A stretch of 64,000 nt of DNA from an uncultured bacterium (GTDB taxonomy: Bacteria > Elusimicrobiota > Elusimicrobia > Elusimicrobiales > Elusimicrobiaceae). The DNA lies in contig CASEWB010000009.1 of the NCBI GenBank assembly GCA_949291545.1, positions 1 through 64,000 on the forward strand, written 5' to 3'. Position 1 is the first letter of the stretch; every line of letters starts with the position of its first letter. Below the pieces are notes generated by a model. It had not been told where the DNA came from. It was given only the letters and a program-made list of their open reading frames with translations, and did not search any database. Positions 1 to 64,000 of this stretch are shown piece by piece. The translations under genes and the position numbers were made by a program.

Positions 1-140
1 ACATGATTATGCCCGGCGACAACGCTGAAATTGAAGTGAAGCTTATTACGCCTGTGGCCATGGAAGAAGGGTTGCGCTTTGCAATCCGCGAAGGCGGCCA
101 TACGGTAGGCGCCGGCGTTGTAACCAAAATTATTGAGTAG
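1..140 (+). CDS. tufA: Elongation factor Tu, C-terminal end (partial)
   Basis: The window opens inside a gene; the reading frame starting at base 3 runs to TAG at 138-140. The visible 45 residues include [20 protein letters not shown] and end in [15 protein letters not shown], the very conserved end of domain 3 of EF-Tu, the GTPase that delivers aminoacyl-tRNA to the ribosome. A strong terminator follows at once. In most bacteria tuf closes the str operon and rpsJ comes next; here about 1.8 kb separate them. The family call is secure; whether a second tuf copy exists cannot be told from this window. Confidence 0.97.
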
Positions 141-158
141 TTTTGTTTGCAAAACCAC

Positions 159-188
159 AAAAGGGACTGGGAAACCAGTCCCTTTTTT
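159..188 (+). terminator. Rho-independent terminator after tufA
   Basis: An 11-bp stem, AAAGGGACTGG pairing with CCAGTCCCTTT around a GAAA tetraloop, runs straight into a T tract. It separates tufA from the lipoprotein genes downstream. Confidence 0.93.
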
Positions 189-277
189 ATTGGGAAATTT
201 TTAAAGCTGGGCAGAAAAGGGATGGAAGCGTTTGTTGAAAAATGGGGGATAGCTCCGCCCCTCGTGAATGTTTTTTG

Positions 278-283
278 TATAAT
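278..283 (+). promoter_or_regulatory. -10 box of the lipoprotein operon, leaderless geometry
   Basis: A perfect TATAAT preceded by TTTTTTG lies exactly six bases before the ATG at 290, so the expected transcription start is on or next to the start codon. There is no -35 match at 17 bp. The same -10-to-ATG spacing is found upstream of two other genes here (ATG at 30044 and 41525, both minus strand). Confidence 0.6.
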
Positions 284-289
284 ATAGAT

Positions 290-634
290 ATGTATAGATG
301 GATAGTTATGTTAAGCCCGCTATTTTTAGCGGCGTGCGCCAGCCATACGCGGCATATGAACGAAGTCTTTGCGCATTATGTAGGCAAAGTGCATGTTGCC
401 TGCAGTGCCGACGAAGATTGCGTGGCCGTTTTGAAATCTTGCCGGTACCCGGAATGGGGGTATGCTGCTATTAACCGCCGGGAACTGGAAGACTTCAACC
501 GCGTTCGGGAAGCCGATTGGTATACACGCTGTAAAGAAAAACCGGATACTTCCAACGTTAAAACCCTTTGCCGCCAAAACCGTTGTGTATTGGCGGACGA
601 AAAGACACAGGAGAAAATATGGAATTCAAATTAG
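290..634 (+). CDS. Small cysteine-rich lipoprotein, first of three paralogues
   Basis: This 114-residue protein begins MYRWIVMLSPLFLAACAS, a short hydrophobic signal ending in a lipobox (LAAC), so the mature protein should be anchored by a lipidated cysteine. After it come a CSADEDC motif and further cysteines (CRYPEW, CKEK, LCRQNRC). The CxxDxDC motif and spacing are shared with the next two genes, making them one family; this copy is the most divergent and lacks the paired CC. The start at 290 fits the -10 box six bases upstream; ATG 308 would still leave a lipobox. Its 3' end overlaps the next gene by 16 bp. The function is unknown; the family may carry disulfides in the periplasm. Confidence 0.75.
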   Translation: MYRWIVMLSPLFLAACASHTRHMNEVFAHYVGKVHVACSADEDCVAVLKSCRYPEWGYAAINRRELEDFNRVREADWYTRCKEKPDTSNVKTLCRQNRCVLADEKTQEKIWNSN

Positions 635-981
635 TAGCCTTGTTAGGGGCGGCGGTATTGTTTGCCGGCTGTGCTGCGGCGGATGTCAAAAACAGCCCGA
701 TTAATCCCAAAGCCAAAAATTATACGGAAGCCCTCCAGTCTGCGGCGACTTCCTGCAAAGTAGATGAGGATTGCACCTCGGTTAAAAAAGGTTGCTGTCT
801 GTGCAACGGGTATGCCCCGGTGAATAAAGAAGCCGCGGCCGCCCTGCAGACGTTATGGGAAAAAGAATGCTCTATGGCGGCTTGTACCTTGCAAATGTGC
901 TATGTGGAAATTAACACTTCCTGCCAAAATGGCGTTTGCGTAGGCACCCCGAAACCGATGGAAGATTATATTGCTTACTAA
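619..981 (+). CDS. Small cysteine-rich lipoprotein, second of three paralogues
   Basis: The 120-residue product starts MEFKLVALLGAAVLFAGCAA with a clear lipobox (FAGC). The mature part holds CKVDEDC, KKGCCLCNGY, a helical stretch ending in WEKEC, then CTLQMCYVEI and CQNGVC: about a dozen cysteines in 100 residues. The start is set by CAGGAGA at 608-614, well spaced from ATG 619, although longer upstream readings are open. It overlaps the preceding gene and is followed after 10 bp by the third paralogue, so the three are surely co-transcribed. Known lipoprotein families do not come to mind; the fold is probably a small disulfide-rich domain. Confidence 0.82.
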   Translation: MEFKLVALLGAAVLFAGCAAADVKNSPINPKAKNYTEALQSAATSCKVDEDCTSVKKGCCLCNGYAPVNKEAAAALQTLWEKECSMAACTLQMCYVEINTSCQNGVCVGTPKPMEDYIAY

Positions 982-991
982 GGAGAGAGCT

Positions 992-1342
992 ATGAAAAAA
1001 ACCTATTTATTGATGGCCTGTGCCGTGCTGTTGGCGGCGTGTTCTTCCTCCCCCAAAAGCGTGGGGATTAATGCCATGCCGGTCAAATTAAACAAAGCTA
1101 TTTCGGCGGCGGATAAAGCTTGCACCGTTGATGCCGATTGCGTGGCTGTTAAAAAAGGTTGCTGCGAATGCGCCGGCTATGAAGCGGTAAACGCCAAAGC
1201 GGCCGAAAAAGTGCAAAAAGTGTGGGAAAAACAATGCGCCAACGCTCCCTGCACCCGCGAAATGTGCTATGTGCAGATTGACCCCGTGTGCGAAAACAAT
1301 GTTTGCACGGGCAAGCTCAAATCGCTGGACAGCTATAAATAA
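992..1342 (+). CDS. Small cysteine-rich lipoprotein, third of three paralogues
   Basis: The 116-residue product starts MKKTYLLMACAVLLAACSSS, a textbook lipoprotein signal (LAAC). The mature part repeats the family layout: CTVDADC, KKGCCECAGY, a helix ending WEKQC, CTREMCYVQI and CENNVC. It is nearly collinear with the second copy, which points to recent tandem duplication followed by divergence. AAGGAGAG at 980-987 selects ATG 992. A terminator follows 17 bp after the stop codon. No enzymatic motif is visible; the role is unknown. Confidence 0.83.
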   Translation: MKKTYLLMACAVLLAACSSSPKSVGINAMPVKLNKAISAADKACTVDADCVAVKKGCCECAGYEAVNAKAAEKVQKVWEKQCANAPCTREMCYVQIDPVCENNVCTGKLKSLDSYK

Positions 1343-1358
1343 GTATTTTGGAAACAAC

Positions 1359-1394
1359 CCAAAACCCGGCTCCTTGTGTGGGCCGGGTTTTTAT
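1359..1394 (+). terminator. Terminator after the lipoprotein genes, probably bidirectional
   Basis: AAAACCCGGC pairs with GCCGGGTTTT, followed by T-rich sequence on the plus strand and TTTTGGGTT on the minus strand. It can stop both the lipoprotein mRNA and the small minus-strand unit that converges on it. Confidence 0.8.
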
Positions 1395-1515
1395 TTGGTT
1401 GGCTGAAAAGCTGTTTTTCGGGTTGTTTTGCTTGCAACAGGGAACAATCTTCCCGCACCAGTAACGGAGGGGCCCATAAGCCGCCCCTGCCAGCCACAAG
1501 GACCCATTTCCCTCT

Positions 1516-1659
1516 TCATGCGAATTGGAGCCAAAGTATCCCTCGCTCCCAGGTCTTGTAGAGGATGGGCACAGGCAGCGGGATAATGCCCGCATAGGTC
1601 CCATATCCCTGTTGGCGGGCGCGTGCGGCCTTGCGTATTAAAATTTTTTCCCAATCCAT
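1516..1659 (-). CDS. Possible 47-residue small protein
   Basis: A short open frame starts MDWEKILIRKAARARQQGYG and has a proline/leucine-rich middle (GIIPLPVPILYKTW). Its support is contextual: AAAGGAC sits five to six bases before the ATG, a perfect TATAAT (with a TTG before it) lies about 28 bases upstream on the same strand, and a bidirectional terminator lies about 125 bases downstream. The peptide has a basic amphipathic start and a hydrophobic second half, as in some small membrane proteins. It may equally be a small RNA with a chance frame. No homologue is recognised. Confidence 0.35.
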   Translation of the reverse strand: MDWEKILIRKAARARQQGYGTYAGIIPLPVPILYKTWERGILWLQFA

Positions 1660-1686
1660 ACAAGTCCTTTACAATACAATACGGAT

Positions 1687-1692
1687 ATTATA
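1687..1692 (-). promoter_or_regulatory. -10 box of a small minus-strand unit
   Basis: On the minus strand the sequence reads TTGTATAATATCC, a perfect -10 with the same TTG preface seen at other promoters in this window. No good -35 lies 17 bp upstream. It points towards the 47-codon frame and the terminator at 1359-1394. Confidence 0.5.
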
Positions 1693-1786
1693 CAATATAA
1701 CTAAGCGAATTTTAGGCGGCTGTGCAGCGAACGCGGTAAGGTGAAACCCGCTAGTAAATGTATAGCGCAAAAGCCCGCTAATTTGG

Positions 1787-1792
1787 TATAAT
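1787..1792 (+). promoter_or_regulatory. -10 box of the S10 operon
   Basis: TTTGGTATAATAAAC contains a perfect TATAAT 122 bases before rpsJ. No convincing -35 hexamer is present at 17 bp. The 5' leader from about 1799 to 1914 is long and structured. It faces away from the minus-strand promoter about 95 bp upstream. Confidence 0.6.
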
Positions 1793-1815
1793 AAACTGTA
1801 CTGAATTAGACTTAA

Positions 1816-1887
1816 GGCAGCAAAATTCCACACCGGCTCGTCGGAGAGGGCGACCCGGAGGTGGAGTTTCTGCCGAATAATTTTTTT
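1816..1887 (+). promoter_or_regulatory. Structured S10-operon leader, attenuator-like
   Basis: The leader folds into one long hairpin. GGCAG (1816-1820) pairs with CTGCC (1870-1874), ATTCCAC pairs imperfectly with the facing GGTGGAGTTT segment, CCGG pairs with CCGG, and GTCG pairs with CGAC at the tip. Seven Ts follow from 1881. In E. coli the S10 leader is the target of L4, which terminates transcription there and blocks translation. The layout suggests a similar feedback site, but the sequence is not obviously homologous. Confidence 0.5.
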
Positions 1888-1914
1888 GTACAAAACATTT
1901 AAGGAAACTACAAA

Positions 1915-2259
1915 ATGGCAGAAAAAACAGAAAAAAAGGCGAAAGTATTGAGCCAAGAAAGAATCCGCATTAAATTGCGTTCTTATGACCATCGCATGTT
2001 GGACGCCTCGGTTTCCCGCATCGTGGAAACCGCGCAGAAAACCGGCGCCATCGTGGCGGGTCCTGTTCTTCTCCCGGTTCGGATTAAGAAGTACACCGTG
2101 CTTCGCTCTCCCCATACCGATAAAAAGAGCAGAGAACAGTTTGAAATGCGCATTCACAAAAGACTCATTGATCTGAAAAGTCCCACCTCTAAGACCGTTG
2201 ACGAATTGATGAAACTCGATTTGCCGGCCGGTGTAGATGTGGCAATCAAAAGCAACTAA
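1915..2259 (+). CDS. rpsJ: 30S ribosomal protein S10
   Basis: The 114-residue product contains [20 protein letters not shown] and the HKRLIDL segment typical of S10 (NusE), which sits in the small-subunit head and also works in transcription antitermination with NusB. It is about 12 residues longer than usual because of a lysine-rich start ([11 protein letters not shown]). AAGGAAAC precedes the ATG. It is the first gene of the S10-spc-alpha superoperon, behind a structured leader. Confidence 0.98.
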
Positions 2260-2277
2260 TAGGAAACCTGACAGAAT

Positions 2278-3069
2278 ATGACTGAAGAAATCAAAAACGC
2301 TGCTGGTGCCCAAGAGGCAACCCCCGTTGCTGAAGCGGCCAAAGCAGAAACTGTCAAAGAAGCTCCGGCTACGTTTCGTTTCGTAATCGGCGAAAAAGTG
2401 GGCATGACCCAGCTCTTTGATGAAAAAGGCAACCTGCACGGTGTATCCGTTGTAAAAGCGGCTCCCTGCAAAGTTGTGCGTGTCAGAACCCAGGAAAAAG
2501 ACGGCTACAACGCCGTATGCGTGGGTTTTGGCGAAGTGAAAGAAAGCAAACTCAACAAGCCCGAACTCGGGTATTTCAAAAAAGCCAATGTGGCGCCGGT
2601 AAAACACATGAAAGAATGCCGTGTTGCCGACGTGAACGGCTTTGAAATTGGTCAAGTCATTTCACTTGAAAAGATTTTTAAACCCGGCGACTATGTGGAC
2701 GTCCAGGGCAAAATTAAAGGCCACGGCTTTGCCGGCGCTATGAAACGCCACGGCTTTGCCGGCCAGCCCGACTCTCACGGCGCTTCCGACAGAACCCGCG
2801 CTCCGGGCTCTTTGGGTTCCCGCCGCTCTTTGGGTAAAGTGCTTTCCGGCCAGCGCATGGCGGGCCACTACGGCACGACCACCCACACCGTAGCCAAGAT
2901 TGAAGTCGTAAAAGTGGACAACGAAAACGGCCTTTTGTTCCTGAAGGGATCCGTCCCGGGGGCGAGAGGTTCCATCGTTTCCGTCTTGGAAACTTCCAAA
3001 TACAAAAAACACTATGTGGCGCCGCAGCAGCATAAAGTGTCTGCTTCCAAAGCCGCCAACAAGAAGTAA
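2278..3069 (+). CDS. rplC: 50S ribosomal protein L3, with N-terminal extension
   Basis: The core of L3 begins about residue 32 (RFVIGEKVGMTQLFDEKG) and includes the GQRMAGHYG region whose glutamine is methylated by PrmB in other bacteria. At 263 residues it is about 50 longer than usual, because of an alanine/glutamate-rich N-terminal tail (GAQEATPVAEAAKAE) and a short basic C-terminal tail. L3 is an early assembly protein near the peptidyl transferase centre. It lies 18 bp after rpsJ and 12 bp before rplD. Confidence 0.98.
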   Translation: MTEEIKNAAGAQEATPVAEAAKAETVKEAPATFRFVIGEKVGMTQLFDEKGNLHGVSVVKAAPCKVVRVRTQEKDGYNAVCVGFGEVKESKLNKPELGYFKKANVAPVKHMKECRVADVNGFEIGQVISLEKIFKPGDYVDVQGKIKGHGFAGAMKRHGFAGQPDSHGASDRTRAPGSLGSRRSLGKVLSGQRMAGHYGTTTHTVAKIEVVKVDNENGLLFLKGSVPGARGSIVSVLETSKYKKHYVAPQQHKVSASKAANKK

Positions 3070-3081
3070 GGACTTTGACCC

Positions 3082-3714
3082 ATGGAAACTAAAGTTTTAG
3101 ATATCAAAGGAAAAGAAATTGGGACCTGCGCTCTGCCGGACAGCTTGTTTGCCGTCAAAGCCAACCCGACCTTCCTGCACGAAGTCATCACCGCCTTTTT
3201 GGCCAACCAAAGAAGCGGCACCGCTGACACGAAAACCCGCAGCGAAGTTTCCGGTACCGGTAAAAAACCGTGGAAACAGAAAGGCACCGGCCGCGCCCGC
3301 CAGGGCAGCTTGCGCGCCGTTCAGTTCCGCCACGGCGGTATCGCTTTTGGTCCGACCCCGCACTCCTATCGTCAGGATTTGCCGGCCGCCAAAAGAAGAA
3401 CCGCGCTTGCGATGGCTCTTTCCACCAAACTCGCCGAAGGTAACCTGGTGGTGTTGGACTCTTTGACCTTCAAAGAACCCAAAACCAAAGCCTTTGCGGA
3501 CGTGTTGGAAACCTTAGCCGCCGGCCGCAAACCGCTCGTGCTCGACAACTTTGCCGACGCGAACGCCGCTTTGGCCTGCCGCAACGTGGAAGGGCTCACG
3601 CACATTCAAACGCAGGACATCAACGCCTACGTCGTGCTCAACAGCTCCAAAGTCATTTTGACTAAAGACGCCGTTGAAAAACTGAGCGAAACTTTCGCCA
3701 AGGAGGGCAAATAA
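3082..3714 (+). CDS. rplD: 50S ribosomal protein L4
   Basis: The 210-residue protein has the L4 hallmark loop GKKPWKQKGTGRARQGSLRA followed by HGGIAFGPTP, which lines the exit tunnel. In E. coli L4 also represses its own operon by binding the S10 leader; the structured leader upstream of rpsJ makes that possible here. The last base of its stop codon is the first base of the rplW ATG, so translation of the two is coupled. Confidence 0.98.
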   Translation: METKVLDIKGKEIGTCALPDSLFAVKANPTFLHEVITAFLANQRSGTADTKTRSEVSGTGKKPWKQKGTGRARQGSLRAVQFRHGGIAFGPTPHSYRQDLPAAKRRTALAMALSTKLAEGNLVVLDSLTFKEPKTKAFADVLETLAAGRKPLVLDNFADANAALACRNVEGLTHIQTQDINAYVVLNSSKVILTKDAVEKLSETFAKEGK

Positions 3715-4010
3715 TGTCCCGCACTTACGAAATTTTAAAGAAGCCCCTGTTGACTGAAAAAAGCTTGATTGAAAGAGACAATCACAATCGCTATGGCTTT
3801 GTCGTGGCGAAAGACGCTTCCAAGGGCGAAATCAAAACCGCGGTGGAAAAAATCTTTAACGTAACCGTTACCAAGATTAACACTATTTCCGTCACGGGCA
3901 AGACCCATCGCATGGGTCGCTTCGAGGGCAAAAGACCCGACTATAAAAAGGCTTTTGTAACCTTGAAAGAAGGCGATAAAATTGAAGTGGTGGAAGCCGC
4001 TTCAAAGTAG
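3714..4010 (+). CDS. rplW: 50S ribosomal protein L23
   Basis: The 98-residue protein starts MSRTYEILKKPLLTEKSLI and has the VEKIFNVTVTKINT strand and a GRFEGKRPDYKKAFVTL end, as in L23, the tunnel-exit protein that docks trigger factor and SRP. Length is normal. It overlaps rplD by one base and AAGGAGGGC just upstream provides its ribosome binding site. Confidence 0.98.
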   Translation: MSRTYEILKKPLLTEKSLIERDNHNRYGFVVAKDASKGEIKTAVEKIFNVTVTKINTISVTGKTHRMGRFEGKRPDYKKAFVTLKEGDKIEVVEAASK

Positions 4011-4032
4011 CTGAAAGGAGAAACTACTAACT

Positions 4033-4872
4033 ATGCCTATCAAGTCATTTAGACCTTACACCCCTTCCCGCAGAACGATCACGGTATCGGATTATTCCGA
4101 CATCACCAAGACCACTCCGGAGAAGAGCTTAACCAAAGGTCTGCGCAAAACCGGCGGCAGAAACAACACCGGTATGATTATGGTTCGCCACATTGGCGGC
4201 GGCCACAGACGTGCTTACAGACAGATCGATTTTAAAAGAGAAAAATACGGCATTCCGGCCAAGGTTGTTTCTATTGAATACGACCCGAACAGAAGCGCCC
4301 GCATTTGTCTTTTAAATTACGCTGACGGTGAAAAGAGATACATTCTCCATCCGCTCGGCGTGAAGGTGGGCGATGTATTGATGTCCGGCCCGGCCGCAGA
4401 TATTAAAGTGGGTAACTGCCTTGCTTTAAAATATATCCCTGAAGGTACTTTTATCCACGCGATTGAGCTGAAAGTCGGCAAAGGTGCGCAGTTAGCGCGC
4501 AGCGCCGGCAGCCAAGCTCAGCTTATGGCCAAAGAAGCGGACTACGCCCATATCAAAATGCCGTCCGGCGAAATCCGCCTGGTACCCAGCGCTTGCTGCG
4601 CGACGATCGGCCAGGTGGGCAATATCGATCACGGCAACATTGTAATCGGTAACGCCGGCAGAAACAGACACCGCGGTGAAAGACCTACCGTCCGCGGTAG
4701 CGCCATGAACGCGGTAGACCACCCGATGGGCGGCGGCCGCGGTCACGGTAAAGGCGGCAACATTCCGCGCTCTCCCTGGAACCAGCAGACCCGCGGTTTG
4801 AAGACGCGCTCCACCAAGAAAGCGTTTGGCTGGATGATTGTCAGCGACAGAAGAAAAAATAAGGTTAAGTAA
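4033..4872 (+). CDS. rplB: 50S ribosomal protein L2
   Basis: The 279-residue protein begins [20 protein letters not shown] and carries the [20 protein letters not shown] segment and the C-terminal [18 protein letters not shown] loop with the conserved histidine close to the peptidyl transferase centre. L2 is needed for subunit joining. Length is typical (about 275). It lies 22 bp after rplW behind AAAGGAG and two bases before rpsS. Confidence 0.98.
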
Positions 4873-4874
4873 TT

Positions 4875-5159
4875 ATGGGAAGATCAACTAAAAAAGGTCC
4901 GTTTGTGGATTTAAACCTGTTGGAAAAAGTTCAAGCGATGAATGCTTCCAACGAAAAGAAACCTATCAAGACGTGGGCAAGAGCCTGCACCATCGTGCCT
5001 GAATTTGTGGGACACACGTTTTTAGTGCACAATGGCAGAAAATTTCTTCCCATTTACGTTTCCGAAAGAATGGTAGGATACAAGCTCGGTGAATTTTCTT
5101 TCACCCGTTTGTTCAAAGGTCACGGTGGTATGACGAAAGATTCCACCGCCCTGAAATAA
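4875..5159 (+). CDS. rpsS: 30S ribosomal protein S19
   Basis: At 94 residues this matches S19: [57 protein letters not shown] and a [16 protein letters not shown] end. The protein binds the 16S rRNA in the head with S13. It follows rplB with a two-base gap, so the two are probably translationally coupled. Confidence 0.98.
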
Positions 5160-5175
5160 GAGTTGAGGATTTGAT

Positions 5176-5535
5176 ATGGAAGCTTGTGCAAAAGCTAAAT
5201 TTCAACGGTTCGGCAGCCGCAAGGTGAACTTAGTGCTGGATCAAATCCGCGGTAAAAACGTCAAGGCGGCGGAGGAAGTACTTCCTTTCGTAGCTAAACG
5301 CACGGCGGGTTTGGTGGCCAAAACGTTACACAGCGCCGCCGCCAACTTGGAAGTCAAAGCTGGTAAAAAGCTGGACTTCAGCAAAGTCTTCATTAAAGAA
5401 GCGTTTGCGAATCTCGGCCCCAGCGGCCACTTGAAAAGAGTGCAGCCCGGTCCGCAAGGCCGTGCGATGCCTTACAAAAAAAGTATGTGTCATTTGACTG
5501 TTATCGTCACCGACGAAAAAAAGGGAGGTCGCTAA
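5176..5535 (+). CDS. rplV: 50S ribosomal protein L22
   Basis: The 119-residue protein starts [20 protein letters not shown]; the canonical L22 core ([42 protein letters not shown] and [17 protein letters not shown]) is intact. The beta-hairpin loop of L22 lines the exit tunnel and is where macrolide resistance mutations fall in other bacteria. It lies 16 bp after rpsS behind TTGAGGA. Confidence 0.98.
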
Positions 5536-5538
5536 TTT

Positions 5539-6273
5539 ATGGGACACAAGATTCATCCCCGGTCAATCAGATTGGGTTATATTCAGGATTGGCGTTCCAA
5601 ATGGTTCGCGCCTAAGAATATGCCCGCGCTGATCATGGAAGATTTCCAGATCCGCAAACTTATTGACGAAAAATTCAAAATGGCGGCCGTCAGCTACGTC
5701 GGCATTGAAAGAGCCGGTGCGTTCCTGCGAGTGAACATTCACACGGCCCGCCCGGGTGTGGTAATCGGCAAAAAAGGTGCCGATATTGAAGCCCTGCGCA
5801 AAGAATTGGAAGCAATGACCGGCAGCAAAACGTTCGTAAACGTGATGGAAATCAAAAATCCGGAAACGGACGCGCAGCTGGTTGCCCAGAACATTGCTAT
5901 GCAGCTTGAAAAACGTGCCCACTATGGCGCCGCTATTAAGAAAGCGATTGAAAAAGCAATGTCCGGCAAAGCGCTCGGTATTAAAATCATGGTATCCGGC
6001 AGACTCGGCGGGGCGGAAATTGCCCGCACCGAATGGAAACGCGAAGGCCGCGTTCCGCTGCATACCTTGTGCGCCGATATTGACTATGGCTTTACCGAAG
6101 CCAATACCATCAGCGGTAAAATCGGCATTAAAGTCTGGATTTTCAAGAGAACCCATTTCGCCAAATCTCCGAAAGAGATTATGAATGAACTCAAGAAACA
6201 TCGCGACATGGAAAGCTCTTCCGCCGAAGGCGTAACGGAAACCGTTGCGGCCGCGGCCGAAGGAACCAAATAG
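5539..6273 (+). CDS. rpsC: 30S ribosomal protein S3
   Basis: S3 is recognised by MGHKIHPRSIRLGYIQDWRS, the KH domain with RPGVVIGKKGADIEALR, and GRLGGAEIARTEWKREGRVP with its conserved basic patch at the mRNA entry channel. The 244 residues exceed the usual 210-230 because of an alanine/glutamate-rich C-terminal tail (SSAEGVTETVAAAAEGTK). It is three bases after rplV and 13 before rplP. Confidence 0.98.
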   Translation: MGHKIHPRSIRLGYIQDWRSKWFAPKNMPALIMEDFQIRKLIDEKFKMAAVSYVGIERAGAFLRVNIHTARPGVVIGKKGADIEALRKELEAMTGSKTFVNVMEIKNPETDAQLVAQNIAMQLEKRAHYGAAIKKAIEKAMSGKALGIKIMVSGRLGGAEIARTEWKREGRVPLHTLCADIDYGFTEANTISGKIGIKVWIFKRTHFAKSPKEIMNELKKHRDMESSSAEGVTETVAAAAEGTK

Positions 6274-6286
6274 AGGACTTTGACAT

Positions 6287-6697
6287 ATGTTGATGCCTAA
6301 AAGAGTTAAATATCGCAAACCCTTCAGCGCGCCCCGCATTAAAGGCAATGCCAAGCGCGGCACGGAAGTGGTATTCGGCGAATTTGGGTTGAAAGCGTTG
6401 GAACCCAAATGGATTACCGCCCGGCAGATTGAAGCTGCCCGTATTACCTTGTCTCGCTTCATTAAGAAGAAAGGTAAACTTTGGATCCGCATTTTCCCGG
6501 ATAAAGCGATCACGAAACACCCCGCCGAAACCCGTATGGGTAAAGGTAAAGGCGCGCCCGAATACTGGGCCGCGGTCGTGAAGCCCGGCAGAATTTTGTT
6601 TGAACTGGAAGGCGCTTCTGTGGAAGACACCAAGAAAGCTATGCGTTTGGCTTCCGACAAACTGCCGATTAAGACGAAACTGGTAACCAGAAGGTAG
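6287..6697 (+). CDS. rplP: 50S ribosomal protein L16
   Basis: The 136-residue product starts [14 protein letters not shown], the usual L16 beginning, so the first of two close ATGs (6287, 6293) is preferred; GAGGA lies about 10 bases before it. The segments [20 protein letters not shown] and [19 protein letters not shown] contact 23S rRNA and the A-site tRNA elbow. Length is normal. Confidence 0.97.
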
Positions 6698-6700
6698 TTT

Positions 6701-6904
6701 ATGAAAACGAACGAAAAAGAAGCTTTGAAAAACAAAACGTTGGCCGAACTGAACGAAGCGCTCGGCAAAGCCCAGGAAAAGAAGTTCAATCTTCTTTTCA
6801 AACACAGCACCACTCCCATCGCCAACCCGATGGAAATCAGAGCTGTAAGACGCGAGATTGCTCTTTTGCAAACGCTGATCAATCAGAAGAAAGAGCAGAA
6901 ATAG
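6701..6904 (+). CDS. rpmC: 50S ribosomal protein L29
   Basis: This 67-residue, highly helical protein has the L29 pattern: a first helix with LKNKTLAELNEALGKAQEKK, then NLLFKHSTTPIANPMEIRAV and a final helix RREIALLQTLINQKKEQK. L29 sits beside L23 at the tunnel exit. Only three bases separate it from rplP, and the ribosome binding site lies in the rplP tail. Confidence 0.96.
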   Translation: MKTNEKEALKNKTLAELNEALGKAQEKKFNLLFKHSTTPIANPMEIRAVRREIALLQTLINQKKEQK

Positions 6905-6915
6905 AGGTTTGAACC

Positions 6916-7185
6916 ATGGAAAATCAAGAATCCCGTGCTAAAAGAAAGGTCCTCACCGGTGTGGTAGTGTCCGACAAGATGGACAAAACCCGCACGGTAA
7001 CGGTGGAACGCCTGGTGCATGATGCCCGCTACGGCAAAACGCTCAAGAGAGCGGCCAAATTCCACGCGCACGACGAGGCCAACGAAAGCAAAATCGGCGA
7101 TAAAGTGGAAATTATGAGCACCCGCCCGGTTTCCAAAACGACGAAATGGCGAATTTCCAAAATTGTGGAAAAAGCCAGAGCTTAG
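6916..7185 (+). CDS. rpsQ: 30S ribosomal protein S17
   Basis: The 89-residue protein shows the S17 OB-fold signature: RKVLTGVVVSDKMDKTRTVT, HDARYGKTLKRAAKFHAHDE and IGDKVEIMSTRPVSKTTKWR. It binds 16S rRNA early in assembly. Length is normal, and it follows rpmC by 11 bp behind AGAGG. Confidence 0.97.
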   Translation: MENQESRAKRKVLTGVVVSDKMDKTRTVTVERLVHDARYGKTLKRAAKFHAHDEANESKIGDKVEIMSTRPVSKTTKWRISKIVEKARA

Positions 7186-7213
7186 TTTTTAAAAACTACG
7201 GAGTTATTAAAGT

Positions 7214-7582
7214 ATGATTCAATTAAGAAGCATAGTCAATGTGGCCGACAATTCCGGCGCCCGCAAAGTGCAGTGCTTTAAGGTGCGCGGCGGCCACCAC
7301 CGGGATATCGCAACTTTGGGAGATGTCGTGATGTGCTCCGTCAGAGATGCGATCCCTACCTCCGCCATTAAGAAAGGCGACGTAGTCCGCGCGGTAGTTG
7401 TCCGCGTGGCCCGCGAAAAGAGAAGAAAAGACGGTTCCTACATTCGCTTTGATGACAACGCCGTGTGCATCATCAACGATAACGGGGAACCCAAAGGCAC
7501 CCGCGTGTTCGGGCCGATTGCCAGAGAACTCAGAGAAAAGAACTTTTTGAAAATCATTTCCCTGGCTCCTGAGGTGGTATAG
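7214..7582 (+). CDS. rplN: 50S ribosomal protein L14
   Basis: The 122-residue protein begins [20 protein letters not shown] and has the [20 protein letters not shown] and [20 protein letters not shown] segments of L14, which bridges the subunits and is the docking site of the silencing factor RsfS. In E. coli L14 starts the spc operon; here the gap to rpsQ is 28 bp and no promoter is evident. Confidence 0.98.
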
Positions 7583-7585
7583 AGT

Positions 7586-7894
7586 ATGATTATCAAGAAG
7601 AAAGATACCGTTCTGGTGTTAGCTGGTAAAGATAAAGGCAAGAAGGGCGAAGTGAAATCTGTCAACCCGACGAAAAATACGGTTGTTGTAACGGGCGTTA
7701 ACATGATTTCCAAGCATGTAAAACCTTCCCAAAACAAGCAAGGCGGCATTGTGCAGATGGAAGCTGCGATGGATGCTTCTAACGTGGCGATTGTCTGCGG
7801 CAAATGCAAAAAAGCTATGACGCCCAAAGTGCAAATCTCGGCTGACGGCAAAAAAGTGCGCGTCTGCCGCAAATGCAACGAGCCGATCATTTAA
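7586..7894 (+). CDS. rplX: 50S ribosomal protein L24
   Basis: L24 is recognised from the KOW motif near the start (KDTVLVLAGKDKGKKGEVKS) and NMISKHVKPSQNKQGGIVQM. At 102 residues it has normal length and carries two CxxC pairs (CGKCKK and CRKCNE), so it is of the zinc-ribbon type. It initiates large-subunit assembly. Three bases separate it from rplN. Confidence 0.97.
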   Translation: MIIKKKDTVLVLAGKDKGKKGEVKSVNPTKNTVVVTGVNMISKHVKPSQNKQGGIVQMEAAMDASNVAIVCGKCKKAMTPKVQISADGKKVRVCRKCNEPII

Positions 7895-7911
7895 TCTAGG
7901 TACGAATTAAA

Positions 7912-8505
7912 ATGACTAAGAAAGAAACCAAAAACGTGACGAAAGCGCCGGAAGGCTATCAGCCCAGACTCCAGGTGCTTTACAAAGAAAAAGTGCTTCC
8001 GGCCTTGCTCAAAGAGATGGGTGTAAAGAGCCCTATGGCCGCGCCGAAATTGACGAAGATCGTTATCAACATTGGCGTGAAAGAAGCCCGCGAAGACATC
8101 AAAGCGATGGAAGTTGCTAAAGAAGATTTAACCGCCATCGCCGGACAGGCCGCCCAAGTAAGACGGGCCAAAAAGTCCATTTCCAACTTCAAACTCAGAG
8201 AAGGTATGCCCATTGGCGTACGCGTGACGCTGCGCGGCGCGAAGATGTATGAGTTCATGGAACGCTTCATCTGCATCGCTTGCCCCCGCATCCGCGACTT
8301 CCAGGGTTTTAACCCGAGCTTTGACGGAAAAGGCAATTTGAACCTGGGTATTAAAGAACATTATATTTTCCCGGAAATTGATGTCGAAAAATCACCCAAA
8401 GCCCACGGTATGAACATTACGTTTGTAACCACGGCCAAGAACGATGAAAGCGGACGCTTGCTTATGGACTACATGGGTATGCCTTTCCGCAAATCGGCTA
8501 AATAA
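7912..8505 (+). CDS. rplE: 50S ribosomal protein L5
   Basis: The 197-residue protein contains PKLTKIVINIGVKEAREDIK, QAAQVRRAKKSISNFKLREG, MPIGVRVTLRGAKMYEFMER and the DFQGFNPSFDGKGNLNLGIK loop of L5, which holds 5S rRNA and touches the P-site tRNA. A basic N-terminal extension of about 20 residues precedes the core (MTKKETKNVTKAPEGYQPRL). It follows rplX by 17 bp. Confidence 0.98.
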   Translation: MTKKETKNVTKAPEGYQPRLQVLYKEKVLPALLKEMGVKSPMAAPKLTKIVINIGVKEAREDIKAMEVAKEDLTAIAGQAAQVRRAKKSISNFKLREGMPIGVRVTLRGAKMYEFMERFICIACPRIRDFQGFNPSFDGKGNLNLGIKEHYIFPEIDVEKSPKAHGMNITFVTTAKNDESGRLLMDYMGMPFRKSAK

Positions 8506-8523
8506 TAGGAGCAAGGAAACTTT

Positions 8524-8709
8524 ATGGCTACTAAAGCATGGGTTGCAAAAATGGCTAAAGACCAAAAGTTCGCTGTGCGCTACCACAACAGATGCCAAAT
8601 CTGCGGCCGCGCCAGAGGGTACTACCGCGACTTCGGCCTTTGCCGTATCTGCCTGAGAAAGATGGCACACCAGGGTCTTATCCCGGGTCTGAGAAAATCG
8701 AGCTGGTAA
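8524..8709 (+). CDS. rpsN: 30S ribosomal protein S14, zinc-binding short form
   Basis: At 61 residues this is the short (type Z) S14. Cysteines 24, 27, 40 and 43 (CQIC and CRIC) form the zinc ribbon, and the protein ends in [11 protein letters not shown] as expected. AGGAGCAAGG lies before the ATG. The gap after it is unusually long for this operon (71 bases) and holds the hairpin described separately. Confidence 0.98.
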
Positions 8710-8713
8710 TTAC

Positions 8714-8780
8714 AGGAGGAGGTATCGCTTTCGGGCCAACTCCGATAAAAGGAAAGTGGCTTGGGACGATAACCTAGAAT
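8714..8780 (+). promoter_or_regulatory. rpsH leader: hairpin between Shine-Dalgarno and ATG
   Basis: AGGAGG (8714-8719) is about 60 bases from the rpsH ATG, which has no other ribosome binding site next to it. Between them GGTATCG (8721-8727) pairs with CGATAACC (8767-8774, one A bulged), and CTTTC (8728-8732) pairs with GAAAG (8752-8756). A ten-base bulge lies on the 3' side of the second stem. Folding would place AGGAGG seven bases from ATG 8781. In E. coli, S8 binds spc mRNA to repress it; a similar role here is inference. Confidence 0.55.
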
Positions 8781-9173
8781 ATGGATCCAATCGCAGATTT
8801 CTTAACTAGAATAAGAAACGCCAATATGAAAAAGAAAGAAAAAGTGGATATCCCTTTTTCTAAAATCAAAACTGAAATTGCGCGCATCCTGAAAGAAGAA
8901 GGCTACATCGCCAATTTCAAAGCCGTCCACAACGAAACGAAGGGCGGCGTGGTAAGAGTATTTTTGAAATACACGCCCGACAACGAATGTGTGATCCAAG
9001 GTTTGAAGAGAATCTCCAAACCGGGTTCCCGCGTGTACAGCGCTTACAACAACATTCCGAAAGTGCGCGGTGCGTTCGGTATTTCTATTTTGTCCACTTC
9101 TAAAGGTTTAATGACCGATGCGCAGGCCAAAGCCGAAAAAATCGGCGGCGAACTGCTGTGCCAGGTCTGGTAA
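8781..9173 (+). CDS. rpsH: 30S ribosomal protein S8
   Basis: The 130-residue protein begins [20 protein letters not shown], continues [13 protein letters not shown] and has the C-terminal [20 protein letters not shown] block, ending in the usual GGELLCQVW. The start cannot lie elsewhere because the MDPIAD beginning is conserved in S8. The bases just before it (CCTAGAAT) hold no Shine-Dalgarno sequence, unlike neighbouring genes. S8 is both a central assembly protein and, in E. coli, the spc-operon repressor. Confidence 0.98.
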
Positions 9174-9182
9174 GGGGGGAAT

Positions 9183-9734
9183 ATGAGCAGAATCGGTAAA
9201 AAAGTTATCAACATTCCCGCCAAAACGAAAGTGGAAATTAAAGACAGCGTAATTACCGCCACGGGCGCGTTGGGCAGCTTGTCCTACACGGTACCGGAAG
9301 GCATTACGCCGAAATTGGAAGGCACGGTTTTGACGTTCTCTATCCCGGAAAACCGCGTGAAAGAACTCAACGCCTTGCACGGCACCACCCGCGCGAACGT
9401 TTTCAATATTATTGAAGGCGTAACGAACGGTTTCTCCAAAACGTTGGAAATCAACGGGTTGGGTTACCGCGCGAGCGTAGCCGGCCAAAAACTCAATTTG
9501 GAATTGGGCTTCTCTCACCCCGTCAATTTGGATATCCCTGCTGGCCTTACGGTAGCGGTGGACGGCAAAACCGGCGCGGTGACGATTAAAGGCAGCGACA
9601 AATTTAAAGTAGGCGATTTCGCGGCCAAAATCAGAAGAATCAGACCTCCGGAGCCCTATAAAGGCAGCGGTATTAAATACCAGGGCGAACACATCGTCCG
9701 CAAAGCCGGTAAGACTGCGGCGGGAGGCAAATAA
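9183..9734 (+). CDS. rplF: 50S ribosomal protein L6
   Basis: The 183-residue protein starts [20 protein letters not shown] and has [20 protein letters not shown] and [20 protein letters not shown] in its two homologous domains, ending [20 protein letters not shown] as L6 does. It binds near the GTPase centre. AAGGGGGG lies five bases before the ATG, and rplR follows by two bases. Confidence 0.98.
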
Positions 9735-9736
9735 TT

Positions 9737-10102
9737 ATGGCCACTAAACAAGAAAGATACCAATTCAGAAAGGACCGCAGCCGCGGACATCTGCTCAAAA
9801 ACGGTGCCCACCGCCCGCGCCTTTCCGTATACAGAAGCTTGAAATACATTTACGCCCAGATTATTGACGACAATACCCACAGCACCTTAGTGTCTGCGAC
9901 GACGTTGTCCAAAGAATTTGAGGGCAAGTTTGACACCTCCGCCAAGAGCGTAGAAGCCGCTAAAGCGTTGGGTGCCGCCATCGCCAAAAAAGCGTTGGAA
10001 AAAGGCATCAGCGAAGTGATGTTTGACCGCGGCGGACGCGTGTACCACGGCAGAATCAAAGCGCTTGCGGATTCCGCCAGAGAAGCAGGATTGAAATTCT
10101 AA
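9737..10102 (+). CDS. rplR: 50S ribosomal protein L18
   Basis: The 121-residue protein shows [40 protein letters not shown] and the C-terminal [20 protein letters not shown] of L18, which binds 5S rRNA together with L5. Length is normal. GGAGG near 9724, in the end of rplF, gives the ribosome binding site. Confidence 0.98.
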
Positions 10103-10119
10103 GGTCACAGGTGAATTTA

Positions 10120-10722
10120 ATGTCCAATGAAACGCTAGTGAAAAGCGATAACAAAAAAGAAGCGAAAGGCAAAAGAGCCGAGTTTCAAAAAGCAAGACCG
10201 CTCGCTGAAGGAAAAACGACGGTTATCCATGTAGCCAGAACGGCCAAGGTAGTCAAAGGCGGTAAACGCTTTGGCTTCCGCGCGCTGGTAGTGGTCGGGA
10301 ACGGCCAGGGCAAAGTGGGCGTTGCTATTGGCAAGGCGAATCAGGTTCAGCTGGCTATCGCCAAGGCTGAATCCCACGCGAGAAAACACATGATCACGTT
10401 CCCCATCGTGGGTGAAACGATTCCGCACGAAGTGATCGGCAAATTTGGTGCCGCTTCCGTGTGGATGAAGCCCGCCGCCCCTGGTACCGGTGTAATCGCC
10501 GGCAGCGGTGCGCGCTTGTTGTTTGAAGCCGCCGGTATTAAAGACGTCTTGGCCAAAAGCCTGGGCAGCTCCAACCCGTGCAACCTCGTGTACGCCACGA
10601 TGGAAGCTTTCAAACAATTGAAAAGCAAAGAAGCGGTAAATGTGTTGCGCGGCAAAGCCGAAAAGGCCGCCGCTGAAGCCCCGAAAGCGGAAGAAACCAA
10701 CGAAGCCGCCAAGGCCGAATAG
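10120..10722 (+). CDS. rpsE: 30S ribosomal protein S5
   Basis: S5 is seen from [40 protein letters not shown] and the C-terminal lobe ([20 protein letters not shown]-like). At 200 residues it has a lysine-rich start and an alanine/glutamate-rich tail ([16 protein letters not shown]) beyond the usual 165-170. ATG 10120, nine bases after CAGG, is preferred to GTG 10111. Its role is decoding accuracy at the mRNA entry. Confidence 0.96.
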
Positions 10723-10740
10723 TTTTGTGGAGAGAATAAA

Positions 10741-11202
10741 ATGGTAACTTTGAATAAACTTTTCCCTAAACATGGTTCTAGAAAAGAAAAAAGACGCTTG
10801 GGCTTGGGCCCGGGTTCGGGTTTGGGCAACTACTGCACCAAAGGTATGAAAGGCCAAACCTCCCGCTCTGGTAACACCCGCAAAGAAAGCAAAGAAGGCG
10901 GCCAGATGCCGCTTATCCGCCACACGCCGAAAAGCGGTTTTTCCAATAAAGACTTTGCCAGACGTTACGATTATGTAAACGTCGGCTCGTTGGAAAAAGT
11001 GTTTGCGGCGGGTGCGGAAGTCACCCCGGAAGCCTTGAAAAAAGCCGGTATCATTCACGACGCTGCTCGCGTAAAAGTGTTGGCGAATGGTTCTTTGACC
11101 AAGGCGTTGAAAGTGTCTGCCCATGGTTTTTCTGCCACCGCGAAAGCGGCGATTGAAAAAGCCGGCGGCACTGTGACCGTGCTTGAACAGAAGACCAAAT
11201 AA
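10741..11202 (+). CDS. rplO: 50S ribosomal protein L15
   Basis: The 153-residue protein has the basic glycine-rich N-terminal part (KRRLGLGPGSGLGNYCTKGM, KGQTSRSGNTRKES, GGQMPLIRHTPKSGFSN) and the C-terminal AHGFSATAKAAIEKAGGTVT typical of L15. No rpmD (L30) gene lies between rpsE and rplO; its loss is common outside a few phyla. The last base of its stop codon starts the secY ATG. Confidence 0.98.
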   Translation: MVTLNKLFPKHGSRKEKRRLGLGPGSGLGNYCTKGMKGQTSRSGNTRKESKEGGQMPLIRHTPKSGFSNKDFARRYDYVNVGSLEKVFAAGAEVTPEALKKAGIIHDAARVKVLANGSLTKALKVSAHGFSATAKAAIEKAGGTVTVLEQKTK

Positions 11203-12539
11203 TGGCTAACAACACAGTTGCAAATATCTTTAACGCCCCCGAACTCAAGAAGAGACTCCTCTTCTTGATCGGGGCGTTGGCTGTTTTCCGGATTGCGGCT
11301 GCAATCCCAATACCCGGCATTAACACGGACGTCTTGAAACAAATGTTTGCCGCCCACCAAAACGGTATTTTAGGTTTTATGAATATCTTTTCGGGCGGAG
11401 CGTTGGGCAAGTTCTCCATTTTAGCGCTGGGCATTATGCCGTACATCAACGCATCCATCATTATGGGCCTCGTGCGCGGCGCGCATATTTTCCCCGCGCT
11501 GGACAGAATGCACAAAGAGGGTGAATCCGGCAGAAGAAAAGAAAACCAGATTACCCGTATTTTTGCACTGTTCTTAGCCTTGCTGCAGGGTGCGATGATG
11601 ACCTTCGCCATCACGAAAGTGGAAGGCGCAGGCGGCGTATCTGCGGTAGTCAATCCGTCTTTTATGTTTTTCGTCACCACCGTGCTGACCTTGGCGGCCG
11701 GTACGATGTTTGTGATGTGGCTGGGCGAACAGATTACGGAAAAAGGGGTGGGCAACGGTATTTCGCTCATCATTTTTGCCGGCATCGTGGACCGCTTGCC
11801 GGGCGCTATTATGGAAGTCGTGCACCGCGTACAAACCGAAGAAATGGATTTCTTTATGGCTTTGGTTATTTTTGCGGCGGCGATTATCATTACCGCGCTG
11901 GTGGTGTGGCTGGAAACGGCCCAACGCCAAATTCCGGTTCAGTACGCCAAACGCCAGGTAGGGAACAAAACCTATGGCGGGCAGACCAGCTATTTGCCGC
12001 TTAAGATAGATCAGAGCGGCGTAATTGCGGTAATCTTTGCCTCGTCTGTTATTTCCTTGCCGTTGACGATTGCCAGCTTTAACCAAGAAGCTCCCTGGGC
12101 GCAGAAAATGTTGGAAGCTATGAGCCATAGCAGCGTGCTGTATATGGTCATTTTCTCGGCGCTGATTATCTTCTTCTGCTATTTCTACAACTCGATGACG
12201 ATTAACCCGTCCGATTTGGCGGATAATATGAAGAAGTGGGGCGGCTTTATCCCGGGTATTCGCCCCGGCGAACCGACCAAGAACTACATCGAGTGGGTGA
12301 TGAACCGCTTGACGTTCTGCGGTGCGATTTTTGTCTGTCTGATTGCAGTTCTGCCGGATTTCTTCCGTGCGGAATTTGACGTGGACTTTTACTTCGGCGG
12401 TACGGCGCTGTTAATCGTAGTCGGTGTGGCGCTGGATACCGTGGGGCAAGTGCAAGCCCACCTGTTGGCCCGTAACTACGAGCCGCTGATGAAAGGCAGC
12501 AAACGCATTAAAGGCCGCTGGTTTAACGTTGGTCAGTAA
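11202..12539 (+). CDS. secY: Protein translocase subunit SecY
   Basis: The 445-residue membrane protein is the channel of the Sec translocon. About ten hydrophobic segments are seen, with the SecY markers AAIPIPGINTD (TM1/plug region), NIFSGGALGKFSILALGIMP, TEKGVGNGISLIIFAGIVDR (TM4-5) and the cytoplasmic loop ending GFIPGIRPGEPTKNYIEWVM. Length is normal. It overlaps rplO by one base, so it is translated with the ribosomal genes, as in most bacteria. Confidence 0.98.
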   Translation: MANNTVANIFNAPELKKRLLFLIGALAVFRIAAAIPIPGINTDVLKQMFAAHQNGILGFMNIFSGGALGKFSILALGIMPYINASIIMGLVRGAHIFPALDRMHKEGESGRRKENQITRIFALFLALLQGAMMTFAITKVEGAGGVSAVVNPSFMFFVTTVLTLAAGTMFVMWLGEQITEKGVGNGISLIIFAGIVDRLPGAIMEVVHRVQTEEMDFFMALVIFAAAIIITALVVWLETAQRQIPVQYAKRQVGNKTYGGQTSYLPLKIDQSGVIAVIFASSVISLPLTIASFNQEAPWAQKMLEAMSHSSVLYMVIFSALIIFFCYFYNSMTINPSDLADNMKKWGGFIPGIRPGEPTKNYIEWVMNRLTFCGAIFVCLIAVLPDFFRAEFDVDFYFGGTALLIVVGVALDTVGQVQAHLLARNYEPLMKGSKRIKGRWFNVGQ

Positions 12540-12549
12540 TTTTAAAAGG

Positions 12550-12642
12550 GGGGAGCCTGCCGCAGCAATGCCGCGCTCCCCGCTTTCCGCTTGCGGCGGA
12601 AAAACTATTTTGCGTTTAGATCTTACGGGGTCTAAACGCAAA
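12550..12642 (+). repeat. Three successive hairpins between secY and adk
   Basis: Three stems follow each other: GGGGAGC/GCTCCCC (12550-12581), TTTCCGC/GCGGAAA (12584-12602), and a perfect 12-bp stem TTTGCGTTTAGA/TCTAAACGCAAA with a ten-base loop (12609-12642). None has a T tract directly behind it, so classical termination is unlikely. They may set relative levels of secY and adk by RNA processing or stability. No promoter is clear before adk. Confidence 0.7.
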
Positions 12643-12676
12643 GTTGTCTGAAGTTATATATAAGAAGGATTCAAAA

Positions 12677-13315
12677 GTGAACATTGTTTTAATGGGCTGC
12701 CCTGGTGCTGGGAAAGGCACACAGTCGGCCAAATTGCAGGAAGAATTTCATTTGAAGCATATTTCCACGGGGGACGTTCTCCGGGCGGAAATTGCTTCTG
12801 GTTCGGAATTAGGGAAAGAAATCGCCGGGATTATCAATAAAGGAAATTTGGTTCCGGACGAATTGATGATTTCGATGTTGGAAAACATCGTTAAATCGAC
12901 CACAAAAGGAATTATCTTTGACGGATTTCCCCGCACGGTAGCGCAGGCGGAAGCGCTGGATGCTATGATGCAGCGCCTGCAGCGGGATATTACGGAAGTA
13001 ATTATGATCGATTTGCCCGAGAGCGAAGTGGTCAGCCGTATTGCTTCTCGGCGCCAGTGCCGCAAATGCGGTGAAATTTTGCACGTTACGCCTGGTACGG
13101 AGGCGAAAGCCTGCCCGGTATGCGGGGGCGAACTCTATACCCGCCCGGACGATACGGAAGAACGGGTAAAACACCGGTTGGAAGTATACCATACCGACAC
13201 GCTGCCGGTAAAGAACTATTACCAAAACAGCGGCAAGTATGTGGAAATTAAAGGGGACCAAACCCCCGAAAAAGTTTTTGAAGACATTGTCAGTGTCCTC
13301 AAGAAGGTAAAATGA
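12677..13315 (+). CDS. adk: Adenylate kinase, zinc-lid type
   Basis: Adenylate kinase converts ATP and AMP to two ADP. The GTG start at 12677 gives the standard beginning (M)NIVLMGCPGAGKGTQSAKL with the P-loop at residues 7-15 and AAGGA seven bases upstream; a TTG at 12644 is less likely. Further signatures are GDVLRAEIASGSELG, IFDGFPRTVAQAEAL, and the lid with CRKCGE and CPVCGGELYTRPDD, a four-cysteine zinc site. Length is 212 residues, as in the long form. adk sits between secY and map, the common order, and overlaps map by four bases (ATGA). Confidence 0.97.
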   Translation: MNIVLMGCPGAGKGTQSAKLQEEFHLKHISTGDVLRAEIASGSELGKEIAGIINKGNLVPDELMISMLENIVKSTTKGIIFDGFPRTVAQAEALDAMMQRLQRDITEVIMIDLPESEVVSRIASRRQCRKCGEILHVTPGTEAKACPVCGGELYTRPDDTEERVKHRLEVYHTDTLPVKNYYQNSGKYVEIKGDQTPEKVFEDIVSVLKKVK

Positions 13316-14064
13316 TAGAAGTAAAAAACGACAGCGAACTCCAAAAAATGCGTGAAGCCGGCAAGGTGACTGCCGCGGTATTGAAGTTAATGACCGAGAT
13401 GGTTAAACCCGGTATTTCCACGCTGGATTTGGACCAAGCGGCCGAGAAAACGATTCGTTCCTTCGGGGCGACGCCGTTATTTCTGGGCTATTATGGGTTT
13501 CCGGGCAGCATCTGCGCTTCGATAAACGAAGAAGTCGTGCACGGAATCCCAAAAAAAGATAGAATATTAAAGAGTGGTGATATTATCAGTATCGATACAG
13601 GGGCCCGCCTTGACGGCTTCTGTTCGGATGCCGCAATCACCCTCGGTGTGGGGAAAGTTTCTGATGAAGCCCAAAGACTGATGGACGTTACCAAAAAGTC
13701 TTTATATAAGGCAATCGGGCAAGTCAAACCGGGTAATCGCTTAGGCGATGTACAACACGCGGTGGAAACTTTTGCCATATCCCAAGGTATGGGTGTGGTG
13801 CGCGATTATTGCGGGCACGGAATTGGCCGCAATATGCACGAGGAGCCCAGTATCCCGAACTTCGGGAAGCCGGGCACAGGGCCGTTGTTGGAGAAAGGAA
13901 TGGTCCTGGCCATAGAACCTATGCTTACTGCGGGAACATTCAGAGTCAGGGAGCTGGACGACGGTTGGACCGTGGTGACCAGGGACGGCAGCTACGCTGC
14001 CCACTTTGAGCATACGGTAGCCGTGACGGCTAACGGCAGTGAGATTTTCACTGCTTTTGAATAA
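13312..14064 (+). CDS. map: Methionine aminopeptidase, type I
   Basis: MetAP removes the first methionine of new proteins. The 250-residue enzyme has the metal ligands in their usual settings: SIDTGARLDGFCSDAAITLG (two aspartates), DYCGHGIGRNMHEEP (histidine), LAIEPMLTAG (glutamate) and the C-terminal HFEHTVAVTANG (glutamate). It lacks the N-terminal zinc finger of longer forms. Its ATG overlaps the adk stop codon, and infA follows after 77 bases. Confidence 0.97.
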   Translation: MIEVKNDSELQKMREAGKVTAAVLKLMTEMVKPGISTLDLDQAAEKTIRSFGATPLFLGYYGFPGSICASINEEVVHGIPKKDRILKSGDIISIDTGARLDGFCSDAAITLGVGKVSDEAQRLMDVTKKSLYKAIGQVKPGNRLGDVQHAVETFAISQGMGVVRDYCGHGIGRNMHEEPSIPNFGKPGTGPLLEKGMVLAIEPMLTAGTFRVRELDDGWTVVTRDGSYAAHFEHTVAVTANGSEIFTAFE

Positions 14065-14071
14065 AATTCGG

Positions 14072-14100
14072 CCGCGCATTTTGAAGGAAAAATGGCGCGG
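14072..14100 (+). repeat. Hairpin between map and infA
   Basis: CCGCGC-ATTTT pairs with AAAAT-(G)-GCGCGG, one G bulged, around a GAAGGA loop. The loop carries a Shine-Dalgarno-like GAAGGA before an ATG at 14092 that opens a ten-codon frame ([10 protein letters not shown]) ending at 14124. No T tract follows. It may be a leader or processing element for infA and the genes behind it. Confidence 0.5.
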
Positions 14101-14141
14101 ACGGACGTTTGTTCTGAGATTTAATCCGAACTCGGAGTTGT

Positions 14142-14354
14142 ATGAGCGATAAAATCGAAATTGAAGGTAAAGTCTTAGAAGCGCTGCCCAATGCGATGTT
14201 TAAAATAGAAATACCGGGCGGCAAAGTTATTCTGGGGCATATATCCGGCAAAATGAGAGTTCATCATATAAGAATTCTTCCGGGCGACAAGGTCAGGCTG
14301 GAACTTTCTCCATACGATCTGACCCGCGGGAGAATAACTTATAGGGAGAAATAA
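14142..14354 (+). CDS. infA: Translation initiation factor IF-1
   Basis: The 70-residue OB-fold protein is typical IF-1: [40 protein letters not shown] and [20 protein letters not shown]. It occupies the A site during initiation. GGAG lies five bases before the ATG. Its stop codon touches the rpmJ ATG. Confidence 0.98.
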
Positions 14355-14468
14355 ATGAAAGTCAGAGCCAGTGTAAAAAAGATATGTCAGAAATGCAAAA
14401 TCATTAAACGCAACGGCGTCGTCCGGGTGGTTTGCGAAGTCGCGAAACACAAACAACGCCAAGGTTAA
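14355..14468 (+). CDS. rpmJ: 50S ribosomal protein L36
   Basis: A 37-codon gene lies immediately after infA. The product starts [20 protein letters not shown] and ends in [12 protein letters not shown], with the three cysteines and one histidine of the zinc-binding (C+) form of L36. The infA-rpmJ-rpsM order is the standard one. Its start follows the infA stop codon without a gap and GGGAGAA within the end of infA serves as ribosome binding site. Confidence 0.97.
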
Positions 14469-14489
14469 TTTATAGGAGTTTTATAAGAT

Positions 14490-14864
14490 ATGGCTAGAGT
14501 CGCAGGTATTGATTTACCGAAAAACAAAAGAATAGATGTCGCGTTGGAATACATTTATGGCATCGGCAAGAAAAACGCGAAAGAAGTGCTTGCCAAATTA
14601 GAAGGCCAAATTGATCCCGCCACCCGCGTGAAAGACTTGACCGAACAGCAGGCCGGTTTGCTGAACACCATCTTGCAGAAAGAATACAAAGTGGAAGGCG
14701 AGCTGCGCCGCGAAGTAGCGCAAAACATTCACCGCTCTATTGAGATTGGTTCCTATAGAGGCCAGCGCCACCGCCGCAACCTGCCGGTACGCGGACAGCG
14801 CACCAAAACCAACAGCAGAACCCGCCGCGGCAGAAGAAAAACCGTGGGTTCTAAAACCAAATAA
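14490..14864 (+). CDS. rpsM: 30S ribosomal protein S13
   Basis: The 124-residue protein begins [20 protein letters not shown] and has [14 protein letters not shown], a helix-two-turn-helix, then the basic tail [20 protein letters not shown]-like with RKT near the end. S13 contacts P-site tRNA and bridges to L5. Length is normal. TAGGAG precedes it. Confidence 0.98.
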
Positions 14865-14890
14865 ATTTAGAAATTAGGAATTTAAAACAT

Positions 14891-15313
14891 ATGGCAGAAG
14901 AAAAAGTGACAACGGCCTCCGCGGCGAAAGCCCCGGCGGCGAAAGGAAAAAAGAAAAACGCCAAAGCGCCGGTATTCGGCGTGGTGCATATTTACTGCTC
15001 GTTCAACAACACGATTGTGACTGTTTCGGACGACAAGGGCAACACGATTGCTTGGTCCACCGCCGGTTCCCACGGCTTTAAAGGCACCAAGAAAAGCACT
15101 CCGTTTGCCGCGCAAATCACCAGCAACAAAGCGGCCGAAAAAGCCGTGGCGATGGGTATGCGCGAAGTAGCCGTGAAAGTTTGCGGCCCGGGCCAGGGCA
15201 GAGAAACCGCCGTGCGCGCCGTACAACAAGCCGGTTTAACCGTGTCTTCCATCAAAGACATCACCCCCATCCCCCACAACGGATGCAGACCGCCCAAAGC
15301 CAGGAGAGTATAA
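14891..15313 (+). CDS. rpsK: 30S ribosomal protein S11
   Basis: S11 is recognised by [40 protein letters not shown]-like sequence and the end [20 protein letters not shown]. The 140 residues include an alanine/lysine-rich N-terminal tail ([17 protein letters not shown]) of about 15 residues more than usual. It lines the platform near the E site. The ATG is preceded by AGGAATTTAAAACAT. Confidence 0.98.
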
Positions 15314-15319
15314 AAATTT

Positions 15320-15949
15320 ATGTCTAGATATACAGGACCCAGCTGCAAAAAGTGCAGAAAATTAGATTGCAAACTTTTCTTGAAAGGAACCAAATGCTAC
15401 ACCAACTGCGTCATTGACAAGTTGGCAGCCGTAACCAAACGCGGCGGCAAAGTTAGAAAAGCCAAAGTGTCCGAATACGGCGTTCGCTTGCAGGAAAAAC
15501 AGAAAGCCAGACTGCAGTCTGGTATGTCGGAAATTCCGTTCCGCAATTTGTTTGACGCCGCCGCCAAAGCCGAAGGCCAGACGGGCGAAAACTTCTTGCG
15601 CAAATTGGAAACCCGCTTGGATAACGTCGTGCGCCGCTTAGGCTTCGCCGTTTCCTTGAAAGCTGCGCGCCAGATTGTGCTGCACGGGTATGTGACCGTC
15701 AACGGCAAAGCCGTCAACGTTCCGTCCTATCAGCTGCGCATCGGCGATAAAGTTACCTTGAACAATGCCTTAGCGGAAAACGCCCAGGTCAAACAAGCTC
15801 TGACGGAAGCCGAAAAACGCAACCAGCGCCCCAGCTTTTTGGAATATGACGCGGAGAAAATGACCGGTAAACTTTTAAGATGGCCCGACAGAGCGGAAAT
15901 GTCCTACCCTGTCAACGAGCAGCTCATCGTCGAATACTACTCTAAATAG
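15320..15949 (+). CDS. rpsD: 30S ribosomal protein S4, zinc form
   Basis: The 209-residue protein starts MSRYTGPSCKKCRKLDCKLF and keeps an N-terminal four-cysteine site (Cys9, 12, 26, 30) of the C+ type, then the S4 RNA-binding domain with LETRLDNVVRRLGFAVSLKA and ARQIVLHGYVTVNGKAVNVP. S4 nucleates 30S assembly and in E. coli represses the alpha operon by binding a pseudoknot; no such element could be recognised here by eye. Confidence 0.98.
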   Translation: MSRYTGPSCKKCRKLDCKLFLKGTKCYTNCVIDKLAAVTKRGGKVRKAKVSEYGVRLQEKQKARLQSGMSEIPFRNLFDAAAKAEGQTGENFLRKLETRLDNVVRRLGFAVSLKAARQIVLHGYVTVNGKAVNVPSYQLRIGDKVTLNNALAENAQVKQALTEAEKRNQRPSFLEYDAEKMTGKLLRWPDRAEMSYPVNEQLIVEYYSK

Positions 15950-15964
15950 TTTGGAGGATTTGCA

Positions 15965-16963
15965 ATGGCTTTTAATGAATTAGTCCTTCCGCAAAAGATT
16001 CAGTTGGAAGAAAAAACCGCGTCCGACTTCTACGGTAAATTTATCGCAGAACCGTACGAAAGCGGTTACGGCCACACGGTGGGTAACTCCCTGCGCCGGA
16101 TTTTGCTTTCCGGTATGGAAGGCGCCGCCGTCACCGCCGTCAGAATCGCCGGTGCCGTGCATGAATTCAGCACGATTCCGAATGTTCGGGAAGACGTCAT
16201 CAACATTTTGCTCAATTTGAAACGCCTGCGCGTGAAAATGGAAGGCAAAAACCGTGAATATCTGCAGTTGCACGCCGCCAAACCGGGTGTGGTTACCGCT
16301 GCGGATATCGAAGAAATCGACGGTGTGGAAATTGTCAATAAAGACCTGGAACTGGCTACGCTGGAAGTAGGCGGCAGCTTGGAAATGGAAATTGAAATTT
16401 CCCGCGGCAAAGGTTATGTACCGGCCGAAGATTTAGCCAAAATCCAACGCCCTGCCGGGTTTATCCCTGTGGATGCGCTCTTCTCTCCTATCGTGAAGGT
16501 TCACTACGATGTAGAACCCGCCCGCGTAGGCCAGAAGACGGACTACGACCGCTTGATTTTGGAAATCACCACCGATGGAACGTTGCAGCCGGCCCGTGCG
16601 CTTCACCGCGCGGCGGTGTTGCTGTCCAGCTCGCTGCACATTTTTACGATTGAAGGCGAAGATGACTGCGTTGCCACCACCAGCGATGAAGCGGTGGAAG
16701 AACCTGTTTCTATGACGGGTTCCGTGGCGGGCGCGAACGTCAATTCCAAATTGGATGAACTGCTCAACCAGTCCATTGAATTTATTGAATTGTCTTCCCG
16801 CTCCATCAACTGCCTCAAGTCCGAAAACATCAACACGGTGCGCGACTTGGTGAAGATGTCCGAAGACGACTTGAAAATGATCAAGAACTTCGGTGCCAAA
16901 TCGATGGACGAAATCAAAGAAAGACTTGCCGAGATGAAACTTTCGCTCGGTATGAAAATTTAA
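15965..16963 (+). CDS. rpoA: RNA polymerase alpha subunit
   Basis: The 332-residue subunit has the N-terminal dimerisation domain (KFIAEPYESGYGHTVGNSLR, RRILLSGMEGAAVTAVRI, EFSTIPNVREDVINILLNLK) and the C-terminal DNA-binding domain (SRSINCLKSENINTVRDLVK, NFGAKSMDEIKERLAEMKLS). Length is normal. It lies between rpsD and rplQ as in almost all bacteria; TTGGAGGA precedes the ATG. Confidence 0.98.
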   Translation: MAFNELVLPQKIQLEEKTASDFYGKFIAEPYESGYGHTVGNSLRRILLSGMEGAAVTAVRIAGAVHEFSTIPNVREDVINILLNLKRLRVKMEGKNREYLQLHAAKPGVVTAADIEEIDGVEIVNKDLELATLEVGGSLEMEIEISRGKGYVPAEDLAKIQRPAGFIPVDALFSPIVKVHYDVEPARVGQKTDYDRLILEITTDGTLQPARALHRAAVLLSSSLHIFTIEGEDDCVATTSDEAVEEPVSMTGSVAGANVNSKLDELLNQSIEFIELSSRSINCLKSENINTVRDLVKMSEDDLKMIKNFGAKSMDEIKERLAEMKLSLGMKI

Positions 16964-16978
16964 GGAGTAAGTTTTAGT

Positions 16979-17323
16979 ATGATTAAAAATACCGGATACA
17001 GAAAACTTGGCAAGACTGCGTCCCACCGCAAAGCGATGCTGAACAATATGGCCACGAGCATCATCCTTCACGAAGAAGTGAAGACCACCTTGCCCAAAGC
17101 CAAAGAAGTGCGCCGCGTAGTGGAAGGGTTGATTACCCTGGCCAAAGCCAATAACGAACGTGCCGCCAAAGATACGCTCAAAGATGCGGCTGCGCTCAAG
17201 AAGCTGTTTGAAGTGTTGGCTGCCCGCTATGCCAACCGCGCCGGCGGTTTCTGCCGCATTTACCGCGCGGGGCTGCGCCAGGGCGACAACGCTCAAGTAG
17301 CCATCGTTAAATTGGTAGAATAG
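16979..17323 (+). CDS. rplQ: 50S ribosomal protein L17
   Basis: The 114-residue protein starts [20 protein letters not shown], where many homologues have RKLGRTSAHR, and continues [20 protein letters not shown] and the C-terminal [20 protein letters not shown]. It is near the tunnel exit. It is the last ribosomal gene in the cluster, but no terminator follows: mreB starts eight bases later. Confidence 0.98.
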
Positions 17324-17331
17324 GGGCGACT

Positions 17332-18375
17332 ATGGTAATAGACTATCTCGGGGGCCTTTTCTCCTCTGACCTGGGAATGGATTTGGGTACGGCCAACTGC
17401 CTGATTTATGTCAAAGACAAAGGCATTGTCCTGCGCGAACCTTCCGTGGTAGCCGTGGAAAGAGAAACCGGCGAAGTGAAAGCCGTAGGTGCGAAAGCCA
17501 AGCAAATGCTCGGCAGAACCCCTGCCAACATCGTGGCCGTGCGCCCGATGAAAAATGGTGTGATTGCGGATTTTGAAGTAACGCAGGAAATGATTCGCTA
17601 CTTTATCCGCAAGGTCCACAGCAGAAGCAGTCTGTTACGTCCTAGAATTGTTATCGGCATTCCCTCGGATATTACCGGCGTGGAAAGACGCGCGGTAGAC
17701 GATGCCGCCCGCCAAGCGGGTGCGCGCGAGGTCTATTTAATCGAAGAGCCCATGGCTTCGGCCATGGGCGCCGATTTGCCGATTGCGGAACCGCATGCCA
17801 GCATGATTGTAGACATTGGCGGCGGCACGACGGAAGTGGCTGTCATTTCCTTAGGTGGAATGGTGGTGGCCAAGTCCATTGACGTGGCCGGCGACGAGCT
17901 GACAGAATGCATTGTGCAGTATTTCCGCAAAAAATACAACCTCATTATTGGCGAAACGACGGCGGAAGAAGTGAAGATTAACTTAGGCTCCGTCTATCCG
18001 CTCAAAGAAGAAAAATCCATGGAAGTAAAAGGGCGCGACCAAACGCAAGGGTTGCCCCGCACGCTGACGGTAACTTCGGAAGAAATCCGCCAAGCACTCA
18101 TGGAACCGGTGCGGCTTATTATTGACGTGATTAAGAGCACACTGGAAGAAACGCCGCCTGAATTGGCCGCCGACTTGGTAGACAGAGGCTTAGTCGTGGC
18201 CGGAGGGGGCAGCTTGCTTAGAGGCATTACCGAACTGATCCGTAAAGAAACGGATATCCCCGTTCACCGTGCGGCCGACCCGCTTAGCTGCGTGGCGCTC
18301 GGTACGGGCAAATTCTTGGAACAATTGAACGAGAAAGGGTCCCGTTTCTTCGGTTCCCGCGGTAAATCTTTCTAG
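17332..18375 (+). CDS. mreB: Rod shape-determining protein MreB
   Basis: MreB is the bacterial actin that organises lateral wall synthesis. The 347-residue product has the phosphate-1 motif [20 protein letters not shown], the [20 protein letters not shown] phosphate-2 motif and [13 protein letters not shown] of the adenosine site. The first ten residues form a short hydrophobic patch ([14 protein letters not shown]), as in MreBs that bind the membrane. The gene is only eight bases behind rplQ and ends before a strong terminator, so it is transcribed with ribosomal genes and separated from mreC. Confidence 0.97.
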
Positions 18376-18395
18376 CCTAGGCTGCTGAAAAAATT

Positions 18396-18446
18396 TAAAG
18401 CGGACACAGTTCTTTTGGGGACCGTGTCCGCTTTTTGGTTTTTTGA
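18396..18446 (+). terminator. Terminator of the ribosomal-mreB operon
   Basis: AAAGCGGACAC pairs with GTGTCCGCTTT around a 16-base loop and is followed by two T runs (TTTTT, TTTTTT). It closes a transcription unit of over 16 kb. The 140 bases between it and mreC hold no clear gene or strong promoter. Confidence 0.93.
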
Positions 18447-18584
18447 ATATTTTTGTATGGGTGGGTTGCAATCCAGCCAAACTGTGTTTCAACCGCCCAA
18501 AAGGGCCTGCAAGCCCGCGTGCCTAGCGCACAAACCGTTTTATTTACCCGCGGCAAAAAGGGCCGCATGAAGGCAAATTAAATT

Positions 18585-19445
18585 ATGTTACCTCGTAAAA
18601 AATCTCCTAAAAAGCACACGGAGCCCGGCACCAAACGGCGTTTTCTGCTGCCGGTGGCATTTTTGCTTTTTTCATTTTTATTAATGATTTTACCGCTGGA
18701 AGGTTTTGTGTCTTCCGTCAAAGCGGTGCTTGCCTATGTATTTATTCCGCAGGTTCGTTTGGCGCACGGCACGGCTAAATACGCCGAAGACGTTAGCCTG
18801 ACGGTGCGGGAACTCTTGGACGCTCACCGGGAAAACCGCGCCCTCAAACAAGAAATTGAAATGACTAAGCTGCTTGCTTCACAGGCGGAAGCTATTTTGG
18901 ACGAAAACGGCCGTTTGACGGAAATTTTGCAGCTTCGCCCGGCCCAGCGCTGGACGGGGGTGTGGGCAAAAGTAGCTTACCGCGAGCCTACGCAATGGAA
19001 CACCGTGATTATTGACAAAGGCAGCCGGGACGGTATCCGGGAAAGAAGCGCCGTAATTTCTATGGAAGCGGGAAAAGAAGGCTTGGCCGGCGTAGTGGTA
19101 GAAGTAACAGAAAATACGGCCAAAGTACTGTTGGTGCGTGACGAAGACTTTTCTGCCGCGGTGTATTTGGAGCGCGGGCAGGAAGAAGGCCTTTTGGTGG
19201 GCAGTGGAATGCGCCCGGTGCGTATTAAATATATTCCGCTTTTAACCCATGTGGAAAAAGGGGACAAAGTCTTTACGGCAGCTACAAGCAGTATTTTCCC
19301 GGCGGGGATTTTGGTCGGCGAAGTAAGCGGCGTGCGGGGGGACGAAACTTTCCAAACAGCGCTTACAATCAATGTAGAGCCGCAAGTGCACTCGTCTGCG
19401 GTAAAAGAAGTATTTGTAATTTTAGGGAACAAGGACAGAAAATAA
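18585..19445 (+). CDS. mreC: Rod shape-determining protein MreC
   Basis: The 286-residue protein has a basic start, one membrane segment (about residues 21-43, FLLPVAFLLFSFLLMILPLE), a helical coiled coil (about 70-105, LLDAHRENRALKQEIEMTKL) and two beta domains with WNTVIIDKGSRDGIRERSAV and FPAGILVGEVSGV, the usual MreC pattern. MreC links MreB to the periplasmic penicillin-binding protein PBP2. The ribosome binding site is weak (GAAGG about 12 bases before ATG). Two bases separate it from mreD. Confidence 0.96.
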   Translation: MLPRKKSPKKHTEPGTKRRFLLPVAFLLFSFLLMILPLEGFVSSVKAVLAYVFIPQVRLAHGTAKYAEDVSLTVRELLDAHRENRALKQEIEMTKLLASQAEAILDENGRLTEILQLRPAQRWTGVWAKVAYREPTQWNTVIIDKGSRDGIRERSAVISMEAGKEGLAGVVVEVTENTAKVLLVRDEDFSAAVYLERGQEEGLLVGSGMRPVRIKYIPLLTHVEKGDKVFTAATSSIFPAGILVGEVSGVRGDETFQTALTINVEPQVHSSAVKEVFVILGNKDRK

Positions 19446-19447
19446 CT

Positions 19448-19942
19448 ATGTGGAGTTTTATAAAACTGGTTTTTTTGTTTGTATTAGCTACCATTGTGCA
19501 CTGGGCCTTTGCGTCTATTTTTTCCTACTGGGGGCTTAGCGTCAATATGATTTTGGCCTTTGCGGCGGCGTTTTGTGCCGTTTTAAAGCCAGCCTGCGGC
19601 TACCCGGTGGCTTTTATCTGTGGGTTGTTTTTGGACTTTTTCGGCACCAAACTGTTTGGCAACAATGCCTTTACTTTTACGGTGGCCGCGTGTGTGGTGT
19701 ACGACTTGTCCGGCCGGTTTGATTTTGATGCCATTCCGCCGCAAATGGTTACGGTTTTTGGCCTTACTTTTTTGGGCGGAGTTTTAAACAGCTTATTATT
19801 TTGGTGGTTTGCGTCCACCGATATGTGGCCTGGATTTTGGAGCCTATTGGGCGGGTCCGTCGTGACGGGCCTGTTTGCACCGGTTGTTTTTGGGTTGGTG
19901 CGCCGGGTAATGGGCCGAGGGGCGTTAAGCCGGCAGGGATAG
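19448..19942 (+). CDS. mreD: Rod shape-determining protein MreD
   Basis: This 164-residue protein is almost entirely hydrophobic with about five membrane segments and little sequence signature, as is normal for MreD. The position between mreC and mrdA makes the call firm. It has GFICGLFLDFFGTKLFGNNA-like sequence corresponding to the conserved GLLxDxxxGxxxG motif of the family. It acts in the elongasome membrane complex. Confidence 0.9.
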   Translation: MWSFIKLVFLFVLATIVHWAFASIFSYWGLSVNMILAFAAAFCAVLKPACGYPVAFICGLFLDFFGTKLFGNNAFTFTVAACVVYDLSGRFDFDAIPPQMVTVFGLTFLGGVLNSLLFWWFASTDMWPGFWSLLGGSVVTGLFAPVVFGLVRRVMGRGALSRQG

Positions 19943-19954
19943 GGGCGTGGCGAA

Positions 19955-21805
19955 ATGGCCGTTACCAAGATTTTCTTTAATGCGCGTTTGAAGCTGATGA
20001 TGGTACTGGCGGCGGTGGCCGGCGGCGTGATTGCGCTGCGGCTGATAGACATTCAAGTGCTGCGTCACCAGGCGTATTTGGAAATGGCCGAACGCAACCG
20101 CACGCAGATTATTTATCAAACCGCGCCGCGCGGCCGTGTATTTACGGCCGATGGCGTGGCGGTAGCCACCAACGAGCCCTCCTTTAGCTTTTATTACCTG
20201 GGTGGAAGCCAAGATCCCATCTACTTGGAACAGTTAGCGCGCGACTTTGCCCCGCGCTTGAAAATGGACCCGCAAGAGGTGTTGGACAAGGTGGCCGAAG
20301 GCGCCAAAACGGGCAAAGCTGTCTTGCTGGCGGAAAACCTTTCCACCAAAAGCACGGTTTCCTTGCAGGAATTGCAACTTTATTACCCCGGCGTATATTT
20401 GATAGAAGAAACCAAACGCACTTATCCCTACGGTGGGTTTGCCAGCCATCTGCTGGGCTATATCAGCAGTATGGACGACCGCGAATGGCGCAACCGCGAC
20501 CCGCGGCTTGGCTATCGGCTGACGTCCAAAATCGGCAAGAACGGGATTGAAAAAAAGTTCGAACAACAATTAAAGGGCACTGACGGCGGTGTGTACCTGG
20601 AAGTGGACTACCGCGGACGTGTAAAGAGCATTATCCAAGATAAAAAATGGGCCGCCGGGAGCGATGTGTACCTTACGTTGGATTTTAAACTCCAGCAAGC
20701 AGCCGAGGAAGGCCTCAAAAATTCCAAAACCGGCCGCGGCGCCGCCGTAGCGCTGGACCCGCGTACTGGGGCCGTACTGGCAATGGCCAGCGCGCCCGCG
20801 TACGACCCGAATATCTTTGTGCCGTATAGCGACCAGGAAAACCCCAAGCAATCTAAAAAAATTAACGAATACAACCTGGCTATCCAAGGCATTTATCCGC
20901 CCGCTTCTACATTTAAAATCATTACGGCGGCAGCCGCGTTGGAATACGGGCATTTGGACGTCAATAAGAAAATCAACTGCCCCGGGTTTTATGATTCCGG
21001 CCCGCGCGTCTTCCGTTGTTGGGGTAAGCATGGCCCGGTGGATTTACTGGACGGAATGAGCCACTCTTGCGACGTATATTTCTACCAAGTGGCCGCCCAG
21101 ACGGGTTCTGCCGCGATTGAACGCGTGGAACGCAAATTTATGATTGGCCGCCAAACCGGTATTGATTTGCCCGGTGAAAAAGCCGGCAACCTCTATGGCC
21201 CCACCCGCCGCGCCCGCAACAAGACCTATTGGTTTATCGGCGATACGCTAAACTTGTCCATTGGGCAGGGGGAATTGTTGTTTACGCCGCTTAAAATGGC
21301 GCAATTTGCCGCGGCCGTAGCCAGCCGGGGCAATGTATATCGTCCGTATTATGTGGAAAAAATTGTCAGCAACCAAACGGGCAAAACCGAAGTGGTAGGC
21401 AAAACCGAGATTTTGCAAAAAGCCGATTTAAAGCCCGAAACATACGATATGTTGTTTAAAGCGCTTAAGCATACGGTGGAAAGCGGAACCGCCGCCCGTG
21501 TGTGGATTAAAGGGTTGGACGTCTATGGAAAAACCGGCACGGCGCAGAACCCGCACGGGGAAGACCACGGTTGGTTTATGGCGTTTGCCGGAAAGGAAGG
21601 CGAAGAACCGACCATTGCTCTAGCGGTGTTTGTGGAGTTTGGCGAAGGCGGCAGTTCCGCTGCCGGCCCGATTGCCCGCGCAATGTTGGAAGCTTATTTT
21701 GATTTAGACAAACCCGCCGCCAAGCCGGCTGCCGTGCAGGCCCCGGTGCGGACGGAAGAAGATTACCAGGAACTTTTGCCAGGAGAAGAAAATGGCAGCT
21801 TTTAG
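19955..21805 (+). CDS. mrdA: Penicillin-binding protein 2 (peptidoglycan transpeptidase)
   Basis: The 616-residue class B PBP crosslinks peptidoglycan in the lateral wall. It has an N-terminal membrane anchor (about residues 10-30), a dimerisation domain with APRGRVFTADGVAVATNEPS and the transpeptidase domain with the three active-site motifs: STFK (in PPASTFKIITAAAALE), SCD (in MSHSCDVYFY) and KTGTAQN. It lies in mreC-mreD-mrdA-rodA and overlaps rodA by 14 bases. Confidence 0.97.
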   Translation: MAVTKIFFNARLKLMMVLAAVAGGVIALRLIDIQVLRHQAYLEMAERNRTQIIYQTAPRGRVFTADGVAVATNEPSFSFYYLGGSQDPIYLEQLARDFAPRLKMDPQEVLDKVAEGAKTGKAVLLAENLSTKSTVSLQELQLYYPGVYLIEETKRTYPYGGFASHLLGYISSMDDREWRNRDPRLGYRLTSKIGKNGIEKKFEQQLKGTDGGVYLEVDYRGRVKSIIQDKKWAAGSDVYLTLDFKLQQAAEEGLKNSKTGRGAAVALDPRTGAVLAMASAPAYDPNIFVPYSDQENPKQSKKINEYNLAIQGIYPPASTFKIITAAAALEYGHLDVNKKINCPGFYDSGPRVFRCWGKHGPVDLLDGMSHSCDVYFYQVAAQTGSAAIERVERKFMIGRQTGIDLPGEKAGNLYGPTRRARNKTYWFIGDTLNLSIGQGELLFTPLKMAQFAAAVASRGNVYRPYYVEKIVSNQTGKTEVVGKTEILQKADLKPETYDMLFKALKHTVESGTAARVWIKGLDVYGKTGTAQNPHGEDHGWFMAFAGKEGEEPTIALAVFVEFGEGGSSAAGPIARAMLEAYFDLDKPAAKPAAVQAPVRTEEDYQELLPGEENGSF

Positions 21806-23135
21806 AAATTTTAGCCGCCCTGCCGGGCGCAGCCGGTTGGATTACGTCTTATTAGGGGCGATGATTGGGCTGGTGGTGCTGGGGGCATTGTGCATTATGT
21901 CGGCAGTAAACAGCCTGTCGTGGTCCAACTCCGTTGTGCGGACCCATTTGGTCGCGTTGCCCATTGGCGCGCTGGCGTTTTTTGTCGGGTGGAGTTTTAA
22001 CTACCAGATTTTTGACGAGCAATGGAAATACCTGTATGGGTTTATTTTGGCGCTTTTAGTGGGGGTTTTGCTGTTTGGGTCGTACCAGCGTGGCAGCCGC
22101 TCGTGGTTTGTGTTGCCGTTTTTCTCTATGCAGCCGTCCGAAATTTGCCGCGTGTGCACCATTTTGGTGGCGGCCGCTTATTTGGACCGCCGCGGGCAGC
22201 GCATTCGGGACGTGTCCTCTCTGTTTGGGTTGGGGGCGTTGTTGGTGCCAATTTTCGGGCTGATTATGATGCAGCCGGATTTTTCTTCCGTAGTGGTTAC
22301 TTTCCCGGCCATTTTAGTGTTGCTTTTTTGCACGGGGGTGAATGTTTTTTACCTGGGGTTAATCGGCCTGTTTGCGGGGGTGACGGGGTTTTTTACCATT
22401 GCCTGGACGTATATTTATCTGCACCCGGAACTTTTGGACTATTGGATTGTAAACGCTTTTTACCAGTTGGCGCACAGCCCGTGGTATATGGCGGGATTTT
22501 CGGTATTGGTGATTTTGGGCGGTTATTTAACTTGGTGGTTTTTTAAGCAGCTGCGTATTTTTCTGCCTTCGTTTTATTTTGTATTGGCTACGCTGGTAGT
22601 GCTGGCGGGGCTGTTTGGCGGGATTTTTGTGGACCATCAAATGAAACCCCACCAACGCAAACGCGTAGAAACCTTTTTGGCCCCCCGGTCCGACCCGCAA
22701 GGCGCCGGATATAACGTGCTTCAAGCGCAGATTGCGATGGGGGCAGGCGGTATTTGGGGAACGGGGCTTTTTTCGGGCACGCAGTCGCGCCTGGGGTTCG
22801 TACCCGAAAAACACACCGATTTTATTTTGGCCGTAGTGGGGGAAGAGCTCGGCCTATGGGGCACTTTATTGGTGTTGGGGCTTTATTTACTGATTTTGTG
22901 GAGGACGATTGTCGTAGCATACAGCGCCAGCGACCGGTACGGCTATCTAGTCTGTTCGGGCATTTTTGGTATGTTCTTTACTTATATGCTGGTGAACTTT
23001 GGTATGCTTATCGGCATTGTGCCGGTGGCGGGTATTCCGCTGCCGTTTATTTCGTACGGTGGGTCTAACCTAGTGTCCAGTTTGTGGGCGTTGGGGGTGG
23101 TGCAGTCCGTATATGCCCGCCGCATTCGGGCATAA
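21792..23135 (+). CDS. rodA: Peptidoglycan glycosyltransferase RodA
   Basis: RodA is the SEDS-family enzyme that polymerises glycan strands together with PBP2. About ten or eleven membrane segments are seen in 447 residues, with MQPSEICRVCTILVAAAYLD, MMQPDFSSVVVTFPAILVLL, and the catalytic-loop region AQIAMGAGGIWGTGLFSGTQ and VGEELGLWGTLLVL, ending with PLPFISYGGSNLVSSLWALG. It is about 70 residues longer than E. coli RodA because of an extra hydrophobic region in the middle (about 180-280). AGGAGAAG precedes the start, inside mrdA. Confidence 0.96.
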   Translation: MAAFRNFSRPAGRSRLDYVLLGAMIGLVVLGALCIMSAVNSLSWSNSVVRTHLVALPIGALAFFVGWSFNYQIFDEQWKYLYGFILALLVGVLLFGSYQRGSRSWFVLPFFSMQPSEICRVCTILVAAAYLDRRGQRIRDVSSLFGLGALLVPIFGLIMMQPDFSSVVVTFPAILVLLFCTGVNVFYLGLIGLFAGVTGFFTIAWTYIYLHPELLDYWIVNAFYQLAHSPWYMAGFSVLVILGGYLTWWFFKQLRIFLPSFYFVLATLVVLAGLFGGIFVDHQMKPHQRKRVETFLAPRSDPQGAGYNVLQAQIAMGAGGIWGTGLFSGTQSRLGFVPEKHTDFILAVVGEELGLWGTLLVLGLYLLILWRTIVVAYSASDRYGYLVCSGIFGMFFTYMLVNFGMLIGIVPVAGIPLPFISYGGSNLVSSLWALGVVQSVYARRIRA

Positions 23136-23139
23136 AAAG

Positions 23140-23835
23140 ATGATAAACGCGCCAAAAATTTATAAAATGCGTATAGTGTTCCGCGGGCCCAAAAACACCG
23201 CGGGAACGCCTTTTATATTTAATGCCGTACGGAAAATGGTGCTGGCTAGCGGCTTGCCGTTTGAAAAAGCCAAGGTAAACCCCAATTGGCCCCGGTTGGC
23301 CTATGGGCCTGCCCCGGCCAAAGGGCAGCAAGCCGAAAGAGAGTACCTGGATATTTATTTAACCGAACCGGTGGCGGCGGACAAAGTCCGCCCCGCGCTG
23401 GAAGGTGTGGCTCCGGCCGGTATACAACTTTTAAGCATGCAGCGGGTTCCGTATGCTTTGCCGTCCGTGCAAAATTTGGCCGCGGCGGCCCGGTACCGCA
23501 TAGAAGGAGACTTTGCCGCTTATTCCCCGGTGCAGCCGGCGGAAACTTTTTTTAATGCCGCTCGGATTGATGTAGTAACCCGGGCGGAAAACGGCCTGAC
23601 GTTTACGCAGAACGCCAAACCGTTTGTGTTGGAAGCCAAAACCCTTGCGCCAGGCAGGCTGGGTTTAACCTTGGCGTGCGTGGACGGCAAATGGTTCCGC
23701 CCGCAGACGTTGCTGGCGGCGTGGCTGGGGATAGAAATCCCACCGCGGGAAGAAGACTTGACACTGAACGAGTTTACGTTTATCCGGGAAGGGCTTTTTT
23801 GGCGTGACAGCGCCGGCGCCCTCCACTTGATTTAA
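23140..23835 (+). CDS. DUF2344 family protein (radical SAM-linked type)
   Basis: The 231-residue product resembles the DUF2344 (TIGR03936) family: KMRIVFRGPKNTAGTPFIFN, then VLASGLPFEKAKVNPNWPRL and YLDIYLTEPVAADKVRPALE. In many bacteria this domain is fused or adjacent to a B12-binding radical SAM protein and lies just before ribonuclease E/G; here only the DUF2344 part is present, with rng directly behind. The function is not established. ATG 23140 is preferred; ATG 23167 (MRIVF) is an alternative, since no strong ribosome binding site is visible. Confidence 0.85.
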   Translation: MINAPKIYKMRIVFRGPKNTAGTPFIFNAVRKMVLASGLPFEKAKVNPNWPRLAYGPAPAKGQQAEREYLDIYLTEPVAADKVRPALEGVAPAGIQLLSMQRVPYALPSVQNLAAAARYRIEGDFAAYSPVQPAETFFNAARIDVVTRAENGLTFTQNAKPFVLEAKTLAPGRLGLTLACVDGKWFRPQTLLAAWLGIEIPPREEDLTLNEFTFIREGLFWRDSAGALHLI

Positions 23836-23875
23836 CTTTATGCCCCGTAAAACCGGGGGAGAGAGGAATTTTGAT

Positions 23876-25330
23876 ATGAGTAAAAATTTAGAAGGACAGC
23901 CCACCGTAGAAGTATTGGTGAATACGTCTTTTGAAGAAACACGCATTGCCATTTTGGAAGACGAACGCGTCAACGAACTGATTTGGGAACGCCGCGGATC
24001 GCTCAACATTGTGGGCAACATTTATAAAGGCGTGGTGGAAAACGTCCTGCCCGGTATTTCGAGCGCGTTTTTGAATATCGGTTACGAAAAGAACGCCTAT
24101 TTGTACATTTCCGACGTATTAGGCGGCGATAAAAAGAATATCGATAAAGTGCTCCACAAAGGCCAGGAAGTAATGGTGCAAGTGGTTAAAGACGCCATCA
24201 GCACCAAAGGTATGAAAGTGACGATGGACGTTACCTTACCCGGCCGCTACCTGGTGCTTACGCCGCACCAAAGCTTTGTAGGCGTTTCCAAAAATATCGA
24301 AGACTCCGAAGCGCGCCACAAATTAAACGAAATTATGCAGGACTTGGCCGCCAAGCACTTAGACGGTATGGGCTGCATCGTGCGTACGGAAGCCGAAGAA
24401 GCCACCAAAGACGAATTGGAACGCGAAGTAAAATACCTCTACCGCCAGTGGCAGTCTATCGTCAAAAAATTTGAAGCTTCCCGCGCGCCTAAACTCTTGC
24501 ACGAAGATATGGACGCCGTCTTGCAAGTGGCGCGCGACGTACTGTCCGAAAATGCAAAAGTCTATCTGCTCGACAGCAAAAAAGATTACGAACGCGTGCT
24601 GGACTTTGTGGAAAAAAACTCGCCCGATTTGGCCGACCGCGTGAAACTCTACAAAGGCAAAACGCCTATTTTTGAAGCTTATAACATCGAAACGGAAATT
24701 GACAACCTGCGCAAAACCAAACTGCCTTTGCCCAACGGCGGCAGTATTATTATCCAGGAAGCCGAGTCCCTTTGCGCCATTGACGTAAACACCGGTAAAT
24801 TTACGGGTAATAAATCGCAGGAAGAAACCGTCACCCAGACCAACATTGAAGCCGCCAACGAAATTGCCCACCAACTGCGCCTGCGCAACATTGGGGGGAT
24901 TATCGTCATTGATTTTATCGATATGCGCAAAGCTTCCAGCCGCCACCGGGTGGTGGAGGCCTTGGCCCAAGCCGTCCACGGGGACCGCGCCAAAATCCGC
25001 ATTTTGCCCATTACGCGCCTGGGCCTTGTGGAAATGACCCGCGAACGCAAACGCGCGAGCACGGGCAGCTTTATCAGCGAAGAATGCCCCCAGTGCCACG
25101 GTTCGGGGCGTGTGCTCTCGGCCGAGAGTATGCGCATTAAAATCCAGCGCGAAATTTATGATTTAACCAGCGGCCGCCCCGGCGGCAGCCTGCGCGTCGT
25201 GCTGCACCCGGTGTTGGCGGAAGCCATTAAAAACCGGCAAGAAGATATTGAGCAAAACATCCACCGCACGCTTAAGATCCAGGCGGATCCGCAGCTGGCG
25301 TGGGAAGATTATAAAATTGTGTTGGAATAA
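23876..25330 (+). CDS. rng: Ribonuclease G / RNase E-type endoribonuclease
   Basis: This 484-residue endonuclease acts on rRNA and mRNA with a preference for 5'-monophosphate ends. It has an N-terminal S1 domain (GNIYKGVVENVLPGISSAFL and IGYEKNAYLYISDV), the catalytic DNase I-like domain with the two magnesium-binding aspartates (SLCAIDVNTGKFTG and GIIVIDFIDMRKASS) and the zinc-link CPQCHGSGRV. The length corresponds to RNase G without the RNase E scaffold. AGAGGA eight bases upstream selects ATG 23876 over an earlier in-frame ATG at 23840. Confidence 0.95.
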   Translation: MSKNLEGQPTVEVLVNTSFEETRIAILEDERVNELIWERRGSLNIVGNIYKGVVENVLPGISSAFLNIGYEKNAYLYISDVLGGDKKNIDKVLHKGQEVMVQVVKDAISTKGMKVTMDVTLPGRYLVLTPHQSFVGVSKNIEDSEARHKLNEIMQDLAAKHLDGMGCIVRTEAEEATKDELEREVKYLYRQWQSIVKKFEASRAPKLLHEDMDAVLQVARDVLSENAKVYLLDSKKDYERVLDFVEKNSPDLADRVKLYKGKTPIFEAYNIETEIDNLRKTKLPLPNGGSIIIQEAESLCAIDVNTGKFTGNKSQEETVTQTNIEAANEIAHQLRLRNIGGIIVIDFIDMRKASSRHRVVEALAQAVHGDRAKIRILPITRLGLVEMTRERKRASTGSFISEECPQCHGSGRVLSAESMRIKIQREIYDLTSGRPGGSLRVVLHPVLAEAIKNRQEDIEQNIHRTLKIQADPQLAWEDYKIVLE

Positions 25331-25337
25331 ACACCCG

Positions 25338-25357
25338 GGCCCGGCCAAAGCCGGGCC
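25338..25357 (+). repeat. Hairpin without T tract between rng and the amidase gene
   Basis: GGCCCGGC pairs perfectly with GCCGGGCC around CAAA and is not followed by Ts. It sits 16 bases before the next ATG. Similar T-less hairpins lie before other downstream genes in the window. Confidence 0.65.
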
Positions 25358-25372
25358 GCGTAGGGCACGCCT

Positions 25373-27055
25373 ATGAAACATTGGTGCAGGATATTCTTAT
25401 CGGGCTTATTGTGTGTGGCTTTTTCCGGCGCGGTGCACGCGGCGGAAAAAGTGGACTTTATTGTTTCCGGGCGGGATAAAGGCTCTGTTGCCGCCGTGCA
25501 GGAAGGCGGGGTGACTTATGTGGACGTGCAAAAAACGGCCCGTAAATTTGGGGTGGGCGTAGAGCTGTTTGCCCAGTCCAAACAAGCCAAAATTTCTTCC
25601 AAAGGGTTTTATGCCATTTTAACGGCCCCCCTGGACGAAATTATCGTAAACGCCCAATCTAAAAAATTGCCCGCCGCCGTACGCATTGCGGGGGGCAAAA
25701 TGATGGCGCCTACTGCTTTCTTTTTGTTACCGGAATTTCAGGAAGCGGTGGACCGGTATATTTCGTTTAAAGACGGCGCTTTTTATGTGGAGCGGCGTTT
25801 TAATTTGGAATTTTTAGACACACAGAAAAACGCGCAGGATACACTGTTGGTGTTTGATGCGCGCAAACGCATTTCCTACCGGACCGAGCAAACCAATAAA
25901 CACACCATTTATGTTACGTTTCAAGATGTCGTGCTGAAGCGCGATTTGCACCAGCGCGTGCGGACGGATTTTATATCGTCTATGGACGTGCGGCAAGGGC
26001 GCAATGGCGAAGCGGTTTTGAAAGTAATTTTAGGCAAAAACGCCCGTGATTGGAGCTTTAGCGAAGCAGGCGGAAAATGGGTTTTCCGCGCGGGGGCGCA
26101 AAAGGCCGCCCCGGTATTGGCCGAAGCCCCAACCCCTGTTGTAAAGCCCGAGCCCCAGCCGCAGGCCGCGCCAAAGGCATCGGAGCCTACCCGGGTGGTG
26201 CTGGACGAAAAGCCCTCGGTCTTGTTGGAAGAAGACGATACCCCGGTAATGACGGCTGCTCCTGCCAAGCCGGCGGCTATATCAGCTGCCAAACCGTCTT
26301 CTGCGGCGGCTAAGCCCGCGCCGGTGGTCAAAGCGGAGCCAAACCCGCTTTCCGTTAGTTCCGCCCGCAAAAAAATGCGTATTATGGTGGACCCCGGCCA
26401 CGGCGGGAAAGACCCGGGGGCGGTACGCAGCCGTTACCGCGAAAAAGACTGGAACTTGGACGTAGCCAAGGAGTTGGCGCGCCTGCTTAAAAAAGGCGGA
26501 TTTGAAGTGCAAATGACGCGCGAAAAAGACACCTTTATTGCCCTTTCCGAGCGTTCCAAAAAGGCCAACAAATTTAAGGCTGATTTGTTTGTTTCCGTGC
26601 ATACCAACGCGTCCAAAAACCGCAATGCAAACGGTTTCCAGGTGTATTTCCGTTCCGAAAAAGCTACCGACAAAGAAGCCGCCGAAGTAGCCGCCTTGGA
26701 AAACGAAGCCATGCAATACGAAGAGGTGCACTATAATTTTGTGGACGCGCTTTTGCAATCCCTGGCCAAAAACGAATACATCAACGAAAGTTCCAAACTG
26801 GCCGGCTATGTGCGTAATGCCGTTTATAAACAGCCCGGCATTGGCATTGCCGTCAACCGCAACAACAGCGTCCGGCAGGCCAACTTCTATGTATTAAAAG
26901 GTGTTAACAGCCCGGCTATTTTGGTGGAAATGGGGTACATTAGCAGTACGAAAGACCGCGGGCGCTTGTCCAACGGCACCGTGCGCGACCGAATGGCCCT
27001 GGGTATTTACAACGGGATACGCGAGTATGCCAAAAAAGAAGGATGGATAGAATAA
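25373..27055 (+). CDS. N-acetylmuramoyl-L-alanine amidase (AmiC-like), exported
   Basis: The 560-residue protein has a signal peptide (cleavage probably after VHAA), an N-terminal region of about 200 residues with beta structure resembling AMIN/copper-amine-oxidase-like wall-binding domains, a proline/alanine-rich linker (about 240-325), and a C-terminal amidase_3 domain. The zinc ligands are visible in MVDPGHGGKDPGA (His), the following REKDWNLDVAK (Glu) and FVSVHTNAS (His), with the catalytic glutamate in ILVEMGYIS. It should cut peptide stems from peptidoglycan at division. A terminator follows directly. Confidence 0.94.
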   Translation: MKHWCRIFLSGLLCVAFSGAVHAAEKVDFIVSGRDKGSVAAVQEGGVTYVDVQKTARKFGVGVELFAQSKQAKISSKGFYAILTAPLDEIIVNAQSKKLPAAVRIAGGKMMAPTAFFLLPEFQEAVDRYISFKDGAFYVERRFNLEFLDTQKNAQDTLLVFDARKRISYRTEQTNKHTIYVTFQDVVLKRDLHQRVRTDFISSMDVRQGRNGEAVLKVILGKNARDWSFSEAGGKWVFRAGAQKAAPVLAEAPTPVVKPEPQPQAAPKASEPTRVVLDEKPSVLLEEDDTPVMTAAPAKPAAISAAKPSSAAAKPAPVVKAEPNPLSVSSARKKMRIMVDPGHGGKDPGAVRSRYREKDWNLDVAKELARLLKKGGFEVQMTREKDTFIALSERSKKANKFKADLFVSVHTNASKNRNANGFQVYFRSEKATDKEAAEVAALENEAMQYEEVHYNFVDALLQSLAKNEYINESSKLAGYVRNAVYKQPGIGIAVNRNNSVRQANFYVLKGVNSPAILVEMGYISSTKDRGRLSNGTVRDRMALGIYNGIREYAKKEGWIE

Positions 27056-27057
27056 TT

Positions 27058-27083
27058 TAAAACCCGCCGTTGGGCGGGTTTTT
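27058..27083 (+). terminator. Terminator after the amidase gene
   Basis: AACCCGCC pairs with GGCGGGTT around GTTG, followed by TTT. It ends the rodA-rng-amidase run. Confidence 0.88.
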
Positions 27084-27091
27084 GCTGGCCT

Positions 27092-27634
27092 ATGAAAGAC
27101 TATTTTTCTTTGTTTTGGATTTTTGCCAAAATCGGCACGTTCACCCTGGGCGGCGGATATGCGATGCTGCCGCTGATAGAACGGGAACTGGTGGACAAAA
27201 AAGCCTGGCTGAACCGGAGCGAGTTTTTGGATTGCGTGGCCGTGGCGCAGGCGGCGCCGGGTATTTTGGCAATTAACGTAGCCATTTTGTCCGGCTACAA
27301 AATGAAGGGCTTTTGGGGCAGTGTAACAGCCTCGCTGGGGGCGGCCTTGCCGTCGTTTGTCATTATTTTGCTGATTGCGCTGTTCTTCCGGGGATATGAG
27401 CATAACCCGGAGGTACAGCGTGTTTTTATGGGTATCCGCCCGGCCGTAGTGGCCTTAATAGCGGTGCCGGTATTTAACTTGGCCAAAACAGCGGGAATTA
27501 ACCTAAAAACGCTGTGGATTCCTGTGGTGTGTGCGGGACTGGTGTGGCTGCTTAAAGTGTCGCCGGTATATATAGTTTTGGCGGCCGGTTTGGGCGGCTG
27601 GCTGTATGTGCGCCGCCGGCGGAGGACGCCGTGA
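27092..27634 (+). CDS. chrA: Chromate transporter ChrA, N-terminal-type half
   Basis: The 180-residue membrane protein is a short-chain CHR protein: FAKIGTFTLGGGYAMLPLIE near the start and AVAQAAPGILAINVAILSGY, with five or six hydrophobic segments. Short CHR proteins occur as tandem pairs that together make one chromate (or sulfate-like anion) transporter; the second half follows with a four-base overlap. The start is close behind the preceding terminator and no ribosome binding site is clear, so expression may need read-through or an unseen promoter. Confidence 0.92.
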   Translation: MKDYFSLFWIFAKIGTFTLGGGYAMLPLIERELVDKKAWLNRSEFLDCVAVAQAAPGILAINVAILSGYKMKGFWGSVTASLGAALPSFVIILLIALFFRGYEHNPEVQRVFMGIRPAVVALIAVPVFNLAKTAGINLKTLWIPVVCAGLVWLLKVSPVYIVLAAGLGGWLYVRRRRRTP

Positions 27635-28155
27635 TTTACTGGAAATTGTTTGTTACGTTTTTTAAAATCGGTCTGTTCAACTTCGGCGGCGGATATGCGA
27701 TGATTTCGTTTATCCAAAACGAAGTCGTGCATAAACACACTTGGCTAACCACGGCCGAATTTACCGATGTGGTGGCCATCAGCCAAGTAACGCCGGGCCC
27801 GGTGGGGATTAACTTGGCTACTTATACGGGCTACACCGCAGCAGACGGCGTGCTGGGTGCGGCGGTAGCTACGTTTGCGGTGTGTTTGCCTTCGTTTATT
27901 TTGATGTTAGCCGTTAGCCGGTATTTTTTGAAATACCGCCATTCCCCGGCGGTGGAAGGGGTTTTTGCGGGGCTGCGCCCGGCGGTTATTGGGCTGATTG
28001 CCGCGGCGGCGCTGGTGCTGTGCAATGGGGAAAATTTTGTAGATTATAAAAGTTTGTTGTTTTTTATAGGGGCTTTTTGGACCGTTTGGAAAAAGAAAGC
28101 CGGCCCTATCGGCGTGATTGCCGCGTGCGGCGTGTTGGGGTGGCTAGTGTATTAA
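27631..28155 (+). CDS. chrA: Chromate transporter ChrA, second half
   Basis: The 174-residue partner starts at a GTG overlapping the stop codon of the first half (GTGA). It repeats the family pattern: FFKIGLFNFGGGYAMISFIQ and AISQVTPGPVGINLATYTGY, the conserved VTPGP motif being clear. In characterised pairs, the two halves insert in opposite orientation and both are needed. In anaerobic gut-type bacteria the true substrate may not be chromate. Confidence 0.92.
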   Translation: MIYWKLFVTFFKIGLFNFGGGYAMISFIQNEVVHKHTWLTTAEFTDVVAISQVTPGPVGINLATYTGYTAADGVLGAAVATFAVCLPSFILMLAVSRYFLKYRHSPAVEGVFAGLRPAVIGLIAAAALVLCNGENFVDYKSLLFFIGAFWTVWKKKAGPIGVIAACGVLGWLVY

Positions 28156-28192
28156 AGATAGGTATTGCTAACTTTTTATTATTTCTACATTC

Positions 28193-28233
28193 AGAATAAA
28201 TGCACATTTTGTTGACGTGCATTTATTTTTTTT
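28193..28233 (+). terminator. Terminator after the chrA pair
   Basis: AATAAATGCAC pairs perfectly with GTGCATTTATT around an 11-base loop and is followed by seven Ts. Confidence 0.93.
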
Positions 28234-28242
28234 ATAAAAATA

Positions 28243-28271
28243 TTGTTAGTTATGCCTAACTTTTGTATAAT
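28243..28271 (+). promoter_or_regulatory. Promoter of the secreted-protein gene, with inverted repeat in the spacer
   Basis: TTGTTA (28243-28248), a 17-base spacer and TATAAT (28266-28271) form the best -35/-10 pair in the window. The inverted repeat GTTAG-TTATGC-CTAAC (28245-28260) overlaps the -35 and spacer and could be an operator. Confidence 0.72.
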
Positions 28272-28287
28272 AAAACAAGAGGCCTAT

Positions 28288-29058
28288 ATGAACACAACTA
28301 ATTACACAAAAATATTCTTTTCCATTTTGTTGGGCGTGGGCGCTTGCCACAGTGCGTGGGCACAGACGTCCCCCCAAATAGAGCCGGCGCTTTCGCGTGT
28401 GGCTTTGTCCGCCAAGCGTGCGTATCAGCAAGAACAGGCGGTGGCGGTGGTTTCCTTGGATTGGGAAAAGCCTGTTTATTTAAGTGATAAAGTCCACCGC
28501 CGCCGGCCGGGCTTTCACGATGTCCTTTTAAAAACGGACCGCCAAACGACCACTTGTAAAGGGGCGTTGGCCGCAGGAACGCACCGTGTGGTGATGCCGG
28601 CTTCGTGCGCAGAAGCGCCGGACGGATTTTCCTTAAAAACCGTGCGGGTGCAATTGGCCAATGGCAAACAAGGCCGCGGGTCCGCGGGGAGTGTGGCTAT
28701 TCGGGGGAATTTTGCCAGTGTGTTGGTGTCGGCACAGTTGACCGCTGGAATAAAAGGCGTGCCGGTGGCGGCTGTTCCGCAAGGGAATAGCTTGTACGAA
28801 ACGTTTGGCCGCGGGGTACAGCAGGAATTGCTTCAATTTTTTGTAGAACGGGGGGTTGTTTCGCCGCGCGCCAGCCGGCTGACGGGAGTGAAAAACACAC
28901 TTCAAAAAGGGGAACCTTTCTTTTATCAAGGCCAACTGGTTGCCTTGGTGGAAAAAGTGCCCAGCCGGCTGCCCGTATCGGCCTGGGGCGGCGTATCGGA
29001 AGATTCGTTGCTGGTGTTCCACGCGGGCACGTGGGAGGAACTGCTGACCCAAAAATAA
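28288..29058 (+). CDS. Exported protein of unknown function, possibly trypsin-fold
   Basis: AAGAGG and a good promoter select ATG 28288. The 256-residue product has a signal peptide ending near HSAWA. No family is recognised with certainty. The stretch TTTCKGALAAGTHRVVMPAS followed by C resembles the first disulfide and catalytic-histidine region of chymotrypsin-like proteases (CGGSLI...VVSAAHC), with serine in place of histidine; a hydrophobic SVLVSA strand follows where the aspartate would be expected. This suggests an inactive protease-like fold, but only by eye. It is a single-gene unit between two terminators. Confidence 0.6.
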   Translation: MNTTNYTKIFFSILLGVGACHSAWAQTSPQIEPALSRVALSAKRAYQQEQAVAVVSLDWEKPVYLSDKVHRRRPGFHDVLLKTDRQTTTCKGALAAGTHRVVMPASCAEAPDGFSLKTVRVQLANGKQGRGSAGSVAIRGNFASVLVSAQLTAGIKGVPVAAVPQGNSLYETFGRGVQQELLQFFVERGVVSPRASRLTGVKNTLQKGEPFFYQGQLVALVEKVPSRLPVSAWGGVSEDSLLVFHAGTWEELLTQK

Positions 29059-29101
29059 ATATACTTCCTTTTCCTCAAGCCAGGGAAGAGGGGTCTCCTA
29101 T

Positions 29102-29134
29102 AAACCGCCGGTCTTCGCACCCGGCGGTTTTTTG
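29102..29134 (+). terminator. Terminator after the exported-protein gene
   Basis: AACCGCCGG pairs with CCGGCGGTT around TCTTCGCAC and runs into a T tract. Confidence 0.9.
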
Positions 29135-29181
29135 TATCAAAGAAACCTTGTTCGAAGACATTGGCCCCTGGTTTGGAAAGA

Positions 29182-29208
29182 GTCCCGGCAATACCGGGGC
29201 GTTTTTGT
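29182..29208 (-). terminator. Hairpin downstream of the YgjP-like gene
   Basis: CCCGG pairs with CCGGG around CAATA, in the position where the minus-strand metallopeptidase transcript should end. T-rich sequence is better on the plus side (GTTTTTGTG), so it may serve both strands weakly. Confidence 0.45.
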
Positions 29209-29219
29209 GTTTAGAAAAA

Positions 29220-30044
29220 TCAGTTATTTTCCGTTGGCTTATTTTGGTCGGGAGTCACTGCGTGTTGTGTTGTTGGCTCTTGCGACGTTTCGCTTTCTTT
29301 GGATTGTGCTTGTGTGGGTTGCGCCGCATTTATTTCAGCTGCGGATGTAGGGGCATGTGCGTCCTGAGGCTGCACGGCCTGCGCGGGAGGCATTTCCTCG
29401 GCGGGATTATCTTCAGCCGGTTCGCGATAGGTCAGTTCTACTTCGGCAAACACGGCGCCTTTGTTTTCGTTTAGCCAGCGGCGGTGGCTTTTGTAGTCGG
29501 GGCAGAACTGCGCCACCAGTTGCCAGTATTCCTGCCCGTGGTTCATATGCACCAGGTGGCACAACTCGTGCACCATCAAATAGTCCTGCACCGCCAACGG
29601 CATTTTAACAATGCGGTACGAATAATTGATGTTTTTCTTGCCCGAGCAGCTGGCCCAGCAGGTGCGTTGGTCCTTAATGACAATGTTGTTGTACTCTACG
29701 CCGATTTTTTCCGCCCATTCTTTGGTTTTGTTTTTCAGCGTTTCATTGGCTTTATTGCGCAGCCACGCGGTTACCAACGCCGACGGGTCGGAATTTTTGG
29801 ATTGCAGATAAATATGGAAAACAGACCCGTCAAACGCCACGCCCTCTTCCTGGTCGGGCGTTACATACATACGGGCTTCGAACAAATCCCCGTTGTAAAG
29901 CACTTTATTGTCGTTTGCGGCGGCATTTTGTTCCGCGCGCGCATCGGCCGGTGTATTTGGATTGCCAAACACTTCCGGCAGCTCTTTTTTGAGCCGTTCT
30001 ATAAATAATTTTACGTCGCTGATGACGGTCTGTGTATCTGCCAT
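29220..30044 (-). CDS. YgjP-like metallopeptidase (DUF45) with disordered tail
   Basis: The 274-residue protein contains QRTCWASCSGKKNINYSYRI, LMVHELCHLVHMNHGQEYWQ with the zinc motif HExxHxxxxNH, and the spacing typical of the YgjP/M48-related family, often found near restriction systems and elsewhere alone. The last 60 residues are proline, glutamate and glutamine rich and likely disordered. No signal peptide is seen, so it is cytoplasmic. Its -10 box lies six bases before the ATG, so its mRNA is probably leaderless. It diverges from gcvT. Confidence 0.9.
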   Translation of the reverse strand: MADTQTVISDVKLFIERLKKELPEVFGNPNTPADARAEQNAAANDNKVLYNGDLFEARMYVTPDQEEGVAFDGSVFHIYLQSKNSDPSALVTAWLRNKANETLKNKTKEWAEKIGVEYNNIVIKDQRTCWASCSGKKNINYSYRIVKMPLAVQDYLMVHELCHLVHMNHGQEYWQLVAQFCPDYKSHRRWLNENKGAVFAEVELTYREPAEDNPAEEMPPAQAVQPQDAHAPTSAAEINAAQPTQAQSKESETSQEPTTQHAVTPDQNKPTENN

Positions 30045-30050
30045 ATATAC

Positions 30051-30082
30051 ATTGTATAAAAAACGGTCAAATTTTATACAAT
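30051..30082. promoter_or_regulatory. Symmetric divergent promoter between the YgjP-like gene and gcvT
   Basis: ATTGTATAAAA (30051-30061) and TTTTATACAAT (30072-30082) are a perfect 11-bp inverted repeat. On each strand it reads TTGTAT, 17 bases, TATACA, so the -35 of one promoter overlaps the -10 of the other. Only one polymerase could bind at a time, coupling the two genes. Confidence 0.65.
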
Positions 30083-30106
30083 GGTCGTATACTTTTGGAG
30101 GCGTGT

Positions 30107-31189
30107 GTGACCCATACCGATTTGCAAAAAACTCCGCTTTGTGCGGCCTGTGAAGCCGCCGGCGGGAAAATGGTGGACTTTCACGGCTGGCTGTTGCCTG
30201 TGCAGTTTGCCGGTATTATTGCCGAACACAAAGCCGTGCGCGAAGCTGCCGGAATGTTCGACGTGTCCCATATGGGGCAACTTTTTGTGGAAGGCAAAGA
30301 CGCGTGGCCGTTTTTGCAGTATATTAATTGCAATAACATCAAAAACGAGCCCGGCGCCGGCGTTTATTCCCATATCCTTACCGAAAAAGGCACGATTATT
30401 GACGACGCTATTTCCTTCTGTTTAACGCCGGAAAAATTCTTGATGGTCGTCAATGCCGCCTGCACGGCGGAGGATTTCGCCTGGTTTGAAAAACAAGCTA
30501 AAAATTTTGACGTAACCGTCCGCAACGAAAGCGCCCAGTGGGGTATGATTGCCATTCAGGGGCCGCACGCGTTGGAACAAGTGGCCAAGCTGTTGCCGCA
30601 TGCCCCGGAAGTGGCGCGCTTCCACATTGCAGAAATTGAACTGTTTGGAGCCAAAGGCTATTTGACCCGCACGGGTTACACCGGCGAAGACGGCGTGGAA
30701 ATTATGCTGCCTTCGGATAAAATTGCCCAGCTGTGGGACGCGCTTTTAAAACAAGGCGTTACGCCGTGCGGCTTGGGCGCGCGCGACGTGCTGCGCCTGG
30801 AAGCCGGATACCTGCTTAACGGTGCGGACGCGGACCAAACGCGCACGCCGTACGAAGCCGGCTGCGGGTGGGTGGTCAAACTGGCCAAAGAAAATTTTGT
30901 AGGGAAGGACGCGCTGGCCGCGCAAAAAGCACAGGGTGTGAAAGAAAAACTGATTGGCTTTGTGCTCAAAAGCCCCGGCGTGCCGCGTGCCGGCTGCAAA
31001 GTGTTTGCGGACGGTGCGGAAAAAGGGGTGCTGACCAGCGGTACCTATTCCCCGCTGTTTAAGGGGATTGCCGTCGGATACCTGGCGGCTGAATGGGCCG
31101 TGCCCGGCAAAGAAGTGGAAATAGAAATCCACGGCAAGCGGGCCAAGGCCGAAGTCGTCAAACCGCCGTTTTATAAAAACCGAGTTTAA
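30107..31189 (+). CDS. gcvT: Aminomethyltransferase, glycine cleavage T protein
   Basis: GcvT transfers the methylene group from aminomethyl-lipoyl GcvH to tetrahydrofolate, releasing ammonia. The GTG at 30107 is selected by GGAGG five bases upstream and gives 360 residues, the usual length. Signatures are MVDFHGWLLPVQFAGIIAEH, REAAGMFDVSHMGQLFVEG, YTGEDGVEIMLPSDK and LGARDVLRLEAGYLLNGAD. It heads a gcvT-gcvH-gcvPA-gcvPB operon. Confidence 0.97.
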   Translation: MTHTDLQKTPLCAACEAAGGKMVDFHGWLLPVQFAGIIAEHKAVREAAGMFDVSHMGQLFVEGKDAWPFLQYINCNNIKNEPGAGVYSHILTEKGTIIDDAISFCLTPEKFLMVVNAACTAEDFAWFEKQAKNFDVTVRNESAQWGMIAIQGPHALEQVAKLLPHAPEVARFHIAEIELFGAKGYLTRTGYTGEDGVEIMLPSDKIAQLWDALLKQGVTPCGLGARDVLRLEAGYLLNGADADQTRTPYEAGCGWVVKLAKENFVGKDALAAQKAQGVKEKLIGFVLKSPGVPRAGCKVFADGAEKGVLTSGTYSPLFKGIAVGYLAAEWAVPGKEVEIEIHGKRAKAEVVKPPFYKNRV

Positions 31190-31205
31190 CCGAAAGGAGA
31201 AAATT

Positions 31206-31586
31206 ATGCATACCGAAGAAAATTGCCGTTTCGCCAAAACGCACGAATGGGCCCATATGGAAGGCGACATTGCCACCGTGGGCATCAGCAACCACGCGCA
31301 GGAAGAAATCAGCGACATCGTTTTTGTGGATTTGCCCAAAGTGGGCCAACAGGTTACCGCAGGCCAAAACTGCTGTGTAATTGAGTCGGTCAAATCCGCT
31401 TCCGAAATTTACGCCCCCGTCAGCGGCGAAGTGGTGGAAGTCAACTCTGCTCTTACCAATGACCCCGCCCTTGTCAACCGCGAACCGCACGGCAACGGCT
31501 GGCTGTTTAAAATCAAAATGTCGGCCCCGGCGGAATATGAAAACCTGCTGGACCTGAGCGCTTACAAAGCCACGCTGAACAAATAA
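31206..31586 (+). CDS. gcvH: Glycine cleavage system H protein
   Basis: The 126-residue lipoyl carrier shows FAKTHEWAHMEGDIATVGIS, DIVFVDLPKVGQQVTAGQNC, and the lipoyl-lysine motif IESVKSASEIYAPVSGEVVE. It shuttles the aminomethyl group between P, T and L proteins. GAAAGGAGA precedes the start. A lipoate ligase gene later in the operon can modify it. Confidence 0.98.
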   Translation: MHTEENCRFAKTHEWAHMEGDIATVGISNHAQEEISDIVFVDLPKVGQQVTAGQNCCVIESVKSASEIYAPVSGEVVEVNSALTNDPALVNREPHGNGWLFKIKMSAPAEYENLLDLSAYKATLNK

Positions 31587-31601
31587 GCGGACTTTTTATC
31601 T

Positions 31602-31629
31602 ATCCCCCGCCCGCAGCGGGGGATTTTAA
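31602..31629 (+). terminator. Weak terminator or attenuator between gcvH and gcvPA
   Basis: CCCCCGC pairs with GCGGGGG around CCGCA and is followed by ATTTTA, a poor T tract. Partial termination would make H and T proteins more abundant than the P subunits. Confidence 0.5.
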
Positions 31630-31642
31630 AAGGATTGTTACT

Positions 31643-32974
31643 ATGTTTATTCCCCATACCGAGCAAGACCGCCAGGAAATGCTGGCCAAAATCGGCGTTT
31701 CGTCGGTAAAAGAATTGCTTTCGCAAATTCCGCAAGATTTATTGTACCCCGCGCTGGATTTGCCCCGCGCCCTCTCCGAGCAGGAACTGACGGCGCATAT
31801 GCACGAATTGGCCGCGCGCAACAAACCGCTTAAAAATTTTATCGGCGCGGGCATTTACGAACATTTTATCCCGGCCGCGGTAAACGCATTGTCTTCCCGC
31901 GGCGAATTTTTAACCGCCTACACGCCCTACCAGGCCGAAGCCAGCCAGGGCACTTTGCAGACGATTTACGAATTTCAAAGCTGTATCTGCGCTTTAACGG
32001 ATATGGACGTGGCCACCGCTTCCCACTACGACGGCGCCACCGCCTTGGCCGAAGCCGTTTTGGCGTGCCTGCGCATTACGGGCCGCACGGAAATTCTCGT
32101 TTCCGCCGCGCTGCACCCGCACTACAAAGAAGTACTTAAAACCTATGTGCGCCACCAGCCGGGCGTGTGCGTGAAAGAAGCCTCCTTGGGTGCGGACGGC
32201 ACGCTGGATTTGAACGCGCTGAGTGGACTGCTCGGCGATAAAACCGCCTGTTTTGTGTTAGCGACGCCGAACTTTTTGGGTTGTTTGGAACAAGCGGAAG
32301 AAGTATCCGCGCGCGTGCACCAGGCGGGTGCGTTGCTGACGGCTGTTTTTAGCCCGATGGCCTTGGGCGTGATGCAAACGCCGGGCTCGTACAAGGCCGA
32401 TTTTGCCGTGGCCGAAGGCCAGCCCTTGGGCAACGCCATGAACTTTGGCGGCCCCGGGCTGGGTATTATGACGGCCAAGAAAGCCTATATGCGCCAGCTG
32501 CCTGGGCGCATTGTGGGCATTGCCAAAGACAAAAACGGCCGCCGCGCCTTCGTGCTTACTTTGCAGGCGCGCGAACAGCATATCCGCCGCGAGAGGGCCT
32601 CTTCCAACATCTGCTCCAACGAGGCGCTCTGCGCGCTCAACGCGGTGATTTACTTGACACTCTTGGGCCCCGCGGGCCTTGCCGAAGTGGCCGAGCTGAA
32701 CCTGGAACGCGCCCATCAATTGGCCGAAAAACTGGGCCGCTTGCCCGGCTACCGCGTGAAATACGCGGCGCCGTTCTTTAACGAATTTGTGTTGGAATGC
32801 CCCGTGCCCGCCAAGAAGATTGTCCAAAAGCTGGAAAAGAAAAACATCAGCGCGGGCTATGCGCTGGGGAAAGATTTTAAAGGAATGGAAAACTGCCTGC
32901 TTGTGTGCGCCACGGAAACCAAAACCGCGGCCGATTTGCAGGCCTATGCCGATGCGCTGGGAGGTGTAAAATGA
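31643..32974 (+). CDS. gcvPA: Glycine dehydrogenase (decarboxylating) subunit 1
   Basis: The 443-residue protein is the N-terminal half of the split P protein. It starts MFIPHTEQDRQEMLAKIGVS and has FIGAGIYEHFIPAAVNALSS, TAYTPYQAEASQGTLQTIYE and FQSCICALTDMDVATASHYD, all strongly conserved. Together with subunit 2 it decarboxylates glycine and loads the aminomethyl group on GcvH. It overlaps gcvPB by four bases (ATGA), ensuring equal amounts. Confidence 0.97.
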   Translation: MFIPHTEQDRQEMLAKIGVSSVKELLSQIPQDLLYPALDLPRALSEQELTAHMHELAARNKPLKNFIGAGIYEHFIPAAVNALSSRGEFLTAYTPYQAEASQGTLQTIYEFQSCICALTDMDVATASHYDGATALAEAVLACLRITGRTEILVSAALHPHYKEVLKTYVRHQPGVCVKEASLGADGTLDLNALSGLLGDKTACFVLATPNFLGCLEQAEEVSARVHQAGALLTAVFSPMALGVMQTPGSYKADFAVAEGQPLGNAMNFGGPGLGIMTAKKAYMRQLPGRIVGIAKDKNGRRAFVLTLQAREQHIRRERASSNICSNEALCALNAVIYLTLLGPAGLAEVAELNLERAHQLAEKLGRLPGYRVKYAAPFFNEFVLECPVPAKKIVQKLEKKNISAGYALGKDFKGMENCLLVCATETKTAADLQAYADALGGVK

Positions 32975-34419
32975 AAACGGTTTTGCCGCATAACACGTTA
33001 TCGTTGGAAAAATCACGCCCCGGCCGCCGCGGCGTACGGTTTGAGCAAGCGGAAAAGCACGCTTCGGCTTATCTGCCCGAAGCGTATCTGCGCAAAAATG
33101 CGCCCAAACTGCCGGAACTGTCGGAATTCGAAACGGTGCGCCATTTTACGCGCCTGTCGGAACTGAACTATTGCCTGGACGGAGAATTTTATCCGCTGGG
33201 TTCCTGCACTATGAAGTACAACCCCAAAGCCTACGATGTGCTAAGTGCGCTGCCCGGTTTTGCTAACGTGCACCCGCTCGCGCCGGAAGCTTCGGTTCAA
33301 GGCACGCTGGAAGCGTTGTACGAACTGCAGGAACTGCTTAAAAAGGTGACGGGGTTGGCGGCGTTTACGCTCCAGCCTGCGGCCGGCGCGCACGGAGAGT
33401 TGACGGGTATTTTGACGGCGCGCGCCTATCACGATGCGCGCAAAGATTTTAAACGTACCGAAGTGATCGTGCCCGACACCGCCCACGGCACTAACCCCGC
33501 TACGGCGCATATGGCCGGGTATACGGTGGTCAATATAAAATCCGCGCCCGACGGACGCGTGGACAAAGCGGCTTTGCAGCAGGCGCTGTCGGACAAAACG
33601 GCTGTCGTGATGCTTACCGTGCCCAACACCGTGGGGCTTTTTGAAACCGACATCCGCGAAATTGCCGATATGGTGCACAAAGCGGGCGCCTTGTTCTATT
33701 TGGACGGGGCAAACTTCAATGCGTTGGCGGGTCTTGTAAAACCGGCTGATATGGGGGCGGACCTCATGCACTTAAACGTGCACAAAAGTTTTGCCGCGCC
33801 GCACGGCGGCGGCGGCCCCGGCGCAGGCCCCGTGGGGGCGGCGGCGCATGTGGCGCCGTTCCTGCCTAAACCCATGGTGGAGCTCAAAAACGGCAAATAT
33901 ACCTTAAGCGGCAAAAGGCCCAAAAGCTTGGGCAAAATGAAAGCCTTTTGGGGCAATGTGGCCGTATGCCTGCGCGGATATTGTTATTTGCGCCAATTTG
34001 ACGGAAACACCTTCCGCCAAATTGCCGAAAACGCCATCTTAAACGCAAACTATGTCCCCGCCGCGCTCAAAGGCAAGTTTAATGCGTTTTTTGACTGCGT
34101 TTGTATGCACGAATGTGTGCTGAGCGTTAATCCGGCCGAAATGAACGGCGTGCATACGTCCGACATTGCCAAACGCTTGTTGGATTACGGCTTTTATGCT
34201 CCCACCATCTATTTCCCGCTTATTGTGCCGGAAGCTATGATGGTGGAACCGACGGAAACCGAAAGCAAACAAATGATGGACGCGTTTGTGGACGCCATGG
34301 AACAAATCTATACGGAAATCCAAACCGAACCGCAAACCGTCAAGGACGCGCCGCACAGCCAGTGCGTGTGCCGCATTGACGAAGTTTCCGCCGCGCGCGA
34401 ACCCAATTTGCGCTGGTAA
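32971..34419 (+). CDS. gcvPB: Glycine dehydrogenase (decarboxylating) subunit 2
   Basis: The 482-residue subunit carries the pyridoxal-phosphate lysine in LHLNVHKSFAAPHGGGGPG-like sequence. Other conserved parts are YPLGSCTMKYNPKAYDVLSA and QPAAGAHGELTGILTARAYH. The start overlaps the gcvPA stop codon. The L protein (dihydrolipoamide dehydrogenase) is not encoded in this window, so it must be elsewhere. Confidence 0.97.
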   Translation: MKTVLPHNTLSLEKSRPGRRGVRFEQAEKHASAYLPEAYLRKNAPKLPELSEFETVRHFTRLSELNYCLDGEFYPLGSCTMKYNPKAYDVLSALPGFANVHPLAPEASVQGTLEALYELQELLKKVTGLAAFTLQPAAGAHGELTGILTARAYHDARKDFKRTEVIVPDTAHGTNPATAHMAGYTVVNIKSAPDGRVDKAALQQALSDKTAVVMLTVPNTVGLFETDIREIADMVHKAGALFYLDGANFNALAGLVKPADMGADLMHLNVHKSFAAPHGGGGPGAGPVGAAAHVAPFLPKPMVELKNGKYTLSGKRPKSLGKMKAFWGNVAVCLRGYCYLRQFDGNTFRQIAENAILNANYVPAALKGKFNAFFDCVCMHECVLSVNPAEMNGVHTSDIAKRLLDYGFYAPTIYFPLIVPEAMMVEPTETESKQMMDAFVDAMEQIYTEIQTEPQTVKDAPHSQCVCRIDEVSAAREPNLRW

Positions 34420-34426
34420 CACGTCT

Positions 34427-34458
34427 GCATACGGCCCCGCGTAAACGGGGCCGTATGC
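34427..34458 (+). repeat. Perfect 13-bp hairpin without T tract after gcvPB
   Basis: GCATACGGCCCCG pairs perfectly with CGGGGCCGTATGC around CGTAAA, eight bases after the gcvPB stop codon. The sequence behind is GGCAACAGG, so it is not a canonical terminator. It may protect the gcv mRNA or reduce flow into the lipoate ligase gene. Confidence 0.75.
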
Positions 34459-34511
34459 GGCAACAGGTTATTGCGTATCCGCTGAGGAATGCCTCACGCG
34501 GCCGATGTTTT

Positions 34512-35210
34512 ATGGATATTGTACTGAGTACCCCGGCCTTAAACGTATTTGAGCAAATGGCATTAGACGACTGCCTCGTACGCGCGCGCCCGCTCGAAAC
34601 GACGCTTCGGTTTTACCGCTGGACGGACGGCCCCGCGGTAACTTTTGGCTATGCCCAGTTTGTAAGCGAGGTGCGCCAAGCCGTGCAAGGTTTGCCCAAC
34701 GCGGGCCCGCTGGCGCGCCGCCCGACCGGCGGTGGGGTGGTTTTCCACCGGGAGGATTTAACGTTCTCGTTGGTGTTTGTTGCGCTCCAGCGGCCTGCCG
34801 AAATTTACCGCCGGCTGCACGCGTGTATCCACGAACAATTGACCCGCTTGGGAACGGAAAACAGCGTATTCGGGGAGAAATTGCCCGCGGCCGCCTATGC
34901 CCCCAGCCAAAACCATCGGGCCAGTGCGTGCTTTAGCAACCCGGTGGAGAACGATTTGCTCGGCGAGAATGGAACTAAAATGCTGGGCGGCGCCATCCGC
35001 CGCTTTGGCGAAACGGTATTGTATCAGGGGTCTTTGCAGTTGCCGGCCGCGCGCGAAAACCCGGCTTATAAAAAAGCCATTATTGATGCCATACGCCGTT
35101 TTTTGGCCATAGACTTAAAACCCCGCCGGGCGGAAGGGCCTTTGCTGCAAGCGGCCCGCCAACTGGCCCAAACCCAATATGCCCAACAGGCTTGGACGGA
35201 GAAATTTTGA
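34512..35210 (+). CDS. lplA: Lipoate-protein ligase A family protein
   Basis: The 232-residue protein belongs to the BPL/LplA/LipB family: NVFEQMALDDCLV near the start, LARRPTGGGVVFHREDLTFS (lipoyl-AMP site) and the KMLGGAIRRFGETVLYQGSL segment with the catalytic-type lysine region. It should attach lipoate to GcvH, encoded just upstream. The start is uncertain: ATG 34512 fits the family but has no ribosome binding site close by; ATG 34455 lies inside the hairpin. It shares its last bases with the following gene. Confidence 0.85.
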   Translation: MDIVLSTPALNVFEQMALDDCLVRARPLETTLRFYRWTDGPAVTFGYAQFVSEVRQAVQGLPNAGPLARRPTGGGVVFHREDLTFSLVFVALQRPAEIYRRLHACIHEQLTRLGTENSVFGEKLPAAAYAPSQNHRASACFSNPVENDLLGENGTKMLGGAIRRFGETVLYQGSLQLPAARENPAYKKAIIDAIRRFLAIDLKPRRAEGPLLQAARQLAQTQYAQQAWTEKF

Positions 35211-35896
35211 TTGTACGTTTGTTTAAATTACTAATAGCTTTGCTCCTGTTGCCGACGGCCGTGCTTACTTTTGCCGAAACGGTGCAAATTTTGCTGGCCG
35301 TGTTGGGGCATTTGCAAACGGCGGCCAGTTTTATTACCGGGGTGGTGGTGTATGCCGGCATCCACTATGGGTATTACGACTTTTCCCGCCCGTATGTGTT
35401 TGCGCACGAAATGACGCACGCTTTGGCGGCGGTGCTGTGCGGGTGCCGGATTAAGGACGTATCCATTGGGCAGGACAGCGGATACGTCAAAATGGACCGC
35501 TGCAATGCGTTTGTAGTTTTGGCGCCGTATTTTGTGCCGGCGTATACGGTGGCGGCCGCTTTGGTGTACGCGATAACCAATTTGTTTGTAGACCTAACCC
35601 CATACCGCCAGCTGTTTTTGTTTGTCATTGGGTTTTGTATGGCTTTCCATATCGTACAAACATTTAAAACCTTGTTCGAAGCCGACCAGCCAGACTTAAA
35701 ATTGGCGGGCGGGAAAGTGTTTTCCGTCGTGACGATTACGCTAGCCAACTTGCTGGTATTGGCCGTGGTGCTGAAAGTGCTGTTCCCGGAAGCTGTTAGT
35801 TTGTTGGCGGCAGGGAAAAATGTGTTGGCGGGGTCCGTCAATGTGTGGCGAATTATAGTAAACTATATAGTAGAAAAAGCGGTAAACGCGGCATAA
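35207..35896 (+). CDS. Membrane protein, M50B-like metalloprotease family
   Basis: The 229-residue protein starts with TTG overlapping the stop codon of the preceding gene (TTGA), with GGAGA just upstream. It has about five hydrophobic segments. The motif YVFAHEMTHALAAVLCGCRI contains HExxH in a membrane segment, followed by IKDVSIGQDSGYVKM and a second hydrophobic stretch (LAPYFVPAYTVAAALVY), as in M50B-like (site-2-protease-related) proteins. The third ligand, usually an Asp in a later NxxPxxxxDG motif, is not seen, so activity is uncertain. It lies between lplA and the AsmA-like gene. Confidence 0.7.
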   Translation: MIVRLFKLLIALLLLPTAVLTFAETVQILLAVLGHLQTAASFITGVVVYAGIHYGYYDFSRPYVFAHEMTHALAAVLCGCRIKDVSIGQDSGYVKMDRCNAFVVLAPYFVPAYTVAAALVYAITNLFVDLTPYRQLFLFVIGFCMAFHIVQTFKTLFEADQPDLKLAGGKVFSVVTITLANLLVLAVVLKVLFPEAVSLLAAGKNVLAGSVNVWRIIVNYIVEKAVNAA

Positions 35897-35898
35897 AA

Positions 35899-38205
35899 AT
35901 GAGCAAAAAAAACAAGAACAAAAAGAAAAGAGGATTTTTTGCCTGGCTGGGGCGCTTTGTAAAAGCGTGCCTGATGGTAAGCTTGCGCACGGTTTTATTT
36001 ACGGTTATGCTGCTGCTTTTGCTGGTGGCGGGGCTGTGGCTTGTATTTTTGAAAACCTTTAACGCCCAGCACATCAGCGAAGTGATTACCGAAGAACTCC
36101 AAAAACGGTTGGACCGGCCCGTTATTATTACCTCCTTAGACCTTAAATTTTTTAATACGCTGGAACTGAAAGGCTTTTCGGTTCTGGATACAACCGGCGA
36201 GCCGGGGTATCCGCTTTTGTCGGCGGAATCCGTTACGTTGCGGCTGCAGATTTTCCCGCTGTTAAACCAACAACTGGTGATTGACGAAGTTTCTTTAAAT
36301 TCCCCGCGGTTTAATGTGGTGCACCTAAAAGACGGCGGCTACAATATGCCGCGCCTGCAGACGCCTAAGGAAAAATCTTTCTACACCAGTGAACTGACCG
36401 GCCGCAAACTGGCGGTGAGCGTGGAAGACTGGACCGTGCACAACGGCGTGCTGAGCTACAAGGATTTGGCGTCCGGGGTGTCGCATGCGGTATACGGGCT
36501 GAACTTGCATTTTGAGCAGCTGCGCTTTAATGAATTATCCCGTTTTCAGGCGGATATGGTGCTGCGCAATAAATGGGGGGATAATATTTCCGATATGGAA
36601 ATCAAAGGGACGGGGCACGTCAATTTCGCCGGGTTTGATTGGTCCAATTTTTCCTTACGCAGTTTGCGCACACAGGTATTTCTGTTTCAAAAACCAGTGG
36701 ATTTGCTGATTGATTTGGATAATTTAAAAACGCCTTATTTTAACATCAAGGCAAGTGTGCCGGCTTTTTCCAGCAAAGATTTATCTCTATTCCATACGAA
36801 AGAGTGGGGCTTTTCCGTTCCCAAGGCGGAACTGACGGCCCAGGGAATGCTGGATAACGATTATCGCTTGCTGAAAATTTCCAAACTCACTGCATCTGCC
36901 GACGACGTAAAACTGACGGCTTCCGGCAATTTGGATTTTGCACAAGCGCCTTTTGCAGCGGACGTACAGGGGCAAACCAATTTCTTCAAGCTTTCCGGCA
37001 AAGAAACCTATTATGCCCCGCTTGCCAAATACAAACTAACCGGCACCGCCGCGCTGTCCGCCCGCGTAACGCGCCAAAGCGGCAAATATACCTTGCCGCT
37101 GTTAACGGCGCAAGTAAAAGAGGTGGACGGTTCCTTCTACGGTTTTAAAGCGGCCGGTGTGAGCGGGGAATTCCAAGCCAAAGAAAACTTTTCCGATTTG
37201 TACGCCAGCACTTCGGCCGGGAAAGTGACGGTAAATAAATCCGTGTTTGACAAACTGAATATGAGCGCCAGCTGGCGCAAAGGCAATTTGTATGCGTATA
37301 TTGCCTCTACCGAGTTAAACGGTGTGCCGTTTAAGTTGAGTTTGTCGGTAAATAATTTAAAAAGTATTCGCCGCAAAATTCGTACTTCCATTTATTGGCG
37401 CGACTTGGATCCGGTGGCCTTTATCGGCACGGTGAAAGATTTTGTCACCGTCATTACGCCGCTTCTTAAAAAGAAACCCAATTTTAAAGCCCCGGTGGAA
37501 GGCCAGCTGGCTTGGCTGCGCAACTTCCGTGATCGGCTGCCCAATTTTATGCAAAACTTTGCGGGGAACTTGACGGCGGATACGTTTTCCACCCAGATTT
37601 TGTCCGGCAACCGCTTTAGCGCCGAGTTTGATTTTACCGGTATGCGCGCCGGAATGAAAAATTTATCCGGCCCGCTGGAAGCACGCCTGGAAGGCGGCGT
37701 GATACACCAAATGGAAAAACTGGCCGAAGAACAGCAGGCGCTTAACATTACTTTCCAGCCGTTTATTCTGATGCACCGTATGGAGCGCGCCGGGAGCTTT
37801 AAGGTGGGGCAGGTGCTGAAAGACGTGCCGTTTGACGATATGGCCGTATCGGTGGATTTTGATAAAGGCCGTATGCAGATTAATAATGCCTATACCGTTG
37901 GGCCTACTATTTCGGCGGCGGTCAGCGGGTGGACTGACTGGGTGAACGAAAATTTTGATATTATTATATGGACGATGTTTAATAATACGTCCCGCTCCGG
38001 CGCTTTGGCCGAAAACTTGACCGACGAATCCGGCAACCCGGCGTTGGCGTTTAGAGTGTCGTCTTCTATGCTTAAGCCCAAGCTGGAAATGCTGCGTGCC
38101 AAAAAAACGGGTGAAACCATTCGCACGGCACAGGAACAGGGGCTGAGCACCAGTTTTAAAGCTGCACAGGAATTTATCCAAGGAGATTTCCATGCCAAAA
38201 AATAA
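35899..38205 (+). CDS. AsmA-like envelope protein
   Basis: The 768-residue protein has a very basic start (MSKKNKNKKKRGFFAWLGRF), one membrane segment (about residues 20-52) and a long periplasmic part of repeating beta structure. The region after the anchor (ISEVITEELQKRLDRPVIIT then SLDLKFFNTLELKGFSV) matches the AsmA N-terminus. AsmA-like proteins bridge the two membranes of diderms and are thought to move phospholipids. The start at 35899 follows the upstream stop by two bases. It overlaps pyrE by 14 bases. Confidence 0.85.
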   Translation: MSKKNKNKKKRGFFAWLGRFVKACLMVSLRTVLFTVMLLLLLVAGLWLVFLKTFNAQHISEVITEELQKRLDRPVIITSLDLKFFNTLELKGFSVLDTTGEPGYPLLSAESVTLRLQIFPLLNQQLVIDEVSLNSPRFNVVHLKDGGYNMPRLQTPKEKSFYTSELTGRKLAVSVEDWTVHNGVLSYKDLASGVSHAVYGLNLHFEQLRFNELSRFQADMVLRNKWGDNISDMEIKGTGHVNFAGFDWSNFSLRSLRTQVFLFQKPVDLLIDLDNLKTPYFNIKASVPAFSSKDLSLFHTKEWGFSVPKAELTAQGMLDNDYRLLKISKLTASADDVKLTASGNLDFAQAPFAADVQGQTNFFKLSGKETYYAPLAKYKLTGTAALSARVTRQSGKYTLPLLTAQVKEVDGSFYGFKAAGVSGEFQAKENFSDLYASTSAGKVTVNKSVFDKLNMSASWRKGNLYAYIASTELNGVPFKLSLSVNNLKSIRRKIRTSIYWRDLDPVAFIGTVKDFVTVITPLLKKKPNFKAPVEGQLAWLRNFRDRLPNFMQNFAGNLTADTFSTQILSGNRFSAEFDFTGMRAGMKNLSGPLEARLEGGVIHQMEKLAEEQQALNITFQPFILMHRMERAGSFKVGQVLKDVPFDDMAVSVDFDKGRMQINNAYTVGPTISAAVSGWTDWVNENFDIIIWTMFNNTSRSGALAENLTDESGNPALAFRVSSSMLKPKLEMLRAKKTGETIRTAQEQGLSTSFKAAQEFIQGDFHAKK

Positions 38206-38776
38206 CATCGATGTATTGTGCCTTTTGCAAGAACATGGGGCTATTTTGGAGGGGCATTTTGTGATGCCTTCCGGCTTTCACAGCCAAACGTATATTCAAA
38301 CTTCACTCCTGATGCAGCACCCGCATTTGGCCCAGCGCATTGCGGGGGCCTTGTCGGACAAATTTACCAAAAAAATTGATGTGGTGATGGCGCTTACGCC
38401 CTCCAACTCGGTATTGGCGCAAGAAGTGGCCCGCGCCCGCGGGGTGCGTGCTATTTTTGCTTCGCGCGACGATAATGGTGAGATGGTGTTAAAACACAAT
38501 TTTTTGGTAAAAGAAGGGGAAGATGTTTTAATTGTGGACGATGTTGCCGTTTCCGGCCGCAAGATTAATAAAGCGATTGAACTGGTAAGCAAGCTGGGCG
38601 GCAATGTGATTGGCGTGGGGGTTATTGTGGACCGCTCGATGGGCTACTTGCCTTTGGCTGTGCCGCTGCGGGCGCTTTTATCGTACCCTATGCAAACTTT
38701 TACCGCGAAAGAGTGCCCTCTCTGCGCGGCCAAAATTCCGTTTTCCAAGCTGGAAGAAACGGGCAAGGGCAATTAA
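38192..38776 (+). CDS. pyrE: Orotate phosphoribosyltransferase
   Basis: The 194-residue enzyme makes OMP from orotate and PRPP in pyrimidine synthesis. It shows GHFVMPSGFHSQTYIQTSLL, VVMALTPSNSVLAQEVARAR and the PRPP-binding loop DVLIVDDVAVSGRKINKAIE (the family usually has VEDVxTTGGS, so the threonine/glycine part differs). A cysteine pair CPLCAAK lies near the C-terminus, a feature of some archaeal-like PyrE. AAGGAGA precedes the ATG. Confidence 0.88.
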   Translation: MPKNNIDVLCLLQEHGAILEGHFVMPSGFHSQTYIQTSLLMQHPHLAQRIAGALSDKFTKKIDVVMALTPSNSVLAQEVARARGVRAIFASRDDNGEMVLKHNFLVKEGEDVLIVDDVAVSGRKINKAIELVSKLGGNVIGVGVIVDRSMGYLPLAVPLRALLSYPMQTFTAKECPLCAAKIPFSKLEETGKGN

Positions 38777-38794
38777 TTAAAAGGACAAAACCGT

Positions 38795-39967
38795 ATGATA
38801 GAAATTAAACTCAAAGCAAAAGAAGAAAGACGCCTCCAGGCGGGTCACTGGTGGGTATTTTCCAACGAAATTGACGGCCTGGATACTTCCATTGAACCCG
38901 GCACCTTGGCCCGGGTGGTCAACCACGAGGGGAAACAGGTAGGGATTGGGTATTTTAACCCGCACAGCTTAATTTCCGTACGGCTTATCCAAAAAGGCGA
39001 AGGGGATTTGCCCAAAGATTTTGTTTTCGAAAATATAGACAACGCCTATACCTACCGCAAAGAAATTGGAGTGCGCAAATACGGGCGTATGTGCTATGGC
39101 GAGGCCGACAATATGCCTGGCCTGGTGATTGACCGCTACGGTGACGTATTGGTGATTGATGTGCTGACCGCCGGTATGGAAAAACTAAAGCCCGAAATTA
39201 CCCAAGCCTGCCAGAAAATTTTTAAACCTAAAGGCATTTATTACAAAAACGACAGTTCTTTCCGCGCGTTGGAAGGGTTAACCAATACGCCGGAAATAAT
39301 CGGCGAAGTGCCGGACGTGGTGGAAATAGAGGAAAACAAAGTAAAGTATATGGTTCCGCTGCGCGGCGGGCAAAAAACAGGCTTTTATTTTGACCAGCGC
39401 GAAAACCGCGAATTTTTAAAACCCTATTTCAAGGAAAAACTGGTGTTAGATTTGTATTCGTATATCGGGTCTTTTGGCATTACGGCCGCTTTGGCGGGCG
39501 CCAGCCAGGTGTGGGGGTGTGATTCTTCCGCCGCGGCGGTGGAATGGGCGCAAAAAAATGCGGAATTAAACGGCGTGTCCGATATTACCGTGTTTCACCG
39601 CGACGACGCCGAACGCCTCTTGTCCGCTATGAAAAAAGGCGAATTGCCCGATCAGCCTGATATTGTATTGTTGGACCCGCCCGCCTTTGTAAAAAGCCGC
39701 AAAGCCTTGCCGCAGGCGGTAGGGTTATATGTAAAGCTGGTTAAGATGGCCTTGGAAGGCATCAAGCCCGGCGGTTATTTGGCGTTTTCCACTTGTTCGC
39801 ACCATGTATCGCGCGAATTGTTTGTGGATATTATTCGCCAAGGGGTCAGCAAATCGGGCCGCAAAGCGGTGTTGGTGGAATTGCGCGGGCAAGCCAAAGA
39901 CCACCCGGTCCTGATTGGTATGCCGGAAACGGAATACCTGCATTTTGCGCTGATTCAAGTGCATTAA
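38795..39967 (+). CDS. Class I SAM-dependent rRNA methyltransferase (RlmI-like)
   Basis: The 390-residue protein has an N-terminal PUA domain (LQAGHWWVFSNEIDGLDTSI), a middle domain and a Rossmann methyltransferase domain with VLDLYSYIGSFGITAALAGA, DSSAAAVEWAQKNAELNG and PDIVLLDPPAFVKSRKAL. This is the layout of RlmI/RlmCD-type 23S rRNA cytosine-5 methyltransferases; the catalytic cysteine is probably that in AFSTCSHHVS. The exact target base is not known. AAAAGGA precedes the ATG. Confidence 0.88.
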   Translation: MIEIKLKAKEERRLQAGHWWVFSNEIDGLDTSIEPGTLARVVNHEGKQVGIGYFNPHSLISVRLIQKGEGDLPKDFVFENIDNAYTYRKEIGVRKYGRMCYGEADNMPGLVIDRYGDVLVIDVLTAGMEKLKPEITQACQKIFKPKGIYYKNDSSFRALEGLTNTPEIIGEVPDVVEIEENKVKYMVPLRGGQKTGFYFDQRENREFLKPYFKEKLVLDLYSYIGSFGITAALAGASQVWGCDSSAAAVEWAQKNAELNGVSDITVFHRDDAERLLSAMKKGELPDQPDIVLLDPPAFVKSRKALPQAVGLYVKLVKMALEGIKPGGYLAFSTCSHHVSRELFVDIIRQGVSKSGRKAVLVELRGQAKDHPVLIGMPETEYLHFALIQVH

Positions 39968-39980
39968 GGAGCTTTTTATT

Positions 39981-40012
39981 AAAAACCCCGGGTTGCCGCC
40001 CCGGGGTTTTTA
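39981..40012 (+). terminator. Terminator after the RlmI-like gene
   Basis: AAAACCCCGG pairs with CCGGGGTTTT around a nine-base loop and a T tract follows. Confidence 0.92.
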
Positions 40013-40081
40013 ATGGGAAAATCCTGCCGCGTGAGCCTAAATGGGGGTGATGCCCCGGCGGGGAACAGCAAAATGTGCGCC

Positions 40082-40110
40082 TTGTCTTTGTATATAATTT
40101 ATGGCATAAT
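40082..40110 (+). promoter_or_regulatory. Promoter of the exported orphan gene at 40143
   Basis: TTGTCT (40082-40087), a 17-base spacer and CATAAT (40105-40110) precede the gene by 32 bases; a TATAAT at 40093-40098 lies within the spacer and could be an alternative -10. Confidence 0.55.
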
Positions 40111-40142
40111 GGAAGAAAGATTTCATTTTTTGGAGGATGCCC

Positions 40143-40826
40143 ATGCGTAAAAGTTTGTTGGTGCTGTTTGTGATGGTTCTATTTACTTCTGTTGGTTTTA
40201 GCCAAAATATGGCGCTTCGCAAAGCTGAATATAGACAACTCTTATCTCAAAGGCAGGAACTGCTTTCCTGGAGCAAAGAAAATCCGCTCGCTCCGCGTTT
40301 TATGGAGATTATAAAAGAAAAAGAAGCCCGCAAAATCCGTACCCAGCTGTATACAGATTTTTTCGATTTTAGACAAAAAGAAGTTTCCGCATTTAAACAA
40401 GACCTTCGCCGGGAAATCCAAAAAGCGGCCAATGCGCCTTTTATCACTTTTAATACACTCCCTGCCAAAAACTTGCAAAAACTAGCCCGCCGCCCGGAAT
40501 TTTTAGTGGAATTTTTGTCGCTGTATCCGGACAATGTGGTTATGCTGTCGGATGCGTTTTTAACCAAATTGTTTAAACAAAACGAAAAGTTGGAAAATTT
40601 AGTAGTGTCCTATTTCCTGTATTTAAAAAGCTACAATACGGATTCGTCCTGCGTAAAGTTTTCGGAAGGGGAAGAACGTCAATTAAAAGGCTTTTATAAG
40701 TCCGGCAATATGGAACGCTTTTATGAAAGCTTGTCGTTGTATGCCGCTTCTAACTTAACGGCCAAAAAACAGGCGTTGGCCCGCAATTATGTAAAGAAAT
40801 CCTTGGCGTGCTCTTTTACTTTTTAA
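40143..40826 (+). CDS. Exported protein of unknown function
   Basis: The 227-residue product has a signal peptide (MRKSLLVLFVMVLFTSVGFS) with probable cleavage near FSQ. The mature part is basic and mainly helical, with charged runs (KEKEARKIRTQLYTDFFDFR) and no catalytic motif I recognise; two lone cysteines are present. GGAGG at 40132-40136 supports ATG 40143 rather than the ATG that touches it at 40137. It stands alone between a promoter and a terminator. Confidence 0.75.
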   Translation: MRKSLLVLFVMVLFTSVGFSQNMALRKAEYRQLLSQRQELLSWSKENPLAPRFMEIIKEKEARKIRTQLYTDFFDFRQKEVSAFKQDLRREIQKAANAPFITFNTLPAKNLQKLARRPEFLVEFLSLYPDNVVMLSDAFLTKLFKQNEKLENLVVSYFLYLKSYNTDSSCVKFSEGEERQLKGFYKSGNMERFYESLSLYAASNLTAKKQALARNYVKKSLACSFTF

Positions 40827-40843
40827 AATTTTTCCCGCCAAAC

Positions 40844-40872
40844 AAAAACCCCGCTTTTCAGCGGGGTTTTTT
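40844..40872 (+). terminator. Terminator after the exported orphan gene
   Basis: AAAACCCCGC and GCGGGGTTTT form a stem around TTTTCA, with T tracts on both strands, so it may also end the tRNA-Phe transcript from the other side. Confidence 0.92.
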
Positions 40873-40896
40873 AATGCTTTTAAATCCATAAAGAAA

Positions 40897-40968
40897 TGCC
40901 GAGGGACAGGATCGAACTGTCGACACCCGGTTTTTCAGACCGGTGCTCTACCACTGAGCTACCTCGGC
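40897..40968 (-). tRNA. tRNA-Phe (GAA)
   Basis: The minus strand folds as a full cloverleaf: acceptor stem GCCGAGG/CCTCGGC with discriminator A, D arm GCTCAGTGGTAGAGC, anticodon stem CCGGT/ACCGG with loop CTGAAAA (anticodon GAA) and T arm GACAG-TTCGATC-CTGTC. CCA is not encoded. It is 72 bases long. Confidence 0.96.
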
Positions 40969-40979
40969 ATTACCTAAAT

Positions 40980-41008
40980 ATAATACAAAATTTCCAAACC
41001 TTCGGCAA
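40980..41008 (-). promoter_or_regulatory. Promoter of tRNA-Phe
   Basis: On the minus strand TTGCCG (41003-41008), a 17-base spacer and TATTAT (40980-40985) lie just upstream of the tRNA. Confidence 0.6.
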
Positions 41009-41054
41009 ACAAATTTATTTTCTCCGTCGGTAAATTTTGTTGGGCGGCAATATT

Positions 41055-41525
41055 TTATAGCTGGCTATGCTCCAAAAATAAGGCCGCGGCTTGCTCTAAA
41101 AACTGCTGGTCGGTTTCGTCAAAACGGTTTAGGAGGGGGGAGTCGATATCCAACACGCCCCATACGCGGCCACCCTGCAAGAGGGGGACCACAATTTCAC
41201 TGCGGGAAGCCGCATCGCAGGCAATATGGCCCGCAAAAGCGTGCACGTCCGCCACCCGCTGTGTGCATTGCTGTGCGGCGGCCGTTCCGCAAACGCCTTT
41301 CCCCAGTGCAATGCGCACGCAGGCGGGCTTGCCTTGGAAAGGCCCCAACACCAAACCCCCGTCTTTTAAAAGGTAGAACCCGGCCCAGTTGATATCCGGC
41401 AAGGTGTTATACAAAACAGCCGCCGTATTGGCCATATTGGCTATGGCATCGCGCTCGACTTCCAACAGGGAACGGAGTTGGAGCAATAAATTATGATAGA
41501 GTTGTGTTTTGTTTGATAGAGCCAT
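41055..41525 (-). CDS. msrC: Free methionine-(R)-sulfoxide reductase (GAF domain)
   Basis: The 156-residue protein is a stand-alone GAF domain with the fRMsr signature: LYNTLPDINWAGFYLL, CVRIALGKGVCG, VADVHAFAGHIACDAASRSE and IVVPL. The cysteines in GVCG and HIACD correspond to redox-active positions of the family. It reduces free methionine sulfoxide. ATG 41525 gives the standard length and lies six bases behind a -10 box (TATACAAT), so its mRNA is probably leaderless. Confidence 0.95.
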   Translation of the reverse strand: MALSNKTQLYHNLLLQLRSLLEVERDAIANMANTAAVLYNTLPDINWAGFYLLKDGGLVLGPFQGKPACVRIALGKGVCGTAAAQQCTQRVADVHAFAGHIACDAASRSEIVVPLLQGGRVWGVLDIDSPLLNRFDETDQQFLEQAAALFLEHSQL

Positions 41526-41533
41526 AAAAATAT

Positions 41534-41539
41534 TGTATA
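41534..41539 (-). promoter_or_regulatory. -10 box of the fRMsr gene, leaderless geometry
   Basis: The minus strand reads TTTTTTATACAAT, then ATTTTT, then ATG. The same arrangement with the same six-base gap occurs before the YgjP-like gene. There is no room for a ribosome binding site. Confidence 0.6.
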
Positions 41540-41557
41540 AAAAACCGATTAGAAAGA

Positions 41558-41587
41558 TTGCGTTTTTGCGCGCAAAAGAAATATACT
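41558..41587 (+). promoter_or_regulatory. Promoter of the ferredoxin oxidoreductase operon
   Basis: TTGCGT (41558-41563), an 18-base spacer and TATACT (41582-41587) precede the operon. The 5' leader contains a hairpin, GGGTTTT pairing with AAAACCC near 41596-41615, before AGGAGAA. Confidence 0.6.
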
Positions 41588-41634
41588 TTATATATGGGTT
41601 TTTCCGGTAAAACCCCCGGACCCACAGGAGAATT

Positions 41635-41841
41635 ATGCCAAGAATAGAAGTGGACGCCAACAAGTGCAAAGCCTGTTACCTGTGCGTCAACGCTTGCCCT
41701 AAAAAATGTTTGGGCAAATCCAAAACCATCAGCAAAAAAGGATATTTCCCCGCTACGATGGAACACCCCGAAAACTGCATCGGATGCGCGATGTGCTACA
41801 TGATGTGCCCCGATATCGCCATCACGGTAATTAAAGACTAA
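41635..41841 (+). CDS. 2-oxoacid:ferredoxin oxidoreductase, delta (ferredoxin-like) subunit
   Basis: The 68-residue protein has two [4Fe-4S] motifs: Cys11, 14, 17, 21 (CKACYLCVNACP) and Cys48, 51, 54, 58 (CIGCAMCYMMCP). It is the electron-carrying subunit (VorD/KorD type) of the enzyme encoded by the next three genes, passing electrons from the thiamine site to ferredoxin. CAGGAGAA lies six bases before the start, and 15 bases separate it from the alpha gene. Confidence 0.93.
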   Translation: MPRIEVDANKCKACYLCVNACPKKCLGKSKTISKKGYFPATMEHPENCIGCAMCYMMCPDIAITVIKD

Positions 41842-41856
41842 TTTGAGGATTTTATC

Positions 41857-43020
41857 ATGACCGAAAAAACATTAAGAAAAGGCAACGAAGCTCTGGCTGA
41901 AGGCGCCATCCGCGCCGGGGCGCGCTTTTTTGCCGGTTATCCGATTACTCCGCAAAACGAAGTGCCGGAATATATGTCCGCCCATATGGCCGATGCCGGC
42001 GGGGCGTTTGTCCAGGCCGAAAGCGAAATTGCCGCCATCAATATGGTGTATGGGGCGGCGTCTACGGGTACGCGCAGCATGACGTCTTCTTCTTCGCCGG
42101 GTATCAGCTTAAAGCAGGAAGGTATTACTTATTTGGCCAGCGCCGATTTGCCGTGCCTCATTGTAAACGTAATGCGCGGCGGCCCGGGGCTGGGCAGCAT
42201 TGGCGGTGCGCAGGGGGATTATTTCCAGGCCACCCGCGGCGGCGGAAACGGGGACTATCACGTTATCGTATTGGCGCCGAACTCGGTGGAGGAATTGGGC
42301 AATTTCCCCAAATTGGGCTTTGAATTGGCCGAAAAATACCGTATGCCTTGTATGATTTTAGCGGACGGTATTTTGGGGCAAATGATGGAAAGTATGTCTT
42401 TTAATTTTGACCCCATTGACCCCAACGCCTTAGGCAAGTTCGATTGGGCGGTGGATATCCACAAAAACGGCCGCAAGAAAAACAATGTGTTTTCTTACAA
42501 AGGGGACAATTTGATCGCGGACGTGGTGGAACGCGCCAAACGCTATGGGCTGATTGAAAAAACCGAAGCCCGCTGGGAAGAACGCAACGCCGGAGACTGC
42601 GATGTGCTGTTGGTGGCGTACGGGCTTTCGTCCCGCGCGTGTTTGGAAGCCGTCAACCGCGCCAAAGAAGAAGGCTTAAAAGTGGGCCTTTTCCGCCCGA
42701 TTACGCTGTGGCCGTTCCCGTCCAAACGCTTGGCGGAACTGGCGGCCAAGGCCAAAGCCGTGCTGACCGTAGAACAGAGCTTGGGCCAACTGGTGCAGGA
42801 CGTCAAGCTGGCGGTAAACGGCAAAACGCCCGTCTATTTAAATGCCTATCCGGCCGGAGGCCAGCCGGACGGACACACCATTCTTACTGCTGTGCGCTCT
42901 TGCTTAAACGGCGGCAAAGAAGGGCTATTTGATTTGCAAGAACACGCTGCGGGATTTACCTATGAATGCAAGCGCGATACTTCGCTCGGAATGCAGGGCG
43001 ATTTGAAGGGAGGCAAATAA
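41857..43020 (+). CDS. 2-oxoacid:ferredoxin oxidoreductase, alpha subunit (VorB/KorA type)
   Basis: The 387-residue subunit begins with KGNEALAEGAIRAGARFFAG and YPITPQNEVPEYMSAHMADA, then SSPGISLKQEGITYLASADL and GPGLGSIGGAQGDYFQATRG, all typical of the alpha subunit of 2-oxoisovalerate or 2-oxoglutarate ferredoxin oxidoreductases. The order delta-alpha-beta-gamma matches VorDBAC. The enzyme converts a 2-oxoacid and CoA to acyl-CoA, CO2 and reduced ferredoxin; which acid is used cannot be decided by eye. Branched-chain oxoacids fit an amino-acid fermenter. Confidence 0.93.
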   Translation: MTEKTLRKGNEALAEGAIRAGARFFAGYPITPQNEVPEYMSAHMADAGGAFVQAESEIAAINMVYGAASTGTRSMTSSSSPGISLKQEGITYLASADLPCLIVNVMRGGPGLGSIGGAQGDYFQATRGGGNGDYHVIVLAPNSVEELGNFPKLGFELAEKYRMPCMILADGILGQMMESMSFNFDPIDPNALGKFDWAVDIHKNGRKKNNVFSYKGDNLIADVVERAKRYGLIEKTEARWEERNAGDCDVLLVAYGLSSRACLEAVNRAKEEGLKVGLFRPITLWPFPSKRLAELAAKAKAVLTVEQSLGQLVQDVKLAVNGKTPVYLNAYPAGGQPDGHTILTAVRSCLNGGKEGLFDLQEHAAGFTYECKRDTSLGMQGDLKGGK

Positions 43021-43022
43021 GT

Positions 43023-43766
43023 ATGACGATTATCGCCAAAAAACCCGCCAGTTTAACTGATTTACCTATGCACTATTGCCCCGGCTGCGGGCACGGTATC
43101 GTGCACCGCTTGATGGGCGAAGCTATTGACGAACTGAACATTGCAGACCGTGTAATCGGCGTGGCCCCGGTGGGCTGTGCCGTGTTTGCGGATTCGTATT
43201 TTGCGTGCGATATGGTGCAGGGCGCGCACGGGCGCGGCCCGGCCATCGCTACGGGGATTAAACGCTCCAAACCGCAGGCCATAGTGTTTTCCTACCAAGG
43301 GGACGGAGACTTGGCCTCCATTGGTATGGCGGAAATTGTCCACGCCGCGGTGCGCAGCGAAAACATCACCGTCATTTTTATTAACAACGCCATTTACGGT
43401 ATGACCGGCGGCCAAATGGCCCCGACCACCCTGGTCGGCCAGGTGGCCACCACCGCCCCCAACGGGCGCGACCCCAAACTGCAGGGTTGGCCGATTAATA
43501 CGTGCGAAATGCTCGCGCAAATTACCGGCGCCAAGTATTTGGAACGCGTAGCGGTGGATTCGCCCCAAAACGTAATGAAAGCCAAAAAGGCAATCAAAAA
43601 AGCGTTTGAAAACCAAGTAAACGGAGTTGGGTTTTCTATGGTGGAAGTGCTTTCGCAGTGCCCCACCAACTGGTATGCCAGTGTGCCGCAGGCGTTGGAA
43701 TTTGTACGGACCAAAATGATGCCGCAATATCCGCTGGGTGTCTTTAAAGACGAGGGAGGCAAATAA
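43023..43766 (+). CDS. 2-oxoacid:ferredoxin oxidoreductase, beta (thiamine) subunit
   Basis: The 247-residue subunit binds thiamine diphosphate: YCPGCGHGIVHRLMGEAIDE, SYQGDGDLASIGMAEIVHAA (GDG...N motif) and INNAIYGMTGGQMAPTTLVG. Two bases separate it from the alpha gene and one base is shared with the gamma gene, so the complex is made in fixed ratio. GGGAGG before the ATG supports the start at 43023. Confidence 0.95.
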   Translation: MTIIAKKPASLTDLPMHYCPGCGHGIVHRLMGEAIDELNIADRVIGVAPVGCAVFADSYFACDMVQGAHGRGPAIATGIKRSKPQAIVFSYQGDGDLASIGMAEIVHAAVRSENITVIFINNAIYGMTGGQMAPTTLVGQVATTAPNGRDPKLQGWPINTCEMLAQITGAKYLERVAVDSPQNVMKAKKAIKKAFENQVNGVGFSMVEVLSQCPTNWYASVPQALEFVRTKMMPQYPLGVFKDEGGK

Positions 43767-44302
43767 TGTATCAAGGTATTCGGATTGCCGGTTTCGGCGG
43801 ACAGGGCGTTATTTCCGCAGGGATTCTCCTGGCGCAGGCCGGCGTGGAAGACAAAAAAAACGCCAGCTGGCTGCCTTCGTACGGGCCCGAAATGCGCGGC
43901 GGTACGGCCAATTGCTCGGTAGTGGTGACAGACGGGGAAGTGTATACTCCTATTGTGTCTGTACCGGATACGGTTATTATTATGAACGAGCCGTCTCTGC
44001 CGAAGTTTGAACCGCTGCTTAAAAAAGGCGGGCTGATGATTATCAACAGTTCGCTGATTAACTCCCGCCCGACTCGTACCGACATTACTGTCGTTTGTGT
44101 ACCGTGCAACAAAATTGCCGAAGAATTAGGTATGGGCCGTATTGCCAACTTGGTGGCGTTGGGCGCCTTTATTCAAAAAACGGGTGCCGTAACACTGCAA
44201 AGCGTGGAACACGCCATGAAGAAAGTATACAAACGCGCCAAACCGGAAATGCTGGAGCTGAACAAAAAAGCGTTAGAAGCCGGATATAACGCAGTGAAGT
44301 AA
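43766..44302 (+). CDS. 2-oxoacid:ferredoxin oxidoreductase, gamma subunit
   Basis: The 178-residue subunit starts MYQGIRIAGFGGQGVISAGI and has WLPSYGPEMRGGTANCSVVV, the hallmark of the gamma domain. The final 12 codons (KKALEAGYNAVK) lie in a segment duplicated in tandem downstream with the terminator. Its ATG shares one base with the beta stop codon, and GAGGGAGG is its ribosome binding site. Confidence 0.94.
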   Translation: MYQGIRIAGFGGQGVISAGILLAQAGVEDKKNASWLPSYGPEMRGGTANCSVVVTDGEVYTPIVSVPDTVIIMNEPSLPKFEPLLKKGGLMIINSSLINSRPTRTDITVVCVPCNKIAEELGMGRIANLVALGAFIQKTGAVTLQSVEHAMKKVYKRAKPEMLELNKKALEAGYNAVK

Positions 44303-44321
44303 AAGCGAAAAAGTAAGAATT

Positions 44322-44356
44322 TATCCCCTGGGGACGCAAGGCCCCGGGGGATTTTA
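44322..44356 (+). terminator. First terminator of the ferredoxin oxidoreductase operon
   Basis: ATCCCC-T-GGGG pairs with CCCC-G-GGGGAT around ACGCAAGG, with one mismatch, followed by TTTTAATG. Confidence 0.8.
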
Positions 44357-44424
44357 ATGCCTCATTAAAAAAAGCGTTAGAAGCCGGATATAACGCAATG
44401 AAGTAAAAGCGAAAGAGCAAGATT

Positions 44425-44459
44425 TATCCCCTGGGGACGTAAGGCCCCGGGGGATTTTA
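44425..44459 (+). terminator. Second, duplicated terminator
   Basis: The hairpin of 44322-44356 is repeated with one loop change (ACGTAAGG). It sits 103 bases downstream of the first and belongs to the same tandem repeat. Confidence 0.8.
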
Positions 44460-44551
44460 ATGCGATACCATAAGGCCTAGCAGCAAAATGGGTCTTTTTT
44501 CCCTTGTGGCAGGGCACCTAAAGAGTTAAGTTATGGGTAAGAGGAGCTTAT

Positions 44552-45667
44552 ATGAAAAAACTGCCAGCCCTGCTGTTTATATGTTGTTTGCTGTATCCCG
44601 CCGGGAATGTTTTCGCGCAAGGACGCCATATATCTACCTTGCAGGTTCTTCGTTCCGGTATGTTTTCTGCTAACTGCAACAAAGTTTCCCGTATTGCGGC
44701 GCGGGAGTTCTTTGCTAACAAAGTCCCGCTTTCTGTTTCGCAATTTAAAACACCGGAAGACATTCGCAAAAGTTTACTGGCCCATGGGGTGCAGGAAAGT
44801 TTGCGCAAGTCTGAGCTATATCGCGAAAATTTAAATAAATTTTTAGAAATCAAAAGAGAAATGGACATTTTCCTGCGTTACCAACAGCTTGAACCGCAAA
44901 AAGTGTCGCTGGCGGAAGTAAATGCCCGCTGGGCGTACGCTAATAAAGCGTTATCTGCGTTGCAGGAAATGGAACGTATCGTTGGAGCGCGCGACCCGGG
45001 CGTCCATCTGGGCAAGTTGTATATGGAAAAAGTCCTTGCGGCCTTAAAACCCACCTATACGGGTAAAGTTTTGCGGAACAAAGATATTGCAATGCCGGGC
45101 AAATTCCGCGAGGAACATTCCTTTAATAAAGACCAATTCTTGTTAAAAGACGCGGACGGGACTTCCTTAACCATGAAGAACACTTCTCCCGGGTCGGACG
45201 GGTTTAACAAAGCATGCCAAATGGCTGCTGAACTGCCCCCCATGACAATAGCCGTCTTAAACGACGATCCGGAAATTTTGGAATGGGCCTGCAATTGGGG
45301 TTCACAGGGCTTTTTAGGCAAAGGCAGCCGCGTAGCGGTGTTTGATTCCTTAAACAAATTAATGGAATGGACCAAAGACATCAAATACGATGTAATTTTG
45401 ATGGATTATGTGTTGGAAGACGGCATAAGTGTATTTATGATTGACCGCATCCGTATGGCTGGCGATAAATCTACCGTTATTTTGGTAAACAGCGCTTTGA
45501 TGGACGACGAGGTCCCCGCAAAAGAATTATTTGAGCACGGGGCAGACGGCTTTATTTCCTCGGTGGGCTTCCGTGCCGATAATGGCGGTGCCCGCATTGC
45601 TAACGCGTTATACAATTATATGCAACAGCACGGGCGGGAAGCGCTTACACCGCACGCAAAGCGCTAA
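44552..45667 (+). CDS. Exported protein with a C-terminal receiver-like domain
   Basis: The 371-residue protein has a signal peptide (MKKLPALLFICCLLYPAGNV, cleavage near VFAQ), a helical middle (about 30-230) and a C-terminal part resembling a response-regulator receiver. There MTIAVLNDDPEILEW gives the acidic pair, YDVILMDYVLEDG the phosphoacceptor-like aspartate, TVILVNSALMDDEV the hydroxyl position, and GADGFISS falls where the conserved lysine should be, which is missing. A receiver outside the cytoplasm has no known phosphodonor. It may be a degenerate protein-binding module. AAGAGGAG precedes the ATG. Confidence 0.75.
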   Translation: MKKLPALLFICCLLYPAGNVFAQGRHISTLQVLRSGMFSANCNKVSRIAAREFFANKVPLSVSQFKTPEDIRKSLLAHGVQESLRKSELYRENLNKFLEIKREMDIFLRYQQLEPQKVSLAEVNARWAYANKALSALQEMERIVGARDPGVHLGKLYMEKVLAALKPTYTGKVLRNKDIAMPGKFREEHSFNKDQFLLKDADGTSLTMKNTSPGSDGFNKACQMAAELPPMTIAVLNDDPEILEWACNWGSQGFLGKGSRVAVFDSLNKLMEWTKDIKYDVILMDYVLEDGISVFMIDRIRMAGDKSTVILVNSALMDDEVPAKELFEHGADGFISSVGFRADNGGARIANALYNYMQQHGREALTPHAKR

Positions 45668-45693
45668 CTAGCTGCAAATGAAAGAATCTTACC

Positions 45694-45720
45694 CAGGGGA
45701 GCATTTGCTCCCCTGTTTTT
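45694..45720. terminator. Terminator between convergent genes
   Basis: AGGGGAGC pairs with GCTCCCCT around ATTT, followed by GTTTTT on the plus strand; the minus side has a poorer T run. Confidence 0.85.
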
Positions 45721-45726
45721 ATAGGG

Positions 45727-46944
45727 TTACTGCGGCATATTAGTTTGCGGCGCCCGGCGTTCCAGCTGGGCTGCCAGCCAAGTAAATACAATGCCTGGAA
45801 CGGCGGCGGCGGTGCATAATAAAACCGCTGCTTTTAGGCCCCATAAGTCCGACGCGTGCCCCACCAGCACGGGGGAAATCGCATCGCCCAAGGCGTGAAT
45901 CAGAAAAATGTTTACGGCAAAAGCCATTGCTTGCACATTGGAGCGGGTGGAAGACACCAAAGCCGCCGCAATGGGCCCCGTGGGCAGGAATAAGCACACA
46001 ATTGCGGCGCCAAAGCATGCCAAAGCTACGGGTGCGCAGGCCGTCTGTACGCCGATAAATGCCGGAAGCAAAATCCCGGCCATGGCTGTTCCCATTACCC
46101 AAAAGTAAGCTTTTTGCGAATAGTTTAGCAGCTTATCGGCTCCTTTCCCTCCCAGATAGGTGCCCGCCGCGCCGCAGACTACAACTAATCCGCCAAATAT
46201 AAGCCCCGCCTGGCCCACATTCATGCCTAAGTAGCGGTGCAAATAAGTGGGCATCCAAGCCGATAGCCCTCCCGTGATAAAAGTGAGCATCGCGTGCGCT
46301 AAACAAATAAATAAAAAAGGTTTGTTGGCCAGCAGCGCGGCGTAATCTTTCCAAGAGGGCCTATCGGCCGTTGTTTGGCGCGCACGGCGTACGTCTTGCA
46401 GGCGGGTAAAAGCCAAGGTGCCTAGCAATAGGCCGGGTACGCCTGCCAGCAAGAAAGCCGCCCGCCAGCCCCAATGCAGGCCAATGAGTCCGCCCCACAA
46501 ATATCCCAACGCACTGCCGGCCGGCAACGCCAAGCCAAATAGAGCCAATATGGTGGCGTGTTTTTCTTTGGGGTAGTTTTCGGCTAAGAAAGGCTGGGCA
46601 ATGGTAGTGAAGCCGGCTTCCCCTACGCCAATAACCCCGCGGGTAGCCAGCAGGGAAGTATAGTTTTTGGCTCCGGCACAGGCCAAGGTGGCCAGGCTCC
46701 AAATAAGCGCGCTGGCGCCTATCCATTTGTGGCGGGGGGTGCGGTCCGCAAAGTAGCCCACCAAAGGCGCATAGCACATATAGACCAGCATAAATACCGA
46801 AGCTAACGCCCCCAACTGCAAATCCGTAATATGCAAATCGGCCTGCAGGAGCGGGAAAACGGAATAGAGCACCTGCCTGTCTATATAGTTAAACAGGTTT
46901 AATAGAAATAAAATCCAAAACAGGTTTTTTATATTCATACGCAT
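45727..46944 (-). CDS. MFS transporter, spinster-like
   Basis: The 405-residue membrane protein has about 12 hydrophobic segments. TM1 reads LFNYIDRQVLYSVFPLLQAD, close to the NYxDR pattern of spinster (Spns) carriers, followed by the MFS loop VGYFADRTPRHKWIG and GVIGVGEAGFTTIAQPFLAE. Spns proteins move lysophospholipids and related lipids; some bacterial members take other anions, so the substrate is open. The start is ATG 46944 or 46938; GAGGG lies ten bases before the first. Confidence 0.85.
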   Translation of the reverse strand: MRMNIKNLFWILFLLNLFNYIDRQVLYSVFPLLQADLHITDLQLGALASVFMLVYMCYAPLVGYFADRTPRHKWIGASALIWSLATLACAGAKNYTSLLATRGVIGVGEAGFTTIAQPFLAENYPKEKHATILALFGLALPAGSALGYLWGGLIGLHWGWRAAFLLAGVPGLLLGTLAFTRLQDVRRARQTTADRPSWKDYAALLANKPFLFICLAHAMLTFITGGLSAWMPTYLHRYLGMNVGQAGLIFGGLVVVCGAAGTYLGGKGADKLLNYSQKAYFWVMGTAMAGILLPAFIGVQTACAPVALACFGAAIVCLFLPTGPIAAALVSSTRSNVQAMAFAVNIFLIHALGDAISPVLVGHASDLWGLKAAVLLCTAAAVPGIVFTWLAAQLERRAPQTNMPQ

Positions 46945-47029
46945 TGGTGCATAGCCCTCTTTATTTTATAAAATAAAACTGGCAAACCCATAAAAAAGAA
47001 TTATACTGTTAAGCAGAGGGGCAATGTTA

Positions 47030-47035
47030 TATAAT
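47030..47035 (+). promoter_or_regulatory. -10 box of the first pilin gene
   Basis: TATAAT within TGTTATATAATGG lies 18 bases before the ATG and is followed by GGGAGG. The -35 is weak. Confidence 0.5.
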
Positions 47036-47053
47036 GGAACTTTGGGAGGATTT

Positions 47054-47497
47054 ATGAAGAAGGGGTTTACTTTAATAGAATTGTTGATTGTAATGGTAAT
47101 TGTGGGCGTGTTGGTTACGATTGCCTTGCCCAAGTATTATGCTTCTATGGAGCGCGGCCGCGCGGTGGAAGGCATTAACAACTTGCGCGCCATAAGCGAT
47201 GCCGCCAACGCCCAATACCTTTTAAACGGGAACGCTTATCCGAATTTCTTGTTTTCCAGCAGTGCACAAGATGTGGCGGATATCACTAAAAGCCAGTATT
47301 TTGGCGCGCCGCAAATTACCGGTACAAGCAGCGAATTAAGAGTCCTTTCCGTTCGCTTGGACGACAGCTACCACCTGCTTGCATATAACAGTGGGGGGGA
47401 ACTTATGTACATCCAATGCGTTGGCCAAGAGGCAACGTGTTTGAATATCGGGATGGAATTGTCGGACGGAAAGTATAAGATGGACTTTACCAAGTAA
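47054..47497 (+). CDS. Type IV pilin-like (prepilin) protein
   Basis: The 147-residue protein has a short leader MKKG, cut before Phe by prepilin peptidase, then FTLIELLIVMVIVGVLVTIA, the hydrophobic helix with Glu5, and a small globular domain with a cysteine pair (CVGQEATC) near the end. Minor pilins and type II secretion pseudopilins share this plan, and no assembly genes are nearby, so its system cannot be named. GGGAGGA selects ATG 47054. It has its own -10 box and terminator. Confidence 0.9.
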   Translation: MKKGFTLIELLIVMVIVGVLVTIALPKYYASMERGRAVEGINNLRAISDAANAQYLLNGNAYPNFLFSSSAQDVADITKSQYFGAPQITGTSSELRVLSVRLDDSYHLLAYNSGGELMYIQCVGQEATCLNIGMELSDGKYKMDFTK

Positions 47498-47512
47498 AAC
47501 GCTTTACGAACT

Positions 47513-47542
47513 GAAAACCCGCTCTTACGAGCGGGTTTTTTA
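47513..47542 (+). terminator. Terminator after the first pilin gene
   Basis: AAAACCCGCTC pairs with GAGCGGGTTTT around TTAC and runs into Ts. Confidence 0.92.
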
Positions 47543-47552
47543 TAGATTTAAT

Positions 47553-48014
47553 TTATTTGGCAGTGCGGTTTTGGCGCAGGGCTTCAAATAGTACGATAGC
47601 CGCAGACGAAGATAAATTTAACGAGCGTACTGGCCCGGGCATAGGGATTGTAAACAAACGGTGTTTGTAGCGTTCGTAAAAATCTTTGGGGAGCCCGCAC
47701 GATTCCGCCCCAAAAACAAGGTAGGCGTCTTTCGGGTAGGCGGCGTCCCAATACAAGGTTTTGCCTTTGGTGGAAAGAAAGAACATATGGTCTTCTGCGG
47801 GGTGTTCCGCTTGCAAGAAAGCGTCCCAAGTGTCGTAGCGGCGGTAATCCAGGTTGGGCCAGTAGTCCAGGCCGGAGCGGCGGATTTCTTTTGAGGCAAT
47901 TTTAAAACCTAATTTGCCCACCAAATGCAGCCGGGTGCCAGTAGCCACGCAGGAGCGGCCAATATTGCCGGTATTAAACGGAATTTCCGGATTTACAAGT
48001 ACAATGTTTAACAT
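47553..48014 (-). CDS. trmL: tRNA (cytidine/uridine-34 2'-O)-methyltransferase
   Basis: The 153-residue SPOUT-family protein begins MLNIVLVNPEIPFNTGNIGR and has LVFGAESCGLPKDFYERYKH and IPMPGPVRSLNLSSSAAIVL, the SAM-binding knot. TrmL methylates the wobble base of two tRNA-Leu species. Length is normal. It is convergent with the pilin gene and downstream of glgP on the same strand, behind a terminator. Confidence 0.95.
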   Translation of the reverse strand: MLNIVLVNPEIPFNTGNIGRSCVATGTRLHLVGKLGFKIASKEIRRSGLDYWPNLDYRRYDTWDAFLQAEHPAEDHMFFLSTKGKTLYWDAAYPKDAYLVFGAESCGLPKDFYERYKHRLFTIPMPGPVRSLNLSSSAAIVLFEALRQNRTAK

Positions 48015-48038
48015 AATAATTAGGCCTTTTGTTCGGAT

Positions 48039-48093
48039 ACAAAAACCGGCCGGAAAATCAGCTTGGCTGGCAAGCGAAACTTTCCGGCCGGAG
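48039..48093 (-). terminator. Terminator after the glucan phosphorylase gene
   Basis: CCGGCCGGAAA and TTTCCGGCCGG pair, enclosing a smaller stem CTTG/CAAG. The minus strand then reads GGTTTTTG. The T tract orientation fits transcripts of the phosphorylase gene. Confidence 0.82.
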
Positions 48094-48128
48094 TTTTAAA
48101 AGCAGGCGTTTAGCGCAAACGCAAGCCG

Positions 48129-50684
48129 CTATTCTTCCCAGCGGATAAACAGCGGCGTAAGCACATTGGGAATATCGTTGTTAAACGGCAGAATACGCAA
48201 GGCATAATCCTGGCGGCCGCTGTTAAGCGGAGACATAGACACCTCGTACAAGTAGGCGTCGCCGTCTTTGCCGGTGCAAGTCATATCAATAGCGTCTTCT
48301 TTCACGATGTCGCCCAACGTTCCGCGCTGGCCCAGGTAGAGCTCCACCTGGATATCTTCCGGCGCCAAGCTGCCCAGGACGACGCGGGCTTTAAAGTTTA
48401 CTTTATCACCCATCAAGATAGCCGTTTCCGGCTGCGGCGTAATATCCGTTACGTTTACGCGGTACCAATTTTCCGCAATTTTGCGCCGCCAGGCGGCCAC
48501 GGCTTCAGCTTTGCCGGGTTCATTTAAGATCAGCCCGTAGTTGTTGGCCGGAACATAGAATTTTTCGTAGTATTCCTTGACCATACGGTTGGTGTTAAAG
48601 AACGGGGCAATGTGCTTGATAGATTCTTTCATTAAAGAAACCCACGGCATAGAATATTCTGCGCCGTTTTCTTTGGCGTAGTAAGCGGGGGCGATGTCCT
48701 GTTCGATTAAGTTGTACAGCGCTTCGGATTCTACCGCGTCGCGTTCGGCGTCGGATTTATAGTTTTCCGCCCCGCCGATGGACCAACCAAAATCGCACGG
48801 GCCCACTTCGTCCCACCAGCCGTCCAAAATAGACAGCGCCAACGCACCGTTTAAAGCCGCTTTCATGCCGCTGGTGCCGCTGGCTTCCATCGGGCGGATA
48901 GGGTTATTGAGCCATACGTCCACCCCTTGCACCATATAGCGGGCGGTGTTCATATTGTAGTCTTCCACAAATACGATTTTGCCTTTAAAACGCGGGTCGT
49001 TTTGCGTAAGCGTGACAATCATTTTAATAAATTCTTTTCCCGCCGTATCCGCCGGGTGTGCTTTACCGGCGAAAACGAACTGCACCGGCCGCTGCGGGTT
49101 GTTGACGATTTTGTCCAAGCGGTTTAAATCTTTAAACAACAGCGTAGCGCGTTTGTAGGTGGCAAAGCGGCGGGCAAAACCGATGGTTAATAAATCGGGG
49201 CGCAGCACTTTGCTGGCTTTTTTGACGCTCATTACGTCCAAGCCTTGGCGGGTAAGCTGGCGTTTAATGCGGCTGCGCACCAAGTCAATCAGTTTGTTTT
49301 TGCGGATGGTGTGCACGTTCCACAATTCGGCGTCCGGAATATCCGTGATTTTATCCCAGATTTTGGTGTCGGAGGGGTCTACTTCGCCGCTTTGGTCGTT
49401 ATTAAACAAATATTTGCGGTATACTTCGTTGAGTTCGTGCGAAATCCACGAAGCGCTGTGGATACCGTTGGTGATGCTGGTTATCGGTACTTCACTGACC
49501 GGCAGGCCGGGCCACAGGTTGTGCCACATTTCGCGGCTGACGGCCCCGTGCAGCTTGGCCACCCCGTTGCAAAAAGCCGACAGTCGCAACGCGACCACCG
49601 TCATACAATAGGTGGCGGATTCCGGTTTTTCTTTGCCTAAGGCCAAAAATTCGTCCCAAGAAATACCCATTTCCCGCGCGTAAAAGTCCATATATTTGCG
49701 CACAAGAGCCGGGTCAAAGTGTTCGTTCCCGGCGATAACGGGCGTATGCGTGGTAAAGACGGAGGTCGCCCATACAATTTCGCGCGCTTGGGCGAAGGAA
49801 AGGTTCTTTTCCTTCATAATGTCAATAATGCGCTGGAACAGCAGGAACGCACTGTGCCCTTCGTTGATATGGTACACCGAGGGGTGGATTCCCATGGCGT
49901 TTAACGCTTTTACGCCGCCGATGCCCAACACTACTTCTTGGCGGATGCGGTTCTCGCGGTCGCCGCCGTAGAGCTTTTCGGTAATGGCGCGCTGGGAGGG
50001 GGTGTTTTCCTGCAGGTTGGTATCCAACAAATAAAGCGAGGTGCGCCCCACTGGTACGCGCCAAATGCAGGCTTTGACGGTTTCGTTGCCCAGCGGAATG
50101 TCTACGGTAATTTCTTTGCCGTCTTTCATTACGCGTTCCACGGGCATATGGGCCCAATCGTTATCGGGGTATTCTTCGTTCTGCCAGCCTTCGCGGTTAA
50201 GCACTTGCTGGACATAGCCTTGTTTGTAGAACAACCCCACACCGATAATCGGCATACCCAAGTCGCTGGCGGATTTCATATGGTCGCCCGCGAGCATCCC
50301 TAAGCCGCCGGAATAAATGGGCAGCCCTTCGCCGATACCGTATTCCATAGAGAAATACGCCGTTAAGAGGTTGCCGTTTTCGTGGCGGTGTTCGTGGTAC
50401 CAGGTGTGTTGGTTGTTTTTGTAGTTATAATAGGCTTCTTTTACTTTGTTTAAATTGTTGACGAAGTTTTCGTCCTTGCTCAGTTCTTCCAGGCGTTTCT
50501 GCGGTACGCAGCCTAAGAACCATTTCGGGTTGCGTTTGGCGGCCGTCCAAAGCTTCGGGTCTACTTGCACGAAAAGCAAAATGGCCTGCCAGTTCCAAGT
50601 GAACCACATATCATTGGCCAACTCTTCCAAAAATTTGATGTTTTCGGGCAGGTTGGGCTGTACGTTAAACGAATGGATTTTCAT
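48129..50684 (-). CDS. glgP: Alpha-glucan (glycogen/maltodextrin) phosphorylase
   Basis: The 851-residue enzyme (GT35) splits alpha-1,4-glucan with phosphate to glucose 1-phosphate. It has the early LANDMWFTWNWQAILLF segment of the short bacterial/archaeal type, EGHSAFLLFQRIIDIM, QFVFAGKAHPADTAGKEFIK and the pyridoxal-phosphate lysine in MEASGTSGMKAALNGALALS. The C-terminal 100 residues form an extra beta domain, as in this subfamily. GGGGAG precedes the ATG. No other glycogen genes are adjacent. Confidence 0.95.
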   Translation of the reverse strand: MKIHSFNVQPNLPENIKFLEELANDMWFTWNWQAILLFVQVDPKLWTAAKRNPKWFLGCVPQKRLEELSKDENFVNNLNKVKEAYYNYKNNQHTWYHEHRHENGNLLTAYFSMEYGIGEGLPIYSGGLGMLAGDHMKSASDLGMPIIGVGLFYKQGYVQQVLNREGWQNEEYPDNDWAHMPVERVMKDGKEITVDIPLGNETVKACIWRVPVGRTSLYLLDTNLQENTPSQRAITEKLYGGDRENRIRQEVVLGIGGVKALNAMGIHPSVYHINEGHSAFLLFQRIIDIMKEKNLSFAQAREIVWATSVFTTHTPVIAGNEHFDPALVRKYMDFYAREMGISWDEFLALGKEKPESATYCMTVVALRLSAFCNGVAKLHGAVSREMWHNLWPGLPVSEVPITSITNGIHSASWISHELNEVYRKYLFNNDQSGEVDPSDTKIWDKITDIPDAELWNVHTIRKNKLIDLVRSRIKRQLTRQGLDVMSVKKASKVLRPDLLTIGFARRFATYKRATLLFKDLNRLDKIVNNPQRPVQFVFAGKAHPADTAGKEFIKMIVTLTQNDPRFKGKIVFVEDYNMNTARYMVQGVDVWLNNPIRPMEASGTSGMKAALNGALALSILDGWWDEVGPCDFGWSIGGAENYKSDAERDAVESEALYNLIEQDIAPAYYAKENGAEYSMPWVSLMKESIKHIAPFFNTNRMVKEYYEKFYVPANNYGLILNEPGKAEAVAAWRRKIAENWYRVNVTDITPQPETAILMGDKVNFKARVVLGSLAPEDIQVELYLGQRGTLGDIVKEDAIDMTCTGKDGDAYLYEVSMSPLNSGRQDYALRILPFNNDIPNVLTPLFIRWEE

Positions 50685-50715
50685 AAATTCTCCCCTGTAT
50701 TTTTATATATAACAG

Positions 50716-50721
50716 ATTATA
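50716..50721 (-). promoter_or_regulatory. -10 box of glgP
   Basis: The minus strand has TTATATAATC, a perfect TATAAT about 32 bases before the glgP start. The -35 is not clear. Confidence 0.5.
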
Positions 50722-50756
50722 TAAAATTACTGCTTGGCTTGCCTTGTAAAAAGGGC

Positions 50757-50795
50757 GCAAAAAAGCCGATGCTCTTGGCAAGCATCGGCTTTTAT
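50757..50795 (-). terminator. Terminator after the DUF1646 gene
   Basis: AAAAGCCGATGCT pairs with AGCATCGGCTTTT, followed by Ts on the minus strand, just beyond the stop codon at 50808. Confidence 0.92.
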
Positions 50796-50807
50796 CAAAC
50801 AATGGTT

Positions 50808-51872
50808 TTACAGCGTAACGCTTAAAATGATGAAGTACGCAATCATCACTGCCGCGCCCAATCCTACAGCCGCTTTGGCCCATTCTTTGCTTTTAATGCC
50901 CAGTTTGGAGGCGCAAATAATGTTGGGAATGTTGCCGGGGATTAACATACCGCCGGAAACAATCAAGCTCATAAGCAGGAACGTCAGCGTGCGGGTGCTG
51001 ATATCGGGTGTGACTTCGATAGCCGCCAGGGTGGCGTTGTCCAGCACGGCGGAAAGGGTGTTAATCCAATACAGCCAGCTGGCCGACAAGTGGGAAATCG
51101 TCTGCATGGCAAGGGGTTTTAAGCCATCGCCCAAGAAGACCAACGCCATTACAAACAGGTACACTTTGGCCGCGCGGATTACAATGCTTTTAATGGAATG
51201 TTCGTCCGGGGCGGAGGCGTCGGCCGGTTTGGGGCCGGGGGCTTTTTGAATGGTTTTTTCGCGGATGGCGCTTGCTAGACCGGACATAAACACAATTCCA
51301 CCCAATACAAACCAACCTAAGTGGTCAATTAAAAAGAAAAAGTCGGCGTTGTGCGGTTCACCGGAGAGTTTGGATAACACAACCGTGCCCAGCGGTTCCC
51401 CAATGGACGTTAACACCGCGCCCATGCCAATAGAAAAACACGCATACACCACTAATTTTACGCGGCCTTTGCGTTCCAACGGCAGCATTACGGCCACTTC
51501 GGACAAAATGAGCGCCGCGATAATAGCAGTGATTAAACTGGAAGTAATGCCTAAAATAAAAACAATCAAAAACAAGGTCCAGCGCAGGCCCAGCACTTTT
51601 ACGGCTTTTTGCGTAAGTTTTTGAATGTTTTTGTTAAATTTGCGGAACAACAACCCGGCTACCAACACAGCCAATGTAATTTTAATCGGGTCTTCCAAGG
51701 CGGTCAGCACCAAGTGCCCGCTCCATACTTTAGATACGGTTACGGCGAATGCCCCGCAGAGAAATAAAAACGCTTCCAAATTTTCTTCCACTTTATGCAC
51801 GGTAAGCGGCAAAAACAGCACGACGGCAATCAGCAAAGAAAGAAGCGTCGTTTGCACGACGGAAAGTTCCAT
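50808..51872 (-). CDS. DUF1646 family membrane transporter
   Basis: The 354-residue protein has about ten hydrophobic segments and resembles DUF1646, a putative member of the ion transporter superfamily: LSEVAVMLPLERKGRVKLVV, GMGAVLTSIGEPLGTVVLSK, and the C-terminal LSAVLDNATLAAIEVTPDIS and SGGMLIPGNIPNIICASKLG (a conserved N-P-type motif of NhaD/arsB-like carriers). A cation or organic acid is the likely substrate; no specific one can be given. AGAGGTA precedes the start. Confidence 0.8.
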   Translation of the reverse strand: MELSVVQTTLLSLLIAVVLFLPLTVHKVEENLEAFLFLCGAFAVTVSKVWSGHLVLTALEDPIKITLAVLVAGLLFRKFNKNIQKLTQKAVKVLGLRWTLFLIVFILGITSSLITAIIAALILSEVAVMLPLERKGRVKLVVYACFSIGMGAVLTSIGEPLGTVVLSKLSGEPHNADFFFLIDHLGWFVLGGIVFMSGLASAIREKTIQKAPGPKPADASAPDEHSIKSIVIRAAKVYLFVMALVFLGDGLKPLAMQTISHLSASWLYWINTLSAVLDNATLAAIEVTPDISTRTLTFLLMSLIVSGGMLIPGNIPNIICASKLGIKSKEWAKAAVGLGAAVMIAYFIILSVTL

Positions 51873-51999
51873 GGATACCTCTTTTTGTTTATAAAATAAT
51901 CAGGCAATCCTGTATAGGACTATACTTTAATTATATAAAAATGCGTGCGGAAAACGGCTTTTTACGAGGGAGAATAAATATGATAAAATAAATATATAA

Positions 52000-52073
52000 G
52001 TCCCGTTCGTCTAGTGGTCCAGGACGCCGCCCTCTCAAGGCGGAGATCACGAGTTCGAATCTCGTACGGGACG
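52000..52073 (+). tRNA. tRNA-Glu (CTC)
   Basis: Acceptor stem GTCCCGT/ACGGGAC with discriminator G, D arm with AGTGGTCCAGGAC, anticodon stem CCGCC/GGCGG with loop CTCTCAA (anticodon CTC) and T arm CGAG-TTCGAAT-CTCG are all seen. It is 74 bases long and CCA is not encoded. A terminator follows. Confidence 0.95.
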
Positions 52074-52085
52074 TTTTTCCTTTTT

Positions 52086-52111
52086 AGCCCCCGCTTTAAG
52101 CGGGGTTTTTT
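52086..52111 (+). terminator. Terminator after tRNA-Glu
   Basis: CCCCGC pairs with GCGGGG around TTTAA, followed by TTTTTT. Confidence 0.9.
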
Positions 52112-52123
52112 GTGCACTAAAAC

Positions 52124-52153
52124 AAACGGCCCGCGGTTTAGCGGGCCGTTTTT
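52124..52153 (-). terminator. Terminator of the autotransporter gene
   Basis: AAACGGCCCGC and GCGGGCCGTTT form the stem; the minus strand ends in TTTGTTTT. It lies 18 bases beyond the autotransporter stop codon and may act both ways. Confidence 0.88.
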
Positions 52154-52170
52154 GCAGGGCGTATGAAAAA

Positions 52171-55149
52171 TTAAAAGCGCAGGGCGGCGTCCAATTTCAC
52201 ACCCCAGCCGTCCATTTGCCCGCCTTGCACAAATCCCGCCAGGCGCGCCAATACGCCTTGTTCGGGGCGCTGGTAGCTAAGCCCCAAACTTACCCGCCCC
52301 GTGCTGCCGCGCAGGGAAAGCCCGTCCACGCGGTGCGCTTCGATAGTGGCGGAACCTTTGGCATTAAATTCGTGCAGCCACTGGGCTTGCAAATCCGGGG
52401 TGAACGCGCCAAAAGCCAAGGCGTGCGGGGTGTAAGTTACGCCTAGCGTGCTAAGCAGGCTGTCGCTGCCGTGCAAGTAAATTGCTTCGCCCAGGTTGTC
52501 GGTTAAGCGGTCCCCTTCCAGGTGCGTCCAGCGCAGGCGTGCTTCGGCGGACAGGTCTTGCCAAAAAGTATATTGGGCCGAAGCTTGCAGCGAAGTAAAC
52601 ACGCTTTCATAATCAAACGAAGCGCCCGTTTCTTCCGAGCCGCCGTAGCTGGTGCTTTGCCAGCCGATGCGGGCATCGGCGCCCAGCTGCAGGTTTTCCA
52701 CGCCGTTCCACGCACCGAACACGCCACCCGCCCAAGAGGACGCATAGCTTTCCGCCCGGACGGGGGAGGTGTGGTAGTCCCCATAGGCGTAGCGGGCATA
52801 AAAACCACCCAACCAGTTGCCGGTTTTGGCATACAAGCCGCCTAATACGGTGGTGGCGTTCAAATCGACACTGCTTCCGGTTTCGTGTGTTACGTTTTCG
52901 TAGCTGCTTTGCATAAACGAACCGGTTTCCTGCTCGCTTTGCCAGGCGGAATGGACGGCATCAGTCAGCAAATTATCCCCGGCATTGGCCAATGCCAGGG
53001 CAGCCATATTGGTTTGAACATAAGTTTTGGCCCGTTCGGCGGAAAAGCCCCCCGCCAACAGCCAACCGGTAAGCCCGCTGGCTTGGGCCTGCGGCGTTAA
53101 AGAATAGGTGTAAACGCCCGAATTGGGGGCATGCAGCGAAAAATTGGAATTTTCGTCCGGTGTTTGGATAATCACGCGGCCGTCTACATCGCTGATGCCT
53201 TGCACATATACTTCCCCTTGGGCCACATTTTGGGCAAAGGTGACGGACGTATCCGCCCCAGAAATAATATAAGGCTTATCAAACCCGTCCAGGCTTAAGG
53301 CCTGGTCACTTTGGAAGTTAAGCAACGTCAGCTGATTGTTCCCGCCGTTCCCGCCGTAAATGGTGCCTAAAACGCTGCTCTGGCCCGAAAGCGTGACGGT
53401 GTTATTTCCGCCTTGCTCGGCGGAGGAGGCGTATACGTCCCCGCTAACGGTGGTGTTTTGCAAAATCACTTCGTTTTGGGACGCGGAAGAGTGAACCCCT
53501 TCTGCCAGGGCGCCGTATACATTGCCCGTGATTTGCGTGTTTGCCAGCCAAACGCGGTTGTTATTGGCGGTGGTGTAGTCCCCTTGGGCGCTCCCGCCGT
53601 ATACATTGCCGGTAAGGGTGGAAGAGTCCAGGTGCACCAAATTAGACGAGGCCGAAGAAAACGTGTCGTCTGTGATACCGTCCGGGTTGATATCGTCTTT
53701 GGTGGACACTAATCCGCCGTAAACATCGCCGGTTAATTGGCTGGCCGCGGCGGAAACCGTGTTGCCGTCTGCCTGGTACCCAATGGAAAAGTTTTGCTGC
53801 CCTTCTGCTGTAAGGGTTTGGCGTTCGTTTTCGGCCCAGCCGCCGGCCAAGATGGCGGCGGTTACTTCGGAGTCCGTAATGTCTACCGCATTGTAGTTGG
53901 CCCAGCCGCTAAAGTTTTTGGCGGCGGCTATATGGGCCGAACTGTTGCCAGCGGAAGAACCGGAAATGGAAAGCGTGTTGTTTTCCGCTGCGGTTTGGAC
54001 GGTGTTCCAATCTACGGTAGTATCGCTGGTTTGCACCCGGGCGTTGGAAACATGCGCCCCGTACACATCGCCTTGGGCCACGGAACCGCCGGCTAAGACC
54101 ACTTGGTTGCCGTAAGCCTGCACACTGTGGCTTTGGGCCCCATAGATGTTCCCCGAAGCGGAGGAATTATTGTACAGCAAGACGCTGTTGTTATTGGCGG
54201 TATTTTCAATGGTGGCGGGTTGCGAACCGGAATAAAAAATATCCTGCCCGAACGAAACGCCGTATAAGTTGTCCGCAGAGGAGTTGACCAGGGTAATGCG
54301 GTTGCCGTTGGTAGTTAAACCGCCGTATGCGCCGATAGCGTCGTTAATTTGGGAGGCAGAAACCGTAATGCTGTTATTGTCCACCGTCAGCGGGTCCTTG
54401 ATAGAAGGGTTCCAGTTGGCTCCCAGGCTGCCGGCGCCCACCAATAAGCCGGTTACTTGGGCGTCCGTTACGGTAATGGAATTATCGTGCAGGTGGGTAG
54501 CTTCCAAATAAGGAGAATAAGCCGCCATCAAGTTGTTGCCAATCACGCTGTTATTGCCCGATACAATAATTTGGTTCCCGGCGGCTTCCCCATTGGCCAC
54601 CATGCCCCCGTAAGTAGTGTAGAAAGACGACTCGGGCGTGAGGTCCCCGGCTGTTTTGACCGTATCGGACGCCATGCTGGAAAGGACATAAGTGTCGTTT
54701 CCTTGGTCGTCGTAGCGGTGCTCCGCCTGGTAAGAAGAGAGAGTAGTCATTTCTTGCAAGGCGGCGCCTTCGTTTACCTTGGATTGAGTGATTTGGACAA
54801 TGTTTTGGTTGGCTTGCGTACCATAGGTGGATTGACCGGCAATAATATTGCGGTTGACGGTGGAGTCTGTAATTTCAATACGGTTTTGGCTGGCGCTTGC
54901 GTACACGGCCCAGCCGCCGACCACTTGGGAATTATGCAGCGGGCTGTTGTTGTTTTGAATGGTGCTGTTTGTAATGATGACCGTGTTGCCGTCAGCCGTT
55001 TGTTGGCCGTGTCCGGCGATTACCTCTTCGGCCCCGGCTACTGTTTGGCCGTCATACGTCAGTGTATGGTTGCTGTCGTTATCGGGCAAGGCTCCGGCAG
55101 GCAGAGCCCATAATAAAAAACTGGCTATCAACGCAGAGTGTATTTTCAT
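52171..55149 (-). CDS. Autotransporter with repetitive passenger
   Basis: The 992-residue protein has a signal peptide (MKIHSALIASFLLWALPAGA), a passenger of about 700 residues and a C-terminal beta-barrel of about 270 residues ending in phenylalanine (GVKLDAALRF), the type Va secretion layout. The passenger has over fifteen imperfect repeats of 25-40 residues. A typical unit has an Asn, a short V/I strand, an Ser/Thr-rich turn and a GDVYGG or GNIYGA motif; it should fold as a beta-solenoid. No protease or lipase motif is seen, so adhesion or surface coating is likely. AAGGAGAAACC precedes the ATG. Confidence 0.9.
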   Translation of the reverse strand: MKIHSALIASFLLWALPAGALPDNDSNHTLTYDGQTVAGAEEVIAGHGQQTADGNTVIITNSTIQNNNSPLHNSQVVGGWAVYASASQNRIEITDSTVNRNIIAGQSTYGTQANQNIVQITQSKVNEGAALQEMTTLSSYQAEHRYDDQGNDTYVLSSMASDTVKTAGDLTPESSFYTTYGGMVANGEAAGNQIIVSGNNSVIGNNLMAAYSPYLEATHLHDNSITVTDAQVTGLLVGAGSLGANWNPSIKDPLTVDNNSITVSASQINDAIGAYGGLTTNGNRITLVNSSADNLYGVSFGQDIFYSGSQPATIENTANNNSVLLYNNSSASGNIYGAQSHSVQAYGNQVVLAGGSVAQGDVYGAHVSNARVQTSDTTVDWNTVQTAAENNTLSISGSSAGNSSAHIAAAKNFSGWANYNAVDITDSEVTAAILAGGWAENERQTLTAEGQQNFSIGYQADGNTVSAAASQLTGDVYGGLVSTKDDINPDGITDDTFSSASSNLVHLDSSTLTGNVYGGSAQGDYTTANNNRVWLANTQITGNVYGALAEGVHSSASQNEVILQNTTVSGDVYASSAEQGGNNTVTLSGQSSVLGTIYGGNGGNNQLTLLNFQSDQALSLDGFDKPYIISGADTSVTFAQNVAQGEVYVQGISDVDGRVIIQTPDENSNFSLHAPNSGVYTYSLTPQAQASGLTGWLLAGGFSAERAKTYVQTNMAALALANAGDNLLTDAVHSAWQSEQETGSFMQSSYENVTHETGSSVDLNATTVLGGLYAKTGNWLGGFYARYAYGDYHTSPVRAESYASSWAGGVFGAWNGVENLQLGADARIGWQSTSYGGSEETGASFDYESVFTSLQASAQYTFWQDLSAEARLRWTHLEGDRLTDNLGEAIYLHGSDSLLSTLGVTYTPHALAFGAFTPDLQAQWLHEFNAKGSATIEAHRVDGLSLRGSTGRVSLGLSYQRPEQGVLARLAGFVQGGQMDGWGVKLDAALRF
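53350..55010 (-). repeat. Repeat region of the autotransporter passenger
   Basis: Within the gene, repeated units carry NxVxLxxSxxxGxVYG-like blocks, for example NLVHLDSSTLTGNVYGG, NRVWLANTQITGNVYGA and NEVILQNTTVSGDVYAS. The DNA is not strictly repeated, so the units have diverged. It is a protein repeat, not a CRISPR. Confidence 0.8.
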
Positions 55150-55173
55150 TGGTTTCTCCTTGGGTGATGCTCT

Positions 55174-55179
55174 ATTATA
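55174..55179 (-). promoter_or_regulatory. -10 box of the autotransporter gene
   Basis: The minus strand has ACTTATAATAGAG, with TATAAT 25 bases before the ATG. The -35 (TGTTCG at 17 bp) is weak. Confidence 0.5.
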
Positions 55180-55202
55180 AGTTTTCTGGACGTTTGCGAA
55201 CA

Positions 55203-55263
55203 GAGGGAAAATATAACTAGTTTCCCCTGTGCCTGCCCAACCGCCTTTTGGAGCGGGGCAGGC
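55203..55263. repeat. Two inverted repeats between the autotransporter and ychF
   Basis: GGGAAA and TTTCCC pair across ATATAACTAG (near 55205-55227), and GCCTGCCC (55231-55238) pairs with GGGCAGGC (55256-55263). They lie between divergent genes, so are not terminators of either; they could be operators or insulator-like hairpins. Confidence 0.45.
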
Positions 55264-55280
55264 GTGGCCGGGGGCAATGT

Positions 55281-55313
55281 AAAATGGTAAAATATATATA
55301 ATTATTCCATTTT
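55281..55313 (+). promoter_or_regulatory. ychF promoter region with inverted repeat
   Basis: TATAAT (55297-55302) is centred between AAAATGG (55281-55287) and CCATTTT (55307-55313), a 7-bp inverted repeat. No clear -35. The ATG follows at 55341 behind AAGGAG. Confidence 0.45.
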
Positions 55314-55340
55314 ATCATTAGTCCCAAGGAGTTTTCGTAT

Positions 55341-56414
55341 ATGGAAATTGGTATCGTCGGCTTGCCTAACGTAGGCAAATCCACCCTTTTTAACGCGCTT
55401 ACTTGCGCAGGCGCGGAAGCAAGCAACTATCCGTTCTGCACCATTGAACCCAACGTCGGCATTGTGCCGATACCGGACAAACGCCTCGATAAACTGTTTG
55501 AAATGTTCAAACCGCCCAAGAAGACGGCCGCATTCATTAAATTTGTGGATATTGCCGGTATCGTCAAAGGCGCCAGCCAAGGGGAAGGATTGGGCAACAA
55601 ATTTTTGGCCAATATCCGCGAGGTGGACGCCATTATCCATGTGGTACGCTTGTTTGACGACGATAATGTAACCCATGTAATGAACTCCGTAGACCCCTTG
55701 CGCGATATTGAAATTATCAATACCGAACTGATGCTGGCCGATTTGGAAACCGCTACCAAAGTTTGCGACCGTTTGGGTTCCAACGCCAAAAGCGGCAAGA
55801 AGGACGCCGTGGCCGCGTGGGAACGCATGAAAGAAATCAAAGCCGCGCTGGAAAACGGCAAACCCGTCAGCTCGCTGGGGCTGGAGCCGGAGGAACTGAA
55901 AGATTACCAATTTTTGACGGCCAAACCCGTACTGTATGTGGGCAACAATTCCGAAAAACGCAACGTGGAAAACGCCGAAAAAGTGGCCAAATACGCGCAA
56001 GCAAACGGCGCCGGCTTTGTGGAACTGTGCGTAAAGTTTGAAGCCGACATTGCCGAATTTTCCGAAGAAGAAAAGAAAGCCTTCCTGGCCGAAACCGGGA
56101 GCGACTACACCGGGCTCGAAAAAATTGTGCGCGAAGGCATGAAACTTTTGAACCTGTGCACTTATTTTACCGCCGGAGAAGAAGTGGAAGTGCGCAGCTG
56201 GCTTATTCCCGTGGGCTGCACCGCGCCGCAGGCGGCGGGCAAAATCCACAGCGATTTTGAAAAAGGCTTTATCCGCGCCGACGTGTACACCTTTGACGAC
56301 CTGGCCAAATACGGCAGCGAAAAAGCCCTCCGCGAGCATGGTTTAATCCGCTCCGAAGGCAAAGACTATATCGTAAAGGACGGCGACGTTTGCCTGTTTA
56401 AAATCAATGCCTAA
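55341..56414 (+). CDS. ychF: Redox-regulated ATPase YchF (Obg-like GTPase family)
   Basis: The 357-residue protein begins MEIGIVGLPNVGKSTLFNAL (P-loop), has the FVDIAGIVKGASQGEGLGNK switch II region, and ends with the TGS domain (FITADVYTFDDL-type sequence, here IRADVYTFDDLAKYGSEKAL). YchF prefers ATP and binds ribosomes in stress responses. It is about five residues shorter than E. coli YchF. Its last eight bases overlap the next gene. Confidence 0.97.
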   Translation: MEIGIVGLPNVGKSTLFNALTCAGAEASNYPFCTIEPNVGIVPIPDKRLDKLFEMFKPPKKTAAFIKFVDIAGIVKGASQGEGLGNKFLANIREVDAIIHVVRLFDDDNVTHVMNSVDPLRDIEIINTELMLADLETATKVCDRLGSNAKSGKKDAVAAWERMKEIKAALENGKPVSSLGLEPEELKDYQFLTAKPVLYVGNNSEKRNVENAEKVAKYAQANGAGFVELCVKFEADIAEFSEEEKKAFLAETGSDYTGLEKIVREGMKLLNLCTYFTAGEEVEVRSWLIPVGCTAPQAAGKIHSDFEKGFIRADVYTFDDLAKYGSEKALREHGLIRSEGKDYIVKDGDVCLFKINA

Positions 56415-57627
56415 TATTACTTGCAAACATTTTGGTCAATGCGGCGGCTGTGCGTTATTGAACCTGCCTTATGAGGAACAGGTAGCCAAAAAACGCGCCA
56501 AACTGCAGGAAACACTGAAAGATTTTTGGAGCGGGGACATTCCCGTCACGGTGACGGACGACCCTAAAAACTTCCGCAACAAAGTGGAACTGGGCTTTTG
56601 CCACCAGGTTAAATGGCGCGGCGATTACGACAAAAAAGACCCCGCCAACAAAACCCGCCCGCTGGAGTTTGAAAGCACCTTGGGCTTTAAATTAAAAGGC
56701 CGCTGGGACCGCGCGGTGGATATTACCGAGTGCGCCCTGTTTAACGATAAGTTAATCCCGCTGTTGGACGCTATCCGCGCGTGGGCTAAAACCGAAAATT
56801 TGGAATATTACGACCAGCGCAAACACACCGGCGTTCTGCGCCATTTGATGGTGCGTGAAGGCAAAAACACCGGCGAAGAAATTGTGGTGTTGTTTGTAAC
56901 GGACGATTTTAACGAAAAAACCTTTGTGCACGCGGTGGAAAACGTATTGCCGCAGGCCAATATTATGGCGGCCGTCAATACCGGCCTGGCCGACACGGCC
57001 GCGCCCGAATCCCTGCGGGTGCTGAAAGGCAAAGACCATATTTTTGAAAAAATCATTTTAACGGGAGCAGACGGCAAAACCGAGCGGGAAGTAACGTTTA
57101 AACTTTCCCCGCAGTCGTTTTTTCAAACCAATACCCGCACCGCGCAAAAAATGTATTCCCGCGTGCGCGCCTTGGTAAAAAAATTGGCTCCCAAACGCAT
57201 TTACGATTTGTACGGCGGCGCGGGCAGTTTTTCGCTTTCGTGCGCCGACTTGTGCGAAAAGAGTATCTGCGTGGAAAGCGTAGCCCCGGCCGTGTACAAC
57301 GGGATTGAAAACGCCAAAATAAACGGCGTGGACAACGTGCAGTTTTTCTGCTCCAAAGTGGAAGATTTTGTAAAACAACAGCCCATCGAACGCAAAAACG
57401 CACTAATTATTCTGGACCCGCCCCGCGGCGGTATGCACCCCAAGGCGGCCAAAGCGGTGGCCGAATCGGGCGTGGAAAACGTACTGTATATTTCCTGCAA
57501 CCCCGTTACGCTGGCGGCGGATTTAAAAATCCTGGCGCCGCATTACGATATTTTGCAGGTGGAAGCGTTTGACTTTTTCCCGCACAGCGAACATATCGAA
57601 ACGTTCGTACAGCTTAAACTGAAATAA
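56407..57627 (+). CDS. 23S rRNA (uracil-5-)-methyltransferase, RumA/TrmA family
   Basis: The 406-residue enzyme starts with an iron-sulfur site (Cys6, Cys12, Cys15 in TCKHFGQCGGCALL, the fourth later in ITECALF), then has the methyltransferase domain with RIYDLYGGAGSFSLSCADLC, IILDPPRGGMHPKAAKAVAE and the catalytic cysteine in VLYISCNPVTLAADL. There is no N-terminal TRAM domain, unlike E. coli RlmD. The target uridine cannot be told apart by eye from the RlmC/RlmD choices. It starts inside the end of ychF. Confidence 0.92.
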   Translation: MPNITCKHFGQCGGCALLNLPYEEQVAKKRAKLQETLKDFWSGDIPVTVTDDPKNFRNKVELGFCHQVKWRGDYDKKDPANKTRPLEFESTLGFKLKGRWDRAVDITECALFNDKLIPLLDAIRAWAKTENLEYYDQRKHTGVLRHLMVREGKNTGEEIVVLFVTDDFNEKTFVHAVENVLPQANIMAAVNTGLADTAAPESLRVLKGKDHIFEKIILTGADGKTEREVTFKLSPQSFFQTNTRTAQKMYSRVRALVKKLAPKRIYDLYGGAGSFSLSCADLCEKSICVESVAPAVYNGIENAKINGVDNVQFFCSKVEDFVKQQPIERKNALIILDPPRGGMHPKAAKAVAESGVENVLYISCNPVTLAADLKILAPHYDILQVEAFDFFPHSEHIETFVQLKLK

Positions 57628-57667
57628 TCTTTTTCTCGGGCGAGACATTGCCCCGCAAATTCAGCCA

Positions 57668-57685
57668 GCGCGGCTGCTGCCGCGC
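57668..57685 (+). repeat. Hairpin without T tract before pcrA
   Basis: GCGCGGC pairs perfectly with GCCGCGC around TGCT, 15 bases before the next ATG. Like similar elements at 12609, 25338 and 34427, it has no T tract. Confidence 0.6.
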
Positions 57686-57700
57686 AAAGTAGGAAGAATT

Positions 57701-60178
57701 ATGGACTTGCAAGACGCTTTAAAATCGTTAAACCCTCAACAATTGGAGGCTGTTAATTATGACGGCGGCCCGTGCCTGATTGTGGCGGGCGCCGGCACCG
57801 GCAAAACCAAAACGCTTACGACCAAAATCGCCAAACTGATTGCGGACGGGTACCACCCGGCCCGCATTTTGGCCGTTACGTTTACCAACAAAGCCGCCCA
57901 GGAAATGCGCGAACGCGTGGAAGCCTTGGAGCCCGGCTGCGGCCGCCGCGTGTGGATACACACATTCCACTCGTTCGGCGTACGCATTTTGCGCCAAAAC
58001 GCGGAAGCGTTGGGCCTCTCGCGCGATTTCGCTATCTACGACGATTCCGACCAAAAGAAGGTCGTCAGCCTGATTTTGGAGCAAATGGGCATTAAAGACC
58101 CGAAGAAAGAAATCAACCAAATCGTCAGTTTAATTTCCCGCGCCAAGGACGATATGGTTTCGCCCGATACCATGATGCAAAGCGCCACCGCCAGCGGGTT
58201 GGACTTTAAAATCCGCGCGGCCGAAGTGTACCGCCGCTATGAGCAAAAATTAAAAGAGGCGGGCGCCTTGGATTTTGGAGATTTGCTGGTAAAAACCGTC
58301 GTTCTGCTGCGCGACCACGAAGACATCCGCAACTACTACCAGGACTTTTTCCAATATATTTTGGTGGACGAATACCAGGACACCAACCATACCCAATACT
58401 TAATTACCAAAATGTTGGCCGCCAAGCACCGCAAATTGTGCGTGGTGGGGGACCCGGACCAGAGCATTTATTCCTGGCGTGGGGCGAACATTCGCAACAT
58501 TTTGGAGTTTGAAAAAGACTTTCAGGACGCCAAGGTGATTACCCTGGAGCAGAACTATCGCTCCACCAAAGCCATTTTGGACGCGTCCAACCGCTTAATT
58601 ACCAAAAACAAAAAACGTAAAGAAAAAAACTTGTTTACCGATAAATCGATGGGCGACCCGATTGAAGTGCGCGAACTGCTAAGCGAAGGGGACGAAGCGC
58701 GCTGGGTCAGCCAGAACATCAAAGCGTTGGTGGACGAAGGCGCCAGCCTAAAAGAAATTGCCGTGTTCTACCGTACCAACGCGCAGAGCCGCAGTTTTGA
58801 AGACTATTTCCGCCGCTATCAAATTCCGTACCGCTTGGTCGGGACGGTGCGCTTCTACGACCGTAAAGAAATTAAAGATATGATGTGCTACGCGCGCATT
58901 TTGGTCAACCCGGCGGATAACGTCAGCCTGCTGCGCATTATCAATACGCCTACCCGCGGCCTGGGCAAAGTGGCGCAGGACCGCCTGCTGGCGTACGCGG
59001 AAGAAAAGCATATTTCGGTGTACGAAGCCCTCCGGAACGCGGCCTATGTGCCGGGGCTGAGCTCGGCGGCGTGCAAAGCAGCCGTCAAGCTGGTGCAATT
59101 GTTTGAAAATTGGCGCGGGGATATGCTTTTAACGGATCCGGCGGATATCTTCCATAAAATTTTGGTGGAATCCGGATACGAAGAAGCTGTTAAAGCCGAG
59201 CTGGAAAAAGACCCTGAGGCCGAAAGCCGTAAACAGAACTTGGAAGAATTGATCAGCGCCGTAAAAGAATACGAGGAGCGTTGCCGCAAAGGCGAAAAGG
59301 AACCTTCGGTGGCGGATTTTTTGCAGGAAGTGTCTTTGCTTTCTGGAGAGGACGATTCCCAGGCGGACGAAAACGGCGCCGTTACCTTAATGACCGTTCA
59401 CCTGGCCAAAGGGTTGGAATTTAATAATGTTTTTGTAACGGGGTTAGAAGAAAATCTGTTCCCTATCGGGCGCGACAACGAAGACGATTTGGAAGAAGAA
59501 CGCCGCCTGTGCTATGTGGCCATGACCCGCGCCCGCGAAAAACTCTTTTTAACCTATGCCCGCTCCCGCCGCAAATTCGGCCAGCTGCAGGAAAATTTGC
59601 CTTCGCGCTTTTTGTTTGAAAGCGGCCTTTTGGACGAGAACGAAGTGCAGGAATCCCGCACGCTGCCGCGTTACACCGATTACCGTTCCAAATACGGGCT
59701 GTACGGCGCAGGCGCCGGCGGTTCCTATTCGGGCGGACATTATGGCGGCGGCTATGCGCGCGGCAAAAATAATTTCGGCGCCAACCGCTACCAACCGTTT
59801 GAAGGCTACGCCTCCAAGAGCCGCTTCCAAAAACGCTACGACGAAGACGGTTACGAAATCCAGGAAGACGACGATTTGGACTATACGTCCTCGTCCTATG
59901 GCGGTTCGTCGGGGTTGGGGTCTTTGTATGCGCGGCCCGCTTTTGCCAAACCCGCTTCGCCCGCTTCCGCTCCGTCGTCGGGCGGGGATACGGGCAACGC
60001 GCCTTCCCAAAAAGCGGGGGAACCCGCCGTGGGGGGGCTCGTGAAGCACGGCGTATTTGGGCAGGGCAAAATCGTGGCGGTGGCCGGTTCGGGCGACAGC
60101 GCCAAAATTACCGTGCTGTTCGGCAACGGCGTGCGGCGCACGTTTATGCTGAAATTCGCCCCGCTGGAATTGCTGTAG
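57701..60178 (+). CDS. pcrA: ATP-dependent DNA helicase PcrA/UvrD
   Basis: The 825-residue superfamily 1A helicase has LIVAGAGTGKTKTLTTKIAK (Walker A), FTNKAAQEMRERV, ILVDEYQDTNHTQY (Walker B), VGDPDQSIYSWRGANIRNIL, VHLAKGLEFNNVFVTGLEEN and CYVAMTRAREKLFLTYA. It unwinds DNA in excision and mismatch repair and removes RecA. Residues about 665-775 form a low-complexity Gly/Tyr/Ser-rich linker. The end is the RNA-polymerase-binding Tudor-like domain of PcrA (VKHGVFGQGKIVAVAGSGDS). AGGAAG precedes the start. Confidence 0.96.
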   Translation: MDLQDALKSLNPQQLEAVNYDGGPCLIVAGAGTGKTKTLTTKIAKLIADGYHPARILAVTFTNKAAQEMRERVEALEPGCGRRVWIHTFHSFGVRILRQNAEALGLSRDFAIYDDSDQKKVVSLILEQMGIKDPKKEINQIVSLISRAKDDMVSPDTMMQSATASGLDFKIRAAEVYRRYEQKLKEAGALDFGDLLVKTVVLLRDHEDIRNYYQDFFQYILVDEYQDTNHTQYLITKMLAAKHRKLCVVGDPDQSIYSWRGANIRNILEFEKDFQDAKVITLEQNYRSTKAILDASNRLITKNKKRKEKNLFTDKSMGDPIEVRELLSEGDEARWVSQNIKALVDEGASLKEIAVFYRTNAQSRSFEDYFRRYQIPYRLVGTVRFYDRKEIKDMMCYARILVNPADNVSLLRIINTPTRGLGKVAQDRLLAYAEEKHISVYEALRNAAYVPGLSSAACKAAVKLVQLFENWRGDMLLTDPADIFHKILVESGYEEAVKAELEKDPEAESRKQNLEELISAVKEYEERCRKGEKEPSVADFLQEVSLLSGEDDSQADENGAVTLMTVHLAKGLEFNNVFVTGLEENLFPIGRDNEDDLEEERRLCYVAMTRAREKLFLTYARSRRKFGQLQENLPSRFLFESGLLDENEVQESRTLPRYTDYRSKYGLYGAGAGGSYSGGHYGGGYARGKNNFGANRYQPFEGYASKSRFQKRYDEDGYEIQEDDDLDYTSSSYGGSSGLGSLYARPAFAKPASPASAPSSGGDTGNAPSQKAGEPAVGGLVKHGVFGQGKIVAVAGSGDSAKITVLFGNGVRRTFMLKFAPLELL

Positions 60179-60194
60179 CATTCGTCTGTTTGTT

Positions 60195-60239
60195 TTAAAA
60201 AGGGTCTTGGCTGAAGGGCCTTAACTCGTTTTTTTTTTT
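60195..60239 (+). terminator. Terminator after pcrA
   Basis: AAGG-GT-CTT pairs imperfectly with AAG-GG-CCTT (60200-60222, one mismatch and one G-T pair), followed by AACTCG and 11 Ts. The T run also forms the outer arm of the palindrome around the next start codon. Confidence 0.65.
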
Positions 60240-60275
60240 GATAAATTTTGGCTATGACCAAAATTTATCAAAAAA
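60234..60275 (+). promoter_or_regulatory. 18-bp perfect inverted repeat centred on a pilin start codon
   Basis: The left arm (60234-60251, TTTTTTGATAAATTTTGG) and right arm (60258-60275, CCAAAATTTATCAAAAAA) are exact complements. The six-base centre CTATGA holds the ATG at 60254. It is either an RNA hairpin presenting the start codon in its loop or a DNA operator at the promoter and start. No Shine-Dalgarno sequence exists. Confidence 0.85.
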
Positions 60276-60778
60276 CCCTCTGGGCGGGGAAAAACGCCGG
60301 ATTTACGCTGATAGAGCTGTTAGTGGTCGTTTTAATCATTGGTATCCTGGCGGCGGTGGCGTTGCCGCAATACCAACGGGCGGTGCAAAAAACACGGCTG
60401 ATGAATTATTACCAGCTGGCGCGCGGAATGGTCCGAGCCCAAGAAGTGTATTATTTAGCCAATGGGGAGTATTCTATCCCTGTGGAAAATTTGGATGTAG
60501 ATTATACCAAAGTGTGTGAACTGAACGTAGAAAGCCACCAATTAGGCTGCCCGTTTGGCTTTATCCGCAATATTACGGGTCCCAATGCGGTACCGGGGGC
60601 AAACCGGGTGAAAATTTACTATCATTCACAAGGCAGAAGAGGGGATAATATTACTTCCGGGCGGGATGCCGAAATCAGTTTGTGGCTGGAGCATTCTTCT
60701 TATCCGAATGTAGAGGAATGTGAAGGGTTTACCGATTTGGGCCATTATTTGTGTAAGTCCATGAATTTAGATTCCTAA
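60254..60778 (+). CDS. Type IV pilin-like (prepilin) protein
   Basis: The 174-residue protein starts MTKIYQKTLWAGKNAG, a 16-residue leader, then FTLIELLVVVLIIGILAAVA, the pilin helix with Glu5. The rest is a small domain with a cysteine pair in CELNVESHQLGC and others near the end. The only possible starts are ATG 60254 and TTG 60248, both inside the palindrome. It resembles the many lone pilins of Elusimicrobium genomes. Assembly genes are not nearby. Confidence 0.9.
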   Translation: MTKIYQKTLWAGKNAGFTLIELLVVVLIIGILAAVALPQYQRAVQKTRLMNYYQLARGMVRAQEVYYLANGEYSIPVENLDVDYTKVCELNVESHQLGCPFGFIRNITGPNAVPGANRVKIYYHSQGRRGDNITSGRDAEISLWLEHSSYPNVEECEGFTDLGHYLCKSMNLDS

Positions 60779-60781
60779 ATC

Positions 60782-60813
60782 AAAAAGCCCCGGGGTAACC
60801 CGGGGCCTTTTTT
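60782..60813. terminator. Bidirectional terminator between pilin and CD225-like gene
   Basis: AAAAAGCCCCGGG and CCCGGGGCCTTTTT form a strong stem around GTAA, with T tracts on both strands. Confidence 0.93.
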
Positions 60814-60827
60814 ATTTCGCGTTTAAA

Positions 60828-61187
60828 TTACGCGGCGGCCAATATGGCGGTTAAGAAGGCGAGAATCGTTCCGCCGAAAAACAGAATAAACAACAGCGGA
60901 AGGACCGCAATCAGTATTGCCAGCCAGCCGCAAAAGCCGGCCCACCACGCCACGCGCTGGGCTTCTTCCAAGCGGTCCGCGCGCGCCCAATCCTGCGCCC
61001 GCAGCGACAAAATCAGCGCCGCCAACGCCACCGGTATCGTAAAAAACCCCGTAAAGCACGATAAAATCACCGCGATAATAGACAGCGTAAAATGGCTGTT
61101 GATGTATTCGCCGCCGTTTAGATTGTTGCGGTAGTCGTCGCGTTTTTGGCTTTGCGACGGTTCTTTTTGTTTGATTTCTTCCGTCAT
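60828..61187 (-). CDS. CD225/dispanin-like small membrane protein
   Basis: The 119-residue protein starts MTEEIKQKEPSQSQKRDDYR, a polar head, followed by two hydrophobic segments separated by a polar loop: FTLSIIAVILSCFTGFFTIP, VALAALILSLRAQDWARADR and LEEAQRVAWWAGFCGWLAIL. The loop with A-L-xx-R-xx-D-xx-A and the following EAQ matches the CD225/dispanin pattern. Bacterial members have no settled role. AAGGGGA precedes ATG 61187, so it does not include the longer upstream reading. It diverges from gatC. Confidence 0.7.
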   Translation of the reverse strand: MTEEIKQKEPSQSQKRDDYRNNLNGGEYINSHFTLSIIAVILSCFTGFFTIPVALAALILSLRAQDWARADRLEEAQRVAWWAGFCGWLAILIAVLPLLFILFFGGTILAFLTAILAAA

Positions 61188-61300
61188 ATAATCCCCTTGC
61201 CGTTGGCTTTTCGGGCACGGGCGGGCACAGCGTGTGTGCAACGGTAGCCAAACGGCCCCATTATTATATAAAATATACTTTCAGAGGGAGTATTCTATTT

Positions 61301-61582
61301 ATGGAAATAACAAAAAAAGATGTAGAACTGGCCGCCAAACTCGCCAAAATGCGGGTGAGCGAGCAGGAAGCTACCATTTACCAAGAACAGCTGGAAGCCC
61401 TGTTTAAATGGGTGAAAGAACTTTCCGCCGTGAATACGGATTCCGTCCGGCTGACCAACGTAAACCACTGTGCGCATATGCGCCCTGATACGGCCGTGAC
61501 GAACCCGGCCCTCGCCGCCCAACTGCGCGGCGCATTTGACCAGGAGCAGGACCAGTGCGCCAAGGTGAAAAAGGTATTGTAA
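61301..61582 (+). CDS. gatC: Aspartyl/glutamyl-tRNA amidotransferase subunit C
   Basis: The 93-residue protein starts MEITKKDVELAAKLAKMRVS and has LEALFKWVKELSAVNTDSV and LRGAFDQEQDQCAKVKKVL, as in GatC, the small subunit that steadies GatA-GatB. GAGGGAG lies about 11 bases before ATG 61301. The gene before it is divergent. A run of TATA-rich sequence at 61264-61279 is the likely promoter. Confidence 0.94.
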   Translation: MEITKKDVELAAKLAKMRVSEQEATIYQEQLEALFKWVKELSAVNTDSVRLTNVNHCAHMRPDTAVTNPALAAQLRGAFDQEQDQCAKVKKVL

Positions 61583-61583
61583 T

Positions 61584-62999
61584 ATGATGACCGCTTTGGA
61601 AATTGTAAAAGCCGTTTCGTCCGGCGAACAAACTGCCGAACAGATTACCCGCCAGTCCCTGGCCAAAATTGCGGAATTAAACCCCGCCATTAATGCTTTT
61701 GTGGAAGTGTTTGAAGAAGACGCCTTGGCCCGCGCCAAAGAAGTGGACGCAAAACGCGCCCGCGGCGAAAAGCTGGGCGCTTTGGCCGGTGTGCCGGTGG
61801 CCATTAAAGACAATATTTTGTACAAAGGCCACAAAGCTACTTGCTGTTCCAAAATGTTGGAGAATTATGTAGCGTCTTACACGTCTACCGTGGTAGAAAA
61901 ATTGCTGGCGGCGGACGCGGTGATTATCGGCCGCGCCAATATGGACGAATTTGCGATGGGCAGCACGAACCAAACTTCCGTGTACGGCCCTGTAAAAAAC
62001 CCCGCTAATTTGGAATGCGTCCCCGGCGGTTCTTCCGGCGGCAGCGCGGCAGCCGTGGCGGCGGGTATGGTGCCGGTGGCATTAGGGACGGATACGGGCG
62101 GTTCAGTGCGTCAGCCGGCCGGTTTTTGCGGCGTAGTGGGCATTAAGCCCGGTTATGGGCGCATTTCGCGCTATGGCGTGATTGCGTTTGCCTCCAGTGC
62201 CGACCAAGTGGGTATTTTAGCCCAAACGGTGGCCGATTCCGCCAAAGTGCTGGAAGTAATTGCCGGAAAAGACGTGCACGATTCCACTTCGTTAGAAGCG
62301 CCGGTGCCCGCGTATGACTCTTTGTTTACGGACGGGTTAAAAGGCGTGAAAGTAGGCCTGCCCAAAGGCTTTTTGGACGGTTTAGGCCAAGATATCAAAG
62401 ACAAAATGCACCAAGCGGCCCAGCAACTTGAAAGCTTGGGCGCGGAACTGGTGGAAGTGGAAGTCCCTTACGCCAAATATGCCGCTCCGTGCTATTACAT
62501 TATTACCAGCGCCGAGGCCAGCTCCAACCTGGGCCGCTACGACGGCATCCGCTATGGATACGCCGATAACGAAGCCAAAGATTTAAACGCCTATTACGAA
62601 GGTTCCCGCGCGCCGTTTGGGCTGGAAGTGAAAAAACGGTTAATTATCGGTACCTATGCGTTGACTTCCGAGCGGTACGAAGAATGCTTTTTAAAAGCTA
62701 TGAAAGTGCGCGAACTGATCCGTGAAGACTTTAAAAAAGCTTTTGAAAAAGTGGACGTACTTTTAACGCCTACCTCGCCCACAACGGCCTTTAAATTGGG
62801 CCAGCACGACGAGGACCCGCTGGCTTTGTACCTGGCCGATTTGTACACCTGCCAGGGCAACATTGGCGGCTTGGCCGGTATCAGCGTGCCGTTTGGCAAA
62901 GACTCCAAAGGCCTGCCGATTGGCGTGCAGTTCTACGGGCCGATTTTAAAAGAGGAAAAAATCCTCAACGCGGCGTATAACTTAGAGAAAAGCATATGA
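61584..62999 (+). CDS. gatA: Aspartyl/glutamyl-tRNA amidotransferase subunit A
   Basis: The 471-residue amidase frees ammonia from glutamine for GatB to amidate misacylated Glu-tRNA(Gln) or Asp-tRNA(Asn). The Ser-cisSer-Lys triad is seen: lysine in GVPVAIKDN, and the serines in CVPGGSSGGSAAAVAAGMVP and GTDTGGSVRQPAGFCGVVGI. It lies one base after gatC and overlaps the Nudix gene by four bases. gatB is not next to it. Confidence 0.97.
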   Translation: MMTALEIVKAVSSGEQTAEQITRQSLAKIAELNPAINAFVEVFEEDALARAKEVDAKRARGEKLGALAGVPVAIKDNILYKGHKATCCSKMLENYVASYTSTVVEKLLAADAVIIGRANMDEFAMGSTNQTSVYGPVKNPANLECVPGGSSGGSAAAVAAGMVPVALGTDTGGSVRQPAGFCGVVGIKPGYGRISRYGVIAFASSADQVGILAQTVADSAKVLEVIAGKDVHDSTSLEAPVPAYDSLFTDGLKGVKVGLPKGFLDGLGQDIKDKMHQAAQQLESLGAELVEVEVPYAKYAAPCYYIITSAEASSNLGRYDGIRYGYADNEAKDLNAYYEGSRAPFGLEVKKRLIIGTYALTSERYEECFLKAMKVRELIREDFKKAFEKVDVLLTPTSPTTAFKLGQHDEDPLALYLADLYTCQGNIGGLAGISVPFGKDSKGLPIGVQFYGPILKEEKILNAAYNLEKSI

Positions 63000-63448
63000 T
63001 CGTTTCCGAATTTTCGTGCGGCGGCGTGATTTTGGACGGGCGGAAAGTGTTGCTCGTGCAAGTCAAAAATATGAAGGGGAAAAAGATTTGGACTTTCCCC
63101 AAAGGCCATATTGAGCCGGGCGAAACGCCCCGGCAAGCCGCCCTGCGCGAAGTGCTGGAAGAAACCGGCTATAAAGCCGTAATCGTCCGGCCGATGATCC
63201 GAGTGAAATATGCTTTTACGTTCCAGGGCAATTACGTCAAAAAAATGGTCCAGTGGTATTTAATGAAGAAACTGGGCCGCATCGGCAAGCACGATGCTTC
63301 CGAAATTTTGGCCATACGCTGGGTATCTTTGTTAAAAGCACGCGAGTTGGTGCAATATCCCAGTGATATCCGTTTGGTGGATATGCTGCTGGCGTCTTTG
63401 CATATAGAACCGGCGGAAGAACCCGAAACGGAAATGCCGGAAGAATAG
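62996..63448 (+). CDS. Nudix hydrolase
   Basis: The 150-residue protein has the Nudix box GHIEPGETPRQAALREVLEE followed by TGY (GX5EX7REUXEEXGU). Its start overlaps the gatA stop (ATGA). The early sequence FSCGGVILDGRKVLLVQVKN resembles diadenosine-polyphosphate hydrolases of the MutT/Ap4A class. The C-terminal 15 residues are acidic. The substrate cannot be fixed by eye. Confidence 0.92.
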   Translation: MIVSEFSCGGVILDGRKVLLVQVKNMKGKKIWTFPKGHIEPGETPRQAALREVLEETGYKAVIVRPMIRVKYAFTFQGNYVKKMVQWYLMKKLGRIGKHDASEILAIRWVSLLKARELVQYPSDIRLVDMLLASLHIEPAEEPETEMPEE

Positions 63449-63465
63449 TTTCAGCCGTATTTTGC

Positions 63466-63499
63466 AGAACGGGGCAGAAAATTATCTGCCCTGTTTTTT
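63466..63499 (+). terminator. Terminator after the Nudix gene
   Basis: ACGGGGCAGA pairs with TCTGCCCTGT around AAATTA, with one G-T pair, followed by six Ts. Confidence 0.88.
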
Positions 63500-63714
63500 G
63501 TGCCCGGACGGCTTGCTCTACAGCCGGTGCTGATTGCCGCCTAGCATAAAACTTGGGAAGCGCAAAGAGCCGTTTGCCTCGGCGTTTAGCCCCGCGCCCG
63601 CGTAAGCACGCACTATTGCCCCGATCGGTTTTTGCGGTGCTGCTTTGCCCGGCAAAAATCTTTTGCAGAACCCATATTGTAAATAGAATCTTTGCCGCCT
63701 CTGCCCTACAGACA
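63500..63714. other. Intergenic stretch without a recognised gene
   Basis: About 215 bases between two terminators hold no convincing gene. A minus-strand frame of 65 codons (63518-63715) has no ribosome binding site or similarity I recognise. The T-rich base use differs little from other spacers. Confidence 0.5.
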
Positions 63715-63749
63715 AATAAAAACCCCGCCTGGTAACAGGCGGGGGTTTG
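63715..63749 (-). terminator. Terminator of the peptide transporter gene
   Basis: AACCCCGCCTG and CAGGCGGGG-GTT form the stem, one G bulged, around GTAA; the minus strand continues with TTTTTATTTG. Confidence 0.9.
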
Positions 63750-63763
63750 CGGTAGTAAAAAAC

Positions 63764-64000
63764 TTATTGGATACCGTTCATCCATTTGATAACGAACTTT
63801 TTGATGGACAGCAGGATTAAGCCTCCACACACCGGCATAACGACCAGCCAGGTGAAGAACTGGATATTGCTGATGTGCCCAAAGTAACCGGAGTAGAAAC
63901 CGGCGGTAAAGTTCGCTAAAGCGTTGGCCAGGAACCAAGTTCCCATTAAGAGGGACGCAAAGCGCAAAGGCGCCAATTTGGTTACCAGCGACAGCCCCAC
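63764..64000 (-). CDS. POT-family peptide transporter, C-terminal end (partial)
   Basis: The last 78 residues of a gene that runs out of the window are visible: VTKLAPLRFASLLMGTWFLA, NALANFTAGFYSGYF and a last hydrophobic segment before KKFVIKWMNGIQ. The GLSLVTKLAP and GxWFLxxALxNxxAG sequences are typical of proton-dependent oligopeptide transporters (DtpT type). The product imports di- and tripeptides, which suits an amino-acid fermenter. Confidence 0.9.
   Translation of the reverse strand: MGLSLVTKLAPLRFASLLMGTWFLANALANFTAGFYSGYFGHISNIQFFTWLVVMPVCGGLILLSIKKFVIKWMNGIQ

Follow-up and report, generated by a model that had tools for sequence, protein, structure and literature searches.

Receiver domains of predicted extracytoplasmic location form a family in gut Elusimicrobium

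Response-regulator receivers (PF00072), such as CheY and KdpE, belong to the commonest protein domains in nature. In their active site the second acid of the DD pair (DD2) binds a cation directly and the first (DD1) binds it through water, while the Ser/Thr (T) and lysine (K) bind the phosphoryl group (PMC12632262). Bacterial pseudo-receivers (PsRs) are receivers that lack at least one of the five catalytic residues; in about 80% of them DD2 is non-acidic, the phosphoacceptor aspartate is about 65% conserved, and their roles are largely open (PMC12632262). Aspartate-less receivers (ALRs) likewise depart from the five conserved residues (PMC4395418).

The gene studied here lies in a 64,000-nucleotide stretch of DNA from an uncultured Elusimicrobiaceae bacterium, the whole of which is called the window. 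Its product has in common with PF00072, CheY and KdpE the profile, the fold, the aspartate at the phosphoacceptor position, the DD2 acid and the Ser/Thr. To these its family adds a predicted signal peptide and a C-terminal receiver set behind a genus-specific helical bundle, with the lysine absent and asparagine at DD1. The missing lysine and DD1 acid make the protein a pseudo-receiver by the published definition, and like the described PsRs it is a receiver without the residues for phosphotransfer. It differs from them in that both direct metal ligands are kept in every member, whereas most PsRs lose DD2, and in its predicted place outside the cytoplasm, a location absent from the PsR review (PMC12632262). 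The aspartate is invariant, which is the opposite of the ALR pattern (PMC4395418) and ruled out that class. A search limited to open papers gave no precedent for exported receivers. The domain is a known one in a new variant form, not a new fold.

A receiver domain behind a predicted signal peptide

The open reading frame was confirmed at its coordinates and encodes 371 amino acids. It and its parts are listed in Table 1.

Table 1. Positions of the gene, its parts and the related giant proteins; coordinates are those of the window unless another locus is named.
Feature	Position	Strand	Basis
Whole gene, predicted exported pseudo-receiver	44552-45667	+	Open reading frame; purifying selection
Shine-Dalgarno-like AGAGGAG, just 5' of the ATG	44540-44546	+	Sequence
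Signal peptide, residues 1-23, predicted cut between VFA and QG	44552-44620	+	Sequence; same type in relatives
Three-helix bundle, residues about 80-165	44789-45046	+	AlphaFold
Receiver (REC) domain, residues about 227-364	45230-45643	+	Profiles, predicted fold; best-conserved part among orthologues
N237-D238, where receivers have the DD pair	45260-45265	+	Family columns; profile-profile register
D285, phosphoacceptor position	45404-45406	+	Family column, 101/101
S314, Ser/Thr position	45491-45493	+	Ser or Thr in 92/101
S337, where receivers have their conserved Lys	45560-45562	+	Lys in 1/101; profile-profile register
Terminator-like stem-loop 3' of the gene	45694-45715	+	Pattern match only
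Giant proteins ending in the helical-plus-receiver unit	L040 2554-9045; L041, L042, L043, L045, L046		

A preliminary description of the gene, made from its sequence, had proposed a signal peptide, a helical domain and a receiver-like C-terminus, and all three were recovered. The Pfam Response_reg profile (PF00072) scores 27.6 bits against the whole protein and 29.6 bits against the C-terminal part alone. The cut-off is 30.2 bits, and because the score falls just under it, ordinary annotation would probably miss the domain; NCBIfam gave weak, below-cut-off receiver matches for two small proteins of the family and nothing for the giant protein described below. A profile of 31 relatives matched 127 PDB sequences, and the best 60 of the 127 are all receivers or receiver-like, led by a designed receiver-like protein (E 3.3e-14) and with natural receivers from 2.7e-9. 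When the exported family was compared with the genome's own canonical receivers, profile to profile, the match had 99.1% probability (E 6e-19). The structure prediction that the preliminary description had proposed gave a receiver fold and no other: AlphaFold placed five alternating strands and helices in the C-terminal domain (pLDDT about 90), which groups with KdpE and CheY in Foldseek and VIA-align (for CheY, Z 13.3 and rmsd 2.5 over 125 residues). Chance resemblance was ruled out by the profile searches and the fold, and by both the C-terminal domain is a true receiver.

The helical part, N-terminal of the receiver, is predicted to be a three-helix bundle, but how it packs against the receiver is not fixed by the model because the overall pTM is modest (0.59). 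In structure comparison it matches unrelated proteins (best Z 9.2), no better than any three-helix bundle would. It has no invariant histidine, which ruled out an Hpt or DHp phosphotransfer domain. Among 90 genera of the phylum the bundle was found in one, with no match outside that genus (295 genomes of the phylum; 89 other genera).

Export was called with sequence rules written for this analysis, and all calls are rule-based only. By these rules the protein has the charged n-region, hydrophobic core and A-x-A type cut site of a Sec and type I signal peptidase substrate, with the cut predicted after residue 23. A strict rule for such a peptide was passed by 87 of the 101 family members, with Gln at +1 in 73; the 14 failures comprise five proteins cut by contig ends, one broken copy, six visible signal peptides that the rule missed and two unclear cases. 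Signal peptides also occur in all three paralogues within the window genome, whose eight canonical receivers have none. Among close orthologues the peptide is only 48-83% identical, yet its character is kept. Genes for signal peptidase I and for an Omp85 protein are present in the genome, and the window itself encodes SecY (11202-12539). A lipoprotein was ruled out, the cut site having no lipobox. Judged on these features, the family is very probably exported.

It could be argued that the protein is not exported at all, that its hydrophobic N-terminus is an anchor or is unused, and that the receiver stays in the cytoplasm and works with the usual partners. To our knowledge every other known receiver does work there, and further ATG codons are present downstream. 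We nevertheless regard this as very improbable: the first ATG is the one preceded by a Shine-Dalgarno-like sequence, and the type of signal peptide is kept while its sequence varies. The protein has a single hydrophobic segment with lysines before it, its mature part has no membrane-spanning segment, and the highest later peak of hydrophobicity is the buried beta3 strand. With lysines ahead of the sole hydrophobic segment and no second membrane segment behind it, the receiver would lie outside even if the signal anchor stayed uncut. The preliminary description had allowed that an anchor might hold the domain inside, which is unlikely for the same reason; its main reading, a receiver-like module outside the cytoplasm, is supported by the fold and the signal peptide, with export predicted.

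Elsewhere in the window, 40137-40826 encodes a 229-residue predicted exported protein without a Pfam match, whose signal peptide is of the same style (SQ at the cut), and 52171-55149 on the minus strand encodes a 992-residue predicted exported, autotransporter-like repeat protein, also without a Pfam match.

The phosphorylation-site pocket

The register of the alignment was set by profile-profile comparison, which puts LNDD opposite VVDD/E. It does not depend on the E. coli CheY sequence used as a guide, since the genome's canonical receivers give the same register. D238 (DD2) and D285 are invariant across the family despite its low mean identity, and R301 is the only further receiver column that is fully invariant. 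DD1 is Asn in the query (N237) and in 88 of the 101 members, so the acidic pair is not intact. The preliminary description had seen this pair in LNDDPE; the motif is there, but the register makes DD1 the Asn and DD2 the Asp. It had otherwise read the pocket correctly, with its central aspartate (LMDYVLEDG) being D285, its hydroxyl position S314 (Ser or Thr in 91% of members) and its missing lysine the one after beta5, where the query has S337. The sole member with the lysine is a paralogue in the same genome (L008:7284-8444), which has Lys-Pro at the canonical spacing.

Retention of D238 and D285 is unusual because the published PsR set mostly loses DD2. Since the side chains that bind metal directly are kept and the lysine is dropped, we propose a cation-binding module without phosphotransfer. 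We lean modestly towards a Sec-exported pseudo-receiver in which phosphotransfer has been lost and a divalent-cation pocket remains, and which works as an interaction module in the envelope. Type I signal peptidase would remove the first 23 residues of the Sec-exported protein, and the mature protein would fold outside the cytoplasm, the three-helix bundle first and then the receiver. With the direct ligands D238 and D285 in place, and the lysine and first acid for normal phosphotransfer gone, the domain would bind Ca2+ or Mg2+ in the envelope, a compartment that ATP and kinases should not reach. Once loaded with metal, the domain may serve there as a module for binding other proteins. The retained Ser/Thr counts against this explanation, as a pure metal site would not need it.

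The same residues may also be read as a working phospho-receiver outside the cytoplasm, in which some donor or kinase would phosphorylate D285, supported by Ser314 and the metal where the lysine is missing. This seems improbable to us, as the lysine is absent in 100 of the 101 members and DD1 is mostly Asn, no histidine kinase gene adjoins the window gene or the paralogue array, and we know of no periplasmic phosphodonor for such domains. In its favor are the two invariant aspartates, the frequent Ser/Thr, the one paralogue that retains Lys-Pro with the right spacing, and the observation that substitutions at DD, T or K need not abolish phosphotransfer (PMC12632262).

If the pseudo-receiver reading holds, receivers that are consistently exported, with their metal ligands fixed and their lysine gone, would be a natural separation of metal binding from phosphotransfer. 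The family offers a soluble, testable case of the receiver fold where kinase and ATP should not reach, and it seems that a switch of the cell interior was put to new use as a module of the envelope.

The family and its chromosomal sites

Relatives with the same layout, which the preliminary description had suggested looking for, turned out to be numerous: 101 distinct members were collected from 61 genomes of one genus of gut Elusimicrobiota, Elusimicrobium. The window genome (1.55 Mb) has four members beside its eight ordinary receivers, and three of the four, the paralogues of the window gene, stand in tandem at G000:C6 242087-245762. About 85,000 species genomes were scanned with patterns from one family subset (a diverse alignment of 49 members was too divergent for patterns), and the matches that carry a taxon name are all from Elusimicrobiales, the others being metagenome bins. 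In a tree with 12 canonical receivers the exported ones form one group apart with 100/100 support, and a single origin is likely on this sequence tree, which holds few canonical rows. A PADLOC search of the family proteins gave no match, and a search of a viral library returned mainly ordinary viral receivers and kinases.

Across the genus the members occupy several chromosomal sites. The window gene has korABC on one side and an MFS-pilin-trmL-glgP group on the other, and this order is the same wherever the relatives' contigs reach far enough. In the window, the 3' end of korC and a GC-rich hairpin are tandemly duplicated just 5' of the gene (44264-44354 and 44368-44458); L101 shares the duplication (at 3486 and 3593, 99% alike), L100 has part of it, and L102 and L053 lack it. 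The second main site is flanked by a DUF1646 transporter gene on one side and by the hydrogenase genes hydC-hydB-hydA on the other. Paralogues of the DUF1646 transporter occur near both exported-receiver sites of the window genome (window 50808-51872; L008 9935-10996), which may be coincidence.

Compared with five orthologues, the whole window gene has a dN/dS of 0.09-0.12, which indicates purifying selection, and identity to these orthologues is 87-89% in the receiver part, compared with 53-77% in the rest of the mature protein. As far as sequence comparison can say, the receiver part of the protein matters. A pseudogene or vestige was ruled out by dN/dS values of 0.09-0.34 and by the receiver part being the most conserved. 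One copy in a five-gene array of exported receivers (L049 2550-3761) is split by a stop codon and is decaying.

The DUF1646-hydC site was readable in 45 genomes, in a tally made by hand from coordinates. Nineteen of them hold one to five tandem exported receivers, and in the other 26 the site is empty and the flanking genes adjoin, 65-536 bp apart. Compared with the window genome, members at this site are 30-62% identical while the flanks are mostly 75-98%, and the members have dN/dS values of 0.16-0.34 against 0.01-0.03 for the neighbouring hydB. This occupancy, identity and dN/dS together indicate a family whose members come and go at fixed sites and diverge quickly, though under purifying selection. 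Such a pattern would also suit a fast-changing envelope or surface decoy, for which the receiver fold is a scaffold and variation is the point, for example against phage or host factors; the variable tandem copies, the empty sites, the divergence relative to the flanks and the raised dN/dS all favor it. We hold this to be rather unlikely, because dN/dS stays well below 1 and conservation is highest in the pocket and the receiver part, so that variation is not the whole story, and because the window subfamily evolves no faster, by dN/dS, than its MFS neighbour.

In seven genomes the helical-plus-receiver unit ends predicted exported proteins of about 1,830-2,170 residues. These giants carry one or two segments of about 300 residues in which one His and one Cys are invariant, and the surroundings of these two residues resemble those in clan CD cysteine proteases. 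The segments have no PDB or Pfam match, and the motif, as their one support, makes candidate clan CD-like proteases of them, which is a lead. Joining these observations to the metal pocket, one may tentatively picture, though we think it doubtful as a whole, that an Elusimicrobium receiver moved out of the cytoplasm and became a cation-dependent or otherwise switchable envelope module, and that this module multiplied and became joined to giant exported proteins carrying protease-like segments. It would be a receiver-based switch outside the cell membrane. Large frames with protease-like segments and without an exported-receiver match also occur in G001, G022, G024 and G033, and at G022:C9:12728-13501 such a segment is carried by an open frame of 4592 residues.
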